Shown here in pieces: positions 1-64,000 of a DNA stretch of 64,000 nt. The DNA comes from Propioniciclava sp. MC1595. Its GTDB lineage: Bacteria > Actinomycetota > Actinomycetes > Propionibacteriales > Propionibacteriaceae. The stretch spans positions 1,116,001 through 1,180,000 of the forward strand of contig NZ_CP071870.1 of the NCBI RefSeq assembly GCF_017569205.1, given 5' to 3'. The first letter of the stretch is position 1. Every line of letters starts with the position of its first letter. The notes under the pieces were generated by a model. It was not told the origin of the DNA, did not search any database, and saw nothing but the letters and a program-made list of their open reading frames with translations. The position numbers and the translations under genes are program-made.

Positions 1-319
1 GGGGCTCGTACTCGGGCTTGTCGGGGCCGGCGCTGGGGTAGTCGGTCTGCTGCGCCTCCCATGTGATGATGCCGTCCTTGACGTACACCTTCCACGAGCA
101 CGACCCGGTGCAGTTCACGCCGTGGGTCGAGCGGACGACCTTGTCGTAGGCCCAGCGGTCGCGGTAGAACCAGTCGCCGCGGCCACCCTCCTTGAACACG
201 GCCCGGTTGTCGGCGGTGACGGGGGCCTTGCTGAAGAACTTCCCGGCGCCGATCAGGGCGTCGGCGAGGGGGCCGTCGAGTCCGGCGGAGGAGGCGGGCC
301 GGGGCTGCGTGGCTGTCAT
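1..319 (-). CDS. narG: Respiratory nitrate reductase alpha subunit, N-terminal part (cut by window edge)
   Basis: Catalytic molybdopterin subunit of membrane-bound nitrate reductase, which reduces nitrate to nitrite with electrons from the quinol pool via NarH and NarI. Only about 106 N-terminal residues lie in the window. They include [18 protein letters not shown] followed by an [12 protein letters not shown] segment, the N-terminal Fe-S/Mo-bisMGD signature of NarG (His-Cys-Cys region). The ATG overlaps the TGA of the upstream regulator by four bases (ATGA), so the two are probably co-transcribed. narH, narJ and narI would be expected beyond the left edge, which I cannot see. Identification is secure; completeness is unknown. 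Confidence 0.95.
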
Positions 320-1104
320 CGTGCTGGCCTTTCGGTCGGGGGGACGGGGACGGAACGTTCGGGGAACGGGGTCGCGGTGCTCAGCCGGGCGACGCAGAGC
401 TCGGGCTGGACGAAGGGGATGAGGCTGACCGTCGCGTCGGTCTCGCCGAGGGCCTCGAGGGTGCCCTGGATCACGCCGCGGTGGACGCCGCAGGCGACGG
501 CCGGGTTGTCCACCGCCAGCTGTCGCAGGGGGCAGTGGTGCAGGCCCAGCTGGGCGGTGCGGCCGGCGTCGGCGGTGGAGACGGTGGGCTGGTAGCCCCA
601 GCGGTCGAGGACGTCGAGGACGGCGCCGACCTTCGCCAGCCAGGCGCCGGGCGTGCTGGCCGGGGTGCTGTTCTCGGCGACGTCGATGCCGACGAGCTCG
701 GCCGCGTGCTCGAGGGCCCAGCGGCGACCCGCCTCGGCGGCGTCGTGGGACTCGCCCGAGGCCATCGACGCGGCGAGCACCTCCGCCAGCAGGCGGTAGG
801 CGTCGGGGGCCGTGACCTCGGTGAGCTGGCCGGGCTGGACGGTGAACCGGCGGCGGGGGCGTCCGACGCGCGCGCGCTCGTCGTGGGAGGCCACCAGGCC
901 GGCCTGCTCGAGGCGGTCGAGGTGGAACCGGACCGTGGTCACGTGGAGGTGGAGGCGTTCGGCGAGGTCGGCGGCGGTCAGGCCGGTGCTTCGGTTGGGC
1001 TGGCCCGCGCTGGTGAGGTGGGGGAGGTTGGCGAGGGCGTCCACGATCTCGCGGCGCACGGGTGACGAGAGCACGTCCAACGGCTGGACCTGTGCCTCGG
1101 TCAT
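316..1104 (-). CDS. ArsR/SufR-like winged-helix regulator with C-terminal cysteines, next to narG
   Basis: 262-residue predicted transcriptional regulator. Residues about 9-90 form a winged helix-turn-helix ([12 protein letters not shown], then [20 protein letters not shown] and a basic wing GRPRRRF). The C-terminal domain carries C191, C205 and C237, with His at 189-190 and 208. That arrangement recalls SufR-type regulators, which hold an Fe-S cluster through C-terminal cysteines, although the spacing here (C-x13-C-x31-C) differs. The ATG at 1104 was chosen over an upstream in-frame start because homology begins there. It overlaps narG and is divergent from narK, so it is a good candidate for the local nitrate, NO or oxygen-responsive switch. 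That role is inference. Confidence 0.85.
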
Positions 1105-1340
1105 CGTCGCCCCCCGTCTGTTTCGCGGGCTCCCTCGCACGGGTTTGGAGGAAGGTCGTCCTGAGTCTAACCAGATCCCTGCGGCGGCGTGCAAACTCCG
1201 GTAGATTGCGCTTGAAAACTTGATTTCACGGCCGTGTTTGCAAACCTACGCCGTGTAGTTGACGGTGTTGTCAGGCGTGTGGTTTCATCCGGTTGGTCCT
1301 CATAAAAAGGATATCGGCCGACATATCAAGGAGCCCCCGC
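1105..1340. promoter_or_regulatory. Divergent regulator-narG / narK promoter region with adjacent palindromes
   Basis: The 236-base divergent spacer is noticeably more AT-rich than its surroundings. It holds two abutting perfect palindromes, CACGGCCGTG at 1227-1236 and GTTTGCAAAC at 1236-1245. A second GCAAAC copy lies at 1191-1196. These are plausible operator sites for the neighbouring regulator. The narK1 ribosome-binding site AAGGAG is at 1328-1333. Assignment of individual -10 or -35 boxes is uncertain. Confidence 0.5.
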
Positions 1341-2723
1341 ATGGTCGGAGAAGTCCAGCGACACGAGGCGCCCGGTTCTGGCCGGGTGCTGACGATGTCC
1401 ACCATCGCGTTCACGATGATGTTCGCGGTGTGGCTGATGTTCGGCATCCTCGGCAAGCCCATCCAGGCGGAGTTCGGGCTGACCGACGTCGAGCTCAGCT
1501 GGATCAGCGCGGTGGCCGTCCTCAACGGCTCGATGTGGCGCCTGCCGGCCGGCATGCTGGCCGACCGCATCGGTGGCAAGAAGGTCATGCTGTTCCTGCT
1601 GGTGTCCGGGGCGGTGGCGTCGTTCGCGGTCTCGTTTGCCAACAGCTACCCCATGCTGCTCGTGCTGGCCTTCCTGGTCGGCTTCGTCGGCAACAGCTTC
1701 AGCGTCGGTGTCGCGTGGAACAACGCGTGGTTCACCGACCGCCGCAAGGGCTTCGCCCTGGGCCTGTTCGGCGCCGGCAACGTGGGTGCCTCGGTGACCA
1801 AGTTCATCGGCCCTGCGATCATCGCGGCCACCGCGGGGGCCACGTACGGCCTCGGTGTCGTGGGCGGCTGGCGACTCATCCCGGTCATCTACGGCGTGCT
1901 GCTGCTGGCCATCGCCGTCACCCTGTTCTTCGTCACCCCGCACGCCGACCGGATGCCCGGCGCGACCAAGAGCGTCGCGGCGATGCTGGAGCCCCTCAAG
2001 GACATCCGGGTGTGGCGGTTCTCGCTGTACTACGTCGTCGTGTTCGGCGCGTACGTCGCGCTGTCGGCGACCCTGCCGGCCTACTACGTCGACAACTTCG
2101 GGGTCGACCTCACGACCGCTGGCCTGCTCACGGCGACCTTCATCTTCCCGGCCTCCCTGCTGCGGCCGGTCGGTGGCTGGTTCAGCGACCGCTGGGGCGC
2201 ACGCAGGGCCATGTACGGCACCTTCTTCGTGATGCTCGCCGCCTCCGGCGTCCTGATGATGCCCAACGGCCACATCGTGCTGTACCAGCCCGACGGTGGG
2301 CGCAACGAGGTCATGCACTACGCGATCAACCTCTGGCTGTTCGTCGCCCTGGTCTTCGTGATCGGCTGTGCGATGGGCGTCGGCAAGGCCGCGGTCTACA
2401 AGCACATCCCCACGTACTTCCCCGACAACGTCGGGTCCGTGGGTGGCCTGGTCGGGATGCTCGGCGGCCTGGGCGGCTTCTTCCTCCCGCCGATGTTCGC
2501 CTACACCAAGCAGTTCACCGGCATGGCCAACTCGACGTTCGCGATCCTCTTCGCCGTCACCGCCATCTCCCTGGTCTGGATGCACTGGACCATCCACCGC
2601 ATGCTCCACGCCGAGTCCCCGCACCTGGGCGACGCCATCGAGGTCCCGTCCTCGCCGGCCAGCCCCCGTGAGTACGTCCCCGCCCGCTCCACCACCGCCC
2701 TCACCGAGGAGGAACTGCGATGA
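1341..2723 (+). CDS. narK: Nitrate/nitrite MFS transporter, NarK1-like
   Basis: 460-residue, 12-helix major facilitator of the nitrate-nitrite porter family, supplying nitrate to the reductase encoded divergently. The nitrate signature loops are visible: GLFGAGNVGASVTKFIGP in the N half and GGLVGMLGGLGGFFLPP in the C half. The two substrate-binding arginines are probably R67 (SMWRLPAG) and R275 (SLLRPVGG). The GNxGASVTK form is typical of the type I (nitrate/proton symport-like) subgroup. The start at 1341 has AAGGAG eight bases upstream; an in-frame start 48 bases earlier lacks a ribosome-binding site. It overlaps the next transporter by four bases. Confidence 0.93.
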   Translation: MVGEVQRHEAPGSGRVLTMSTIAFTMMFAVWLMFGILGKPIQAEFGLTDVELSWISAVAVLNGSMWRLPAGMLADRIGGKKVMLFLLVSGAVASFAVSFANSYPMLLVLAFLVGFVGNSFSVGVAWNNAWFTDRRKGFALGLFGAGNVGASVTKFIGPAIIAATAGATYGLGVVGGWRLIPVIYGVLLLAIAVTLFFVTPHADRMPGATKSVAAMLEPLKDIRVWRFSLYYVVVFGAYVALSATLPAYYVDNFGVDLTTAGLLTATFIFPASLLRPVGGWFSDRWGARRAMYGTFFVMLAASGVLMMPNGHIVLYQPDGGRNEVMHYAINLWLFVALVFVIGCAMGVGKAAVYKHIPTYFPDNVGSVGGLVGMLGGLGGFFLPPMFAYTKQFTGMANSTFAILFAVTAISLVWMHWTIHRMLHAESPHLGDAIEVPSSPASPREYVPARSTTALTEEELR

Positions 2724-4114
2724 GTACAGAAGCCCGTTCCGGCAAGGAATGGTTGACCGCCTGGAATCCCGAGGACGAGGCCACCTGGGACAAGGCTCTT
2801 GCCTGGCGCACCCTGTGGATCACGACCTTCACGCTCACGATGTGCTTCGTCGCCTGGTTCCTGCCCAGCGCGATCATCCCGAAGCTCAACGCGATCGGCT
2901 ACAACTTCACGCCCGGCCAGCTGTACTGGCTCGCGGCGACCCCGGGCCTGTCGGCCGGCCTCCTGCGCCTGGTCTGGATGGTGCTGCCCCCGATCATGGG
3001 CACCCGCAAGATGGTGGCGCTGACCACGCTGCTGCTGTTCTTCCCGGTGCTCGGCTGGGGCGTGCGCACCATGCTGCCGGGCACGGCGCCCTACTGGGAA
3101 CTGCTCGTACTGGCGTTCCTCGCCGGCATCGGCGGCGGCGCGTTCTCGGGCTTCATGCCCTCGACGTCCTACTTCTTCCCCAAGCGCATGCAGGGCACCG
3201 CGCTGGGCCTGCAGGCCGGCATCGGCAACTTCGGTGTCTCGCTGGTGCAGCTGCTCACCCCGTGGATCATCGGCTTCGGCATGTTCTGGTGGATGGGCAT
3301 CAGCCAGGAGATGAAGCTGCCCGGCAAGCCCGACCAGACGGTCTGGTACCAGGCCGCCTCCTACGTCTGGCTGCCCTTCATCCTCATCGGTGCGTACCTG
3401 GCCTGGCAGTACTTGAAGTCCGTGCCGATCAAGGCCAACATCCGCCAGCAGTTCGACATCTTCTCCAACCAGGACACCTGGTGGATGACGATCCTCTACA
3501 TCATGACCTTCGGCACGTTCTCCGGCCTGTCGGCCCAGTTCGGCCTGCTGATGAACCAGCTGTACGGCTCCGGCAACGCCGCGATCGTCCAGGGGACCGG
3601 CGCGGCGGCGCAGATCCTCGTCGACGGCTACACCGTGCCCGACCCCGCGAAGTACGTCTTCCTCGGGCCGCTCGTCGGCGCCGGCGCGCGCGTGCTGTTC
3701 GCCCCGCTCACCGACAAGATGGGTGGCGCGATCTGGACGCTGGTGTCCGGCATCGGCCTCGTCGGTTCGATCTGGTGGACCATCGGCGGCCTGACCCCCG
3801 ACCTGACGTCGGCGGCCACGCTCTCGGCCGGCTTCAACCGCTTCCTGTGGGGCATGCTGCTGATCTTCCTGTTCGCGGGGATCGGCAACGCGTCGACGTT
3901 CAAGCAGATGCCGATGATCTTCGAGCCCCGCCAGGCCGGTGGCGTCATCGGCTGGACCGCCGCGATCGCCGCCTTCGGCCCGTTCCTGTTCGGCATCGGC
4001 CTCACCACGCTCGGCGTCGTGCCGTTCTACTGGATCGGCGTCGTGTGGGCCGTCCTGTGCGTCGCGCTCACCTGGTGGCGTTACGCCCGCCCGGGCGCCC
4101 CGAAGCCCAGCTGA
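2720..4114 (+). CDS. narK: Nitrate/nitrite MFS transporter, NarK2-like
   Basis: 464-residue second nitrate-nitrite porter, translationally coupled to the first (ATGA overlap; GGAGGAA ribosome-binding site). It carries the type II signature GLQAGIGNFGVSLVQLLTP, typical of NarK2-like nitrate/nitrite antiporters. Candidate substrate arginines are R83 (AGLLRLVW) and R324 (GARVLFAPLTDKMGG). A type I plus type II pair, sometimes fused in one polypeptide as in Paracoccus, usually serves nitrate respiration: one starts uptake and the other exchanges nitrate for nitrite. Direction of transport here is inferred from subfamily resemblance. Confidence 0.93.
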   Translation: MSTEARSGKEWLTAWNPEDEATWDKALAWRTLWITTFTLTMCFVAWFLPSAIIPKLNAIGYNFTPGQLYWLAATPGLSAGLLRLVWMVLPPIMGTRKMVALTTLLLFFPVLGWGVRTMLPGTAPYWELLVLAFLAGIGGGAFSGFMPSTSYFFPKRMQGTALGLQAGIGNFGVSLVQLLTPWIIGFGMFWWMGISQEMKLPGKPDQTVWYQAASYVWLPFILIGAYLAWQYLKSVPIKANIRQQFDIFSNQDTWWMTILYIMTFGTFSGLSAQFGLLMNQLYGSGNAAIVQGTGAAAQILVDGYTVPDPAKYVFLGPLVGAGARVLFAPLTDKMGGAIWTLVSGIGLVGSIWWTIGGLTPDLTSAATLSAGFNRFLWGMLLIFLFAGIGNASTFKQMPMIFEPRQAGGVIGWTAAIAAFGPFLFGIGLTTLGVVPFYWIGVVWAVLCVALTWWRYARPGAPKPS

Positions 4115-4140
4115 CCGCCGGGGGCCTTGGCCGGCCCCGG

Positions 4141-4208
4141 CAGACGCACCTCCCGAGTGAATCCGCACCTGCTCCAGTGGGTGCGGATTCACTTTGGGGG
4201 TGCGTCTG
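4141..4208. terminator. 68-base extended hairpin after narK2
   Basis: Outer arms 4141-4150 and 4199-4208 (CAGACGCACC/GGTGCGTCTG) are perfectly complementary. Inner arms 4157-4169 and 4180-4192 (13 bp, GTGAATCCGCACC) are also perfect, separated by a 6-base internal loop on each side. It is probably the narK transcription terminator, though it lacks a clear U-tract. Confidence 0.55.
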
Positions 4209-4290
4209 TGTCCGCGCCCGGTTCGCCCGGTGCATCCGGGCTTGTGGATGGCTTGTTGTCATCGTTTGCACGCCCTGCGAGGCCCCTCGC

Positions 4291-4317
4291 TTGCCTATTA
4301 GTCGGAGTGACTATAAA
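4291..4317 (+). promoter_or_regulatory. Candidate promoter of the 23-residue small gene, with inverted repeat
   Basis: A TATAAA -10-like hexamer lies at 4312-4317, with a weak TTGCCT -35-like element at 4291-4296 (15-base spacing). The inverted repeat TAGTC-N5-GACTA (4299-4303/4309-4313) overlaps the -10 and could be an operator. Initiation about seven bases downstream would start the RNA at the first arm of the structure that encloses the small reading frame. Confidence 0.4.
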
Positions 4318-4369
4318 TTGGAGGTGTCCTCAAGGGAGGACGTGAAGAAGGAAAGCGAGGAGGTGCAGC

Positions 4370-4441
4370 ATGAAGCTCAGCGACATCGTCGAGATGTGGA
4401 ACGAGATCTCCGAGGAGATGGCCCAGGCCCACCAGCTCTGA
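4370..4441 (+). CDS. Possible 23-residue small protein or leader peptide
   Basis: Short frame beginning MKLSDIVEMW and ending QAHQL, 23 residues, acidic and amphipathic-helix-like (many Glu, three Met). It has a strong ribosome-binding site, GAGGAGG, 8 bases before the ATG. The frame is framed by the inverted repeat GGTGTCCTCA (4323-4332) and TGAGGACACC (4439-4448); the second arm begins with its stop codon, so translation termination would disrupt the pairing. An alternative 5' hairpin GTCCTC-AAGG-GAGGAC (4326-4341) competes with it. It could be a free small protein or a leader peptide controlling read-through toward the ABC-F gene. I do not recognise the sequence. Confidence 0.4.
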   Translation: MKLSDIVEMWNEISEEMAQAHQL

Positions 4442-4450
4442 GGACACCCC

Positions 4451-4537
4451 GGGGTTCCTGAACCCCCCGCTCCCCGGCCCAGGGGATGCGAAACGACAAT
4501 CCAAGCCTGACACCACAAAGCGGTGGTGTCGGGCTTG
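4451..4537 (+). terminator. Terminator-like hairpins after the small gene
   Basis: A small stem GGGGTTC/GAACCCC lies at 4451-4466. It is followed by a strong 15-bp stem, 4502-4516 with 4523-4537 (one G-U pair, 6-base loop). The second stem would end the small transcript 60 bases before the ABC-F promoter. The downstream sequence is only weakly U-rich. Confidence 0.5.
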
Positions 4538-4612
4538 AACCATGTTCGGGCCCGTTTCAGCGCAGTCCCGGCGGGACCGGCCCCTCCTCGTCCAGCTAGT
4601 CTGGCCCCCGAC

Positions 4613-6433
<1,821 letters not shown>

Positions 6434-6444
6434 GCTCGCTGTAC

Positions 6445-6510
6445 TGACCCTGACACAACAGTGGATCGGGGCCGGTAGTCCGACCAGGATCCACTGTTGG
6501 GTTCGAGTCA
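6445..6510. terminator. Extended hairpin between convergent ABC-F and DUF4191 genes
   Basis: Perfect 12-bp arms CAACAGTGGATC (6456-6467) and its complement (6488-6499) enclose a 20-base loop. Pairing extends outward imperfectly to TGAC/GTCA at 6445-6448 and 6507-6510, giving a 66-base element. It sits between convergent genes and is probably a bidirectional terminator. Confidence 0.5.
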
Positions 6511-6547
6511 ATGGGCCGCATGCACCAGACCGCGGCCCGAACCAGGC

Positions 6548-7312
6548 TCAGCGCCCGCGCATCGCCCGGTTGATGCCCTTGGGCGTCGGCATCGGGCCCT
6601 TGGGCATCGGCGCCTTGGGGCGCACGGCGTCCAGGGCGCGCAGGCGCTGGCGCACCTCGGTCACCTGGTGGGGCTGCAGCGCCTTGGGCAGGGCCTTGAT
6701 GTGCTTCTCGAGGTCGCCCAGCTTGACCTGGCCGTCGCCCTTGCCGAGCAGGACCTGGGTCACGGGCGTCCCGTACGAGACCTGCTCGTGCTTGCGGGCC
6801 TCGCCCTGGATCAGCGGACGCACGCGGCCCACGGTGCCCTCGCCGATGAGCACGATGCCGCTGGGGCCGACGACGCGGTGCACCAGGTCGAGCTGGCGGG
6901 TCGCGGCGATGCCCATGTCGTAGGTGTACTTCTTGTTGTTCAGCAGCTGCAGGGCGACCTCGGCCGAACCGGGCTGGCCCTCGTAGCGCTTCACCATCGC
7001 GTACTTCACCCGCCGGGTGAGCATGATCATGGCGCCGAGCACGCCCGAGACCAGCGCCAGGGGCAGCCAAGCCCACCAGGCCATGTTCGACACGATGCCC
7101 AGCACGGCGATCAGGGCGACGAGGCCCAGGCCGACGCCGAGCATCCACCACGTCACCGACGGGTCGACCTCGGCGGTGCGCTTGTACGCCTCGACGAACT
7201 GACGCCAACGACCCCAGTCCCGCGGGTCGTCGCTGTTCTTGCGCCGCAGCTTCTCCGCCTTGATGGCGGCCTTCTGCTTGGCGGCGAGTTCCTTCGCCTT
7301 TTCGCTGGCCAT
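6548..7312 (-). CDS. DUF4191 membrane protein
   Basis: 254-residue actinobacterial protein of unknown function. The N terminus is highly basic (about residues 1-50). Two adjacent transmembrane helices follow at about 55-100 (MLGVGLGLVALIAVLGIV and WAWLPLALVSGVLGAMIML), then a cytosolic domain and a Pro/Lys-rich tail. It is the lipA neighbour in many actinobacteria (Rv2219 position in M. tuberculosis, from memory). The ATG at 7312 is preferred because GGAG lies six bases upstream; a GTG six bases earlier overlaps the lipA stop codon. Only two bases separate it from lipA, so they form an operon. Confidence 0.85.
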   Translation of the reverse strand: MASEKAKELAAKQKAAIKAEKLRRKNSDDPRDWGRWRQFVEAYKRTAEVDPSVTWWMLGVGLGLVALIAVLGIVSNMAWWAWLPLALVSGVLGAMIMLTRRVKYAMVKRYEGQPGSAEVALQLLNNKKYTYDMGIAATRQLDLVHRVVGPSGIVLIGEGTVGRVRPLIQGEARKHEQVSYGTPVTQVLLGKGDGQVKLGDLEKHIKALPKALQPHQVTEVRQRLRALDAVRPKAPMPKGPMPTPKGINRAMRGR

Positions 7313-7314
7313 TC

Positions 7315-8262
7315 TCACTCCACGCTGGTCGTCACGGGTGCCTTGCGCCGGGCATCGATCGCCTGGCGGTAGAGCCGGCCCGCACGGTAGGACGAGCGGA
7401 CGAGCGGCCCCGAGAGCACTCCTGCATATCCTAGGGCCTTCGCCTCGGTCTCCAGCTCACCGAACTCCTCGGGCGTCACCCAGCGGTCGATCGGGTGGTG
7501 CTTGGCCGACGGGCGCAGGTACTGCGTGATCGTGACCAGCTCGGTGCCCGCCGAGCGCAGGTCGACCAGGGCCTGCGTGATCTCCTCGCGCGTCTCGCCC
7601 ATGCCCAGGATCAGGTTCGACTTGGTCACCAGCCCCGCCTCGCGGGCCTGGGCCAGCACCGACAGCGAGCGGTCGTAGTCGAACGCCGGGCGGATGCGCC
7701 TGAAGATCCGTGGCACGGTCTCGACGTTGTGCGCGAACACCTCGGGGGCCGCCTCGAACACCGTCTCCAGCGCCGAGCGCGAGCCCTTGAAGTCGTCGAC
7801 CAGCAGCTCGACGCCGCAACCGGGGTTGAGCTCCTTGATCTGGCGGCAGGTCTCGGCGTACAGCCACGACGCGCCGTCGGGCAGGTCGTCGCGGGCCACG
7901 CCGGTCACGGTCGCGTAGCGCAGGCCCATCTCGCGCACCGACTCGGCGACGCGGCGCGGCTCGTCCTTGTCGTAGCCCGATGGACGCCCCGTCGCGATCT
8001 GGCAGAAGTCGCAGCGGCGCGTGCACTGGTCGCCGCCGATGAGGAAGGTGGCCTCGCGGTCCTCCCAGCACTCGAAGATGTTGGGGCACCCGGCCTCCTG
8101 GCACACCGTGTGCAGGCCGCCGCCCTTCACCCGTGACTGCATGTCCCGGTACTCCGGGCCCATCACCGCCTTGGTCTTGATCCAGGCCGGCTTGCGTTCG
8201 ATCGGGGTCTCTGCGTTGCGCGCCTCGATGCGCAGCAGTCGACGTGGCTGGGTGTCGGTCAC
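7315..8262 (-). CDS. lipA: Lipoyl synthase
   Basis: 315-residue radical SAM enzyme that inserts two sulfurs into protein-bound octanoate, making the lipoyl cofactor of 2-oxoacid dehydrogenases and the glycine cleavage H protein. The auxiliary cluster cysteines are C54, C59 and C65 ([12 protein letters not shown]). The radical SAM cluster is CTRRCDFC (C80, C84, C87). The C-terminal RSSYRAG motif supplies the serine ligand. Translation starts at GTG, six bases after TAGGAT (8269-8274 on the minus strand), so the transcript looks leaderless. It acts after LipB, which here lies beyond an intervening phosphofructokinase gene. Confidence 0.97.
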
Positions 8263-8288
8263 CCGACCATCCTAGGCTCGGGTACGGG

Positions 8289-10481
8289 TCATGCCGTCGG
8301 GCGGCTCCCGAGGGCGGACAGCACCGGCTTCAGCACCATCCACCACTGCTCCTTCGGACGCCGCACGTCCCAGTCCACGAGGTCGTCCAGGTCGCGCACC
8401 GACCGGACGCCCTCCGGTGTGGTGAACCCGTGCACGGCCTCGCCGGACGCCAGCGCCTCGGTCATCCAGTCGGTCACCTGCGCGGCCAGCCGGACGCCGT
8501 TGATGCGGTCGAAGGGGGTCGGGATGCCGCCCTGCTGGACGTGGCCGAGCACCACGCCGCGGACGCTGAACGCGCCCCGACCCTCGGCCTCGAACATCCG
8601 GGTCAGCAGGTCGGTGGTGTAGAACGCGGACGCCTCCTCGTTGCGGATCGCCAGCCACCGGTCCTGCCCGGACGCGAAGGCCTCGATCATCGCGTCCACG
8701 TCCTCCTTGAGGTCGGCGATGGTGAGCCCGTCCTCCTGCAGGTAGACGCGCTCGGCGCCGGCGGCGACACCGGTGGTCAGGGCGAGGAAGCCGCACCGGC
8801 GTCCCATCACCTCGACCACGAACGCCCGCTGCGTGGCCGACGCGGACCGCTTGATCCGGTCCACCGACTCGACCGCCACGTTGAGGGCGGTGTCGGCACC
8901 GATGGCCATCTGCAGGCTGGGCAGGTTGTTGTCGATGGACGCCGGCACGACCACCATCGGGATCCCCAGGGCGGGGAACCGCTTGCGCTCGGCGTGGAAC
9001 AGGGTGAGCGCCCGGTAGGCCTGGAACCCGCCGATGACGACGATGCCGTCCAGGGCCTGGGTCTCGATCGAGCGCGCAAGGGCGTAGAGGTCCTCCTCGC
9101 CGGGGATCCACCGTTGGGTGCCCAGGTTGGCCCCGCCCGCCGACGACCAGCCCTCGACGTCGGCCCACCCGAGCTCGTGCAGGTCGCCCGCGATCAGGCC
9201 CGGGAAGCCGCCCTCGACCCCCACCATCGTGTGCCCGCGGTCGACGCCCAGCCGGACCAGGGCCTTCGCGGCGGGGTTCATGCCCGGCGCGAGCCCGCCC
9301 GCGTGCATGACGGCGATGCGCTTGCCGGTGGCGTGCTCGGGACCGCGGGTGCGGGCCTCCGACAGCCGGCGGAAGGTCTTGTGCATCTGGACGAAGGAGC
9401 TGCCGCGGGCGGCCATGGCCTCCTCGTAGCGCCCCTCCTCGACGAACGTGGCCACGGCGCGGGTGGCGGCCACGGCGTCCGCCAGCGGCATGGGGTGCGG
9501 GCGGTTGGCCCGGACGCCGATGACCTGCGGCTCGCGATCGCCCCGCAGCACCTCGTCGACGGCCGCGTGCCCGACCAGGGACGCCATCCACCGGTCGTAG
9601 GCCGAGGGGATGCCACCGCGCTGGACGTGGCCCAGGATCGTGACGCGGGGGTCCTCGCCCATCTCGTCGGCCAGCGCGCTGCGCACGTCGTCGGCCGTGA
9701 TGGGACGCCCCTGCCGGTCGGCGGCGCCCTCGGCCACCACGACGATCGAGCTGCGCCGCCCTGCGTCGCGGGATCGCTTCAGCACCGACGCCAGGTGCGA
9801 CTGCCAGCCCGCCTCGGGCGGGAACTCGGGCACCAGCGCGTAGTCGGCACCGCCCGCGATCGCGCTCATCAGGGCGAGGTAGCCGCAGTGGCGGCCCATC
9901 ACCTCGACGACGAAGATGCGCTGGTGGGACGCCGCGGTGCTGGCGATGGCGTCGATCGCCTCGGTGATGCGGTGGAGGGCGGAGTCGGTGCCGATCGTCA
10001 TGTCGGTGCCGACCATGTCGTTGTCGATCGTCCCGACGAGGCCGGCGATGACCAGGTGCCCGTGGCGCTCGGCCTGCTCGGGGGTGATCTCGCCGGCGTC
10101 CCGCAGGGCGGCCACGTGGTCGGGCCACTCGGCGCGCAGCATGTCGGTGCCGGTGAGGGAGCCGTCGCCGCCGATCACGATGATGCGGTCGATGCCGTGG
10201 CCGATGAGGTTCGCCGCGGCCCGGCGCCGGCCCTCCTCGGTGCGGAACTCGGCGCACCGGGCGGTGCCGATCACGGTGCCGCCGTCGGCGGTGATGCCGG
10301 ACACGTCGTCCCACGACAGCGGGCGGATCTGGTCGCCCCCGTCGACGGCGCCCTTCCAACCCTCGAGGATCCCGTAGACCTCGGCGCCGGCGCCGATGCC
10401 GGCGCGGACCACGGCCCGCACGGCCGCGTTCATGCCGGGGGCGTCCCCGCCCGAGGTCAGGACACCGATGCGCACTGCCAT
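8289..10481 (-). CDS. Tandem-domain (eukaryote-type) 6-phosphofructokinase
   Basis: 730-residue protein, twice the usual bacterial PFK length of about 320-340. The N half (1-386) keeps the substrate and ATP motifs: TSGGDAPGMN (9-18), GGDGSLTG (104-111), GTIDND (150-155) and MGRHCG (195-200). Gly in GGDGS and before TIDND marks ATP rather than pyrophosphate use. The C half (from about 387) is a diverged copy with GGFQAY (484-489) and ASIDNN (514-519) at the equivalent sites, so it is probably regulatory. This architecture and wording resemble animal and fungal PFK. It starts at ATG 10481, seven bases after TAGGGT (10489-10494), which overlaps the lipB stop; an upstream in-frame start lies inside lipB. 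Expected role: fructose 6-phosphate to fructose 1,6-bisphosphate. Confidence 0.9.
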   Translation of the reverse strand: MAVRIGVLTSGGDAPGMNAAVRAVVRAGIGAGAEVYGILEGWKGAVDGGDQIRPLSWDDVSGITADGGTVIGTARCAEFRTEEGRRRAAANLIGHGIDRIIVIGGDGSLTGTDMLRAEWPDHVAALRDAGEITPEQAERHGHLVIAGLVGTIDNDMVGTDMTIGTDSALHRITEAIDAIASTAASHQRIFVVEVMGRHCGYLALMSAIAGGADYALVPEFPPEAGWQSHLASVLKRSRDAGRRSSIVVVAEGAADRQGRPITADDVRSALADEMGEDPRVTILGHVQRGGIPSAYDRWMASLVGHAAVDEVLRGDREPQVIGVRANRPHPMPLADAVAATRAVATFVEEGRYEEAMAARGSSFVQMHKTFRRLSEARTRGPEHATGKRIAVMHAGGLAPGMNPAAKALVRLGVDRGHTMVGVEGGFPGLIAGDLHELGWADVEGWSSAGGANLGTQRWIPGEEDLYALARSIETQALDGIVVIGGFQAYRALTLFHAERKRFPALGIPMVVVPASIDNNLPSLQMAIGADTALNVAVESVDRIKRSASATQRAFVVEVMGRRCGFLALTTGVAAGAERVYLQEDGLTIADLKEDVDAMIEAFASGQDRWLAIRNEEASAFYTTDLLTRMFEAEGRGAFSVRGVVLGHVQQGGIPTPFDRINGVRLAAQVTDWMTEALASGEAVHGFTTPEGVRSVRDLDDLVDWDVRRPKEQWWMVLKPVLSALGSRPTA

Positions 10482-10491
10482 GGACCCAACC

Positions 10492-11223
10492 CTAGGCCCC
10501 CGCGGCCTCCACGGGGAGTCGCGCGGCGCGACCGGCCGCACCTGTCTCGAGGGCGAAGGCGAGCTCACGGGCCAGCAGGGGCTCCAGGTCCCGGGCGACG
10601 TCGACCAGCGCGGCGGCCGAGCCGACCTCGTCGGCGATGCTGGTCACGCCGGCGTCGTCGATGCCGCACGGCACGATGTTGCCGAACGGGCCGACCGAGT
10701 CGGCGGACACGTTGAGGGCGAACCCGTGCATGGTCGTCATCCGTGACACCCGGATGCCGATGGCGCAGATCTTGCGCTCGGGGCGTCCGTCGTCGGCGGG
10801 CAGCCAGACGCCGGTGCGCCCGTCGACCCGCCCGCCACGGATGCCGAGCGGGGCCAGCACGTCGATCACCGCCTGCTCGAGGCGGCGCACGTACTCGAGG
10901 GGTCCGATCTGGCGCGACAGCGTCACGATCGGGTAGCCGACCAGCTGGCCGGGGCCGTGGTAGGTGATCTTGCCGCCGCGGTCGACGTCGATCACCGGGG
11001 TGCCGTCGAAGGGGCGCTCGGTGTCGAGGGTGCGGCGTCCGGCGGTGTAGACGGGCGGGTGCTGCACGTAGAGCACCTGCGGGCCGACCTCTCCGGCGAC
11101 CACCCGGGCGTGGACGGCGCGCTGGTAGTCCCAGGTCGCGCGGTAGTCGCTGGGGGCCAGGTCGGTGCCGTCGAAGCCCAGGTACTCGAACGTGAACCCG
11201 TCACGGGTGGAGGGATGCTGCAC
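10492..11223 (-). CDS. lipB: Lipoyl(octanoyl) transferase
   Basis: 243-residue enzyme moving octanoate from acyl carrier protein to the lysine of lipoyl domains, the step before LipA. Motifs seen are the [18 protein letters not shown] substrate loop (RGGxxTxHxPGQ), the catalytic Lys in ERKICAIGI, and the catalytic Cys in NIVPCGI. GTG 11223 is chosen because TACAGT (11231-11236 on the minus strand) sits seven bases upstream and homology begins here; a longer frame would start 84 bases earlier. Its substrate, the two-lipoyl-domain E2, is encoded immediately upstream. Confidence 0.95.
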
Positions 11224-11252
11224 GCCGGGCACTGTACGCGCATCCCGGGACG

Positions 11253-11290
11253 CCGACGGGCCGCCCCCATGCTGGGAGCGGGCCCGTCGG
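11253..11290 (-). terminator. Hairpin after the E2 gene
   Basis: Perfect 10-bp arms CCGACGGGCC (11253-11262) and GGCCCGTCGG (11281-11290), with a further CCC/GGG inner pairing. It lies in the 83-base gap after the E2 stop and just upstream of the lipB -10 hexamer. There is no U-tract. Confidence 0.45.
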
Positions 11291-11306
11291 TGTGCTGCGG
11301 TGTGCA

Positions 11307-13088
11307 TCAGGCGCCGAACTCGGCCCCGAAGTCGCCCTCCTCCAGGCGCGCCTTCACGAAGGAGAGGAAGCGCGCGGCGTCGGCACCGTCGACCAGGCGG
11401 TGGTCGTAGGACAGCGACAGGTACATCATGTCGCGGATCGCGATGACCTCACCCAGCTCGGGGTCGTTCACGACGACCGGGCGCTTCACGAGCGCGCCGG
11501 TGCCGAGGATGGCGACCTCGGGCTGGTTCACGATCGGGGTGTCGAACAGCGTGCCCGCCGACCCGTAGTTCGTGATGGTGAAGGTGCCGCCGGACAGCTC
11601 GTCGGGGCCCACCTTGTTGGTGCGGGTCCGCGCCGCGATGTCGGCGATCTTCTTGGCCAGGCCGGTGACGTTGAGGTCACCCGCGTCCTTGACGACCGGG
11701 ACCAGCAGGCCACGCTCGGTGTCCACGGCGATGCCGACGTGCTCGGAGTCGCGGTAGTGGATCTCGCCGGCCTCGGTGTCGATCTGCGCGTTGAGCTTCG
11801 GGAAGTTCTTCAGGCCCTCGACCGCCGCCTTCGTGATGAACGGCAGGTACGACAGCGAGGCACCCTCGCGGGCCTTGAAGGCGTCCTTGGCCTTCGCGCG
11901 GATCTTGCTGATGTTGGTCAGGTCGACCTCGACCGTCGCCGTGAGCTGCGCCGAGACCTGCAGGGACTCGACCATGCGCGAGGCGATGATCTTGCGCAGG
12001 CGCGACATCTTCTCGGTCGTGCCGCGCTTGGCCTCGGCGGCCGGGTCACCCTGCGGGGCGGACGCCGCGGGTGCGGCCGGGGCGGCCGGTGCAGCGGCGG
12101 CGGGAGCAGCAGCCGGAGCGGCGGCGGGGGCCTCCTGTTTCGGGGCCTTGGCGGCCTCGGCGGCGGCCAGGACGTCCTGCTTGCGGATGCGGCCACCGAC
12201 GCCGGAGCCCTGCACCGAGTTCAGGTCGATGCCGTGCTGGGCGGCGAGCTTGCGGACCAGCGGGGTCACGTAGCCGGTGTCGGGCGCCTCGGCGGCCCGG
12301 CGCGGCGCGGCCTCCTCCTTGGGAGCCTCCTGCTTCGGGGCCTCCTGCTTGGGCTCCTGGGGAGCCTCCTGCTTCGGCTCCTCCTTCGGGGCCTCCTGCT
12401 GCTTGGGCTCCTCCTGGGCGGGGGCCGCGGGGGCCTCGGCGGGGGCGGAGCCGGCGGCGTTGGGGTCGCCGATGATGGCCAAGACGGCGCCGACCTCGGC
12501 GGTCTCGTCCTCCTGGACGCGGATCTCGAGGAGGGTGCCGGCGGCGGGGGAGGGGATCTCGGTGTCGACCTTGTCGGTGGAGACCTCGACCAGGGCCTCG
12601 TCGGCCTCGACGGTGTCGCCGACGGCCTTGAGCCAGCGGGAGATGGTGCCCTCGGTGACGGACTCACCCAGCGCGGGCAGGGTCACCTCGGTGCCCTGCG
12701 CGGCACCACCGGAGGGGGCCGCGGCGGCCTGCTGCTCGGCCGCGCTCGGGTCGACCGGGGCGGCCTGCTCCTCGGCGGGGGTGTCGGCCACCTCCTGGAC
12801 CTCCTCGGCCGGGGCGGCCGCGGGGGCGTCGCCGCCGCCGGAGGCCTCGCCGGGCTCGCCGATCACGGCCAGGACGGCGCCGACCTCGGCGGTGTCGTCC
12901 TCCTGGAAGAGGATCTCCAGCACCGTGCCGGCCACCGGCGACGGGATCTCGGTGTCGACCTTGTCGGTCGACACCTCCACCAGCGCCTCGTCGACCTCGA
13001 CGGTGTCGCCGACCTGCTTCAGCCAGCGGGAGATGGTGCCTTCCGTGACGCTTTCACCCAGTGCGGGAAGGGGGACATTGGTCGGCAT
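11307..13088 (-). CDS. sucB: Dihydrolipoamide acyltransferase (E2), two lipoyl domains
   Basis: 593-residue E2 of a 2-oxoacid dehydrogenase complex. Two lipoyl domains carry DKVDTE with lipoylated K43 and K173. They are separated by Ala/Pro/Glu linkers, including a KQEAPKEE repeat run at about 225-265. The E3-binding domain is at about 273-308 ([18 protein letters not shown]). The C-terminal catalytic domain has the YDHRLVDG motif near residue 565. Actinobacterial homologues (DlaT in M. tuberculosis) serve pyruvate dehydrogenase despite the common sucB name, so substrate is uncertain. ATG 13088 follows AAGGAG by nine bases. No E1 or E3 gene is nearby. Confidence 0.93.
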
Positions 13089-13191
13089 GCTCACAGGCTC
13101 CTTCTTCGATGACTGGCCGTTTCCTGACCCAGACTAGCCCCCTGCCGGGGGACTGCACACACCGGATCCGCCGGTTGGCGGACGGTGGATT

Positions 13192-14685
13192 TCACCCGGC
13201 GAGCTGCCGGGCGAGGGAGATGAGGGTGCGGACCCCGGACCCCGTGCCACCGGTGGGCACGTAGTCGTAGGGGCCGCCGCCGTTCCACGCGGGGCCGGCG
13301 ATGTCGAGGTGCGCCCAACGGTTCCCCTCGGGCACGAACGACTGCAGGAACGCCGCCGCCGTGAGGGCACCGCCGTAGCGGGACTTGCCCGAGCTGGCCA
13401 GGTCGGCCACCTCCGACTTGAGGTTGTCGCGGATCTCCTCCGGGATCGGCAACTGCCAGAACGCCTCGCCGGAGGCCTCGGCGGCGTCCAGCAGGTCGTC
13501 GGCGGTCTCGTCGTCGGACGCCATCAGCCCGGCCACGCGCTCGCCCAGGGCGACCACGCAGGCGCCCGTGAGGGTGGCGACGTCGACGACCAGGTCGGGG
13601 TTGTCCTCCCCGGCACGGACCAGCGCGTCAGCCATGACGAGGCGACCCTCGGCGTCCGAGTTCGCGTTCTCGACCGTCTTGCCGCCGTACATGGTCAGCA
13701 CGTCGGAGGGGCGGTAGGCCGTACCCGAGGGCATGTTCTCGGCCATGGCCGCGTAGGCGGTGACGCGCACCTTGAGCTTGAGGTCGGCGATCGCGCGCAC
13801 GGCGGCGATCACCGCGGCGGCGCCGGCCATGTCGCACTTCATGGTGATCATGCCGTCGGCGGGCTTGAGGTTGAGGCCCCCGGTGTCGAAGGTGATGCCC
13901 TTGCCGACGAGGGCAAGGTGGGTCTTCGCGCCGCGGGGGTTGTACTCGATGCGGACCAGGCGCGGCGGGCGGGACGAGCCGCCGCCGACGCCGAGGATGC
14001 CGCCGTAGCCGCCGCGGGCCAGCGCCTTCTCGTCGAGCACCTCGACGTCGAGGCGCGCGTCGCGCGCCAGCGCACGGGCGGCGTCGGCGAAGGTCTCGGG
14101 GTAGAGGGCGTTCGGCGGGGTGTTCACCCAGTCGCGGGCGCGGCACACGGCGGTGGCGACGACGGTCGCCTCGTCGACGTGGGCCTTGGCGTCCTTGGCG
14201 GGGGAGACGACCACGAGCGAGCCGAGGGGCCGCTTGGCCTCCTGGCGGGTCTCCTTGGCGTAGCCGTACGCGCCGAGCAGCGCGCCCTCGGCGACGCCGC
14301 GCAGCACCTCGGGCTCGATGGCCTCGAAGCTGAGCGCGACGGCCAGCGTGCGGTCGCCGGCCACCTTGGCTGCGGCGCGCACCGCGTTGCCCGCGGCCCG
14401 GCGGACCTGCTCGGGGGTGACGTCGACCCCGCCGATGCCCGTGACGACCAGGCCGGGCTGGCCGGGGAGGACCACGGTGGTGCCGGGCTTGGCCGCGGCG
14501 CCCATCGACTGCGCCGACTCCAGCAGAGACGTCCCGTGGCGCTTGGCCCACGCCTTGTCGAGCTCGTCGGGAACCCCGACGAGGACGGGGCCGTCCGAGG
14601 CGTCCGCCAGGCCGACGACGAGGAGGTCGGCCTCCTTCGGCAGGGACGCGGCAGCGGTGATCGAGGGGAGCGCGGCGTTGGGCAC
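13192..14685 (-). CDS. pepA: Leucyl aminopeptidase (M17 family)
   Basis: 497-residue cytosolic dizinc aminopeptidase that releases N-terminal residues from peptides. Metal-binding and catalytic segments seen: GKGITFDTGGLNLKP (Lys and Asp ligands), MKCDMAGAAAV, and ENANSDAEGRLVMADAL. The last normally reads NTDAEGR; the Thr-to-Ser change is conservative. The length fits the family. GTG 14685 is supported by AAGGAG about nine bases upstream; a GTG at 14730 lies too close to its own TAGGGT box. It is divergent from gcvT, the arrangement known around Rv2211c-Rv2213. Confidence 0.93.
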   Translation of the reverse strand: MPNAALPSITAAASLPKEADLLVVGLADASDGPVLVGVPDELDKAWAKRHGTSLLESAQSMGAAAKPGTTVVLPGQPGLVVTGIGGVDVTPEQVRRAAGNAVRAAAKVAGDRTLAVALSFEAIEPEVLRGVAEGALLGAYGYAKETRQEAKRPLGSLVVVSPAKDAKAHVDEATVVATAVCRARDWVNTPPNALYPETFADAARALARDARLDVEVLDEKALARGGYGGILGVGGGSSRPPRLVRIEYNPRGAKTHLALVGKGITFDTGGLNLKPADGMITMKCDMAGAAAVIAAVRAIADLKLKVRVTAYAAMAENMPSGTAYRPSDVLTMYGGKTVENANSDAEGRLVMADALVRAGEDNPDLVVDVATLTGACVVALGERVAGLMASDDETADDLLDAAEASGEAFWQLPIPEEIRDNLKSEVADLASSGKSRYGGALTAAAFLQSFVPEGNRWAHLDIAGPAWNGGGPYDYVPTGGTGSGVRTLISLARQLAG

Positions 14686-14762
14686 GGGGTCCTTCTCCTT
14701 CAGCGGGTACGTCGAGTGGGGTCCGGTCACTCACCCTACCCACCTGCGGTAGGTTCTCGATC

Positions 14763-15860
14763 ATGGCTGATCTGAAGACGTCACCCCTGCACGAGCGCCA
14801 CGTCGCGCTCGGGGCCAAGTTCGCCGAGTTCGGCGGCTGGTCGATGCCGCTGCAGTACTCCTCGATCGTCGCCGAGCACAAGGCCGTGCGCGACGCCGTG
14901 GGCATCTTCGACGTGAGCCACCTGGGCAACGCGCGGGTCACCGGCCCCGGCGCCCGTGACTTCGTCAACGCCTGCTTCACCAACGACCTGGGCAAGATCG
15001 GCCCGGGTCAGGCCCAGTACACGCTGTGCTGCGCCGAGGACGGCGGCGTGGTCGACGACCTCATCCAGTACCTGGTCTCCGACGACGAGGTCATCCTGAT
15101 CCCGAACGCGGCGAACACCACCGAGGTCGTCCGCCGCCTCGAAGAGGCCGCCCCCGAGGGCATCACCGTCACCAATGAGCACGACGACTACGCGATCATC
15201 GCCGTCCAGGGCCCGCACTCCGACGAGCTGCTCGAGAAGCTCGGCGTCGTGGCCGACTTCGACTACATGCAGTTCCGCGAGGCCACCTTCGACGGCGTCC
15301 CGCTGACCGTGTGCCGCACCGGCTACACCGGCGAGCGCGGCTACGAGCTGGTCTGCCGCACCGAGGACGCCCTGACCGTCTGGGACGCCGTGGTCGCCGC
15401 CGGCGAGGAGTTCGGCATGCTGCCGTGCGGCCTCGGCGCCCGCGACACCCTGCGCACCGAGATGGGCTACCCGCTGCACGGCCACGAGCTGTCGCTCGAG
15501 ATCAACCCGGTCGAGGCCGGCGCCGGCTGGGCCGTCGGGTGGTCCAAGCCCACCTTCTGGGGTGCGGACGCCCTCCGCGCGGCCAAGGAGACCGGCCCGG
15601 CCCGCCGCTCGCGCGCCATCAAGTCGTCCGGACGCGCGATCCCGCGCCCCGGCATGGAGTGCGTGGACGCCGACGGCAACGTCGTCGGGACGGTCACGTC
15701 CGGGACCTTCTCCCCGACGCTGCAGGTCGGCATCGGCCTGGCGCTGCTGGCGCCCGAGTACACGCCTGGGACGCAGGTCGGCGTCCAGGTGCGCCGCAAC
15801 GTCGAGCAGTTCGAGGTCGTGAAGCCCCCGTTCGTGCAGACGCAGGTGCGATCCGCTTGA
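14763..15860 (+). CDS. gcvT: Aminomethyltransferase (glycine cleavage T protein)
   Basis: 365-residue T protein of the glycine cleavage system, which transfers the aminomethyl arm from lipoylated H protein to tetrahydrofolate, releasing ammonia. Typical blocks are GGWSMPLQYSSI, FDVSHLGNARVTGPGARDFVN, the GYTGERGYEL folate motif and ARDTLRTEMGYPLHGHEL. It starts with an ATG seven bases after TAGGTT (14750-14755), a leaderless arrangement. gcvP and gcvH are not in the window. The link to the lip genes is functional, since H protein needs lipoate. Confidence 0.96.
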   Translation: MADLKTSPLHERHVALGAKFAEFGGWSMPLQYSSIVAEHKAVRDAVGIFDVSHLGNARVTGPGARDFVNACFTNDLGKIGPGQAQYTLCCAEDGGVVDDLIQYLVSDDEVILIPNAANTTEVVRRLEEAAPEGITVTNEHDDYAIIAVQGPHSDELLEKLGVVADFDYMQFREATFDGVPLTVCRTGYTGERGYELVCRTEDALTVWDAVVAAGEEFGMLPCGLGARDTLRTEMGYPLHGHELSLEINPVEAGAGWAVGWSKPTFWGADALRAAKETGPARRSRAIKSSGRAIPRPGMECVDADGNVVGTVTSGTFSPTLQVGIGLALLAPEYTPGTQVGVQVRRNVEQFEVVKPPFVQTQVRSA

Positions 15861-16135
15861 GCCGCCGCTTCTGGGCCCACGTCGCCCTCGCCGTGGTCGG
15901 CGTGGCCGTGGTCGTGTGGGCGCTCCTGACCTGGTTCAACCCGACGATCGAGTGCCGGGGCGTCCGGATGGGCCCCGGCGACGTGTGCCACAACGCCGAG
16001 GGCACGAAGGTGCAGACCTACGACGACCGGCTGGACGCGCTGCGGCTGTCCACGCCGGTCATGGTCGGCACGGGGGTGGTCGTGGCCGGCTTCGGCGCCG
16101 CGCTCGCGGTCGCCGACCGGAGGCGCACCGCCTGA
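15857..16135 (+). CDS. Small two-helix membrane protein
   Basis: 92-residue protein using TTG in a four-base overlap with the gcvT stop codon (TTGA). Helix 1 is at about 8-26 (ALAVVGVAVVVWALLTW) and helix 2 at about 69-86 (VMVGTGVVVAGFGAALAV). The roughly 40-residue loop between them contains two cysteines (IECRGV and DVCHNAE), possibly a disulfide if exported. No function recognised. The coupling to gcvT supports expression. Confidence 0.65.
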   Translation: MSRRFWAHVALAVVGVAVVVWALLTWFNPTIECRGVRMGPGDVCHNAEGTKVQTYDDRLDALRLSTPVMVGTGVVVAGFGAALAVADRRRTA

Positions 16136-16136
16136 G

Positions 16137-16340
16137 TCAGGCGTGCAGGCTCATCGGGCCGTAGACGACCCGGCCCTCCTCCAGGAGGGTGACGGCGTCG
16201 ACGCCGGCGTCCACGAGGTCCTCGAAGGACTCGGTCAGCCACGCCTCGGCGTCGGCCTGCGTGGCGAACTCCCGGCCGAGGCCCGCCTCGGTGGCGGCCG
16301 CGGCGTCGGGGGCGTTGTCGGCGGCCCAGGTGAACGGCAT
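16137..16340 (-). CDS. Conserved small hypothetical protein
   Basis: 67-residue acidic protein (MPFTWAADNAP start, GRVVYGPMSLHA end), resembling small conserved actinobacterial proteins of unknown role. The start overlaps the stop of the upstream DUF3043 gene (TGATG), with GGGGAGG about ten bases upstream, so it is translationally coupled. The gene ends one base from the stop of the small membrane protein on the other strand. No domain recognised. Confidence 0.7.
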   Translation of the reverse strand: MPFTWAADNAPDAAAATEAGLGREFATQADAEAWLTESFEDLVDAGVDAVTLLEEGRVVYGPMSLHA

Positions 16341-16894
16341 CAGTACGCCTCCCCCCGCTTGATCCGCGGCGCGGGACGGCGCCAGCGGCGGAACGTCATC
16401 TGGCGGTTGAAGCCGTACATCAGCAGGCCGCGCAGCGGCGTGCCGGGGTGGCGCTCGGCGAGCAGCCGCTTGTAGCTGCGCCACATCAGCACCACGTCGG
16501 CGACCATCACCGCGATGTAGGCCCAGGAGGCGTACAGGAACCACTGGATGTGGGGGAGCAGCGCCGGGATCAGGGTGGCCGCCATGATGCCGAGCAGGAT
16601 CGGCATCGCGAACTCGGCCGGGTTGAAGCGGGCGTCGACGTGGTCGCGCATCAGCGTGCGGGCCGGGGAGGCCTCGGCGGCGGCGAACTGCTTGTCGCGC
16701 ACCGCGTACTGGGCCTGGCGCTCGCGGCGGCGGGCCTCCTTGGGGGAGAGCTGGGGGTTGAGTCGCGCCCGGCGGGCCGCCTCGGCCTCGCGACGGGTGG
16801 GCGTGGGCGCCGACTTCTTGCCGCCGGGGGCGTGCACGGACGCCTCGGGCTCGGGCGTCGGCTCGGGCTCGGCGGACTTCTTGAACAGGGACAC
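16340..16894 (-). CDS. DUF3043 membrane protein
   Basis: 184-residue protein. The N-terminal half is cytosolic, charged and Pro/Ala/Arg-rich (about 1-95). Two transmembrane helices follow at about 100-145 (PILLGIMAATLIPALL and FLYASWAYIAVMVADVVLM), then a basic tail. The DUF3043 family is restricted to actinobacteria with no assigned function. GTG 16894 is used because GAGGAA lies a few bases upstream. It is coupled to the small hypothetical downstream and divergent from pspA. Confidence 0.8.
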   Translation of the reverse strand: MSLFKKSAEPEPTPEPEASVHAPGGKKSAPTPTRREAEAARRARLNPQLSPKEARRRERQAQYAVRDKQFAAAEASPARTLMRDHVDARFNPAEFAMPILLGIMAATLIPALLPHIQWFLYASWAYIAVMVADVVLMWRSYKRLLAERHPGTPLRGLLMYGFNRQMTFRRWRRPAPRIKRGEAY

Positions 16895-17059
16895 GGTTCC
16901 TCTGCTTCGACTCAACGGGTGCGGATCGCCGACCAGTCTATTCCACGGCTCAGGGTTCGTTCCGGGTCACCACCCGCGGCTGCGCCCTGCCGCGTGCCGG
17001 GGAGCGCGGCTAGGCTGGCGGGCGTTACCCCCGTTCCCACGGAAGGACCCACGACCACC

Positions 17060-17911
17060 ATGGCCGGTTTGTTCGAACGCCTCAAGCTTGTCTTCAACGC
17101 CAAGGCCGACAAGGCGCTGGACAAGTTGGAGGATCCCCGCGAGACCCTCGACTACTCCTACCAGCGCCAGCTCGAGCTGCTGCAGAAGGTGCGTCGCGGC
17201 GTCGCCGACGTGGCCACCAGCCGCAAGCGGGTGGAGCTCCAGGCCAACCAGCTGGACGCCGAGATGAAGAAGCTGACGCTGTCGGCGTCCCGCGCCCTCG
17301 AGGTCAACCGCGAGGACCTGGCCCGCGAGGCGCTCACCCGCAAGTCCGGCCTCCAGGGCCAGCTCGACGACCTGATGGCCCAGCACGCGACCCTGCAGGG
17401 CGAGGAGGAGAAGCTCGTCCGGGCGTCCACCCGCCTGCAGGCCAAGGTCGACGCGTTCCGCACCCGCAAGGAGACCATCAAGGCCACCTACTCCGCCGCC
17501 GAGGCACAGACCCGCATCAACGAGGCCTTCACCGGCATCTCCGAGGAGATGGGCGACGTCGGCCTGGCGATCCAGCGGGCCGAGGACAAGACGGCCCAGA
17601 TGCAGGCCCGCGCCGGTGCCATCGACGAGCTGCTCGCCTCCGGCGCGCTGGAGGACCCCAGCGGCAGCTTCAAGGACGACATCACCCGTGAGCTCGACTC
17701 GCTGGCGTCCTCCTCCCAGGTCGAGAACGAGCTGGCCGCGCTGAAGGCGTCCATGGGCCAGCTGACCACCGGCGCCGCCCCGCAGGCCGCCCCGCAGCTG
17801 CCGTCGGCCCCGGCCGAGCCGGTGGACGCGGAGGTCGACGAGGTCGCACCCACCGCGGAGGCCCCCGAGGGCCACGCGCCCGAGCAGGGCAAGCCGGCCC
17901 AGGGGGTGTGA
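17060..17911 (+). CDS. pspA: PspA/IM30 (ESCRT-III-like) membrane-stress protein
   Basis: 283-residue coiled-coil protein of the PspA/Vipp1 family, which polymerises on damaged inner membrane. The N-terminal amphipathic start MAGLFERLKLVFNAKADKAL is followed by continuous heptads to about residue 220, then a Pro/Ala/Glu tail rather than a typical end. A TAGGCT -10-like box lies at about 17010, and GGAAGGA precedes the ATG at a long distance. It is followed after one base by pspAA and then by a kinase-like gene in an operon of three. Confidence 0.9.
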   Translation: MAGLFERLKLVFNAKADKALDKLEDPRETLDYSYQRQLELLQKVRRGVADVATSRKRVELQANQLDAEMKKLTLSASRALEVNREDLAREALTRKSGLQGQLDDLMAQHATLQGEEEKLVRASTRLQAKVDAFRTRKETIKATYSAAEAQTRINEAFTGISEEMGDVGLAIQRAEDKTAQMQARAGAIDELLASGALEDPSGSFKDDITRELDSLASSSQVENELAALKASMGQLTTGAAPQAAPQLPSAPAEPVDAEVDEVAPTAEAPEGHAPEQGKPAQGV

Positions 17912-17912
17912 C

Positions 17913-18203
17913 GTGATCGTCCGCATCCTCGGTGAGGGCCAGTACCGGCTCGAGGACGCCGAGCTCGACATCCTCAACGCGCTGGACGACGACGTCGAGG
18001 CCGCGGCGGTCGCTGGCGACGAGGAGTGGCTCAAGCGGGCCCTCGAGCGCCTGCTGGCCGAGGTCCGCAGCCAGGGCGTCGTCCTCGACGACGACCTCCT
18101 GATCGACTCCGACCTGATCCTGCCCGACGCCGACGCCGGCGTGGAGCAGGTGCGGGAGTGGATCGGCCGCAGCGACGAGCACTCGGGGCTGATCCCGGAG
18201 TGA
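17913..18203 (+). CDS. pspAA: PspA-associated protein PspAA
   Basis: 96-residue small acidic protein beginning MIVRILGEGQYRL, the hallmark of PspA-associated PspAA, which works with PspA in membrane-stress responses. GTG start two bases after the pspA stop codon. It ends in a GTGA overlap with the next gene. An acidic DDDLLIDSD segment lies at about 61-69. Confidence 0.85.
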   Translation: MIVRILGEGQYRLEDAELDILNALDDDVEAAAVAGDEEWLKRALERLLAEVRSQGVVLDDDLLIDSDLILPDADAGVEQVREWIGRSDEHSGLIPE

Positions 18204-19222
18204 GGGTCGTCGTCTGCACCGACCGCATCGGGGCCCTCGCGTCAGCCGACGCGGGGGCCGCGCTCGGTCGTGCCTTCGTCGCCGCCCGTCCGGGCACGCA
18301 GGTGGCCGTCGTGCCGATCGCGTCCGGCGGGCCCGACCTGGCGCTCGCGCTGGCCGCGCTGGGCGACGCGTCGCCCGTCGTGCGCGACCCCGGCGCCGCC
18401 CACGGCCACGTCCACCACGACCACGTCCACGGCGACGAGGAGCCGACCGGCGTCGACCCGCACTCCACCTCGGTGGGGGTGGGGCGCGCGCTGGCCGAGG
18501 CGCTGGCGTCCGGGCCGGAGCGGGTGGTGGTCGACCTGACCGGGCTGGTCACCCACGACGGCGGGGCCGGCATCCTCGCCGCGCTGGGCGCGGTGGCCGA
18601 CGTGCCGCTGGACGCCGGGGCGGGTGCCCTGGGCGGCCTCACCACCCTCGACCTCGCGCCCGCCCGCGCGCGCGTGGGAGGGACGGAGCTCGTCGCGGTC
18701 GTCGACCCGTCCGAGCTGCAGGACATGCTGCTCGGCCTGCGCGGGCTCACCTCCCGCCGCGGTCGCGCCGCCGGGACGGACCCGGCCCTCATGCTGGCCA
18801 CCGACGCCGCCCTCGGCACCCTCGCGGGCGCGCTCGGCCAACCGGACGCCCCGGGCCTGGGCGCCGCCGGTGGTGCCGTCCTCGCCCTGACGGCGCTCGG
18901 TGCCACCGTGATGTCCGGTCCGTCGCTCTGCTCGGCGGTCGCCGGGCTGGAGCGCACGGCGTCCCTCGCCGACGTGCTGGTCACCGGGGCCGACCACGTG
19001 GACTTCGCCTCGCGTGGCGGGGACGTCGTGCCCGAGGTCGCGGCGCTGGGGGAGCGGACCATGCGGCCCGTCGTCGTGGTGGCCCGCGAGGTCGACATCT
19101 CCGGTCGGGAACTGCGCACGTTCGGGGTCGAGGTCGCCTACGCGGTCGGGGGCGGGGCCGACCTCGGCTCGGCCGAGCTGACCCGCCGCGCGGCGGGCGT
19201 GGCGTCCAGCTGGACGTGGTGA
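18200..19222 (+). CDS. Degenerate glycerate kinase-like protein
   Basis: 340-residue protein with the glycerate kinase fold pattern and the chromosomal position of Rv2205c (recalled). The usual substrate motifs are altered: the DGGEGT block reads SGGPDL near residue 46, and TGEG reads TGAD near 262. A His-rich insertion, HGHVHHDHVHGDE, lies at about 72-84 and could bind metal. GTG start inside the pspAA stop (GTGA), so it is the third gene of the psp operon. Catalysis of glycerate phosphorylation is doubtful. Confidence 0.7.
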   Translation: MRVVVCTDRIGALASADAGAALGRAFVAARPGTQVAVVPIASGGPDLALALAALGDASPVVRDPGAAHGHVHHDHVHGDEEPTGVDPHSTSVGVGRALAEALASGPERVVVDLTGLVTHDGGAGILAALGAVADVPLDAGAGALGGLTTLDLAPARARVGGTELVAVVDPSELQDMLLGLRGLTSRRGRAAGTDPALMLATDAALGTLAGALGQPDAPGLGAAGGAVLALTALGATVMSGPSLCSAVAGLERTASLADVLVTGADHVDFASRGGDVVPEVAALGERTMRPVVVVAREVDISGRELRTFGVEVAYAVGGGADLGSAELTRRAAGVASSWTW

Positions 19223-19334
19223 CCCTTCGCCTGTTCCGGCTCGTGACCTAAGCTGTTCCCAGCAGCGCGTCGGAATACGCCGCCCCCGCTGCGGCGTTGG
19301 AACGGCACCAAGACTCACCCGGAGGAACCAACTC

Positions 19335-19691
19335 ATGAGCGTTGACACCCAGACCGAGGCCCTGGCCGACGGCATCATCCTGACCGAGGGCGCGGCCAAG
19401 AAGGTCTCCGACCTCGCGGCCAGCGAGGGCGAGGAGGGCCTGGCCCTGCGCATCTCCGTGGCCCCCGGCGGCTGCTCGGGCCTGCGCTACCAGCTGGCCC
19501 TCGACGACCGCGAGCTCGACGGCGACGTCGAGAAGGAGTGGTACGGCGTCAAGGTCGTCACCGACCGCATGAGCGCCCCCTACCTGGCCGGCGCCACGAT
19601 CGACTTCGTGGACACCATCCAGCAGCAGGGCTTCACCATCGACAACCCGAACGCCGGTGGCTCCTGCGCCTGTGGGGACAGCTTCCACTGA
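19335..19691 (+). CDS. erpA: A-type Fe-S carrier / insertion protein
   Basis: 118-residue A-type carrier that holds and delivers Fe-S clusters to apoproteins. The three conserved cysteines are C47 (GGCSG), C111 and C113 (CACG). ATG with GGAGGAA ten bases upstream. The 112-base leader holds a TAAGCT -10-like box (about 19249-19254) and a small hairpin ACGCCGC/GCGGCGT (19277-19297). Likely clients in this window include LipA and the Rieske protein, by general role. Confidence 0.92.
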   Translation: MSVDTQTEALADGIILTEGAAKKVSDLAASEGEEGLALRISVAPGGCSGLRYQLALDDRELDGDVEKEWYGVKVVTDRMSAPYLAGATIDFVDTIQQQGFTIDNPNAGGSCACGDSFH

Positions 19692-19697
19692 TCGGTG

Positions 19698-19783
19698 CCG
19701 TGACCCTCAGGTCACGGTTGGGACACGTTCGTCCCACGCTTCGACATCCCGTCGCTTCGCAAGAGGCGACGGGATGCTTGTTT
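19698..19783 (+). terminator. Terminator after erpA
   Basis: Hairpin CCGTGACC-ctca-GGTCACGG at 19698-19717. A stronger 11-bp stem CATCCCGTCGC/GCGACGGGATG (19745-19755/19766-19776) follows, with CTTGTTT after it. The ctaC -10-like TAGTCT begins at 19788, directly behind. Confidence 0.75.
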
Positions 19784-19870
19784 GGGTTAGTCTGACGCCG
19801 AGCATCGACAGCTCGACCGGGTGCTGCCCTCACGTGGCGCCCGGTCGGACAAGCATCGGAAGGGTGTGAC

Positions 19871-20719
19871 GTGGCTTCGTACCGAACGTCCAGGGCCGCA
19901 CGACGCATCGCTGGTGCCACCGCCGCCATCGTGGGCGCCGTGGCACTCAGTGGTTGTACCCAGGCAACCATGGAGCAGTGGGGCAGGTGGGGCCTGCCAG
20001 AGGCGGCCAGTGACCGCGCCCCCTTCATCGGGAACCTCTGGAACGGTGCGTGGATCGCCTCGATGGTGATCGGCGTCATCGTGTGGGCCCTCATCGGGTG
20101 GGCGGTCTTCCGCTACCGCCGCCGCAGCGATGACGAGGTGCCCCGCCAGATCAAGTACAACCTCCCGATGGAGATCATGTACACGCTGGTGCCGTTCCTG
20201 ATCATCGGCGTGCTGTTCTACTTCACCGTCCAGGCCCAGAACGGCGTTCTGGCCAAGGAGAGCGACGACGCGGTCCACAAGGTCGACGTCATCGGCCAGA
20301 AGTGGTCGTGGAGCTTCAGCTACAAGGAGGCGGACAACCCCGCCGTCGGCGTCGACGCGCACACCGTCGGCACCCTGGAGGAGATCCCGACGCTGGTCAT
20401 GCCGCTCAACGAGCCGGTGCGCTTCAAGCTCGACTCCGCTGACGTCATCCACTCGTTCTGGATCCCCGACTTCTACTTCAAGCTCGACGTGATCCCGGGT
20501 CGCACCAACTCGTTCGACGTCACCGCGACCAAGGAGGGCACGTTCCTCGGCAAGTGCGCCGAGCTCTGCGGCACCTACCACGCGGCCATGGTGTTCTACG
20601 TCGAGGTCGTGCCCGTCGAGGAGTACAACGCGCGGATCAAGGAGCTGGCCGAGACCGGTCAGGACACCGCGCCGATCATTCCGCAGTTCCCCCAGACCGG
20701 GCCGAAGACGGAGGGCTGA
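19871..20719 (+). CDS. ctaC: Cytochrome c oxidase subunit II (aa3)
   Basis: 282-residue lipoprotein subunit carrying the dinuclear CuA centre that accepts electrons from cytochrome c of the bc1 partner. Signal peptide with lipobox LSGC (Cys29), two transmembrane helices at about 55-75 and 95-118, then the extracytoplasmic cupredoxin domain with [12 protein letters not shown], which supplies the CuA ligands; an earlier His is in VIHSFW. GTG start. It opens the ctaC-ctaD-ctaF operon. Confidence 0.96.
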
Positions 20720-20723
20720 TCCC

Positions 20724-22448
20724 ATGACCACCACTGCACGCGTTGACGCGACCGCCGTCCGCCCGGCCCGCAAGGAGAACCTGGGCGCGATCTTCTGGTC
20801 GTGGATGACCACGACCGACCACAAGGTCATCGCCAAGCTGTACATCTGGACGGCGCTGTTCTTCTTCGCCTTCGGTGGCCTGCTCGCGCTGGCCATCCGT
20901 GCCGAGCTGGCGTTCCCGGGTCTGCAGTACCTGCACTACGAGACCTTCAACCAGTTCTTCACCATGCACGGCACGATCATGCTGCTGATGTTCGCGACGC
21001 CGATGTTCGCCGCGTTCGCCAACGCACTCATGCCGCTGCACATCGGCGCCCCCGACGTGTCGTTCCCGCGCCTGAACATGTTCAGCTACTGGCTGTACGT
21101 CGGCGGCTCGGTGCTCGCCTGCGCCGGCTTCCTCAGCCCCGACGGCGCCGCCTCCTTCGGGTGGTTCGCGTACGTCCCGCTGTCGGACGCCGTGCACTCC
21201 CCGGGTGTCGGTGGCGACCTGTGGCTGGTCGGCCTCTACCTGCTGGGCCTGTCCTCGATCCTGGGTGCCGTGAACTTCATCACGACCATCGTGACGATGC
21301 GCGCCCCCGGCATGACGATGTTCCGCATGTCGATGTTCACCTGGAACATCCTCGTCACGTCCATCCTGATCCTGGTCGTCTTCCCGGTGCTGGCCGCCGG
21401 CCTGCTGGTGCTGCTGTCCGACCGCGTGCTCGGCACCCACATCCTCGACGCCGCCACCGGTGGCGCCATGCTGTGGCAGCACCTGTTCTGGTTCTTCGGC
21501 CACCCCGAGGTCTACGTCCTCGCGCTGCCGTTCTTCGGCATCATCACCGAGATCATCCCCGTGTTCAGCCGCAAGCCGATCTTCGGCTACATCGGCCTGG
21601 TCGGCGCCACGCTGGCCATCGGTGCCCTGTCGATCTCCGTGTGGGCGCACCACATGTACGTGACCGGCGCGGTCAACCTGCCGTTCTTCTCGTTCATGAC
21701 CTTCATGATCGCCGTCCCGACGGGCGTGAAGTTCTTCAACTGGATCGGCACGATGTGGAACGGCTCGGTCAGGCTCGACAGCCCGATGCTGTGGGCCGTC
21801 GGCTTCCTGACCACGTTCCTCTTCGGTGGCCTGACGGGCGTCATCCTCGCCTCCCCGCCGCTGGACTTCCAGGTGTCCGACACCTACTTCGTGGTCGCGC
21901 ACTTCCACTACGTGCTGTTCGGCACCGTCGTGTTCTCGATGTTCGCCGGCTTCTACTTCTGGTGGCCGAAGTGGTACGGCTACATGCTGGACGAGAAGCT
22001 CGCCAAGCTGCACTTCTGGCTCGTGTTCGCCGGCTTCCACCTGACCTTCCTCGTGCAGCACTGGCTGGGCATCGAGGGCATGCAGCGTCGTATCGCCGAC
22101 TACCTCCCGGGTGAGGACTTCACCTTCCTCAACCAGGTCTCGACCGTCGGTTCGTTCCTGCTGGGCATCTCGATGCTGCCGTTCCTGTGGAACGTCTACA
22201 AGAGCCACAAGAACGCCCCGCGCGTGACGGTGGACGACCCGTGGGGTTGGGGACGCTCGCTGGAGTGGGCGACCTCCTGCCCGCCGCCGCGGCACAACTT
22301 CACCAAGCTGCCGCGCATCCGCAGCGAGGCTCCCGCCTTCGACCTGCACCACCCTGAGATCTCCGGCATGGGCCCGCACCCGGTCAACCCGCTGCAGGAG
22401 GCCATCGTCGCCGAGGAGTCCGAGGCCAACGAGGAGAACGCCCGATGA
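20724..22448 (+). CDS. ctaD: Cytochrome c oxidase subunit I (aa3)
   Basis: 574-residue, 12-helix catalytic subunit with heme a and the heme a3-CuB site; reduces oxygen to water and pumps protons. Visible: heme-a His in TMHGTIMLL; the CuB His/Tyr loop [14 protein letters not shown]; the His pair in WAHHMY; the K-channel region; and HFHYVLFG near the C terminus with the heme ligands. Four bases follow the ctaC stop. It overlaps ctaF by four bases (ATGA). Confidence 0.98.
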
Positions 22449-22861
22449 AGACCGAAGCGAAGCTCTTCCTGTTCCTGGTCATCTTCTTCGCGATCGTGGC
22501 ACCGGTGTACGCCTTCATGACGTGGGACTCGGTGGCCGGTCACCCCGAGCCGATCGGCACGACGGTCCTGATCCTGACGCTGCTGTTCTCGGCGATGGTC
22601 TGGGGCCTGCTCTTCCTGACCGGCCGCTCCACGGGGCCCCGCCCCGAGGACCGCGCCGACAGCGAGATCATCGAGGGCGCCGGTGCGCTGGGCTTCTTCC
22701 CGCCCACCTCGATCGTCCCCTTCTGGTCGACCGTGGCCATCATGGTCATCCTGCTGGGCCCGGTGTTCGGCTGGTGGCTGACCCTGCTGGGCATCGGCAT
22801 CGGCATCTGGGTCGTCTGCGGCTGGGCGTACGAGTTCTACGTCGGCGACTACAAGCACTGA
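22445..22861 (+). CDS. ctaF: Cytochrome c oxidase subunit IV (actinobacterial)
   Basis: 138-residue, four-helix small subunit typical of actinobacterial aa3 oxidase in the bc1-aa3 supercomplex. Helices at about 5-24, 38-58, 88-105 and 108-130. Translationally coupled to ctaD. The operon ends at the strong terminator just downstream. Confidence 0.93.
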
Positions 22862-22880
22862 GCCACCCGGCTCGCAAGAC

Positions 22881-22920
22881 GCCTCAGGCGGCCCTCAGGG
22901 GCCGCCTGAGGCGTTTCTGT
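22881..22920 (+). terminator. Intrinsic terminator of the ctaCDF operon
   Basis: Perfect 13-bp GC-rich stem (22881-22893/22900-22912), 6-base loop, followed by GTTTCTGT. Confidence 0.88.
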
Positions 22921-22940
22921 GTGGAACCGGGCCGGAAGGT

Positions 22941-23008
22941 CGACACTCACCCTCCCGACGCCTGAGGGGCCGAATCTGGCCTCTGGCGTGTCAGGAGGGT
23001 GAGTGTCG
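22941..23008. terminator. 68-base extended hairpin between convergent ctaF and guaB1
   Basis: Perfect 15-bp outer arms CGACACTCACCCTCC (22941-22955) and complement (22994-23008). The interior also pairs well (GGGGCC/GGCCTC region), so the whole 68 bases can fold as one imperfect stem. Probably terminates guaB1; same architecture as the elements at 4141 and 6445. Confidence 0.5.
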
Positions 23009-23031
23009 AGACGGGTCGGGTCGGGCGGGGG

Positions 23032-24498
<1,467 letters not shown>

Positions 24499-25170
24499 CT
24501 ACCGACGCCACACCCACGGCGTGGTGGTGCCCACCGCGACGAGGCCCGCCCGCTCCAGGATCGGCCGGGAGGTCGGCAGGCAGTCGCTGTGCAGCAGCCG
24601 GACGCCGTGGGCCCGGGCATACCGCGCGCGGGCGGCCGTGAGTGCCCGGTAGACGCCCCGATGCCGCCACGCGGGGTCCACGGCCCCTCCCCAGAGCCCG
24701 GCGAAGGGGGTCCCGGGCACGACCTCCAGCCGTCCGGTCCCGACGAGGACGCCGTCGGCCTCGGCGAGCCACAGCGTGGTGTCCCCGTCGGCACCCGCGC
24801 GCCGGACCGTGACCGGCCCCGCGGACTCGCCGAGGGCGAGGTCGACGGGCCCGACCATGAGGGTCTCCTCCGGGCCGGGCACCAGGCCGTGCGCGCGCAG
24901 CAGGGGAGCGAGCCCGGGCAGGTCGTGGCCCCTGGTCTTCCACTCGAACTCGACCACGTCGGTGGCCGCGAAGTGGGCGATCGTGCGGGCCACCAGGGCA
25001 GGCAGGTCGGCCCCTGGCGCCAGGCGCCGATGGGTGACGAAGCCGGTGTCGCTGAAGCGCCCGCGGCAGAGGGGGCCGTCGGTGGCGACGTCCGTCGCCC
25101 CGGCGAGCTCGACCGGCCCGCGCAGGTGCTCGTCGTAGGCACCCAGGAGGGTGGCGGCGTCCTGTCCCAC
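24499..25170 (-). CDS. GNAT-family N-acetyltransferase
   Basis: 223-residue protein with a GNAT domain in the C-terminal half: acetyl-CoA site AGLWGGAVDPAWRHRGVYRAL (a variant of V-x-P-x-xR-x-x-G) at about 154-174, then LERAGLVAVGTTTPWVW at the end. The N-terminal half resembles a degenerate second GNAT fold. GTG start, seven bases after TAGCCT (25178-25183). Its stop is ten bases before the guaB1 start, so guaB1 has its promoter within this gene's end. Substrate unknown. Confidence 0.75.
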   Translation of the reverse strand: MGQDAATLLGAYDEHLRGPVELAGATDVATDGPLCRGRFSDTGFVTHRRLAPGADLPALVARTIAHFAATDVVEFEWKTRGHDLPGLAPLLRAHGLVPGPEETLMVGPVDLALGESAGPVTVRRAGADGDTTLWLAEADGVLVGTGRLEVVPGTPFAGLWGGAVDPAWRHRGVYRALTAARARYARAHGVRLLHSDCLPTSRPILERAGLVAVGTTTPWVWRR

Positions 25171-25198
25171 GGGGGTCAGGCTAGTGGGCCCGGAACGG

Positions 25199-25232
25199 CG
25201 AAGGGCCCCCTCCCGTGGGAGAGGGCCCTTCG
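25199..25232 (-). terminator. Intrinsic terminator of the ctaE-qcr operon
   Basis: Stem CGAAGGGCCC/GGGCCCTTCG (25199-25208/25223-25232) with inner CTCCC/GGGAG pairing, 12 bases after the qcrB stop. Confidence 0.8.
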
Positions 25233-25244
25233 TGGTCAGGCCAC

Positions 25245-26927
25245 TCAGTGGAGCTGCTTGGGCTCGTCCTCGTGGTGGTGGGAGGCGGCGATCTCGTCAC
25301 GCGTGGGCTTGACGATGTCGTCACCGGTGTACCAGGCGGACAGGCGGGCGCGGAGGCCGCTGACCTTGTTCGGGTCGCTGGTCTTGACGCCGTGCTCGTC
25401 GTGGGACGGGGTCTCCTCCAGCGGCGGGTACTGCCGGTGCTGGGTGAGCGTGAACGCCTCGTCGTCGGAGATCGGCACGTGCGGCTCGGAGTAGCCGCCG
25501 GCCGGGCTCCGGACGATGATGCCGGACTCGGACCCGTGGAGGACGCGCTCACGGTCGGCGCGCTGCAGCGACAGGCACAGGCGCTTGGTGATGATGAACG
25601 CGATCACGGGGCCGACGAAGACCGCAACGCGGAGGAAGTAGGTCACGGCATTCAGCGAGACGTTGAACTGCGTCGCGATGATGTCGTTGCCACCGCCAGC
25701 CCACATGAGGCCGTAGAAGGTCATGCCGGCCACGCCGAGCGCGGTGCGCGTGGGCGCGTTGCGCGGGCGGTCGAGGATGTGGTGCGGGCGCTTGTCGCCG
25801 GTCAGCCACGCCTCGACGAAGGGCCACACCGCGAGGGCGGTGTAGAAGATGCCCATCAGGACGGCGAACGGCAGGAAGATGTTCCAGGACCACGTGGTGC
25901 CCCCCCAGTGCGACTCCCAGCCCGGCATGATGCGGACCGCGCCCTCGACCCAGCCCATGTACCAGTCGGGCTGCGAGCCGGCGGTGACCTGGGCGGGGTT
26001 GTACGGGCCGTAGAGCCAGACCTGGTTGATCGACATCGTGGCGCCCATGAGGATCAGCACGCCGAACACGATGAAGAAGAAGCCGCCGGCCTTGGCCATG
26101 TAGACGGGGAACAGCGGGTAGCCGACCACGTTGTTCTCGGTGCGGCCGGGGCCGGGGAACTGGGTGTGCTTGTGGTACACGACCAGCGCCATGTGCGCCG
26201 AGATCAGGCCGAGGAGGATCGCCGGCAGCAGCAGGATGTGCGCCATGTAGAAGCGGGCGATGATCATGTCGCCGGGGTACTCGCCACCGAAGACGAAGAA
26301 CTCGATCCAGGTGCCCACCAGCGGGATGGAGCGGATCGCGCCGTCGGTGAACCGGAGGCCGGTGCCGGACAGCAGGTCGTCGGGCAGGGAGTAACCGGTC
26401 ATGCCGGCGATCATGCCGAGGCTGAGCAGGACGACACCGATGAGCCAGTTGAGCTCACGCGGCTTGCGGAACGCACCGGTGAAGAACACGCGGAGCATGT
26501 GCGCGGTCATGGCGGCCATGAAGAGGATGGCGCCCCAGTGGTGGATCTGGCGGACCAGCATGCCACCGCGGACGTCGAAGCTGATCTGCAGCGTCGACTC
26601 GAACGCCTGGCTCATGTGCAGGCCGCGCATGAGCTCGTAGCTGCCCTGGTACTCGATCTCGGCCATCGACGGACGGAACCAGATCGTCAGGAAGATGCCC
26701 GTGAGCAGCAGGACGATGAAGCTGTACAGGGCGATCTCGCCCAGCAGGAACGACCAGTGGTCGGGGAAGACCTTGCGCAGCGCGGCCTTGCCGAGCTTGG
26801 CCAGGCCGATGCGCTCGTCGAGCCACGTGGCCGGGGCGGGCATGGTCTTGAGGGCGCCACCCTGGTCGGGGGTACGGGTCTGGAGGACCTCGCCCTCCGC
26901 TGCGATGCCAGTGGGCTTGGCCATCAC
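25245..26927 (-). CDS. qcrB: Cytochrome bc1 subunit b
   Basis: 560-residue menaquinol-oxidising b subunit with eight core helices and two b hemes; passes electrons to the Rieske protein and cytochrome cc. Heme His pairs lie in IHHWGAILFMAAMTAHMLR and the helix with AHILLLPAILLGLISAHMALV. The Qo-site motif is PVYMAKAGGF-like rather than PEWY (GSQPDWYMGW is the PDWY variant usual in actinobacteria). An extended hydrophilic C terminus of about 100 residues follows, characteristic of the group. Overlaps qcrA by four bases. Confidence 0.96.
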   Translation of the reverse strand: MMAKPTGIAAEGEVLQTRTPDQGGALKTMPAPATWLDERIGLAKLGKAALRKVFPDHWSFLLGEIALYSFIVLLLTGIFLTIWFRPSMAEIEYQGSYELMRGLHMSQAFESTLQISFDVRGGMLVRQIHHWGAILFMAAMTAHMLRVFFTGAFRKPRELNWLIGVVLLSLGMIAGMTGYSLPDDLLSGTGLRFTDGAIRSIPLVGTWIEFFVFGGEYPGDMIIARFYMAHILLLPAILLGLISAHMALVVYHKHTQFPGPGRTENNVVGYPLFPVYMAKAGGFFFIVFGVLILMGATMSINQVWLYGPYNPAQVTAGSQPDWYMGWVEGAVRIMPGWESHWGGTTWSWNIFLPFAVLMGIFYTALAVWPFVEAWLTGDKRPHHILDRPRNAPTRTALGVAGMTFYGLMWAGGGNDIIATQFNVSLNAVTYFLRVAVFVGPVIAFIITKRLCLSLQRADRERVLHGSESGIIVRSPAGGYSEPHVPISDDEAFTLTQHRQYPPLEETPSHDEHGVKTSDPNKVSGLRARLSAWYTGDDIVKPTRDEIAASHHHEDEPKQLH

Positions 26928-28000
26928 TCGTCACCGTCCTTGTAGTCGTTGCGCGAGTCGCGCTCGAAGTAGCTGGGGCCGACCGGCACCGTGAAGTCGC
27001 TCTGGGCGACGAGGTAACCCTCGGCGTCCACCTTCAGCGGCAGCTGGGGCAACGCGCGGGCGGCGGGGCCGAAGACCACGACGCCGGAGTTGCCCAGGTC
27101 GAACGTCGACTGGTGGCAGGGGCACAGCAGGTGGTGCGTCTGCTGCTCCCACAGCGAGATCGGGCAACCGACGTGGGTGCAGATCTTGCTGTAGGCCAGG
27201 ATGCCGCCGACGTGCCAGTCCTTGCGGGACTCGGGGATCTTGATCGTGTTCGGGTCCATGCGGACCACGACCAGCGGCGTCTTGGACTTCATGTTCATGT
27301 AGTCCTTGCCGTGCAGGTCCCAGAGGTTCTCGGGCTCGGCGTTGACCAGCTGGCCGATCTCGATGTCGGAGGCCTTCAGGGGCAGGCGGTTGGCGTCGTT
27401 GACGACGCGGACGCCGTCGGCCCAGACGGTCTTCTCGATGGTCTCGCGGCGGACGGCCGCGGTCGGCCAGGGACCGAGGTCGGCCAGCGTCACCAGCGCC
27501 GGCACGGCGAGGATGCCGAGCGCGCCGCCGAGCGAGGTGACCAGCAGGCCACGGCGATGGACGCCCGCGTCGGCGATGCCCGCGTTGAGCTTCTCGACGA
27601 ACGCGTCCTTCTCTTCGTCGGTGGACGCGGCGGCGTGCCGTTCCTCCGCGATCTCGGTGTCGTTCATCAACTGGCGCGACCAGTGGATGGCGCCGACACC
27701 GATGAGCAGGACGGCGAGGCCGCCCGTGAGGCCGAGCAGCAAGGTGTGCACGTGCCAGTTGACGCCCAGGAGGTTGGCCGTCGCGTGGCGCGGGACCGCG
27801 AAGTAGATCACCACGAAGGCGATCGCCAGCAGCGGGACCAGCCCGAAGATGCCCACGACCTGCTTGTAGGCGCGGTCGGCGGCCTTCGCGTCGACGTCGG
27901 TGTAACGCTCGGCGTGGTGCTCGATGCCCGGGTTGGGGATCGGGTGCAGCAGGGCGTCGTCCTCGGTCGTGGCGAGGGAAGTGGAGTGTTCAGGCGTCAT
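26924..28000 (-). CDS. qcrA: Rieske iron-sulfur subunit of bc1 complex
   Basis: 358-residue Rieske protein with three N-terminal transmembrane helices (actinobacterial form; hydrophobic stretches at about 48-70, 84-105 and 148-172). The soluble head has the 2Fe-2S motifs CTHVGC and CPCHQS, with Cys ligands in the first position of each and His partners. It takes electrons from menaquinol at the Qo site and hands them to QcrC. ATGA overlaps on both sides couple it to qcrC and qcrB. Confidence 0.96.
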   Translation of the reverse strand: MTPEHSTSLATTEDDALLHPIPNPGIEHHAERYTDVDAKAADRAYKQVVGIFGLVPLLAIAFVVIYFAVPRHATANLLGVNWHVHTLLLGLTGGLAVLLIGVGAIHWSRQLMNDTEIAEERHAAASTDEEKDAFVEKLNAGIADAGVHRRGLLVTSLGGALGILAVPALVTLADLGPWPTAAVRRETIEKTVWADGVRVVNDANRLPLKASDIEIGQLVNAEPENLWDLHGKDYMNMKSKTPLVVVRMDPNTIKIPESRKDWHVGGILAYSKICTHVGCPISLWEQQTHHLLCPCHQSTFDLGNSGVVVFGPAARALPQLPLKVDAEGYLVAQSDFTVPVGPSYFERDSRNDYKDGDE

Positions 28001-28797
28001 TTCGCGCGTGCTCCCGTCGAAGCGATCCAGGTGGCGATCAGGCAGAGGCCGCCGATGCCGATGACCCAGCCGGCGAAGCCCTCGGTCACCGGGCCGAGGC
28101 CGCCGAGCGAGAAGCCGGAGGACGGCTGCTCCTCGATGCCCTTGAGGTAGCCGATGATGGCGGCGACGTCCTCGTCGGGGATGGCCCCGGCGGAGAAGAC
28201 CGGCATCTGCTGGGGGCCGGTGCGCATGGCCTCGTAGATGTGAAGCGGCTCGACGCCGTGCAGTGCGGGGGCGTACTTGCCGTTGGGCAGGGCGCCGCCG
28301 TTGGCCGCGGCTTGGTGGCAGGCCGAGCAGTTGGTGCGGAAGAGCTCGCCGCCCCTGGCGATGTCCTCATCGGTCAGCGCGCTGTAGTCGTACGCCGAGC
28401 TGTTGGGGATGTCGGGGCCGGGGCCGAGGGTGTGCACGTAGCGGGCGATGTTGTTGATCTCCTCGGCGGTGTACTGCACCACCTTGCGGGGAGCCTGCGC
28501 ACCGGGCTTCGCCATCGGCATGCGGTTCGTCGCCATTTGGAACTCGACCGCGGCGGCGCCGACGCCGACCAGGGACGGACCCTGGGTGGTGCCTTCACCG
28601 TTGAGGCCGTGGCACGAGGAGCACGTCACCTGGAACAGTGCCTTGCCCTCGGCGACCTGGGCGGACATGCCCGTGTCGGCGGCCACTTGGGTGGCGGGGG
28701 AGAGGGCGGCGTACAGCGCTCCCATGAGGAAGAGCGCGAGCACCAGCGAGAGGGGACGTGCCGCCCTGTGCCGCCTTCTGGAGGATCCGAGTCGCAT
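27997..28797 (-). CDS. qcrC: Diheme cytochrome c (QcrC) of bc1 complex
   Basis: 266-residue membrane-anchored cytochrome with two CxxCH heme sites, CSSCH (about 60-64) and CSACH (about 155-159). It has an N-terminal signal anchor at about 15-36 and a C-terminal helix at about 237-257. This diheme form replaces soluble cytochrome c and wires bc1 directly to CtaC in a supercomplex. Second gene of ctaE-qcrC-qcrA-qcrB. Confidence 0.96.
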   Translation of the reverse strand: MRLGSSRRRHRAARPLSLVLALFLMGALYAALSPATQVAADTGMSAQVAEGKALFQVTCSSCHGLNGEGTTQGPSLVGVGAAAVEFQMATNRMPMAKPGAQAPRKVVQYTAEEINNIARYVHTLGPGPDIPNSSAYDYSALTDEDIARGGELFRTNCSACHQAAANGGALPNGKYAPALHGVEPLHIYEAMRTGPQQMPVFSAGAIPDEDVAAIIGYLKGIEEQPSSGFSLGGLGPVTEGFAGWVIGIGGLCLIATWIASTGARAK

Positions 28798-28825
28798 CGA
28801 TGCGCCTTTCGAAGTCGGGGACAGG

Positions 28826-29563
28826 TCAGCGGATGAGGTAGATCACCGCGAAGAGGATGATCCACACGATGTCGACGAAGTGCCAGTAGTACGACGTCAC
28901 GATCGCGTGGACCCGCTGCTCATGGGTGAACGTGCGTGCCAGGTAGGTGCGCCCGATCATGAGCAGGAAGGCGATGAGGCCACCGAGCACGTGCAGGCCG
29001 TGGAAGCCGGTGGCGAGGTAGAACGCCGAGGTGTAGGCGTTGGTCTGGAGCACGAAGCCCTCGGAGGTCAGGAGGAAGTACTCGTAGGCCTGGCCGCCGA
29101 TGAAGAAGGCTCCCATGATGAAGGTGAGGATGTACCACTCGCGCATGCCCCACGACGCCGGGTTGAGGATGCTGCCGGTGCGGGAGACGTAGCCCTTCTC
29201 CGCACGGAACACGCCGATCTGGCAGGTGATGGAGCTCAGCACCAGGATCGTCGTGTTGATCAGCGAGAACCACGGCAGGTTGATGCCGAACCAGTCCTGC
29301 ATGAAGTGGGACGTGCCCCACTCCCACATCGTCGGCTCACCGGCCACCGCCATGGCGGTGGTGTGGTTGCGGAGGTTGAAGTACGCCGCGAACAACGCTG
29401 CGAAGAACATGAGTTCGCTGGCAAGCCAGATCACCGTGCCGACGGCCAGCATGTCCGGCTTGCCCTTGACGCCGTGGAGGCGTGCAGGGGCAATCGGGTG
29501 GATGGCACCGTGAGGGATGACCGGGACCGCGCTCGACTTCGATGTATTCGCCACGGGCGTCAT
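28826..29563 (-). CDS. ctaE: Cytochrome c oxidase subunit III
   Basis: 245-residue seven-helix subunit III of aa3 oxidase, structural and protective for the catalytic subunit. Family hallmarks: [20 protein letters not shown], the conserved Glu in QAYEYF, and [14 protein letters not shown]. The sequence near the end, [19 protein letters not shown], is typical. First gene of the minus-strand operon with qcrCAB, the same order as Rv2193-Rv2196 (recalled). Confidence 0.96.
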
Positions 29564-29729
29564 TATTACCGGGGAACCTTCTCCGGGTCACGTCGGCCCG
29601 AGCCCCGGTGGACAAAAGGTGTCCGTTCGTTACCTGCCCGTGACCGTTTCGCGTCGGGATGGGCTGCCGTGCGCGTGTCCCGCACCGGGGCTACGATGAC
29701 GGGACCGACCTTCTACAAGTGAGGACCCG
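29564..29729. promoter_or_regulatory. Divergent promoter region of ctaE and the receiver-trpD pair
   Basis: 166-base divergent spacer. A TACGAT -10-like box at about 29694 serves the plus strand, followed by GTGAGGA ribosome-binding sequence before 29730. The AT-rich ATTATTACC near 29566 lies just upstream of ctaE. No clear -35 boxes. Confidence 0.4.
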
Positions 29730-30155
29730 ATGAGCGAAGTCGCACCCGCCGGCAAGGCGACCATCCTGGTCTACTCCGACGACAGGAGCACGCGCGGCCA
29801 GGTGCGCGTGGCGTTGGGCCGCCGTGTCGCGGCCGACCTGCCCGAGATCGAGGTCGTCGAGTGCGCGACCCACCAGGCCGTCAGCCGGACGCTGGCCGCC
29901 GGTGGCATCGACCTGGTCATCATGGACGGCGAGGCCGTCCCGGCCGGCGGCATCGGCCTGTGCCGCCAGGTGAAGGACGAGGTCGCCAACTGCCCGCCCG
30001 TCGTGCTGCTGGTCGCCCGCGTCGCCGACGCGTGGCTCGCCACATGGTCGAGGGCGGAGGCCGTGGTCCCGTACCCGATCGACCCCGTGCGCCTGCCCAC
30101 CTCCGTCGCCGATGTCCTGCGCGCCCGTCTGGCCAGCGAGGCGAACGCCCGGTGA
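29730..30155 (+). CDS. Atypical receiver-domain protein upstream of trpD
   Basis: 141-residue CheY-like receiver without output domain. It keeps the acidic pair (YSDD, about 16-19) and a candidate phosphoacceptor Asp in LVIMDGEA (about 66). It lacks the conserved Lys: the beta5 segment reads AVVPYPIDP. That makes ordinary phosphorylation-dependent signalling doubtful. It overlaps trpD in a GTGA junction. A receiver next to trpD recurs in actinobacteria, but its purpose is unclear to me. Confidence 0.75.
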   Translation: MSEVAPAGKATILVYSDDRSTRGQVRVALGRRVAADLPEIEVVECATHQAVSRTLAAGGIDLVIMDGEAVPAGGIGLCRQVKDEVANCPPVVLLVARVADAWLATWSRAEAVVPYPIDPVRLPTSVADVLRARLASEANAR

Positions 30156-31198
30156 CCCGGACCTGGCCCGACCTGCTCACCTCCCTCGTCACCGGCCAGG
30201 ACCTCGATCGCGACGGTACGTCGTGGGCGATGGGCGAGATCCTGTCCGGCGCCGCGACGCCGGTGCAGGTCGCCGGGTTCATGGTCGCCCTCCAGGCGAA
30301 GGGCGCGACCCCCGACGAGCTGAACGGGCTGGTGTCGGCCATGCTGGCCAACGCACGCCCGATCAGCCTCCCCAGCCGTGAGGCCGTCGACATCGTCGGC
30401 ACCGGCGGCGACCGCGCCAACACCGTCAACGTCTCGACCATGGCCGCGCTGGTCGCCGCCGCCGCCGGGGCGAAGGTCGTGAAGCACGGCAACCGCGCCG
30501 CCTCGTCGGCCTGCGGCACCGCCGACTGCCTCGAGGAACTGGGCGTCGTCCTGGACCTCGATCCCGCGGTCCAGGGGCGCGTGTTCGACGAGGCCGGCAT
30601 CGTCTTCCTCTTCGCGTCCCACTACCACCCGTCCCTGCGGCACGCCGCCGTGCCCCGGCGTGAGCTGGGGATCCGGACGACCTTCAACTTCCTCGGCCCG
30701 CTGGCCAACCCGGCCCGGCCGCTGGCCCAGGCCATCGGGGTCGCCGACCGGCAGATGGCGGAGCTCGTCGCCTCGGTGCTCGCCGACCGGGGGAACCGCG
30801 GGCTGGTGTTCCACGGCGGCGACGGGCTGGACGAGCTGACGACCACCACCACCAGCGACGTGTGGGTGGTCGCCGGTCGTCGCGTGGTCAGGACCACGCT
30901 CGACCCGCTCGACCTCGGCATCCCGCGCACCACCAAGGACTCGCTCGTCGGCGGGGGGCCGCCCCACAACGCGCAGGTCGTCCGCGACACCTTCGCCGGG
31001 CAGCCCGGCCCTGTCCGCGACATCGTGCTGCTCAACGCCGCCGCCGCGATCCTCGCCTTCGAGGGCCCCGACCCGGACGCCGACCTCGCCGGCCAGCTGG
31101 TCGGGCCCCTGGAGCGGGCCGCCGCCGCCGTGGACAGCGGTGCCGCGACCGCGGTGCTCGAGCGCTGGGTCGCCCTGACCCGCGACCTGGCCGCCTGA
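30152..31198 (+). CDS. trpD: Anthranilate phosphoribosyltransferase
   Basis: 348-residue enzyme joining anthranilate to PRPP in tryptophan synthesis. PRPP loop VDIVGTGGDRANTVNVST (about 79-96), KHGNRAASS (about 109-117), GVVLDLD, and a DELTTTTTS metal/phosphate segment. Length typical. GTG start overlapping the receiver gene stop. Other trp genes are absent here. Confidence 0.96.
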   Translation: MTRTWPDLLTSLVTGQDLDRDGTSWAMGEILSGAATPVQVAGFMVALQAKGATPDELNGLVSAMLANARPISLPSREAVDIVGTGGDRANTVNVSTMAALVAAAAGAKVVKHGNRAASSACGTADCLEELGVVLDLDPAVQGRVFDEAGIVFLFASHYHPSLRHAAVPRRELGIRTTFNFLGPLANPARPLAQAIGVADRQMAELVASVLADRGNRGLVFHGGDGLDELTTTTTSDVWVVAGRRVVRTTLDPLDLGIPRTTKDSLVGGGPPHNAQVVRDTFAGQPGPVRDIVLLNAAAAILAFEGPDPDADLAGQLVGPLERAAAAVDSGAATAVLERWVALTRDLAA

Positions 31199-31209
31199 CC
31201 CCGCCGGGG

Positions 31210-31872
31210 TCACCCGGCGACGGCGCGGAGGGCCAGGGCCAGGAACGGTCCGGCCAGCAGGCCCGGCCCGTAGGGGAAGGCCCCGCGGCCGCCCGCCAGA
31301 CGGTGCACGACGCCGACCAGCGCGCTCGCGGCGGTGCCGAGCACGAGCGAGGTGACCACCAGCTCCACCGAGTGGAGGGCCGTCACCGCGCCGATGTTCG
31401 CGGCCAGCCGGACGTCCCCGTAGCCGAACGCGCCGGTCAACCTCCACAGCAGGTGGAACAGCCCGCCCAGGCAGGCGGCGCCGACGACCGAGGCGAGCAG
31501 GGGCGTCCACGCGTCGGCGGAGACGGCCACCACCCCGGCGCCCATCGCCGCCACGGCCCAGCCCGCGCGGGCGAGCGGCAGGGGCAGCCAGGTGGTGCGG
31601 GCGTCGATCCCGACGGCGACCACTCCCACGGTGCACAGGGACGCCCAGGCGAGCCAGTGCGGCCACGGCAGGACCGCCGTCGCCAGCAGGCCGGCGGCCA
31701 GCGCCACCGCCCCCACCGTGAGGACGAAGGCGGGGGTCGCCAGGTCGGCGTACGGGGGCTTGCCGTCCGCGTCCTCGGCCCGCGGCTCGGGCAGGGCGCG
31801 CAGGACCGGGACGGTCAGGACGACCGTGAGCAGGGCGCCGGCGAGCGCCGTGGCGGGGGTGGGCCAGAGCAC
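31210..31872 (-). CDS. A24-family prepilin peptidase
   Basis: 220-residue polytopic aspartyl peptidase with about six or seven helices. The two catalytic aspartates are in VVGIDARTTWLP (about 88) and FGYGDVRLA (GxGD motif, about 153). It lacks the N-terminal methylase domain of PilD, as do many Gram-positive members. GTG start six bases after TAGGCT (31879-31884), leaderless. No pilin genes are nearby, so its substrates lie elsewhere. Confidence 0.88.
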   Translation of the reverse strand: MLWPTPATALAGALLTVVLTVPVLRALPEPRAEDADGKPPYADLATPAFVLTVGAVALAAGLLATAVLPWPHWLAWASLCTVGVVAVGIDARTTWLPLPLARAGWAVAAMGAGVVAVSADAWTPLLASVVGAACLGGLFHLLWRLTGAFGYGDVRLAANIGAVTALHSVELVVTSLVLGTAASALVGVVHRLAGGRGAFPYGPGLLAGPFLALALRAVAG

Positions 31873-31881
31873 CGGGCCAGC

Positions 31882-32358
31882 CTAGGCGGCGCGCGTCGCT
31901 CGCCGCAGGAGCGCCCGGTCGGCGGTCTCGGCGGCGACGCGGGCGCGCAGGGCGATGTCGGCGGGCACGCTCGCGGGCGTGCCGTCGGCCAGCCGGGCGA
32001 CCAGGTCGGGCGAGCAGGCCAGCACCCGCGCGACCCGGGTGACGGGAACCCCGCGGGCCACGAGTTCGGCCACGCGGTTGCTGGCCGGGCCCGCGGCCAC
32101 CCACACGCTGCGGAGCCGGGACAGCTCGACGGGGTCGATCGCCAGCAGGCGCTGGGCCAGCGCCCGCGGCAGCTTGCGCAGGCGCCGCGTGCCGGGCACG
32201 CCCACCAGGCGCTCGGCCGCGCGCAGCGGCACGTGGGCGTGCGCGGCGACCATCGCCCAGGGCACGCCGCTCGACGCGGACAGGTGGAGCAGGTGGGCGG
32301 CGAAGGGTGCGGCGTCGACCCACAGCGACGGGTCGACCGGGGTGACGGGACGGGACAT
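31882..32358 (-). CDS. Hypothetical helical, possibly DNA-binding protein
   Basis: 158-residue basic, all-helical-looking protein. Segments such as VPWAMVAAHAHVPLRAAERLVG and PVTRVARVLACSPDLVARLADG read like two helix-turn-helix units, so nucleic-acid binding is possible. ATG with AGGAGG four bases upstream. It ends nine bases before the prepilin peptidase start and covers part of its promoter. No family recognised with confidence. Confidence 0.65.
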   Translation of the reverse strand: MSRPVTPVDPSLWVDAAPFAAHLLHLSASSGVPWAMVAAHAHVPLRAAERLVGVPGTRRLRKLPRALAQRLLAIDPVELSRLRSVWVAAGPASNRVAELVARGVPVTRVARVLACSPDLVARLADGTPASVPADIALRARVAAETADRALLRRATRAA

Positions 32359-32448
32359 GGGGCCTCCTGGGGGGAACTGCTACCCAGAAGGCCCGCGCGT
32401 GCGCCCGATTGTGAGCGGCCGGCGGGGACGAGATCCCGGAGACGACGA

Positions 32449-32479
32449 ACGGGGCGCGACCGTGGTGGTCGCGCCCCGT
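32449..32479 (-). terminator. Intrinsic terminator after the sunset-domain gene
   Basis: 13-bp stem, arms 32449-32461 and 32467-32479 (ACGGGGCGCGACC and complement), 5-base loop. On the minus strand it is followed by TTCGTCGTC. Confidence 0.75.
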
Positions 32480-32502
32480 CCGGGTCGGGTGGTGCGGGTG
32501 CC

Positions 32503-33435
32503 TCAGCGCTGGGCCTTGGTGAAGCCAGCCGCCTCGGCGGCCTCCTCACTGTTGAACCAGATGTCGGCGATCGTGCGCTCGTACCCGGCGTTCCCCTTGA
32601 CGTGGAACTTCATCGAGCGCTCGTTGCCCTTGATGACGAAGCCCTCCGGCGGCTCGGACCCGACATAGGACCCGTCCCCGTGAGGGCTAGGAACGAAAGG
32701 GTCAGCATCGCCCTCCGCGGCCTTCTCGACGTCGTCGGCGTCGGCCGCGACCGGCTCGTCGCTGGGCAGCGGCTGGCCGCCGTCCTCGATCCACTGCTCT
32801 GCGGCGTCGACCTCGGTCTCCTCGTCGGCGGCGGCGGTGGCCAGGTCGTCGACGATCTTCTGCGGGGTCGTGGGGACGTACGGCTGGCTCGGCTCGTGGG
32901 CCTGCCACCCGGAGTCGTCGGGGGCCAGGAACTTCTTGATCGCGAAGGCGATCACGGCGAGCAGGCCACCGGCCAGGAGGACCTGACCGACCGTGGACCA
33001 GGCGGACTTCTTCTTCGCCGGGGCCGGCACCTGCGGCAGGTCGACCTTGGCGATGTCGTCGGCCGCGCTGTGCAGCATGTCGCTCAGCGCCGGCAGGAAG
33101 CCGTACTGGACCTTGCTGCGCGCGCCGTCGAGCTTCGGGGCGAAGCGGGCGTAGGCGTCGTCGACAGCGGGGGTGACGCGGTCCAGGACCTCGTCGAGCT
33201 TGGGCTGGACGGCGTCCATGGCGTCGGCCGCGATGCGGGCGCCCTTCTTCTTGACGTCCTTGGCGAGCGGACCGATGCGGTCGCTGGCCTCCCTGTAGGC
33301 GTCCTGGGCGCGCGGGGCCAGGTACTCCTGGGCCTGCTGTAGGTAGGCGCTCGCCTGGGCGAGGGCCTCCTTGCCGAGGTCGGTCGCGGCGTGGGTGGTG
33401 TCACCGACGGCGCGTTCGAACTGCTTCCGGTTCAC
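32503..33435 (-). CDS. Membrane-anchored protein with C-terminal sunset domain
   Basis: 310-residue protein. Residues 1-135 are amphipathic, helical and repeat-like (QAQEYLAPRAQDAYREAS and so on). One transmembrane helix lies at about 147-167 (VGQVLLAGGLLAVIAFAI), then an acidic linker (AADEETEVDAAEQ). A C-terminal sunset-type domain of about 45 residues follows (GFVIKGNERSMKFHVKG, then WFNSEEAAEAAGF). Sunset domains occur in actinobacterial envelope proteins; function is unsettled. GTG 33435 has GGAGGAA just upstream. Confidence 0.8.
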   Translation of the reverse strand: MNRKQFERAVGDTTHAATDLGKEALAQASAYLQQAQEYLAPRAQDAYREASDRIGPLAKDVKKKGARIAADAMDAVQPKLDEVLDRVTPAVDDAYARFAPKLDGARSKVQYGFLPALSDMLHSAADDIAKVDLPQVPAPAKKKSAWSTVGQVLLAGGLLAVIAFAIKKFLAPDDSGWQAHEPSQPYVPTTPQKIVDDLATAAADEETEVDAAEQWIEDGGQPLPSDEPVAADADDVEKAAEGDADPFVPSPHGDGSYVGSEPPEGFVIKGNERSMKFHVKGNAGYERTIADIWFNSEEAAEAAGFTKAQR

Positions 33436-33580
33436 GGTTTCCTCCGTAACGGTTGGGTTGTTCGCGTGATCGCGTGCGTCCACCGTACCCAAGGGACCCT
33501 CACCGCAACAGGACGAACGACGGGTAACCTTGGCCGGGCATGTGCGCTCTTCTGCGCTCCATCGATCGAAAGGAAGCACC

Positions 33581-34099
33581 GTGGCCCAGCAGGCGACGCT
33601 TCACACCAACCACGGCGACATCGTCATCAACCTGTTCCCGGAGCAGGCGCCGAAGACCGTCGAGAACTTCGTCGGCCTGGCGACCGGCACCAAGGAGTAC
33701 CGCCACCCCGAGACGGGCGCGGCCACCACGGGCAACTTCTACGACGGCCTGACGTTCCACCGCATCATCGACGGCTTCATGATCCAGGGTGGCTGCCCGC
33801 TGGGCACCGGCACCGGTGGCCCCGGCTACCGCTTCGGTGACGAGTTCCACCCCGACCTGGCCTTCAACAAGCCCTACCTGCTGGCCATGGCGAACGCCGG
33901 CCCCGGCACGAACGGCTCGCAGTTCTTCATCACGGTCACCCAGACCCCGCACCTGAACTTCCGCCACACGATCTTCGGCGAGGTGGCCGACCAGGCCGGC
34001 CGCGACGTCGTGGACGCGATCGCCAAGGTCCGCACCGGCCGTGGCGACCGCCCGGTCGACCCGGTCGTGATCGAGTCGGTCGAGGTCACCGAGGGCTGA
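33581..34099 (+). CDS. ppiA: Peptidyl-prolyl cis-trans isomerase (cyclophilin)
   Basis: 172-residue cytosolic cyclophilin catalysing proline isomerisation. Catalytic landmarks: FHRIIDGFMIQGG, GPGTNGSQFFITV, and the histidine-phenylalanine pair in LNFRHTIFGEV. No signal peptide. GTG start with AAAGGAAG a few bases upstream; a -10-like TAACCT lies near 33523. Ends at a strong terminator shared with the convergent Lrp gene. Confidence 0.95.
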   Translation: MAQQATLHTNHGDIVINLFPEQAPKTVENFVGLATGTKEYRHPETGAATTGNFYDGLTFHRIIDGFMIQGGCPLGTGTGGPGYRFGDEFHPDLAFNKPYLLAMANAGPGTNGSQFFITVTQTPHLNFRHTIFGEVADQAGRDVVDAIAKVRTGRGDRPVDPVVIESVEVTEG

Positions 34100-34130
34100 T
34101 CCACCCGGCGTCCGCGCCGACACCACTCTC

Positions 34131-34177
34131 CTGACACCGGGGACGCGTCACGTCGCGTCCCCGGTGTCAGTTTCTGT
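34131..34177. terminator. Strong terminator between convergent ppiA and Lrp gene
   Basis: Perfect 17-bp stem (34131-34147/34154-34170), 6-base loop, followed by TTTCTGT on the plus strand. Confidence 0.88.
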
Positions 34178-34187
34178 CCATGGGGTG

Positions 34188-34463
34188 TCAGTCGCCCAGG
34201 GAGAAGGCGGCCTCGAGGTCGTGGGTCGAGTACGCCCGGAATGCCAGGTGGGTCTGGGTGCCGGTGACGCCCAGGACCTTGTTGATCCGCCCCGTCACGA
34301 CGTCGGCGATCGCCTCGACGTCGCGGGTGCGCACCACCGCGATCAGGTCGACGTCGCCGGTCACCGAGTAGACCTCGGTGACGCTGTCCAGCGCGGCGAC
34401 CTCCTCGGCCACCTCGCTCACCTGGTCGACGGCCGTGGTGATGAAGACGATGGCGGTGTTCAT
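34188..34463 (-). CDS. Stand-alone Lrp/AsnC ligand-binding domain protein
   Basis: 91-residue RAM-type (AsnC ligand-binding) domain without the DNA-binding half: MNTAIVFITTAVDQVSEVAE, then VYSVTGDVDLIAVVRTRDVEAIADVV. Such stand-alone domains oligomerise and may bind amino acids or partner with full-length Lrp proteins. ATG six bases after TAGTGT (34470-34475); this box lies inside the end of the exonuclease gene, whose TGA overlaps the ATG. Confidence 0.85.
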   Translation of the reverse strand: MNTAIVFITTAVDQVSEVAEEVAALDSVTEVYSVTGDVDLIAVVRTRDVEAIADVVTGRINKVLGVTGTQTHLAFRAYSTHDLEAAFSLGD

Positions 34464-36190
34464 GGGGCCACACTAGCGAGTGCGTGCCGGGGCAGGTCCT
34501 CGATGCGGATCGACCCGTGCAGCGGCCAGGCCCAGTCGCCCTGCACCTCCATGATCCGGACGCCGGGGCTCTCCAGCCACGCGGCGATCCGTTCCGCCTC
34601 CTCCACCGTCCCTGCCGGCTGGCCCGGCAGCGGGGCGGGGACGTGCTCGGCCGCGCGCACGGCGTCCCGCGCGACCGCCTGGGGCACCTCGCCGGGCCGC
34701 GCCAGGGCGGCCGCCGCGAGCCGTGCGTGGCGGACGACGTGGATCTCCCACCCCTCGTCGGACCGCCTGGCCGCCACGAGCTCGGGGCAGGCTGCCAGCG
34801 CCTCGATGCGCCGCGCCCGGGTCGAGGCCCGGACGAACGACTCGAGCCGTGCGGTCAGGCGCTGGGCCTCCTCGAACCGCTCCTGCGCGATCAGGGCCGC
34901 CAGCCTGGCCCGGGGCCCCGACAGCACCCCGCGCACGTCGACGGTGAGGCAGGTGCGCACCGCCTCCACCACGTCGGCGTAGGCGGCGCGGCCGGTGGTG
35001 CCGTCACAGGGGGAGAGGCACTTGCCGAGCTCGCCGAGCGCGCAGCTGCCCGACGGCCGCCGCTCCGAGAGCCGCGCGGTGCACTGTCGGATCGGGAACG
35101 CCTCGTAGACCGCCAGCATCGTCTGCTCGGCCGCCTCGCGCCGGGAGAACGGCCCGAAGTAGGTCGCGCCGTCGTCGGCGACCTGGCGGACGATCGACAG
35201 CCGCGGGAACGCCTCGTCGGTGAGCTTCAGCCACTGCTGGCGCTCGGGGAACTTCGAGCGCCGGTTGTACCGCGGAGCGTGGGCCGCGATCAGGCGCAGC
35301 TCGAGCACCTCGGCCTCGAGCGGCGTGCGGCACACAGTCGTCTCGACGCCGGTGCTGATGCGCACCATCTCCTCCATCCGCGGTCGCTTCTCGGCGGCGG
35401 TGAAGTAGCTGCGCACGCGGTTGCGCAGGTTCACGCTCTTGCCGACGTAGAGCACCTGCCGCCGGGTCACGCCGTCGCGGTCGGGCAGGTCGGCGACGAA
35501 CCGGTAGACGCCGGGGGCGGCCGGGACGTCGGACGCCATCGTGCGCTTGGCGCGCCGCTCGGGGGAGACCCCACGGGTGAACTCCAGCAGGTCCTCCAGC
35601 GTGTGGACGCCGAGGTTGCCGATGCGCTCCAACAATCCGTGGAGCACGTGGACGGTGGCGCGGGCGTCGGTCAGCGCCCGGTGGTTGGGCGCCTCGGGGG
35701 AGCGGAAGTGGCGCGCGAGGGTGGCCAGCTTCACGTTGGGCACCTCGTCGCGCATCAGGACGCCGCGGGCCAGCCCCACCGTGTCGACGACCGGGAAGCC
35801 GGGCCACGCGAGCCCCTGTGCGGCGCACGCCCGCTTGAGGAAGCCCACGTCGAAGCCGGCGTTGTGCGCCACCAGCACCGCGTCGCGGGCGAACTCCAGG
35901 AACGGCGGCACGACCTGGTCCAGGCGCGGGGCGTCGGCGACCATCGCGTCGGTGATGCCGGTGAGCACCTGGATCAGGGGCGGGATGTGCGTGCAGGGGT
36001 TCACCAGCGTCTGGAACTCGCCCACCACCTCGCCACTCTGTACCCGCACCGCACCGACCTCGGTGATCGTGGCGTCGGGGCCGGCGCCGGTCGTCTCGAG
36101 GTCGACGACCACGAACGCCGTGGTCGCCAGGTGGCGGCCCAGGTCGTCGAAGCTGGGCTGCACCGGGTGGGGGACAGGGCTGGTTGTCAT
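34460..36190 (-). CDS. DEDD exonuclease fused to GIY-YIG (UvrC/Cho-like) nuclease
   Basis: 576-residue fusion. Residues about 22-190 are a DnaQ-type 3'-5' exonuclease (VVVDLETTG, HNAGFDVGFL, NHRALTDARAT). Residues about 225-310 are a GIY-YIG domain (PGVYRFV, VLYVGKSVNLRNRVRSYF) with a UvrC-like region after it; Cys residues cluster in GSCALGELGKCLSPCDG. The C terminus lacks the second UvrC nuclease domain. Such fusions (Rv2191-type) are thought to act in excision repair. ATG 36190 follows TAGGGT by eight bases. TTGTCG 11 bases before that hexamer makes a RecA-NDp-type damage promoter. Confidence 0.92.
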   Translation of the reverse strand: MTTSPVPHPVQPSFDDLGRHLATTAFVVVDLETTGAGPDATITEVGAVRVQSGEVVGEFQTLVNPCTHIPPLIQVLTGITDAMVADAPRLDQVVPPFLEFARDAVLVAHNAGFDVGFLKRACAAQGLAWPGFPVVDTVGLARGVLMRDEVPNVKLATLARHFRSPEAPNHRALTDARATVHVLHGLLERIGNLGVHTLEDLLEFTRGVSPERRAKRTMASDVPAAPGVYRFVADLPDRDGVTRRQVLYVGKSVNLRNRVRSYFTAAEKRPRMEEMVRISTGVETTVCRTPLEAEVLELRLIAAHAPRYNRRSKFPERQQWLKLTDEAFPRLSIVRQVADDGATYFGPFSRREAAEQTMLAVYEAFPIRQCTARLSERRPSGSCALGELGKCLSPCDGTTGRAAYADVVEAVRTCLTVDVRGVLSGPRARLAALIAQERFEEAQRLTARLESFVRASTRARRIEALAACPELVAARRSDEGWEIHVVRHARLAAAALARPGEVPQAVARDAVRAAEHVPAPLPGQPAGTVEEAERIAAWLESPGVRIMEVQGDWAWPLHGSIRIEDLPRHALASVAP

Positions 36191-36198
36191 GGCCCCGG

Positions 36199-36246
36199 AC
36201 CCTACGTCCCGGCTCCGACAATCGAACGATCGGAACGCATGTGCGC
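36199..36246 (-). promoter_or_regulatory. DNA-damage promoter (RecA-NDp/PafBC type) with degenerate LexA-like site
   Basis: On the minus strand TTGTCG (36216-36221) is followed after 11 bases by TAGGGT (36199-36204), the RecA-NDp spacing used by PafBC-dependent promoters. Further upstream GGAAC-GCAT-GTGCG (36232-36245) matches the LexA consensus CGAAC-N4-GTTCG at eight of ten positions. It also resembles the perfect box before dnaE2. Confidence 0.7.
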
Positions 36247-36392
36247 ATTTTGTCAGACCCGCCTGCGAGCGTGGGAGCATGGACACGCAGGTGATGGAGT
36301 ACACGTCGTGCACGCGGCTCAGCGCCGACGAGCGGGCGGCGTTGGATTTGCTGGTCGGGGCCGGCCTGATGGCGCCCCCGAGGGCGGTGGGG

Positions 36393-37148
36393 TCACGCCG
36401 TGTGCGCGGCCGCCACCCGTTCGATGAACTGCAGGGAGGTCTCGACGATGAGGTTGGCGTCGTGATCCAGGGTCGCCACGTGGTAGCTGTTCGCCAGGCG
36501 CACCTCGGTGATGTCGTCCGAGGAGACCAGGCGCAGCACGGTGTCTGACGACGAGCCGGGCACCACGTTGTCGACCTCCGAGCGGAACAGCGCGATCGGG
36601 CAGGTGACGAGGTCCAGGCACGAGCGCACGTCGGCCCACAGCTTGTGCAGCTCGTGCACCCCGGCCACCGGCGTCATGTCGTAGGCGCCCTCGTCGACGC
36701 CCTCCTTGGCGATGTCGTTGCCGATGGAGGGGGTGGCGGGCACGAGGTACTTCAGCACGCCGGCGAACCTCGCCAGCGGGTCGACCGCGCCGAGCGCGGG
36801 GTTGACCAGCAGCAGGCCGGCGACGTCGGTGTGGTGCTGGGCCAGACGCAGGGTCAGCGAGCCGCCCATCGACAGCCCGGCCACGAAGACCGTGTCGCAG
36901 GTCTCGCGCAGGCTGCGGTACTCGGCGTCCACGGCGTCGTACCAGTCGCGCCAGCTGGTGACGTTGAGCTCCTGCCACACCGTGGCGTGCCCCGGCAGCA
37001 CGGGCAGCGACACGGTGTACCCGGCCTCGGCCGTCTGCTCGGCCCAACCGCGCAGCGAGGCGGGGCTGCCGGTGAAGCCGTGGCAGAACAGGACGCCCAC
37101 GGGTCCGCCGGGTGCGTGGAACGGGGCCATCTGGTCCGGGAGTGCCAT
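36393..37148 (-). CDS. Alpha/beta-hydrolase, carboxylesterase / monoacylglycerol lipase type
   Basis: 251-residue serine esterase. Oxyanion region CHGFTGSP (about 20-27), nucleophile elbow GLSMGGS (about 90-96), acid Asp in RSEVDNVV (about 200) and base His in NSYHVATLDHD (about 230). Resembles Est30-like carboxylesterases, so short to medium acyl esters are likely. ATG 37148 follows TACGAT (37155-37160) by six bases, leaderless. Divergent from an acyltransferase gene, hinting at a lipid role. Confidence 0.85.
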   Translation of the reverse strand: MALPDQMAPFHAPGGPVGVLFCHGFTGSPASLRGWAEQTAEAGYTVSLPVLPGHATVWQELNVTSWRDWYDAVDAEYRSLRETCDTVFVAGLSMGGSLTLRLAQHHTDVAGLLLVNPALGAVDPLARFAGVLKYLVPATPSIGNDIAKEGVDEGAYDMTPVAGVHELHKLWADVRSCLDLVTCPIALFRSEVDNVVPGSSSDTVLRLVSSDDITEVRLANSYHVATLDHDANLIVETSLQFIERVAAAHTA

Positions 37149-37200
37149 GGCGTCATCGTACGGGGCCGGGGCACTAGGCTGGCGCGGCAGGAGGTCAGCA

Positions 37201-37959
37201 ATGAGTTGGTACGGGTTCTTCAAGGTGCCCTTCACGCAGTTCGTCAAGCACGGCTACAAGGCGACGATCACGGGAGCCGAGAACATCCCGGCGACGGGTC
37301 CGGTCATCCTGGCCAGCAACCACGTCTCGTACGCCGACACCTTCCTGACCCCCGCCCTCATCAAGCGCCAGGTGACGCTGCCGGTCAAGGCCGAGGCGTT
37401 CCGCCGCGACCAGGGCCCCAAGTGGGCGGTGATCGGCTGGTTCCTCAAGGCCGTCGGCATGGTGCCGCTCGACCGCAGCGGAGGGCGCGCCGCGCTCGAC
37501 GGGCTCGGCCCGGTCATCGAGGCCCTCGAGCAGGGCCGCGTGGTCGGCATCTACCCCGAGGGCACCCGCTCGCCCGACGGCCGCCTCTACCAGGGCAAGA
37601 CCGGCGTGGCACGCCTCGCGCTGTCCACGGGGGCACCCGTGGTCCCGGTCGGCATCCTGGACGCCGACATCGCCGGCACGAAGTTCGGCATCCCGTGGGT
37701 CGAGCGCCCCCGCATCATCGTCGGCGAGCCCCTCGACTTCTCGGTCTGGAAGGGCATGCAGGACGACCGGGCGATGGGCCGCTGGGTGACCGACGAGGTC
37801 ATGGCCGCCATCCAGAAGCTGACCGGCCAGACCTACGTGCAGGCCTACGCCGCCTCGGTGAAGTCGGGGTCGATGGACGCCGCCGAGGCGGACCGCCGCG
37901 TCCGGGAGCGCCCGGGTGGTGGGCCCCCGCCGAAGGAGCCCACGGGCGGACTATCCTGA
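37201..37959 (+). CDS. plsC: 1-acylglycerol-3-phosphate acyltransferase family (PlsC-like)
   Basis: 252-residue acyltransferase of glycerolipid synthesis, making phosphatidic acid from lysophosphatidate. The catalytic HX4D is NHVSYAD (H41, D46). The substrate motif YPEGTRSPDG is at about 119-128, with VPVGILD further on. ATG with AGGAGG seven bases upstream; -10-like TAGGCT at about 37174. Its stop codon overlaps the -10 of the following DAHP synthase gene. Exact acyl acceptor not provable from sequence. Confidence 0.87.
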   Translation: MSWYGFFKVPFTQFVKHGYKATITGAENIPATGPVILASNHVSYADTFLTPALIKRQVTLPVKAEAFRRDQGPKWAVIGWFLKAVGMVPLDRSGGRAALDGLGPVIEALEQGRVVGIYPEGTRSPDGRLYQGKTGVARLALSTGAPVVPVGILDADIAGTKFGIPWVERPRIIVGEPLDFSVWKGMQDDRAMGRWVTDEVMAAIQKLTGQTYVQAYAASVKSGSMDAAEADRRVRERPGGGPPPKEPTGGLS

Positions 37960-37963
37960 CCCG

Positions 37964-39355
37964 GTGTCGACGACGATCCCTGCCCTGACCGAACTCCACG
38001 CGCGCGGTGCGGCCCAGCAGCCGACCTATCCCGACGCCGCGGAACTCGCGACGGTCGTGTCCGAGCTGCGCCAGCGCCCGCCGTTGGTCTTCGCGGGTGA
38101 GGCCGACGCCCTCAAGTCCCGCATCGCCGACGTCGCCGCCGGCCGCGCGTTCATGCTCCAGGCGGGGGACTGCGCCGAGACGTTCGGCAACGTCACCGCG
38201 GTCAACATCCGCAACGCCCTGCGCGTGCAGCTGTCGATGGCTGTCGTCCTCCAGTACGCCGCCCAGGTGCCGGTGGTGAAGGTCGGCCGCATCGCCGGCC
38301 AGTACGCCAAGCCGCGCAGCAGCGACGACGAGACCCGCGACGGCGTGACCCTGCCGTCCTACCGCGGGGACGCCGTGAACGGCCTCGACTTCACCCCCGA
38401 GGCCCGCGCCCACGACCCCCGCCGCCTGCAGGAGGTCTACAACTCCTCGGCGGCGACGCTGAACCTGGTCCGCGCGTTCGTCAACGGCGGGTTCGCCGAC
38501 CTGCGCACGGTGCACACCTGGAACACCGACTTCGTCCGCAACTCCCGGGTCGAGGCCAAGTACGAGGCCCTGTCGGAGGAGATCGAGCGCGCGATGGGCT
38601 TCATGGTCGCCTGCGGCGTGCCCGACGACGCCTTCCGGACGGTCAACTACTGGGCCTCTCACGAGGCCCTGCTGATGGAGTACGAGCACGCGCTCACCCG
38701 CATCGACTCCCGCACCGGCCTGGCCTACGGCACTTCGGGCCACCTGCTGTGGATCGGCGAGCGCACCCGCCAGCTCGACGGCGCCCACGTGGAGCTGCTC
38801 AGCAAGCTGCGCAACCCGATCGGCATCAAGCTCGGCCCGAGCGTCACGCCCGACGACGTCCGCGCCTTGGTCGAGAAGCTCGACCCCGACCTCGAGCCCG
38901 GACGCCTCACGCTCATCACCCGCATGGGGGCGGGCAAGGTCCGCGACGCGCTGCCGCCGATCGTCGAGGCCGTCGAGAACACCGGCCGCAAGGTCGCGTG
39001 GGTGTGCGACCCGATGCACGGCAACACCTACTCCACGGCCAAGGGCCACAAGACCCGCGCGTTCCCGGTGATCTGGGACGAGGTCGACGGCTTCTTCGAC
39101 GTCCACGCCGAGCTGGGGACGTGGCCCGGCGGCGTCCACATCGAGCTGACCGGCAACGACGTCACCGAGTGCGTGGGCGGCGTCGACGAACTCGACGAGG
39201 ACACCCTCTTCGACCGCTACGAGACCGCCTGCGACCCCCGCCTGAACCGCAACCAGGGCATCGAGCTGGCGTTCTACCTCGCCGAGCGCCTCCGCGAGGA
39301 CATCCGCCGGCGCGGCTACAACCCCGTGCAGGACTTCGAGCCGCAGGAGATGTGA
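37964..39355 (+). CDS. aroG: DAHP synthase, class II
   Basis: 463-residue plant/mycobacterial-type 3-deoxy-D-arabino-heptulosonate 7-phosphate synthase: phosphoenolpyruvate plus erythrose 4-phosphate at the head of aromatic amino acid synthesis. Class II blocks: FMLQAGDCAETF (metal Cys), VKVGRIAGQYAKPRS, WVCDPMHGNTY and HIELTGNDVTECVGG. GTG start six bases after TATCCT (37952-37957), leaderless. Overlaps the next gene by one base (TGATG). Confidence 0.97.
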   Translation: MSTTIPALTELHARGAAQQPTYPDAAELATVVSELRQRPPLVFAGEADALKSRIADVAAGRAFMLQAGDCAETFGNVTAVNIRNALRVQLSMAVVLQYAAQVPVVKVGRIAGQYAKPRSSDDETRDGVTLPSYRGDAVNGLDFTPEARAHDPRRLQEVYNSSAATLNLVRAFVNGGFADLRTVHTWNTDFVRNSRVEAKYEALSEEIERAMGFMVACGVPDDAFRTVNYWASHEALLMEYEHALTRIDSRTGLAYGTSGHLLWIGERTRQLDGAHVELLSKLRNPIGIKLGPSVTPDDVRALVEKLDPDLEPGRLTLITRMGAGKVRDALPPIVEAVENTGRKVAWVCDPMHGNTYSTAKGHKTRAFPVIWDEVDGFFDVHAELGTWPGGVHIELTGNDVTECVGGVDELDEDTLFDRYETACDPRLNRNQGIELAFYLAERLREDIRRRGYNPVQDFEPQEM

Positions 39356-40374
39356 TGATCGACCTCCGCTCCGACACGCTCACCCAGCCGTCGGAGGCGA
39401 TGCGCGCGGCCATGGCCGCCGCACCGGTGGGCGACGACGTCTACGCCGAGGACCCGACGATCGGTGAGCTCGAGCAGCGCGTCGCCGAGCTGCTCGGCCA
39501 CGAGGCGGGCCTGTTCTGCGCCACCGGCTCGCTGGCGAACGTGCTCGGCGTCGCGCAGCACGTGCGCCCCGGGCAGGAGGTGCTGTGCGACTCGGGCGCG
39601 CACATCGCCCGCGCCGAGATGGGCGCGCACGGGGCGCTGACCGGCGTCACCATGCGCACCTGGGTGACGCACGACGGCAGGACCGAGCCCGAGCTCGTCG
39701 AGGAGCTGCTGGCCCCCGACGCCGGCCCGTACCTGGTGTCGACCGCCTGCGTCGCGATCGAGAACACCCACAACTTCGGCGGCGGCACGGTGCAGCCCCT
39801 GGACGCCCTCACGCAGACCAGCGCGCTGTGCCGGGACGCCGGCGTCCGGCTGCACCTGGACGGCGCCCGGCTGTGGAACGCCCACGTCGCCACCGGCACC
39901 CCGCTCGCCGACTACGGCACCCTCTTCGACACGGTCAGCGTCTGCTTCAGCAAGGGGCTGGGCGCACCGGTCGGCTCGGTGCTGGTCGGATCGGCCGAGG
40001 CGATGGCGAACGCCCGCGTGCTGCGCAAGCGGCTCGGCGGGGGCTGGCGCCAGGCCGGCCTGCTCGCCGCCGGCTGCCTGTACGCGCTCGACCACCACGT
40101 CGAACGGCTGGCCGACGACCACGCAGCCGCCTCGGCGTTCGCCGCCGCGGTCACGGCCGGGTCGTCCGTGACCCTGGCCGATCCGGAGACCAACATCGTC
40201 GTCGTCCCGACCGGGTCGCTCCCGGCCACGGAGGTGGTGGCGCGGGCCGCAGCCCGCGGCGTCCGGGTGTCGACGGTGGGGGCGCGCGTGGTGCGCGCGG
40301 TGACCCACCTCGACGTCACGACCGCGCAGTGCGCCGACGCCGGGGCGATCCTCGCCGAGGTGCTTCAGGCCTGA
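39355..40374 (+). CDS. ltaE: Low-specificity threonine aldolase
   Basis: 339-residue PLP enzyme cleaving threonine or allo-threonine to glycine and acetaldehyde. Begins MIDLRSDTLTQPS, the family hallmark. The PLP-Asp region is LHLDGARLWNA and the Schiff-base Lys is in CFSKGLGAPVGS (about 205). Start in TGATG overlap with DAHP synthase. The 3' end overlaps the convergent thioredoxin gene by ten bases. Confidence 0.92.
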   Translation: MIDLRSDTLTQPSEAMRAAMAAAPVGDDVYAEDPTIGELEQRVAELLGHEAGLFCATGSLANVLGVAQHVRPGQEVLCDSGAHIARAEMGAHGALTGVTMRTWVTHDGRTEPELVEELLAPDAGPYLVSTACVAIENTHNFGGGTVQPLDALTQTSALCRDAGVRLHLDGARLWNAHVATGTPLADYGTLFDTVSVCFSKGLGAPVGSVLVGSAEAMANARVLRKRLGGGWRQAGLLAAGCLYALDHHVERLADDHAAASAFAAAVTAGSSVTLADPETNIVVVPTGSLPATEVVARAAARGVRVSTVGARVVRAVTHLDVTTAQCADAGAILAEVLQA

Positions 40375-40697
40375 GCGGCGGCCGCCTGCGTGGCCAGGGC
40401 CTCGTCGAGCACCGCCCGGTTGCCCGGCCGCACGACGCGCGCGACCTCGACGCCGTCGTGCAGGAACACCAGCGTCGGCCACAGCTTCACCCGGTAGGAG
40501 CGGCCCAGGGGGCGCCCCTTGCCGTCCTCGACCCGGATGCGGCGCACCTGCGGCTGCTCGGCCAGCGCCGGCTCGATGAACCGGGACGCCGCGATGCAGT
40601 AGCCGCACCAGTCCGTGCCGAACTCGACCACGACCGGCCCGGTGGTCGCGTCGACCTCGTCGCGGGTCAGCTGCTCTTCCTCGTATCCCGTAGCCAT
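40365..40697 (-). CDS. Thioredoxin-like protein
   Basis: 110-residue thioredoxin fold with active-site WCGYC (C31, C34), in place of the usual WCGPC, and a cis-Pro in LWPTLVFL. Tyr in place of Pro suggests an altered redox potential or partner. No signal peptide, so cytosolic. ATG 40697 six bases after TAGGCT formed by the palindrome at 40704-40713; a GTG two codons earlier is possible. Confidence 0.85.
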   Translation of the reverse strand: MATGYEEEQLTRDEVDATTGPVVVEFGTDWCGYCIAASRFIEPALAEQPQVRRIRVEDGKGRPLGRSYRVKLWPTLVFLHDGVEVARVVRPGNRAVLDEALATQAAAAQA

Positions 40698-40703
40698 GCG
40701 CAC

Positions 40704-40713
40704 AGCCTAGGCT
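40704..40713. promoter_or_regulatory. Palindromic bidirectional -10 element
   Basis: AGCCTAGGCT reads TAGGCT on both strands. On the plus strand it ends seven bases before ATG 40721; on the minus strand six bases before ATG 40697. It could serve as a shared -10 for two divergent leaderless genes only 23 bases apart. Confidence 0.6.
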
Positions 40714-40720
40714 GGCCGCC

Positions 40721-41368
40721 ATGAAGATCACGCACCTCGGACACGCGGCCGTCCTCCTCGAGGTGGCGGACCGGCGGGTCCTGTTCGACCCGGGCAACTT
40801 CTCCGACCGCTGGCACGCGCTCACCGACCTCGACGCGATCGTCGTCACCCACCTGCACCCCGACCACGTCGACCCCGAGCACGTCGGCGCGCTGCTCGCG
40901 GCCAACCCCGACGCCCAGGTCTGGGTCGAGCCCGGCGTTCTGGACGCCGTGGACCTCGGCGACCGCGGCCACGGGATCGCCGAGGACGAGTCGGTCGAGC
41001 TCGGCGGCGTCCGCATCGACGCGGTCGGCGGGCTGCACGCGGTGATCCACCGCGACATCCCGCGCATCGGCAACGTCGGGCTGGTCGTCACCGCCGAGGG
41101 GGAGCCCACGTTCTTCCACCCCGGCGACTCCCTCGACACGGCGCCGGCGGGTGTCGACGTGGTCGCGGTCCCGGTGATGGGGCCGTGGGCGGCGATGAAG
41201 GAGCACATCGACTTCCTGCGCGAGCTCGGGGCGGGGCAGGGCTTCGGCATCCACGAGGCGCTGCTGTCCGAGCGCGGCTGGAAGCTGTCCCACGGCCGGT
41301 ACAACGAGATGACCCCCACCACCGTCCACGACCTGCGCGCGGGCACGCCGTGGGAGCCCACCGCCTGA
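40721..41368 (+). CDS. Metallo-beta-lactamase-fold hydrolase
   Basis: 215-residue small metallo-hydrolase of the COG2220 type. Metal ligands in THLHPDHVD (H44, H46, D48, H49), with later His and Asp in GLHAVIHRD and FFHPGDS. No substrate domain attached. Leaderless start shared with the thioredoxin promoter. Twenty bases before argE. Substrate unknown. Confidence 0.85.
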   Translation: MKITHLGHAAVLLEVADRRVLFDPGNFSDRWHALTDLDAIVVTHLHPDHVDPEHVGALLAANPDAQVWVEPGVLDAVDLGDRGHGIAEDESVELGGVRIDAVGGLHAVIHRDIPRIGNVGLVVTAEGEPTFFHPGDSLDTAPAGVDVVAVPVMGPWAAMKEHIDFLRELGAGQGFGIHEALLSERGWKLSHGRYNEMTPTTVHDLRAGTPWEPTA

Positions 41369-42531
41369 GGGTGGTAGGAAAGGGGGCATGACCGCACCGT
41401 CCCCGGCCGTCCTCGACTGGCTCTCCCGGCTGATCGCGATCGACACCACCAGCCGCGACAGCAACCTGCCGCTGGTCGAGGCCGTGGCCGAGCACGCGCG
41501 CTCGCTCGGCCTGGAGCCGCACCTGTTCCCGACCGCGGACGGCACGAAGGCCGCGCTGGTCGTCAGCGTCCCGGACGCCGCGGGCTCGACCTCCGGCGGC
41601 ATCATGCTCAGCGGCCACAGCGACGTCGTGCCCGTGGACGGGCAGGCCTGGAGCTCCGACCCGTTCACCCTCGACGTGCGCGGCGACAAGGCCTTTGGCC
41701 GGGGGACCGCCGACATGAAGGGCTTCGACGCGGTCGTCGTGGCGGCCCTGGCCGACCTCGTGGCGGAACCGCTGAGCGAGCCCGTGCACGTCGCGCTGTC
41801 CTACGACGAGGAGGTCGGCTGCATCGGCGCCCAACCCCTCGTCGACGGGATGGCGTCGGTCGGCATCCACCCGCGCGTGTGCTTCGTCGGCGAGCCCACC
41901 TCGATGCGGATGATCCGCGGGCACAAGTCGATCAACCTCGTCCGGGTCACCGTCCGCGGCCTCGCCGCGCACTCGTCACTGACCGCGCAGGGGGTAAACG
42001 CCATCGAGCACGCGGCGTCCGTGGTGCGGTACTGGCGCGAGCGCAGCGACGCGTGGCGGGCCGACGGGCCGTTCGACGAGGCGTACCCGATCCCGTACAC
42101 GACCGGGTCGGTCAACCTCATCGAGGGCGGCAACGGGGTCAACATCATCCCCGCCGAATGCTCGGTCACGCTCGAGTTCCGCTCCATCGGGACGCCGGAC
42201 GACGACCGCGCCGACGTCGACGCCCTCATCGCCTTCTGCCGCACGGTGGAGGAGCGGATGCGGGCCGAGGCGCCCGACCAGGAGGTGTCCGTCGAGGTCG
42301 ACGTGCAGACGATGACCGCCGGCTTGGACACCCCGTCCGACGCGCCGGCGGTGCGGCTGGGGCAGGCCCTGGGCCTGGCGGTCCAGGACGACAAGGTCAC
42401 CTACGGCACCGAGGCCGGCATCTACGCCGCGGCGGGGATCTCGACCGTGGTGTGTGGGCCGGGCGACATCGCACAGGCGCACAAGCCCGACGAGTTCGTC
42501 GAGCTCGACCAGCTCGCCGCGTGCGAGGCCT

Positions 42532-45348
<2,817 letters not shown>

Positions 45349-45411
45349 GAGAGTTCCCTTCTCAGGGTACCCCCGCCGCGGGTGGTCGGCCGGGCGGGCC
45401 GTCGCCGCACC

Positions 45412-47469
45412 TCAGACGAGGTTGATCACCACCGTCGAGCCCTTGCGCACGCTGGTGCCCTCGCCGGGCTCGACGCTCAGCACCATGCCGAAGCCGCCGT
45501 TGACCAGGCGCTTGAACTGGGGCACGAGCCCCGCGTCGCGGATCTTCTGCGCGACCGTCTCGGCGCCCTGGCCGCGCAGGCCGGTGGGCACCTTGACCAT
45601 GACCGGGCCCTTGGACACGACGGCCGTCATCGACCCGCCGCGGTGCAGCTGGCCCTCGGCCGGGTTCTGAGAGATGACCGCGCCCTGCGGGACAGTGTCG
45701 TGGTTCTCGTCGGTGGTCTCGAGGGTGATCAGGTTCTCCTTGGCCCAGGCCTGCAGCTCGGCGAGCGGCTTCTCGGCGAAGCTGACGACCTCGACCGGGG
45801 CCGGGCCCTGCGACACGACGAGGTCGACGGTGGTGCCGCGCTTGACCTGCTCGCCGGGCGCCACGCCCTGGGAGATGACGGTGCCGGCGGGGACCGTGTC
45901 GTGGTGCTCGTCGGTGACGGTGCCGAGGGCCAGCGATCCCGAGGCGATCAGCTGCTCGGCGTCGGCGCGGGTCTGGCCGGTGACCTCGGGCACCGCGAAC
46001 CGCTCGGGCCCGCGGGAGATCCACGCGGTCATCGTGCCGTCCCGCAGCACGCGTCCGCCCTCGGCGGGCTCGGTGCGGATGACCTGGCCGGCGGGGACGT
46101 CCTCGCTGTAGTCCTGCTGGAACGTGACGTGCAGTTCGGCGAGCGCGGCGGCGGCCTCGGCATCGGCCTGGGTCAGGGTGGCCATCGCGGGGGCCGTCGT
46201 CCAGCGGCCCTCGAGCAGGTACCAGCCGCCCCAGCCCGCGCCGCCCAGCACGGCGAGCACGGCCAGGACGGCGACCAACCGCCGCCAACGGCGTCCGGAC
46301 GCCTCGGGCCGCGGTGCGCGGGACGAGGTCGACGGGGTGGGGGCGGCCGACAGCTCGGGCAGCGCCCGCGTGTGCGGCGACTGCGGCGAGTAGGGGACCG
46401 GGCCGGTGCTGTAGAACGGCGCGCCGTCGATCGAGACGTCGAAGGTCGGCGAGACGGGCGTCACCGGCGTGAACCGGCGCTCCGCGCCCAGCCGCGGCGG
46501 CAGCGTCGGCACCGGGGTGGTGTGGCTGTCGGTCGGCTCGGGCTCGGTGCGGCGCATCCGGGCGACGAGGGCGGGGTCGTCGACCACGCCACGGGCCAGG
46601 GCGTCCTTGGCCGCGCGCAGGTGGCCGAGCAGCACGCCGGCGTCCAGCGGGCGGTTGTGCCGGTCCTTGTTGGCGGCGGCGGTGACGAGGGCGTCGACGT
46701 AGGGCGGGATACCGCCCCGGCCGCCCTGCCACGTGGAGGAGACCTCCATCGACGGCGCCGAGATCTGGTTGTGCACGTGGCTGTAGGCGACCTGGATGGG
46801 GGTCTCGCCCTGATGGGGCTTGCGGCCGGTCAGCATCTCGTAGAGCACGATGCCGAGCGAGTAGACGTCGGACCGCGCGTCGGCGCGGCCCTTGGTGACC
46901 AGCTCCGGGGCGATGTAGCTCACGGTGCCGATCACGAGGCCGGTGGTGGCGGCGTTGGAGTTCGCGGTGACCGCGCGGGCGAGGCCGAAGTCGGCGACCT
47001 TGACCTGGCCGCGGTCGGAGATCAGGACGTTCTCGGGCTTGATGTCGCGGTGGATCAGCCCGGCCGCGTGGGCGGCGGCCAGCGCGGACGCCACGGGCTC
47101 GACGAGCTCGATGGCCCGGCGCGGGTCCATGGGGGCCTCGCGGGTGATGAGGTTGCGCAGGGTGAAGCCCTGCACGTACTCCATGACGATGTAGGGGCGC
47201 CCGCCGTCGCTGCCCTGGTCGAACACGCTGACCACGTTGGCGTGGGACAGGTGCGCGGCCGCGCGGGCCTCGGTGTCGAAGCGGATCGCGAAGTCGTCGG
47301 CGTCGCCGAGCCCGTCGTTCATCACCTTGACGGCGACGGTGCGGCTCAGGCGCAGGTCGTTCGCGACGTAGACCGTGGCCATGCCGCCGCGCGCAAGCTT
47401 CTTGACGACCTCGTACCGGTCGTCGAGCACGTGGCCAACCAGGCCACTGTTGCGGTCAGTCGTCAACAC
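45412..47469 (-). CDS. pknL: Serine/threonine kinase with PASTA domains (PknL-like)
   Basis: 685-residue membrane receptor kinase. Kinase domain about 19-290: ATP loop LARGGMATVY, Lys48 in AVKVM, HRDIKPEN (140-147), DFG (160-162), activation loop with threonines 175-176. A Pro-rich juxtamembrane segment leads to one helix (about 398-417) and four extracytoplasmic PASTA repeats, which bind cell-wall muropeptides or lipid II. The neighbourhood (class II DAHP synthase, polyprenyl synthase, metF-like) matches pknL of M. tuberculosis, hence the tentative symbol. GTG start, or TTG one codon on. Confidence 0.9.
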   Translation of the reverse strand: MLTTDRNSGLVGHVLDDRYEVVKKLARGGMATVYVANDLRLSRTVAVKVMNDGLGDADDFAIRFDTEARAAAHLSHANVVSVFDQGSDGGRPYIVMEYVQGFTLRNLITREAPMDPRRAIELVEPVASALAAAHAAGLIHRDIKPENVLISDRGQVKVADFGLARAVTANSNAATTGLVIGTVSYIAPELVTKGRADARSDVYSLGIVLYEMLTGRKPHQGETPIQVAYSHVHNQISAPSMEVSSTWQGGRGGIPPYVDALVTAAANKDRHNRPLDAGVLLGHLRAAKDALARGVVDDPALVARMRRTEPEPTDSHTTPVPTLPPRLGAERRFTPVTPVSPTFDVSIDGAPFYSTGPVPYSPQSPHTRALPELSAAPTPSTSSRAPRPEASGRRWRRLVAVLAVLAVLGGAGWGGWYLLEGRWTTAPAMATLTQADAEAAAALAELHVTFQQDYSEDVPAGQVIRTEPAEGGRVLRDGTMTAWISRGPERFAVPEVTGQTRADAEQLIASGSLALGTVTDEHHDTVPAGTVISQGVAPGEQVKRGTTVDLVVSQGPAPVEVVSFAEKPLAELQAWAKENLITLETTDENHDTVPQGAVISQNPAEGQLHRGGSMTAVVSKGPVMVKVPTGLRGQGAETVAQKIRDAGLVPQFKRLVNGGFGMVLSVEPGEGTSVRKGSTVVINLV

Positions 47470-47580
47470 GAATCTCCGGCATGGATCGGGGAAGGGAAGG
47501 CATGCCAGGCCCGATCCGAGTGTGGCACGCGACCGCCGCGACGACGGCGCCGACCCGCCGGGGTGTGGCAGGCTGGACCC

Positions 47581-48321
47581 GTGACCGCACTGATGGGGAT
47601 TGCCACCCGGCTGAAGCTCGCCCGCCTGATCCACATCGTCGCCGACGAGGGCGACACGGTGGGCCCGCTGGCCCGCGCGTCGTACGCCGGCGGGGCCGAC
47701 GCCGTGATGCTCGACGAGGGGCTCGCCGAGGTCGTGTTCGACGACTCGGCGCAGGCCGGGCTCGACGCGATCACCGAGGCCGCCCGCGCGACCCAGGGCC
47801 TGACCGCCTACTTCGGGCGCCCCGTGCGCGCGGCCGCGCTGTCACCCGACCTGTTCGTGCTTTCCGACGACGAGGCCAACCCGGCCCGCACCCGCAAGCT
47901 GGTGGGGGAGTGGACGCTCATCGGCCGCCGCTGCAACACCACCGAGGAGACCGAGGCCGCCCTGGCCCACCCCGACGTCGACTTCCTGCTCGTCGGGCCG
48001 GGCCTGCCGCTCATCCGCCACGCCGCCGAGCACGCGCCGCAGCACGACCCGAAGTCCAAGCCGTGGTTCGCCGTGGGCGGCATCACGCTGGAGTCGCTGC
48101 CCGCCGTCATCCGCGGCGGCGCGAAGCGCGCGGCTGTGGGCGGGGCGATCACCCGGGCGTCCAACCCCGAGGCCGCGGCGATGGCGCTCAAGGACATCCT
48201 CCGCGAGGCGTGGAACGACGACGAGCGCATGGAGGCCGTCACGGCGTCCGCGTTCGGCCCCTCGCCGAACCTCAGCTTCGGCAAGCCGGTCAGCCCGCCG
48301 CCGACCGACCTGCACCTGTAG
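47581..48321 (+). CDS. ThiE-superfamily TIM-barrel protein
   Basis: 246-residue protein related to thiamine phosphate synthase. The C-terminal phosphate-binding region WFAVGGITLESLPAVIRGGAKRAAVGGAI fits ThiE. The middle of the protein is diverged: the usual phosphate-binding serine/threonine loop reads LVGPGLPLIRHAAEHAPQ. Either a diverged TMP synthase or a relative with another substrate. GTG start six bases after CAGGCT, probably leaderless. Divergent from the kinase gene. Confidence 0.6.
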   Translation: MTALMGIATRLKLARLIHIVADEGDTVGPLARASYAGGADAVMLDEGLAEVVFDDSAQAGLDAITEAARATQGLTAYFGRPVRAAALSPDLFVLSDDEANPARTRKLVGEWTLIGRRCNTTEETEAALAHPDVDFLLVGPGLPLIRHAAEHAPQHDPKSKPWFAVGGITLESLPAVIRGGAKRAAVGGAITRASNPEAAAMALKDILREAWNDDERMEAVTASAFGPSPNLSFGKPVSPPPTDLHL

Positions 48322-48324
48322 GGG

Positions 48325-49440
48325 TCAGAACTTTCGTGTCACCGCCGCGGTCGCCAGGGCGACGAGGCCCTCGCGCGCGGGCTCGAACAGGTCGGCGGCG
48401 GCCAGCGCGGCCAGGGCCAGGTCGAACTCACGGCGAATCTCCTCCTCGACGGCCGCACGGGCCCCCGAGGCGTCGATGATCTCGCGGGCACGCGCCACGC
48501 CGTCGGCGTCCAGGTCGGGGTTGCCGAACAGGCCCGCCAGCTCGGACGCCTCGGCCTCGCCCGCCCGCCCGAAGGCCTCGGCGGCCAGCAGGGTGAGCTT
48601 GCCGACGCGCAGGTCCTCGCCGGAGTCCTTGCCCGTCAGCGACTCGTCGCCGTAGATGCCGAGCACGTCGTCGCGGTACTGGAACGCGCGGCCCAGCGGC
48701 TGGCCGAACGAGGTGAGCGCGCCCAGCTGGGCGGCGTCCGCCCCGGCCAGGGCGGCGCCCAGCAGCAGCGGCCGGCGGATCGTGTAGGAGGCCGACTTCC
48801 ACGTGACCACCGTCCTGACCAGGTCGGCGAGCTGCTCGCGCCCAACGTCGGTGCGGCTGATCGTGTACGGGTCGCGGGCCTGGGCCAGCACGTCGAGGTA
48901 CTGCCCGGCGGTCACCTCGGTGCGCACCGCCTCGAGGTGCGGACGCCCCCGGTCCAGCTGGGCCGGCTCCAGGCCCGAGCGGCGGAACATCTCCTCCGAC
49001 CAGACCAGCAGCAGGTCGCCGAGCAGGATCGCACCGGCGCGCCCGAACTGCTCGGGGTCGCCGCGCCAGTCGGCGTCGCGGTGGTCGGCCTCGAACTGGC
49101 GGTGCGCGGCCGGGACGCCACGACGGAAGTCTGAGGCGTCCATCACGTCGTCGTGCATGAGGGCCGACACGTGCAGCACGTCGAGGGACGCCGCGGCCGT
49201 GGACACCGCCTCGGGCAGGTCGAGGCTGCCGGCGACCGCCGCGTAGGCCCACGCGCAGAACGCGGGGCGGAGACGCTTGCCGCCGCGGGTGAACAGGCGG
49301 GCGCGCTCGAGCAGCGGCGCGGTCGCCGGGTGGATGTCGGCCAGGACGGGGGCCTGGGCGTCGAGGAACGTGTCGATCGACCCGGCCACCGCGGCGCGGA
49401 AATCGTCGGACACAGGGTTGGCGCTGACCAGTCTGACCAC
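48325..49440 (-). CDS. Trans-polyprenyl diphosphate synthase
   Basis: 371-residue isoprenyl chain-elongating enzyme (geranylgeranyl or longer). First aspartate-rich motif HDDVMDASD, second QYRDDVLGIYGD; also GGKRLRP near residue 55. Supplies the side chain of menaquinone or carotenoid/lipid precursors; product length cannot be read from sequence. GTG start six bases after TAGGCT (49447-49452). Sits opposite metF, as idsA2 and Rv2172c do in M. tuberculosis (recalled). Confidence 0.9.
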   Translation of the reverse strand: MVRLVSANPVSDDFRAAVAGSIDTFLDAQAPVLADIHPATAPLLERARLFTRGGKRLRPAFCAWAYAAVAGSLDLPEAVSTAAASLDVLHVSALMHDDVMDASDFRRGVPAAHRQFEADHRDADWRGDPEQFGRAGAILLGDLLLVWSEEMFRRSGLEPAQLDRGRPHLEAVRTEVTAGQYLDVLAQARDPYTISRTDVGREQLADLVRTVVTWKSASYTIRRPLLLGAALAGADAAQLGALTSFGQPLGRAFQYRDDVLGIYGDESLTGKDSGEDLRVGKLTLLAAEAFGRAGEAEASELAGLFGNPDLDADGVARAREIIDASGARAAVEEEIRREFDLALAALAAADLFEPAREGLVALATAAVTRKF

Positions 49441-49491
49441 GCTGCGAGCCTACCGGCGGCCCGCGGGGGCGGCTGAACTAGGGTGGCCGAC

Positions 49492-50364
49492 ATGCCCGAG
49501 ACGATCGTCGACCGACTGCGCTCCAGTGACGGTCCGACGTTCAGCGTCGAGTTCTTCCCGCCCTCCGACGACGCGGGCGTCCTGCAGCTGATCGGCACGG
49601 TCGACCAGCTGCAGGGGCTGCAGCCGGACTGGGTCTCGGTGACCTACGGCGCGACGGGCGCGAGCCGGTACAAGACGTTCTCGGCGGTGGGCGCGATCCG
49701 TGGCCAGACCGCCGTCTCGACCATGGGGCACCTCACCATTGCGGGGCAGAGCGCCGCCGAGGTGGTGCGCGCCATCCAGGCCTACGAGCGGCTCGGCGTC
49801 ACCCACATCCTCGCCCTGCGCGGCGACCCGCCGTCGGGCGGCCGGTTCGCGCCGCACCCCGAGGGCCTGCGCACGGCCACCGACCTCGTGCGGCTGGTGA
49901 AGTCGCTGGGTGACTTCACCGTCGGCGTCGCCGCGTTCCCCGACGGCCACCCCGAGGGCGACCTCGACCTCGACGCGCGGATCCTGCTCGCCAAGGAGCA
50001 GGCCGGCGCCGAGTTCGCCATCACCCAGCTGTTCTTCGACCCGGCCGCCTACGTGTCGCTGGTCGGACGCTTCCGGGCCTTGGGCGGCACCATGCCGATC
50101 ATCGCGGGCATCATGCCGGTGACCGTGCCCAGCCAGATCGAGCGGTTCGCCGGCCTGTCGGGCTCGGCGATGCCGGCCGACTTCGAGGCGCGGCTGCGCG
50201 CGGTGGCCGACGACAAGGCGGCGTTCCGGGCGGTCGGCATCGACCTGGTCACCCAGCTGTGCCGCGACGTGCTGGACGCCGGCGCCCCCGGCCTCCAGTT
50301 CTTCACGCTCAACCGGTCGACCGCGACCGCCGAGATCCTGGGCCGGCTGCGCGCCGAGGCCTGA
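49492..50364 (+). CDS. metF: Methylenetetrahydrofolate reductase
   Basis: 290-residue flavoenzyme reducing 5,10-methylene-THF to 5-methyl-THF for methionine synthesis. Family blocks: FSVEFFPPSDD with the catalytic Glu, VSVTYGATGASR, HILALRGDPP, the substrate/FAD region FAITQLFFD, and PIIAGIMPVT. ATG 49492 seven bases after TAGGGT (49479-49484); a GTG nine bases earlier overlaps that box and is unlikely. Confidence 0.94.
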   Translation: MPETIVDRLRSSDGPTFSVEFFPPSDDAGVLQLIGTVDQLQGLQPDWVSVTYGATGASRYKTFSAVGAIRGQTAVSTMGHLTIAGQSAAEVVRAIQAYERLGVTHILALRGDPPSGGRFAPHPEGLRTATDLVRLVKSLGDFTVGVAAFPDGHPEGDLDLDARILLAKEQAGAEFAITQLFFDPAAYVSLVGRFRALGGTMPIIAGIMPVTVPSQIERFAGLSGSAMPADFEARLRAVADDKAAFRAVGIDLVTQLCRDVLDAGAPGLQFFTLNRSTATAEILGRLRAEA

Positions 50365-50370
50365 GCCGCG

Positions 50371-50871
50371 TCAGACGGGGAGGGCCATCTCGAGGCTCTC
50401 CCACACGGCGTCGCCCACACGGGTCTCGCGCACGCCGGTATCGACGAAGCCCAACGTGCGGTACAACGCCAGCGCGCCCGTGTTGGTGCGCCACACGCCC
50501 AGGGTGACGGTGCGCACGCCGGGGAGGGCGGCCGCGGCCTCGACCAGCGCGACCATCAGCGCCCGGCCCCAGCCCTCGCCCCGCCGGGACGGGTCGACGA
50601 GCACGCGGCCGACCCGGGCGGTGGTGGCGTCGACGCGGCGCACCGAGCCGATGCCCACGAGCCGGTCGCCGTCGTGCAGCGCGTGGGCCGCCCAGCCCTC
50701 GGGCCCCGGCTCCAGCAGGGACGCCGGGTCGAGCGGGTACGCCAGGCGCGGTCCGGCGAAGACCAGGACGTCCTCGGCCGAGGCCACCCAGCGGGCCGCG
50801 TCCGCGGCGTCCGAGGGGGTGGCCGGGACGAGCGGGACCGGGACGGGCGGACCGGGGACGGACCCGCTCAC
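50371..50871 (-). CDS. GNAT-family N-acetyltransferase
   Basis: 166-residue GNAT protein. Acetyl-CoA motif VGRVLVDPSRRGEGWGRALM (about 86-105), C-terminal LALYRTLGFVDTGVRE. GTG start inside the stop codon of the HelR gene (GTGA), so the two are translationally coupled. Substrate unknown. The coupling to a rifampicin-linked helicase type is intriguing but may be fortuitous. Confidence 0.85.
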   Translation of the reverse strand: MSGSVPGPPVPVPLVPATPSDAADAARWVASAEDVLVFAGPRLAYPLDPASLLEPGPEGWAAHALHDGDRLVGIGSVRRVDATTARVGRVLVDPSRRGEGWGRALMVALVEAAAALPGVRTVTLGVWRTNTGALALYRTLGFVDTGVRETRVGDAVWESLEMALPV

Positions 50872-53075
50872 TCCTCCGGACGCCACGCGCCCGGGCCGCC
50901 CACGTCGAGCGTGACCAGCATCTGCGTGGCGCGGGTGAGGGCGACGTAGAGGACGCGCACCCCGCCGGGGCTCTGCTCGACGACCTCATCCGGGGAGACC
51001 ACCACGACCGCGTCGTACTCCAGGCCCTTGGCCTCGAGCGGGGACACGAAGATGACGCGGGCCAGGTTGGCCGGGTTCATCCGGGTCGACAGGCGCGGGG
51101 GCAGGGCGGTGCGCAGGTGGTCCAGCCGCGACGGGGGAGCGATGACACCCACCGTGCCGCCGACCGAATCGGTGAGGCGGTCGACGATGCGGACCAGGTC
51201 GCTGACCAGCGCCGACTCCGACGTGTGCAGCAACTCCGGCTGGTGGCCGGTCGAGCGCACCGCGCGGGGCAGGTCGGCCTTGGGGAAGTGCGCCTTGACC
51301 ACCTTGGCGGCGAGGTCGAACACCTCGGCCGGGGAGCGGTAGTTCACCGACAGCCGGAAGTCGCGGTGCGGGGCGGTCCCGATGAGGTCGCGGACCGCGC
51401 GGCCCACCTCGTCGAGGTCGGGCCACGAGCTCTGGGCGAGGTCGCCCACGATCGTCCACGACGCCTGCGAGCCGCGGCGGCGCAGCATCCGCCACTGCAT
51501 GGGCGTGATGTCCTGGCTCTCGTCGACGAGCATGTGCGCGTAGGTCTCGTGCCGGTCCTCGCGGAAGTCGTGCTCGACGGTGCGGGCCAGCCGGTCGGCC
51601 GTGGTGACGAACTCGGTGACGTCGGCGCCGCCCTCGATGAACAGCGACGGGCCCGCGTCGTGGTCGATCGGCTCGGGGCCGAGGATCGCGACGAGCTCGT
51701 CGAGCAGGGCGGTGTCGGCGACGGTCCAGTCGGCGTCCTCGCCCTCGTGGGCGTAGGAGGCGGCGAGCAGCGCCTGCTCGGTCGCGTCGAGGACGCCGTC
51801 GGCCGCCCGCGCGGTGACCCGGGGGTCGACGAGCCGGCGCAACACGCCGGTCGCGGACAGCGCCGGCCACCAGGCCTCGACGAACTCCTGGTAGGCCGCG
51901 GAGTCGGTGATCAGCTCGGGGATCGCCTCGGGGTCGACGTCGACGTCCTCGGGCACCTGGGTCACCAGGGCGGCGACGAGCGCCTTCTCGGCGGACTCCC
52001 GCGCCAGGTTGACCCGCTGGTGGGCCAGCACGCCGGCGCGGATCCGGCCCAGCTGGTGGGCGTCCAGCTTCAGGACGTTGCCCTTGACCGTGACGAGCAG
52101 GGAGGGGGCGGGGGCGTCCGGGTCGCCCAGGGGCAGGTTCACGAGGTTCTTCAGCACCCCGACCATGCGCAGGCTGCCCTTGACGAAGGCGGTGTCGGCG
52201 TCGTCGACCCGGTCGGCCGACAACCCGTCGAGCACGTCGGAGGCCACCTGGCCGATGGCGCGCAGGGTCACGGAGTCCTCACCCAGGGAGGGCAGCACCC
52301 GCTCGATGTAGTTCATGAACACCGGGCCTGGGCCGACGACCAGGATGCCGCCGCGCTCGAAGCGCCGGCGGTTGGAGTAGAGCAGGTAGGCGGCGCGGTG
52401 CAGGGCGACCACGGTCTTGCCGGTGCCCGGGCCACCGCTGATGATCGTCACGCCCGGGTACTCGGCGCGGATCGCGAGGTCCTGCTCGGCCTGGATGGTG
52501 GCGACGATGTCCTTCATCCGGGTGCCGCGCGACCGCGACAGGGCGGCCATGAGCGCGCCCTCGCCGATGATCGGGAGGTCGTCGGTGTTGGCCTGCGCGT
52601 CGAGCAGGTCGTCCTCGATGCCGATGACGCGGTCGTTGCGGCAGCGCAGCACGCGGCGGCGCACGACGTCCATGGGCTGCTGGGGGGTGGCGCGGTAGAA
52701 CGGCTCGGCGGCGCGGGCGCGCCAGTCGATCACGAGCGGCTCGTACTCCTCGTCGCGCACGCCGATGCGGCCGATGTAGCGGACCTCGCGCTCCTCGGGC
52801 TCCTCCAGGTCGAGGCGGCCGAACACGAGCCCCTCGTGCTCGGCGTCGAGGACGGCCAGCCGCTTGGCGGCCTGGAAGGTGAAGGCGTCGCGCTCGAAGA
52901 GGGCGGTGCCGTCCTCCTCGCGGACCCACGTCTCGCGGTTGGACCGGAAGATCTCCTGTCCGCTGGCCGCTGCGCTGCGGGCCGACTGGGTCGCTTCCTC
53001 GAGGCGGGCGTACACGGCGTCCACGTGGGCCTGTTCGTGGGCCAGTTCGTGGGCGAGCAGTTCAGGTTCGTTCAA
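50868..53075 (-). CDS. helR: HelD/HelR-type superfamily 1 helicase-like ATPase
   Basis: 735-residue RNA-polymerase-recycling ATPase type. N-terminal coiled coil (about 1-70) that probes the polymerase secondary channel in HelD structures. The Walker A segment is GGPGTGKT (214-221), Walker B is MLVDESQDI, and later UvrD-like motifs are SVNYRSPAE, EAKGLEYDAVVVV and VALTRATQML. Length and N-terminal wording fit actinobacterial HelR, linked to rifampicin tolerance. TTG start is the best available. No inverted-repeat rifampicin-associated element was found in the short upstream region. Confidence 0.85.
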   Translation of the reverse strand: MNEPELLAHELAHEQAHVDAVYARLEEATQSARSAAASGQEIFRSNRETWVREEDGTALFERDAFTFQAAKRLAVLDAEHEGLVFGRLDLEEPEEREVRYIGRIGVRDEEYEPLVIDWRARAAEPFYRATPQQPMDVVRRRVLRCRNDRVIGIEDDLLDAQANTDDLPIIGEGALMAALSRSRGTRMKDIVATIQAEQDLAIRAEYPGVTIISGGPGTGKTVVALHRAAYLLYSNRRRFERGGILVVGPGPVFMNYIERVLPSLGEDSVTLRAIGQVASDVLDGLSADRVDDADTAFVKGSLRMVGVLKNLVNLPLGDPDAPAPSLLVTVKGNVLKLDAHQLGRIRAGVLAHQRVNLARESAEKALVAALVTQVPEDVDVDPEAIPELITDSAAYQEFVEAWWPALSATGVLRRLVDPRVTARAADGVLDATEQALLAASYAHEGEDADWTVADTALLDELVAILGPEPIDHDAGPSLFIEGGADVTEFVTTADRLARTVEHDFREDRHETYAHMLVDESQDITPMQWRMLRRRGSQASWTIVGDLAQSSWPDLDEVGRAVRDLIGTAPHRDFRLSVNYRSPAEVFDLAAKVVKAHFPKADLPRAVRSTGHQPELLHTSESALVSDLVRIVDRLTDSVGGTVGVIAPPSRLDHLRTALPPRLSTRMNPANLARVIFVSPLEAKGLEYDAVVVVSPDEVVEQSPGGVRVLYVALTRATQMLVTLDVGGPGAWRPEE

Positions 53076-53124
53076 GGTGGAGTTTCCCTTGTCTGGTTTC
53101 GACCAGAGGCCAACACTACTCCCC

Positions 53125-54084
53125 TCAGCGGGCGAGCGCCTTGTTCGTCGGCCGGATGTCGTCGCCCGTGAGGTACTCGTGCGCCGCGTAGGTCGCCAGC
53201 GCGCCCGACAGCAGCTGGGCCCACGGCTCCGAGCCGCCGGGCGAGGACGCCGAGGCGTGGAACCAGCCCGGACGCCGCGGGTCGCGCAGGGCGGGGCGCG
53301 CCAGCAGCTGGTCGGGGAACGAGTCGCGGCGGCTCCAGCGGGAGGGGCGGTGCCAGGCCACGCCCGGGTCGACGGTGTCGACCACCGCGTCGGCGCCCTC
53401 GGTGGCGGCCGCGTCGGGGGTGAGGGTCACACCGCGCTCGGCCAGGCGGTCCTCGAGCACGTCGACGAGCCCGGACGCCGGGGCGGGTCGGCCCTCGGCG
53501 TCCTGCAGGCGCCACCGGCCGAAGGTGCGCTCGACGGCCAGCCGGGAGGAGAACCACGCGGGGGCCGCGGCGGGCTCGAGGCCCCGCGCACGGGCCACGG
53601 CCCGGACCCGTTCGGCCAGGACCGGGTGGTCCAGCGTGCGGGCGACGTCCTCGAGGCTGCGGCGCGGGTGGAGGCCGGCGCGGGCGACGGCGTCCGGGGT
53701 CAGCTCGGCCTCCAGGCCGAGGGGCCGCACGGCCTGCCAGATGTCGTCGGCGGCGTCCACGAGGTCGCGCCAGGCGCGGGCGGCCGACTCGCCGAGGGCG
53801 TCCACGTCGGCGTACCAGGTCGCGGCGCGCTCGGTGGGCGGGCCGTCGGGGTCGGCGACGAGGTCCAGGCCGTGCAGTCCGAGCGCGCCGGCGGCGGGTC
53901 GCCCCGACTTCTTGAACAGGTCGCGCCACGGGGCCGGGAAGTCGAGGGTGTCACCGAGCGCCGCGCGCATGGCCGCCGCCCCACCGGGGGTGTCGACGAG
54001 GGTGACGTCGTGGCCGACCCGGGCGAGGCGCACCGCGGCCGCGACGCCGGCGAGGGTGCGGCCGACGACGGTGACGTGGCCCAT
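53125..54084 (-). CDS. FAD/NAD(P)-binding oxidoreductase-like protein
   Basis: 319-residue protein with an N-terminal Rossmann start VVGRTLAGVAAAVRLARVGHDVTLVDTP (a GxGxxG variant, with the glycines partly replaced by Arg and Leu). The C-terminal region has AAHEYLTGDDI. It resembles the amine oxidase/phytoene desaturase-like set of actinobacterial proteins. Starts in a TGATG overlap with the DUF4126 gene. Function not recognised; the altered nucleotide loop leaves cofactor binding uncertain. Confidence 0.6.
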   Translation of the reverse strand: MGHVTVVGRTLAGVAAAVRLARVGHDVTLVDTPGGAAAMRAALGDTLDFPAPWRDLFKKSGRPAAGALGLHGLDLVADPDGPPTERAATWYADVDALGESAARAWRDLVDAADDIWQAVRPLGLEAELTPDAVARAGLHPRRSLEDVARTLDHPVLAERVRAVARARGLEPAAAPAWFSSRLAVERTFGRWRLQDAEGRPAPASGLVDVLEDRLAERGVTLTPDAAATEGADAVVDTVDPGVAWHRPSRWSRRDSFPDQLLARPALRDPRRPGWFHASASSPGGSEPWAQLLSGALATYAAHEYLTGDDIRPTNKALAR

Positions 54085-54683
54085 CAGGCCGGGGCCGGGT
54101 TCTTGCGCCGGCTCAACCAGCGTTGGTAGGCCAGCCAGCCGCGCCGGATCCTGGTCGCGTTCGCCCACAGGGCGAGCAACCCGAGCACGAGGAGCACCGC
54201 GACCACGATGGCCGCAGCCACGGGGGCCAGCGCGACGAGGGTGGCCACGCCGGTCACGGCGACGTCCCCGGCCGCCGAGGCGGCGACGTTGGTGAAGGGC
54301 TCGGGGGAGGTGTTCACCGCCAGCCTCAGGCCGGCCTTGGTGAGGTGGCTGACCAGGGCGGTGATGCCACCGACCGACGCCAGCGTGATGGTGGCGAGGT
54401 CGCCGGTCGCGCCGGCGTAGATGGCGCCGATCGCGGCGCCGGCGATGGGCCGGATGACGGTGGAGATGGTGTCCCACGCGCTGTCGATGTACGGGATCTT
54501 GTCGGCGACCAGCTCGATCGCGCACAGGACCGCCACGATGATGAGGACGTCGGTGCGCTGGAACCCGGCGGGGATCCCCTCGATGCCGGCGAACCGGCCC
54601 AGCACCCCGAGCACGAGCACGGTGCCCCACGCGTTGATGCCGCTGGCCCAACCCGAGGCGAACGCGGCAGGAAGCATCTCCAT
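54084..54683 (-). CDS. DUF4126 membrane protein
   Basis: 199-residue polytopic protein with about five helices, rich in Ala/Gly/Val, matching DUF4126. Motifs: SGINAWGTVLVLGVLGRF at the N terminus, then ELVADKIPYIDSAWDTI, typical of the family. ATG 54683 follows TACCCT (54691-54696) by seven bases, leaderless; a longer frame upstream lacks support. Function unknown. Confidence 0.82.
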   Translation of the reverse strand: MEMLPAAFASGWASGINAWGTVLVLGVLGRFAGIEGIPAGFQRTDVLIIVAVLCAIELVADKIPYIDSAWDTISTVIRPIAGAAIGAIYAGATGDLATITLASVGGITALVSHLTKAGLRLAVNTSPEPFTNVAASAAGDVAVTGVATLVALAPVAAAIVVAVLLVLGLLALWANATRIRRGWLAYQRWLSRRKNPAPA

Positions 54684-54762
54684 GGCGATCAGGGTAGCGA
54701 CTACGGTGATGCACGAGGCCCGCCCACCCGGGTGGGCCATGACCCCCGGGAGGCCGGACCCC

Positions 54763-54969
54763 ATGGGCAATGCGCTCGAGTTCATCAAGGGCGTCGACAA
54801 GTTACACGCCTTCTACACCGAGCACGTGCGGATGCTGGCGCACGCCTACGACCTGACCGACGAGGAGGCCGCGCGGGTCCTCGACAACTACGACTTCCGC
54901 AACGTCGCCCGGTCCATCCTCCGGCCGCCGCGCGTCGACGTGATGGACGACACCTTCAAGCAGCAGTGA
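54763..54969 (+). CDS. Small hypothetical protein
   Basis: 68-residue charged helical protein (begins MGNALEFIKG; ends VDVMDDTFKQQ). GGGAGG nine bases before ATG 54763. Its stop overlaps the GTG of the deacetylase gene (GTGA), which supports translation. No family recognised. Confidence 0.55.
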   Translation: MGNALEFIKGVDKLHAFYTEHVRMLAHAYDLTDEEAARVLDNYDFRNVARSILRPPRVDVMDDTFKQQ

Positions 54970-56396
54970 GCCGCCTGCGGGCGCTGGCCGGGGCCTGCGC
55001 CCTCGGCCTCGCGCTGTCGGGGTGCGCGCCCACGCCGCCGTCGGGTCCGGTCGCGTCGCCGACCCCGGGAATCCCGTCGCCGACCACCGTCGCCCCCGCG
55101 CCGTCGCCGACGGCGAGCCCGGCCCCGCCCGGCTGGACCGTGGAGACGTGGTCGAACAACGACCCCGCCCTGCCGGTGCACCTCCAGTGGCCGGTGGTGC
55201 CGGGCGCGACCGCGCTGAACGCGATGCTGGCCGAGGACATGGACGCCCGTGCCCGCGCCTTCCTGGCCGACTCGGTGCCCAACCCCGAGGTACCGCCCGA
55301 GCTGAGCGGCACGTGGGAGACGGTGCTGGACGCCCCCGCCTGGGCCGGCGTCCGGGTCGACCTCTATGAGTTCGCCGGGGCGTCGGGGCGGGCGTCGACG
55401 TCCGTGCTCTACGGGGAGAAGCTGTCGGGGACCGCGCTGCGCTCGGTCGACCTGCTGGCCCCGACCGCGCGGCGCACGGCGGTGGACGCCGTGGTCGCGG
55501 CCCTGCGCGCCGACGGCCACGAGGTGCTCGACGACCTCGCCGACGCGCCCGACCTCGAGACGCGCCTGTTCGACGACGTGGTGGTCGGCCCGCGGGGCGA
55601 GCTCGTCGTCCGGGTGGGCGAGGGGCTCGTGCTGCCGTTCAGCGAGGGCGTCGTCGACGTCACGCTCGCCCCGTCCGTCGCCGAGGGGGTGCTGTCCGAG
55701 CAGGGCCGCGACCTCCGCGACGCGGTGGTCGGCCTGGTCGGCCCGGCCTCGCCCACGCCCACGCCAGCGGCCCCGGTGTCACAGCGGCCCGCGGCGTCCG
55801 TGGACTGCGCGGTCGTGGCGTGCGTGGCCCTGACCTTCGACGACGGGCCGGGCAAGGAGACCGGGCGGCTGCTGGACGACCTGGCCGCCGCGGGCGCGCC
55901 GGCGACGTTCTTCGTGCTCGGCACCTCGGTGCGGGCCCACCCCGACCTGGTCCGCCGGATGGCCGCCGAGGGCCACGAGGTCGGCACCCACACGTGGTCG
56001 CACAAGCAGCTGACCAAGCTCGGCGAGGAGGGCCAGCGCCGGGAGGTGCAGCGGGGCGTCCGGGCCGTGGAGGAGGCCGGGGTGACGCCGACGGTGTTCC
56101 GGCCCCCGTACGGGTCCTACAACGCGACCACCCGGAAGGTCGTGGGGGCGCCGATGATCCTGTGGGACGTCGACACCCTGGACTGGCGGACGCGGTCGAC
56201 CGACGCGACCGTCGCGTCGGCCGTGGGCGACGCGAGGGCGGGCTCGATCGTGCTGATGCACGACATCCACGCCCCGACTGTGGACGCCGTCCCGCGCGTG
56301 GTCGCCGGCCTGCGCGAGCGCGGGTTCACGCTGGTGACCGTGTCGCAATTGCTGGGCCCGCAGGAGCCCGGATCGGTGTCGTCGCGACGCCCTTGA
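54966..56396 (+). CDS. Lipoprotein polysaccharide deacetylase (NodB domain)
   Basis: 476-residue lipoprotein: signal peptide with lipobox LSGC (Cys19), Pro/Thr/Ser-rich tether (about 20-55), and an RsiV/DUF3298-like middle domain (about 58-260). The C-terminal NodB domain (about 278-465) has TFDDGP, THTWSHKQ, RPPYGSYN, WDVDTLDW and the final His in LMHDIHAP. All metal and catalytic positions are present, so it is probably an active peptidoglycan or glycan deacetylase. GTG start coupled to the small gene upstream. Confidence 0.88.
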   Translation: MSRLRALAGACALGLALSGCAPTPPSGPVASPTPGIPSPTTVAPAPSPTASPAPPGWTVETWSNNDPALPVHLQWPVVPGATALNAMLAEDMDARARAFLADSVPNPEVPPELSGTWETVLDAPAWAGVRVDLYEFAGASGRASTSVLYGEKLSGTALRSVDLLAPTARRTAVDAVVAALRADGHEVLDDLADAPDLETRLFDDVVVGPRGELVVRVGEGLVLPFSEGVVDVTLAPSVAEGVLSEQGRDLRDAVVGLVGPASPTPTPAAPVSQRPAASVDCAVVACVALTFDDGPGKETGRLLDDLAAAGAPATFFVLGTSVRAHPDLVRRMAAEGHEVGTHTWSHKQLTKLGEEGQRREVQRGVRAVEEAGVTPTVFRPPYGSYNATTRKVVGAPMILWDVDTLDWRTRSTDATVASAVGDARAGSIVLMHDIHAPTVDAVPRVVAGLRERGFTLVTVSQLLGPQEPGSVSSRRP

Positions 56397-56400
56397 CGGA

Positions 56401-56450
56401 TTGTCGGAGGCCGCTCGTATAGTGGTGATCCCTTCGAACGCATGTTCGAA
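56401..56450 (+). promoter_or_regulatory. Composite damage promoter: RecA-NDp motif plus perfect LexA box
   Basis: TTGTCG (56401-56406), 11 bases, TATAGT (56418-56423): a PafBC/RecA-NDp-type promoter. The 18-base palindrome TTCGAACGCATGTTCGAA (56433-56450) contains the actinobacterial LexA box CGAAC-N4-GTTCG with no mismatch and covers the probable transcription start. Predicted dual control of the DUF6504-HEPN-dnaE2 operon. Confidence 0.88.
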
Positions 56451-56471
56451 AGTGGTCTCGCGGAGGTGGTC

Positions 56472-56756
56472 ATGCGGCGGTACGACGAACCGATCGCGGT
56501 GCGGTCGGGCGAGGTGGGCGGCGAGCCCGCCCCGGTGGAGTTCCTGTGGCGGCGCCGTTACTGGCGGGTGCTCGACGTCGAGAGCCGGTGGCGCGAGACG
56601 GCCGACTGGTGGAGCCGGCCGTCCGAGGACCTGCTGGCCGAGTCGGAGGTGTTCCGGGTGGTGGCCAGCGCCGGGCGCACCAGCCTGCCGGGGGTGTACG
56701 AGCTGGCCCACCCGGTCGCCGGCGAGGAGTGGTTCCTGCGGGCGGTGGTGGACTGA
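56472..56756 (+). CDS. DUF6504 family protein
   Basis: 94-residue small basic/aromatic protein (RRYDEPIAV, FLWRRRYWRVLDVESRW). Proteins of this family recur beside translesion polymerase genes. ATG with GGAGG six bases upstream, right after the LexA-box promoter. The stop overlaps the next start (TGATG). Role unknown; co-induction with DnaE2 is expected. Confidence 0.78.
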   Translation: MRRYDEPIAVRSGEVGGEPAPVEFLWRRRYWRVLDVESRWRETADWWSRPSEDLLAESEVFRVVASAGRTSLPGVYELAHPVAGEEWFLRAVVD

Positions 56757-57121
56757 TGTCGGCCGACCCCACCCGGGCCTGGCAGCTCGCCGAGCTGCTG
56801 TTCGACGACGTCGCCGCCGCGCTGGCGGCGGCGGAGGACGCGGTGCGCCCGGCCGAGCGCTACCTCGCCGCCCACCGGGCCGCCCTGCGGGTGGCCGCGG
56901 GCGTGCTGGCCCGCCGGCGGCCGCGGCTGCGCGAGCGGCGCCCCATCTGGACGGTGGTGGCCCAGGTTGCGCCCGAGCTGGGCGAGTGGGCCGAGTACTT
57001 CGCGATGCTCCAGCTGAAGGTCGAGGCGGTGCAGGCCGGCGCGGTCGGGCTGGTCACCGTGCGCGAGGCCGACGACCTGCTGCGCGACGCGCAGGCGTTC
57101 GCGGCGGCCGCCCATGACTGA
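56756..57121 (+). CDS. SAV_6107-type HEPN domain protein
   Basis: 121-residue all-helical protein matching the SAV_6107 HEPN family. A HEPN-like R-x4-H motif is seen at RYLAAH (R35, H40), the pattern of HEPN ribonucleases, though whether these residues act catalytically is unknown. Coupled by overlaps to DUF6504 upstream and dnaE2 downstream (8 bases), so it belongs to the damage-inducible unit. Confidence 0.78.
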   Translation: MSADPTRAWQLAELLFDDVAAALAAAEDAVRPAERYLAAHRAALRVAAGVLARRRPRLRERRPIWTVVAQVAPELGEWAEYFAMLQLKVEAVQAGAVGLVTVREADDLLRDAQAFAAAAHD

Positions 57122-60100
57122 CCCCTTCGTCCACCTGCGCGTGGCGTCGGGGTACTCGTTGCAGTACGGCGCCTCGCACCCCAGCGTGCTGGTCGAGGCC
57201 GCCGCCGGCCACGACATGGACACGCTGGCGCTGACCGACCGCGACGGGCTGTACGGCGCGGTCCGGTTCGCCAAGGCGTGCATGGCCAGCGGCGTCGCCC
57301 CCGTCGTGGGCGCCGACCTTGCCGTCGAGGGCGCCGGGCGGGCGGTGGTGCTGGCCGAGTCGCGGCGCGGCTGGGGGTCGCTGTGCCGGCTGGTCACGGC
57401 GACGCACGCCCGCGGCGAGCGGGGGGCACCGGTCACGACGCGGTCGCTGGTGGGGGAGCACCGCGACGACGTGGTCGTCGTGCTGGGCCCCGACTCCGAC
57501 CTCGGGTCGGCGCTGGTGGCCCGCGACGAGCGCCGCGCCGAGGCGGCGCTGCGCGGGTGGCTGGAGGTGGTCGAGGCCCACCAGCTCGTCATCGGGGTCA
57601 CCGACCACCACCTCGCCGGCGCCGGGGTCGGCAGCGCGCGGCTGGCCGGGCGCATGCTGGCGTTCGCCGACGCGCACGGGGTGGCCGGGGTGCTCACCAA
57701 CGCGGTGCGCATGGCGCGCAAGTCCGACGCCCCCGTCGCCGACGTGCTGGACGCCGCCCGTCGCCTCGTGCCCCTCGACGTCCGCAACGTCGACCGGCGC
57801 AACGCGGAGGGGTACCTCAAGTCGGGGAAGGAGATGCTCGCCACCGTCGAGGAGGTCACCCTGCTCGCCGGGCGCCGCGACCCCGCGAGGCTGGTCGCCG
57901 ACACCCGCCACCTGGCCCTGCGCTGCCGGCTGGACCCGGTGGCCGACCTCGGCATCGGCGAGATCCACCTGCCCGAGTTCCCGGGCGGCATCGCCGAGCT
58001 GCGGGCCCGGTGCGAGGCGGGGCTGGGGGCCCGCTACGCCGCACCCGCGGCGTCCACGGTCGACCGGCTCGACGACGAGCTGGCCGTGATCGAGCAGATG
58101 GGGTTCGCCGCCTACTTCCTCACCGTGGCGCAGGTGGTCGACAGCGTGAGGGAGATGGGCATCCGGGTGGCCGCGCGCGGGTCGGGGGCCGGCTCGCTGG
58201 TCAACTACTGCCTGGGCATCTCGGGGGTCGACCCGATCGCCTACGACCTGATCATGGAGCGGTTCCTGTCCCCGCTGCGCCGGGCGCTGCCCGACATCGA
58301 CATCGACGTCGAGTCCGCGCGCCGGCTCGAGGTGTACGACCGGGTGTTCGCCGATTTCGGTGCCGACCGCGTGGCGGCGGTGGCGATGCTGGACACCTAC
58401 CGGGTGCGGCACGCGATCCGCGACGTGGGGGCGGCGATGAGCCTGCCGCCGGGCGACATCGACCAGATCGCGAAGTCGTTCCCGCACATCCGCGCGCGCG
58501 ACGTGCGCCACGCCCTGCGTGAGCTGCCCGAGCTGCGCCGGGCCAACCTCGGCGACGAGCAGCTGCGGGTGCTGTTCGAGCTCGTCGAGGGGCTCGACGG
58601 GCTGCCGCGGCACGTGGCGCTGCACCCGTGCGGGGTGATCCTGTCGGATGCGACGCTGGGGGAGCGGACGCCGGTGGAGTCGTCCTTCGGTGGGTACGCG
58701 ATGAGCCAGTTCGACAAGGACGACGTGGAGGACCTGGGCCTGCTCAAGCTCGACATCCTCGGCATCCGGATGCAGTCCTCGATGGCGCACGCCCTCGACG
58801 AGATCGAACGGGTCGACGGCGAACGCATCGACATCGACGCGCTGGCCCCCTACGACGACCCGGACGTGTACGCGATGATCTCCCGCGCGGAGACCATCGG
58901 CTGCTTCCAGATCGAGTCGCCGGGCCAGCGGGAGTTGGTCGGCAAGTTCTCGCCGAGCGAGTTCAACGACCTCGTCATCGACATCAGCCTGTTCCGGCCG
59001 GGGCCGGTGAAGTCCGACATGGTGGTGCCGTTCCTGCGGGCGCGCAACGGGTGGAGCGAGGCGACCTACCTGCACCCCGACCTGGTGCCGGCGCTGGCCG
59101 AGACGCGCGGGGTGATCGTGTTCCACGAGCAGGTGATCAAGGTCGTCGCCGTCATGACCGGGTGCTCGCTGGCCTACGGCGACGAGGCGCGCCGGGCGCT
59201 GGGCTCGCCCGAGGGGCAGGAGGACGTGCGGCACTGGTTCTACCCGGCTGCCCGGGCGCAGGGGTACGCGGAGGCGCTGATCGACGACGTGTGGGCGATC
59301 CTGGTCTCGTTCGCCTCGTTCGGGTTCTGCAAGGCGCACGCGGCCGCGTTCGCGCTGCCGACCTACCAGTCGGCATGGCTGAAGTGGCACCACCCGGCCG
59401 CCTTCGTCTCCGGGCTGCTCACCCACGACCCGGGCATGTACCCCAAGCGGCTCATCCTCGCCGAGGCACGGCGCATGGGCGTGCCCGTGCTGCCGCTGGA
59501 CGTCAACGCGTCCGGCGAGGTGTACCGGGTGGAGGCGGCGGAGGGCGACGGCACCCTGGGCGTCCGGCTGGCCCTGACCGACGTGAAGAACATCAGCGCC
59601 GCCGAGGTGGAGCGCATCGTGGCCGGCCAGCCGTACGCGGGGCTGGTCGACTTCTGGCAGCGGGCGCGACCGGGCTCCGACGTGGCCGAGCACCTCGTGC
59701 TGGCCGGGGCGTTCGACGCGCTGTACGGCATCGGGTCGGTGCGCGGGCCGGGCGCGCGGGGGCGGGTCACCCGGCGCGACCTGCTGCTCACCCTGGCCGA
59801 CCTCGAGCGCCTCGACCGGGTCGACGCCCGCGCCCACGGCCGGGCGCGCGGGCTGGGGTCGGGCGGCGCGACCGGCCACCAGGCGGTGCAGCTGGCCCTC
59901 GACTTCACCGAGCCGGCGACCTGCGACGTGGTGGTCTCCGGGCTGCCCGAGATGACCGCCGAGGAGCGGATGGCCGCCGAGCTGGCCGTGCTGGGCATGG
60001 ACGCCACCCGCCACGTCATGGAGGACCACCGCGAGTTCGTCGAGGCGATCGGGGTGACGCACGCCGATGAGCAGATGAAGCGGCGCAGCGGCAGCCGCCT

Positions 60101-60746
60101 GCTCGTGGCCGGGGTGAAGGTCGCCACCCAGACCCCGCCGGTGAAGTCGGGCAAGCGGGTGGTGTTCCTCACCCTCGACGACGGCACCGGCCCCGTCGAC
60201 CTCACCTTCTTCGAGGACGCCCAGGGCCCCTTCGCCACCACCGTGTTCAACTCCTGGCTGCTGGTCGGGGTGGGGGAACTGCGCCGCACCGGGGCGCGGG
60301 GCGTGTCGTTGCGGGCGCTCGGCGCCTGGGACCTGCTGCACCTGGAGGCCCTGTGGCGCTCGACGCTGGAGGCGACCGGCGACCCCCGGGCGGCGGTGGC
60401 CGCGGTGCACGAGCTGGTCGACGCCGACCTGGCCGCGCGGGCGGCGGCCGTGGCGGAGGGGGAGCGCGCGCGGGCCGACTGGAACGCCAGGGCCCAGGAC
60501 CGGCCCTACGCCGACGGCGACGGCGGGTCGCAGGGCGAGCGGGCCCGTCGGCGCGCCGACACCGAGCACGCCGGCGCGGCCGGCGGCATGGGGCAGCGCC
60601 GGGTGCTCATCCACCCCAGCGGGTTCGTGCAGTCGCCCTACACCGACGTGGCGCCGGCGGGGGAGTCGCCGCGGTCGGTGCCGAGGAAGTTCGCCGACCC
60701 GGGCCGCAAGCTGTGGCACTCCAGCCCGGGGTCCTCGGGCCGCTGA
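57114..60746 (+). CDS. dnaE2: Error-prone DNA polymerase III alpha (DnaE2)
   Basis: 1210-residue C-family polymerase for damage-induced mutagenic synthesis. N-terminal PHP domain (HLRVASGYSLQYGASHPSVL, TDRDGLYGAV). The polymerase active site PDIDIDVES is at about 393-401, with ARGSGAGSLVNYCLGI before it. A C-terminal OB domain lies at about 990-1080 (VVFLTLDDGTGPVDLTFFE). PDIDIDxES wording and length identify DnaE2 rather than the replicative DnaE1. Third gene of the LexA/PafBC-type operon. imuA' and imuB, its usual partners, are not beside it. Confidence 0.95.
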   Translation: MTDPFVHLRVASGYSLQYGASHPSVLVEAAAGHDMDTLALTDRDGLYGAVRFAKACMASGVAPVVGADLAVEGAGRAVVLAESRRGWGSLCRLVTATHARGERGAPVTTRSLVGEHRDDVVVVLGPDSDLGSALVARDERRAEAALRGWLEVVEAHQLVIGVTDHHLAGAGVGSARLAGRMLAFADAHGVAGVLTNAVRMARKSDAPVADVLDAARRLVPLDVRNVDRRNAEGYLKSGKEMLATVEEVTLLAGRRDPARLVADTRHLALRCRLDPVADLGIGEIHLPEFPGGIAELRARCEAGLGARYAAPAASTVDRLDDELAVIEQMGFAAYFLTVAQVVDSVREMGIRVAARGSGAGSLVNYCLGISGVDPIAYDLIMERFLSPLRRALPDIDIDVESARRLEVYDRVFADFGADRVAAVAMLDTYRVRHAIRDVGAAMSLPPGDIDQIAKSFPHIRARDVRHALRELPELRRANLGDEQLRVLFELVEGLDGLPRHVALHPCGVILSDATLGERTPVESSFGGYAMSQFDKDDVEDLGLLKLDILGIRMQSSMAHALDEIERVDGERIDIDALAPYDDPDVYAMISRAETIGCFQIESPGQRELVGKFSPSEFNDLVIDISLFRPGPVKSDMVVPFLRARNGWSEATYLHPDLVPALAETRGVIVFHEQVIKVVAVMTGCSLAYGDEARRALGSPEGQEDVRHWFYPAARAQGYAEALIDDVWAILVSFASFGFCKAHAAAFALPTYQSAWLKWHHPAAFVSGLLTHDPGMYPKRLILAEARRMGVPVLPLDVNASGEVYRVEAAEGDGTLGVRLALTDVKNISAAEVERIVAGQPYAGLVDFWQRARPGSDVAEHLVLAGAFDALYGIGSVRGPGARGRVTRRDLLLTLADLERLDRVDARAHGRARGLGSGGATGHQAVQLALDFTEPATCDVVVSGLPEMTAEERMAAELAVLGMDATRHVMEDHREFVEAIGVTHADEQMKRRSGSRLLVAGVKVATQTPPVKSGKRVVFLTLDDGTGPVDLTFFEDAQGPFATTVFNSWLLVGVGELRRTGARGVSLRALGAWDLLHLEALWRSTLEATGDPRAAVAAVHELVDADLAARAAAVAEGERARADWNARAQDRPYADGDGGSQGERARRRADTEHAGAAGGMGQRRVLIHPSGFVQSPYTDVAPAGESPRSVPRKFADPGRKLWHSSPGSSGR

Positions 60747-60751
60747 GCGTT

Positions 60752-60795
60752 TTGTCGGAGGCCCGGCCTACCATGGATTTCGCAGGGGTGTTCGA
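60752..60795 (+). promoter_or_regulatory. RecA-NDp (PafBC-type) promoter of dinB
   Basis: TTGTCG (60752-60757), 11 bases, TACCAT (60769-60774). Nine-base identity TTGTCGGAG with the dnaE2 and exonuclease promoters. A TTCGAA sequence (60791-60796) sits where the LexA box lies before dnaE2 but is only a half-site. Confidence 0.8.
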
Positions 60796-60810
60796 ATCAA
60801 AGGAGGGGTC

Positions 60811-61983
60811 ATGCCGGTCATCGCACACGTCGACATGGATGCCTTCTACGTCGCCGTCGAGCTCCGCAGCCGCCCCGAGCTGCGGGGGCGCCCGGTGTGG
60901 GTGGGCGGCGCCCACCGCGGGGTGGTGCTGTCGGCCTCCTACGAGGCGCGGGCCTACGGGGTGGAGGGCGGTATGTCGTCCACGCGGGCCCGCCGGCTGT
61001 GCCCCGACGCGGTCGCGATCTCGCCCGACTACGACGCCTACGAGGCGGCCTCCGACGGGGTGTTCGCGATCTTCGACACGATCACGCCGCACGTCGAGCG
61101 GGTCAGCCTGGATGAGGGCTTCCTCGACATCACCGGCACCCGGCGCCTCCTGGGCGAGCCGGCCGAGGTGGGCGAGCTCATCCGCGCGCTGGTGGCCGAC
61201 GAGCAGGGCATCCCGTGCTCGGTGGGTCTCGGGCCCACCAAGCTGATCGCCAAGATGGCCTCCAACAAGGCCAAGCCCAACGGGCTGCACCAGGTCCCGC
61301 CGGGGGAGGTGGTGCCGTTCCTGCACCCCCAGCCGGTGGAGAAGATCTGGGGCGTGGGGCCGTCCACCACCGAGAAGCTGAACAAGCTGGGCCTGTACAC
61401 GATCGCCGACCTGGCCCACACCCCGAAGTCGACGCTGCAGCGGGCGTTCGGGGCCCGGGCGGGTGGCGAGCTGTGGGAGTTCGCGTGGGGCATCGACGGC
61501 CGCCGCGTGGTGGCGACCGAGCCCGGCGACCGCAGCGTGGGCAGCCAGGAGACGTTCGGCAAGGACACCGACGACCTCGACCAGGTCCGCACCGAGCTGC
61601 TGCGCACGGCCGCCCGGGTCGCGTCCCGCATGCGGATGGCCCGGGTCGTGGGGCGCACGGTGACGCTCAGCCTGCGGTTCGCCGACTTCCGCACCGTGCA
61701 GAAGTCGCTGACCCTGCCGTACCCGACCGATGCGACCGACGAGGTGTACGCGGCGGCGGTCCGCCTGTTGCGGGCGTTCCGGCTCGAGCGCCCGCGACTG
61801 CGGCGCATCGGCATCCGGGTCGAGCACGTGCTGGACGCCGACCAGGTGTCCACGCAGCCCGCGCTCGACGAACCCGAGCGCGGCTGGCGCGAGGCGGAGC
61901 GGGCCGCCGACGCCGCGATCGCCCGGTTCGGGCCGCACGCCGTCTCGCGGGCCAGTCTGGCGAGACGCGCCGGTTCCGTTTGA
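60811..61983 (+). CDS. dinB: DNA polymerase IV (Y family)
   Basis: 390-residue translesion polymerase. Catalytic carboxylates intact: D8 in HVDMDAFYVAVE, D101 and E102 in SLDEGFLD. The steric-gate region FY and the helix-hairpin-helix IWGVGPSTTEKLNKLG are present. A C-terminal QPALDEPE segment resembles a weak clamp-binding motif. The intact active site makes it DinB rather than the catalytically dead ImuB. ATG with AAAGGAGG seven bases upstream. Confidence 0.95.
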   Translation: MPVIAHVDMDAFYVAVELRSRPELRGRPVWVGGAHRGVVLSASYEARAYGVEGGMSSTRARRLCPDAVAISPDYDAYEAASDGVFAIFDTITPHVERVSLDEGFLDITGTRRLLGEPAEVGELIRALVADEQGIPCSVGLGPTKLIAKMASNKAKPNGLHQVPPGEVVPFLHPQPVEKIWGVGPSTTEKLNKLGLYTIADLAHTPKSTLQRAFGARAGGELWEFAWGIDGRRVVATEPGDRSVGSQETFGKDTDDLDQVRTELLRTAARVASRMRMARVVGRTVTLSLRFADFRTVQKSLTLPYPTDATDEVYAAAVRLLRAFRLERPRLRRIGIRVEHVLDADQVSTQPALDEPERGWREAERAADAAIARFGPHAVSRASLARRAGSV

Positions 61984-62050
61984 GGCGCGCGACGCCTACA
62001 CTTGTCCCACGCCCGTCGACCCGGGTCCAGTCCCAGAGAAGGGAGGCGCG

Positions 62051-62401
62051 ATGGCACTGTCCGACAAGGAGCAACGTCTGCTCGAGCAGCTCGAGGCTGC
62101 CCTCGCGGCTGAGGATCCGAAGCTGGCCAACACCCTGCGCGGCACCACCACCCGCACGTTGCACCGGCGCCGCGCCGCGATCGCCGGCCTGGGCTTCGTG
62201 ATCGGCCTGGCCGCCCTCATCGGTGGCATGCAGCTCTCGATCTTCGTCAGCGTGATCGGTTTCGTGGTCATGCTCGTCTCGACCGTCGTCGCGCTCAGCT
62301 CGTGGCGCGTCGTCGAGACCGAGGCCCAGTCCCGGGGCCGGGCTCCCGACTCGGCGCTCACCGACCTCGACGACCGGTGGCGGCGCGACGAGGGCTTCTG
62401 A
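62051..62401 (+). CDS. DUF3040 membrane protein
   Basis: 116-residue protein opening with the DUF3040 signature MALSDKEQRLLEQLEAALAAEDP. Two transmembrane helices at about 43-83 (IAGLGFVIGLAALIGGM and FVSVIGFVVMLVSTVVAL), then a charged tail. GGGAGG seven bases before the ATG. Found near the cell-division cluster in actinobacteria (Rv2169c position, recalled). Function unknown. Confidence 0.9.
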   Translation: MALSDKEQRLLEQLEAALAAEDPKLANTLRGTTTRTLHRRRAAIAGLGFVIGLAALIGGMQLSIFVSVIGFVVMLVSTVVALSSWRVVETEAQSRGRAPDSALTDLDDRWRRDEGF

Positions 62402-62422
62402 CCAGCTCCTCCGAACAACCAG

Positions 62423-64000
62423 TCAGGAACGCGCGGCCCTCCGGGGGCGCGCGTTCCGCCGTTGGTGGCTCTGTGCCTGGGCGCGGGCCTGTGCCGTCAG
62501 GGCGGCGGTGACGGCCGCCACCTCGTCGGCCCACGTGCCCGGCAGGTCGTAGTTCTCGCTGCGGTCGAACAGGGCGCGCTCGGACGCCGCGGCGAGACCG
62601 CGCAGGGCCTCGGCCGCGCGCTCGTCCCCGCCCAGCGACGGGACCAGGCGCTCGGCCGCGAAGCGCGGGGAGCCGTCGGGCCAGGACAGCCGCAGGTCGC
62701 CCACGACCTCGCGGACCTCCTCCCACGCCGAGAGGGTGTCGACCCGGGCGTCGCCCGTGCCGGCCAGCCGCTGGGTGCGGCGGCGCGCTCGCAGCACCCG
62801 GGGGGCCAGGAGGGCGCTGAGGCCCAGCAGCCCGACGACGAGGGCCACGACGAGCCACGGCAGCAGGGTGGTCACGACCTCCTGCGCGGGCGGGACCGGG
62901 GTGGCCGTCGGCTCGGGAACCTCGGGCTCCTCGGGCACGGTGGGGTCGATGGTCGGCTCCTCGACGCCGGGTTCCGGCGCCGCGCTCTCGGGGGGCGCCT
63001 CCGCCCCACCCGTCCCCGGGGCGCCGTCGCCGCGCGACGGCGTCGGCTCGAACGCGACCCAGCCCAGGCCCTCGAGCCACAGCTCGGGCCAGGTGTGCAG
63101 GTCGCGGGCCGTCACCGCCCAGGCGTCGCCCTCCTGCACACCGGGCACGAAGCCGACGGCCATGCGGGTCGGGATGCCCAGCTCGCGGGCCATGATCGCC
63201 ATCGCACCCGCGTACTGCTCGCAGTACCCGGTGCGGGAGTCGAAGAGGAAGTCGTCGATGGTGGCCAGGCCGTCGCCCGTGCCCGTGCTCGGGGCGGTGG
63301 AGTAGGTGAAGCGGTCCGAGCGGAGGAAGGCCTCCAGCGCCTGGGCCTTGGCGCCCGGCGTCGGGGCTGCCTCGGTCACCTCGTGGGCCAGCTCGCGCAC
63401 CCGCATCGGCAGGTCGTTGGGCAGCGAGGTCGTGAGCTCCCGGTCGGGGGCCCCGCCGGAACCCGCCTGCCCGATCGTGGCGGCGTCCGGTCGCACCTCG
63501 AGGCTGGTCACCTCGTAGCTGATGCCCTCGGTGGCGGTCCCACGCTCGGGCCCGGCCATCGCCATGACGTCGAGGGTGTCGAGGGCGAACCCCCACTCGC
63601 CGGGCGCGTCGAACGAGGTCGGGGCGTACGGCACCGGCAGCCACTCGCTGGCGAACTCGCCCACCTCGATGCGGGTGGTGCGGCGCTCGCCCGGCGGTGA
63701 ACCGGGCGGGGCGGGCATCCGGCCGGTGGCGACCCGCACGTCGGACAGCGCGAAGCCGCCGGCCGAGAGGGCCGGCAGGGACGCGAGCTTGAGGTAGGTG
63801 CCCCCCGGGCTGTCGGTGGTGTAGCGGATCACCACGTCGTCGGACCCCTGCACCAGGTTGCGCTTCAGGTCCAGCGACGGGTCGCTCATCTGCAGCGGCT
63901 CGGACGCGCTGCGCGGCTCGAAGGTCGGCACGAACCGCGCGGTGACCCAGGTCAGGCCGATCGCGCCGGCGGTCAGGGCGAGCACGACGAGCCAGGCAGT
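62423..64000 (-). CDS. Transglutaminase-like (TgpA-type) membrane protein, N terminus cut by window edge
   Basis: At least 525 residues; the frame stays open at the right edge, where TgpA-like N-terminal helices would lie. Visible: transglutaminase core with catalytic Cys in RTGYCEQYAGAMA and His in DLHTWPELWLEG, then a Pro/Glu-rich linker (PTIDPTVPEEPEVPEP), one helix (about 375-397 of the visible part) and a cytosolic C-terminal domain. An extracytoplasmic peptidase or crosslinking role is typical of the fold; substrates unknown. In actinobacteria it usually accompanies DUF58 and MoxR genes, which would lie outside the window. Confidence 0.88.
   Translation of the reverse strand, partial: TAWLVVLALTAGAIGLTWVTARFVPTFEPRSASEPLQMSDPSLDLKRNLVQGSDDVVIRYTTDSPGGTYLKLASLPALSAGGFALSDVRVATGRMPAPPGSPPGERRTTRIEVGEFASEWLPVPYAPTSFDAPGEWGFALDTLDVMAMAGPERGTATEGISYEVTSLEVRPDAATIGQAGSGGAPDRELTTSLPNDLPMRVRELAHEVTEAAPTPGAKAQALEAFLRSDRFTYSTAPSTGTGDGLATIDDFLFDSRTGYCEQYAGAMAIMARELGIPTRMAVGFVPGVQEGDAWAVTARDLHTWPELWLEGLGWVAFEPTPSRGDGAPGTGGAEAPPESAAPEPGVEEPTIDPTVPEEPEVPEPTATPVPPAQEVVTTLLPWLVVALVVGLLGLSALLAPRVLRARRRTQRLAGTGDARVDTLSAWEEVREVVGDLRLSWPDGSPRFAAERLVPSLGGDERAAEALRGLAAASERALFDRSENYDLPGTWADEVAAVTAALTAQARAQAQSHQRRNARPRRAARS
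62426..62457. terminator. Hairpin at convergent ends of DUF3040 and transglutaminase genes
   Basis: Perfect 10-bp arms GGAACGCGCG/CGCGCGTTCC (62426-62435/62448-62457), lying within the last codons of the minus-strand gene. Weak U-content afterwards. Confidence 0.45.

Follow-up and report, generated by a model that had tools for sequence, protein, structure and literature searches.

A two-domain phosphofructokinase of eukaryotic type in Propioniciclava and its probable common origin with animal and fungal PFK-1

Introduction

How did a propionibacterium come by a phosphofructokinase (PFK) that reads like the two-domain enzyme of animals, and what would the second domain do there? The question arises from a single gene in a 64,000-nucleotide stretch of the Propioniciclava sp. 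MC1595 genome (hereafter, the window). In the accessible text of earlier papers, the fusion of two PFK domains is described as a trait of eukaryotic enzymes (PMC12203962, PMC2990764, PMC7702303), and the duplication is treated as eukaryotic, or as belonging to animals and fungi (PMC12203962, PMC11609450). The existence of tandem PFKs in bacteria is already known. A first-pass annotation of the locus had noted a eukaryote-type tandem PFK in a bacterium; a 2021 paper, in its available part, names the eukaryotic type in Chloroflexota, giving a 747-aa 6PF1K_euk PFK of Chloroflexus aggregans (Cagg_2702) with homologs in many Chloroflexota and describing such PFKs as not general in many other bacteria (PMC8004040).

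We argue, at a probability of about 0.7, that the Propioniciclava protein is an ATP-dependent two-domain PFK, that it and the PFK-1 of animals and fungi go back to one and the same duplication and fusion, and that its C-terminal half is an allosteric sugar-phosphate site.

Results

A tandem PFK with an ATP-type N half

The gene, the two halves of its product and its neighbors are listed in Table 1; the start codon is the ATG at position 10481 of the minus strand. Pfam finds the PFK family in two stretches of the protein (PF00365; E-value = 2.4e-184), both within one open frame, which agrees with the head-to-tail double PFK of 730 residues reported by the first-pass annotation. The motifs on which that description relied are present in the translated frame: VIGGDGSLTG, GTDMTIGTDSALHRI, SHQR, VEVMGRHCGYLAL and GHVQRGGIPSAYDR, all in the N half, and GGFQAY and ASIDNN in the C half.

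Table 1. Features of the tandem PFK locus (positions are those of the window)
Feature	Position	Strand	Basis or remark
Two-domain ATP-type 6-phosphofructokinase, 730 aa	8289..10481	minus	open frame, Pfam, TIGR02478, structure matches
N-terminal catalytic half, about residues 1-384	9330..10481	minus	active-site residues compared with E. coli
C-terminal, putatively regulatory half, about residues 385-730	8289..9329	minus	residue alignment
Upstream neighbor, presumably lipB	10492..11307	minus	its end lies 10 bases upstream of the PFK start codon
Downstream neighbor, presumably lipA	7315..8262	minus	starts 26 bases past the PFK stop codon

The NCBIfam model of eukaryotic 6-phosphofructokinase (TIGR02478) matches residues 4-727 with 930.8 bits, above its curated cut-off of 708.4, and the next models score far lower (520.7 and 492 bits). 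Among solved structures, the best matches by sequence are mammalian PFKs, and the likeness to rabbit PFKM (704.7 bits over residues 4-725) is far above chance. An AlphaFold2 model built from a 23-sequence alignment has a mean pLDDT of 90.8, and the best PDB match of the predicted fold is human PFKL (8w2g; TM-scores of 0.96 and 0.95, 1.8 Å).

At the positions that we take to be those of the active site (E. coli numbering from Met1), the N half is identical to the E. coli enzyme in 19 of the 21 compared. The two differences, W and C, fall at Y42 and F74 of the nucleotide pocket, positions that vary among the N halves and likewise among single-domain PFKs. Across 103 bacterial tandem sequences, the N half invariably keeps D104, G105, D128, D130, R163, M170, G171, R172, E223, R244, H250 and R253; G125 is kept in 101, and position 83 is R in 85, the query included. 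PPi-dependent PFKs bear the signature GGDD and PKTIDND at the donor site. Neither motif occurs in the N half of the query, which has GGDGS and GTIDND instead, with the ATP-type Gly at both donor positions. Judged by these residues, the N half appears to hold an intact ATP-type active site; together with the TIGR02478 match, this bears out the proposal that the tandem PFK is of eukaryote type and carries ATP-type residues at the donor site.

The genome (3.43 Mb, one contig) has three PF00365 matches, namely the two tandem halves and one further PFK. This second PFK (408 aa) does carry GGDD and PKTIDND, in line with an earlier remark on the reliance of Propionibacterium on a PPi-dependent PFK.

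Location within a lipoate gene cluster

We assign the names lipA, lipB and sucB from sequence and gene order. The PFK gene lies between lipB and lipA in 8 of the 13 genomes of the genus, in the order sucB-lipB-pfk-lipA-DUF (window positions 6548-13094, minus strand), and a search starting from lipA confirmed this arrangement. The order is shared by, among others, the loci of P. sinopodophylli and P. flava; the query is 77 and 76 per cent identical to their respective tandem PFKs. In one genome that lacks the tandem gene and is rated 100 per cent complete (G008), lipB and lipA are adjacent; they are also adjacent in two others (G002 and G003), where the tandem gene is located about 2.6 kb away on the opposite strand. 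These arrangements indicate that the PFK gene moved into or out of the lip operon within the genus. At an E-value of 1e-60, lipA was not matched in two further genomes (G007 and G010). Outside the genus, no linkage between PFK and lipoate genes was found in locus flanks of up to 6 kb, many of them about 1.5 kb.

Patchy distribution among bacteria

The tandem PFK is not peculiar to this bacterium. We found it above the TIGR02478 cut-off in 22 of 57 genomes (the query genome and its relatives): 11 of 13 in the genus (own genome included), 11 of 20 others in the family and 0 of 24 from other families of the order. It was also found in samples of other groups. With the genome at the center of each sample counted, the cut-off was exceeded in 25 of 396 genomes of the query's own phylum, in 32 of 301 from the phylum of Chloroflexi AL-N1 and in 3 of 321 from the class of an Accumulibacter genome, the other two of these lying nearest Competibacteraceae and Contendobacter. 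It was exceeded by 26 of 39 genomes in the family that includes a Competibacter genome (29 of 39 match at an E-value of 1e-100) and by none of 14 named control genomes. The phylum sample around a Trueperaceae metagenome-assembled genome (MAG) yielded 1 in 101, the center itself; carriage in Deinococcota rests on one 6-kb MAG contig (L099), which may be misbinned. The distribution of the family is patchy and takes in Actinomycetota, Chloroflexota, Competibacteraceae and Accumulibacter.

We rejected Planctomycetota as a further phylum, since the record titled Phycisphaerales GAO1 (G457; L045, L156) belongs to the same family as the Competibacter genome. That title is probably wrong. The phylum sample centered on G457 probably drew on Pseudomonadota (1 of 200 genomes, the center itself), and its sequence was kept as one row in the trees.

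Additional loci came from a scan of contigs with six peptide patterns taken from the query, of whose 144 matches 80 were kept, a biased list. Among the matches listed, the named origins include 9 Accumulibacter, 17 Competibacteraceae, 8 Tessaracoccus and 3 Propioniciclava.

Some carriers have unusual gene structures. One contig of Chloroflexi AL-N1 (G475; L110, L154) carries a pair of tandem PFK genes, separated by about 226 kb. In G005 (L025), the tandem PFK matches the model in two pieces (model positions 2-79 and 81-742) lying two bases apart, which suggests that the gene is frameshifted or misread. In four genomes of the Competibacter family (G1404, G1405, G545 and G1395), three matches contain one stop codon and one match is split near the domain border; these are perhaps assembly errors.

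One duplication shared with animal and yeast PFKs

The loci supplied 149 tandem frames, 150 with the query, and removal of 47 near-copies left 103 sequences, of which 33 or 14 entered the trees. The eukaryotic set comprised six opisthokont chains, and the single-domain set comprised 38 PFKs, mostly from Chloroflexota. A quick tree was built from the separated halves of 33 bacterial and 6 eukaryotic proteins, together with 21 single-domain PFKs. Its N halves all fall in one clade (SH-aLRT support of 99) and its C halves all in another (100). In such a tree of separate halves, which the first-pass annotation had proposed, each half of the protein thus groups with the matching half of the animal and yeast enzymes.

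A smaller, more careful tree comprised the halves of 14 bacterial and 6 eukaryotic proteins and 10 single-domain PFKs. Constraining the bacterial N and C halves to group with each other lowered its log-likelihood by 175.8 (approximately unbiased [AU] test; P-value = 6e-105), and forcing the N half of the query to group with its own C half was likewise rejected (AU test; P-value = 1.5e-53). Two length characters agree with these tests. The spacing between the equivalents of E. coli G109 and T126 is 39 residues in the N halves of all 103 bacterial and all six eukaryotic proteins, and 23 residues in the C halves of 102 of the 103 bacterial and all six eukaryotic ones; in single-domain PFKs, it is 16-17 residues (38/38). 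The half clades, the AU tests and the two length characters together show that a single duplication and fusion underlies the bacterial and eukaryotic tandem PFKs.

A C half with a lost ATP site and a retained sugar-phosphate pocket

In the C half of the query, the ATP site is lost (F486, Q487, A488 and N519), and the sugar-phosphate pocket is kept (R457, R552, E615, R641 and H647, as well as D517 and R561). The same pattern runs through the 103 bacterial sequences. At C-half positions equivalent to those of the E. coli active site, D104 is never kept (W in 47, F in 32), S106 is kept in 1 (A in 73, G in 28), D130 in 21 (N in 82) and R253 in none (Q in 96), whereas the equivalents of R73, R163, E223 and R244 are kept in all 103 and that of H250 in 102. 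Residues therefore point to a C half that has no ATP site and retains a sugar-phosphate pocket.

Two columns of the pocket differ between the groups. The D128 column holds D in 75, N in 23, S in 4 and T in 1 of the 103 bacterial sequences, and S in all six eukaryotic chains; the R172 column holds R in 88, with R missing in 15, and G in all six eukaryotic chains. The Ser given for the animal copy in the first-pass annotation is correct, rabbit PFKM having S530 where the query has D517. The "intermediate state" suggested there for the C half fits the residues, since Asp and Arg are kept, but the phrase implies a direction of evolution that the trees do not establish.

In terms of regulation, eukaryotic-type PFKs are activated by fructose 2,6-bisphosphate and AMP/ADP and inhibited by ATP and citrate. 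Most of the sugar-pocket positions compared are identical between the query and the animal F-prime site, and the C-half citrate positions K557, D591 and K617 correspond to K544, E577 and A603 in the query. The aromatic residues of the AMP/ADP pocket of PFKL are given in the accessible text of one study as F308, F537, Y578 and F670 (PMC8802628), which align to Y295, M525, F565 and F657 of the query. In the 103 bacterial sequences, the first and third positions are aromatic without exception and the fourth in 97, and the second is F in 2. The F308 position is aromatic in 34 of 38 single-domain PFKs too, which makes these aromatics weak evidence for a nucleotide site.

No member of the PFK-2 family (PF01591) turned up in 40 carrier genomes, of which several are drafts, and the query's own genome likewise gave no match to this 6PF2K domain.

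Discussion

Origin and direction of transfer

The first-pass annotation had set a local duplication against its own reading. In that case a single-domain PFK of bacteria would have doubled, and the likeness to eukaryotic enzymes would have arisen by convergence. The identities lend this alternative a little color: the C half is 38.3 per cent identical to its best single-domain match and 39.1 per cent to the C half of rabbit PFKM, and the N half 48.1 and 54.5 per cent to the corresponding sequences. Yet we rejected it, and regard it as scarcely credible, given both AU tests reported above, the 39- and 23-residue spacings common to bacteria and eukaryotes, and the identical ATP-site losses in the C half. 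Another rival is transfer of the gene from eukaryotes, with the bacteria branching inside them. Bacterial tandem PFKs reach 53 per cent identity to human PFKP, more than the 43-46 per cent of four yeast chains, and the N-half tree recovers the eukaryotes as one clade in just 25 per cent of bootstrap replicates. The C-half and joined trees, however, place the six opisthokonts in one clade that excludes the query (support of 100/99 and 100/100, respectively), so that they do not favor transfer from the sampled eukaryotes; the bacteria mostly keep the Asp/Arg state, and the gene is spread across several bacterial lineages. We consider such a transfer very improbable. The opposite course is that the fusion of animal and fungal PFK-1 arose in bacteria before eukaryotes possessed it, the bacterial enzymes keeping a regulatory pocket from the time before fructose 2,6-bisphosphate (F2,6BP). 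Eukaryotes would then have acquired the finished enzyme, perhaps from near Chloroflexota, and the Asp and Arg would have given way to Ser and Gly with the appearance of PFK-2 and F2,6BP. The N-half, C-half and joined trees as drawn nest the eukaryotes among bacteria, the bacteria forming one clade in 0, 2 and 15 per cent of 200 bootstrap trees, respectively. In the C-half (90/92) and joined (80/90) trees, the neighbors of the eukaryotes are a Trueperaceae contig and a sequence from Chloroflexota. When the bacteria were held as one clade, the likelihood was equal for the N halves (0.01 apart; AU test, P-value = 0.486), 0.56 log-likelihood units above the free tree for the C halves, a solution missed by the free search (P-value = 0.524), and 0.94 units lower for the joined halves (P-value = 0.44). 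The quick tree places the eukaryotic N halves as sister to the bacterial ones, not inside them (90 and 90). Because one-clade bacteria fit about equally well and the quick tree sets the eukaryotic N halves beside the bacterial ones, we claim no direction; the better C-half tree with one-clade bacteria lowers the odds of a bacterial origin, which we hold tentatively, at somewhat less than even chances.

The ligand of the C half

In our reading, the C half would act as an allosteric site that senses fructose 6-phosphate (F6P) or the product fructose 1,6-bisphosphate (F1,6BP) and tunes the active site of the N half within a tetramer. In the available parts of two papers, the F-prime site of human enzymes binds both F1,6BP and F2,6BP, and F1,6BP is seen there in the structures of human PFKP and PFKL (PMC12203962, PMC8802628). 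A bacterial site that senses F2,6BP, as in animals, would accord with the largely identical sugar pocket; its ligand would have to come from a hypothetical bacterial source, such as an unrelated enzyme, which may supply F2,6BP despite the absence of PF01591. Against this stand that absence in all 40 carriers and the Asp and Arg that remain where all six eukaryotic chains have Ser and Gly. The Asp would, on structural grounds, repel the 2-phosphate of F2,6BP, and O-GlcNAc on Ser529 is reported in the accessible text of one paper to block F2,6BP binding (PMC7702303); from the numbering, Ser529 is presumably the column of rabbit S530. We judge F2,6BP sensing unlikely. Even less probable, in our view, is a C half that serves as a structural scaffold and binds no ligand: the C half is indeed less conserved (median bacterial identity to rabbit of 39.4 per cent, against 55.0 per cent for the N half), but the equivalents of R457, R552, E615 and R641 are invariant and that of H647 nearly so. 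The absence of PFK-2 from the carriers and the mostly kept Asp and Arg instead suggest F6P or F1,6BP as the likely ligand, with the sensing of F2,6BP a later eukaryotic change accompanied by Asp-to-Ser and Arg-to-Gly replacements in the pocket. As Asp and Arg are not universal among the 103 sequences, the ligand may differ among lineages.

Significance

In the cell, the enzyme could provide an irreversible, regulated glycolytic flux alongside the reversible one of a PPi-dependent PFK. It is not necessarily the main PFK of glycolysis, given the low transcription of the C. aggregans tandem gene (9.28 TPM, against 1312.12 for the single-domain gene, in the available part of PMC8004040). Bacteria that have the fusion and in which no PFK-2 was found separate the loss of the second active site from the gain of control by F2,6BP, two changes that are joined in eukaryotes, and a cultured bacterial member could reveal what the F-prime site sensed first. 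In a literature search that mostly covered papers outside subscription, we found no account that brings together the common origin, the Asp/Arg pocket and the missing PFK-2, and no description of a tandem PFK in Propioniciclava.

The pfkA homolog reported for Competibacteraceae and Accumulibacter may also be this tandem gene; the PFK step of these groups is unclear in many genomes according to the accessible text of one study (PMC11131965). There, the Accumulibacter homolog is derived from Competibacteraceae (PMC11131965); other partly available papers report evidence that, in phosphorus-removing communities, Betaproteobacteria received a 6-phosphofructokinase from Chloroflexi (PMC4502571) and list a PPi-dependent PFK in Accumulibacter (PMC12766714). 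We found tandem PFKs in both groups and assume that the pfkA homolog is this gene, whereas the available text of the two transfer studies does not term the enzyme eukaryote-type or two-domain (PMC11131965, PMC4502571).

Comparison with known systems

With eukaryotic two-domain PFK-1 (TIGR02478, IPR009161; animal PFKM, PFKL and PFKP; yeast alpha and beta), the Propioniciclava protein has in common its length, the order of its halves, its fold, the catalytic N half, the lost ATP site of the C half and the insertions. It differs in the C-half pocket, where D517 and R561 replace the Ser and Gly of all six eukaryotic chains and so place it outside the opisthokont branch of the family. Its genome also differs in yielding no PFK-2. 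Another difference concerns F538 of the animal AMP/ADP site, which is L, M or I in 96 of the 103 bacterial sequences. The C-terminal motif PKEQWW (within window positions 8289-8400, minus strand) is common to the Propioniciclava protein and two animal chains; it also occurs in several bacterial members and is absent from the two yeast chains compared.

Each half of the tandem protein corresponds to one PFK domain of the single-domain PfkA of E. coli and Geobacillus, but bacterial PfkA has one catalytic domain per chain, with neither the fusion nor either insertion. One described counterpart is Cagg_2702 of another phylum, likened here by its description in the accessible part of the C. aggregans study (PMC8004040). 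Both are eukaryotic-type PFKs of a bacterium beside a second PFK gene; the companion of Cagg_2702 is a bacterial-type PFK of 356 aa, whereas that of the query carries PPi-type motifs.
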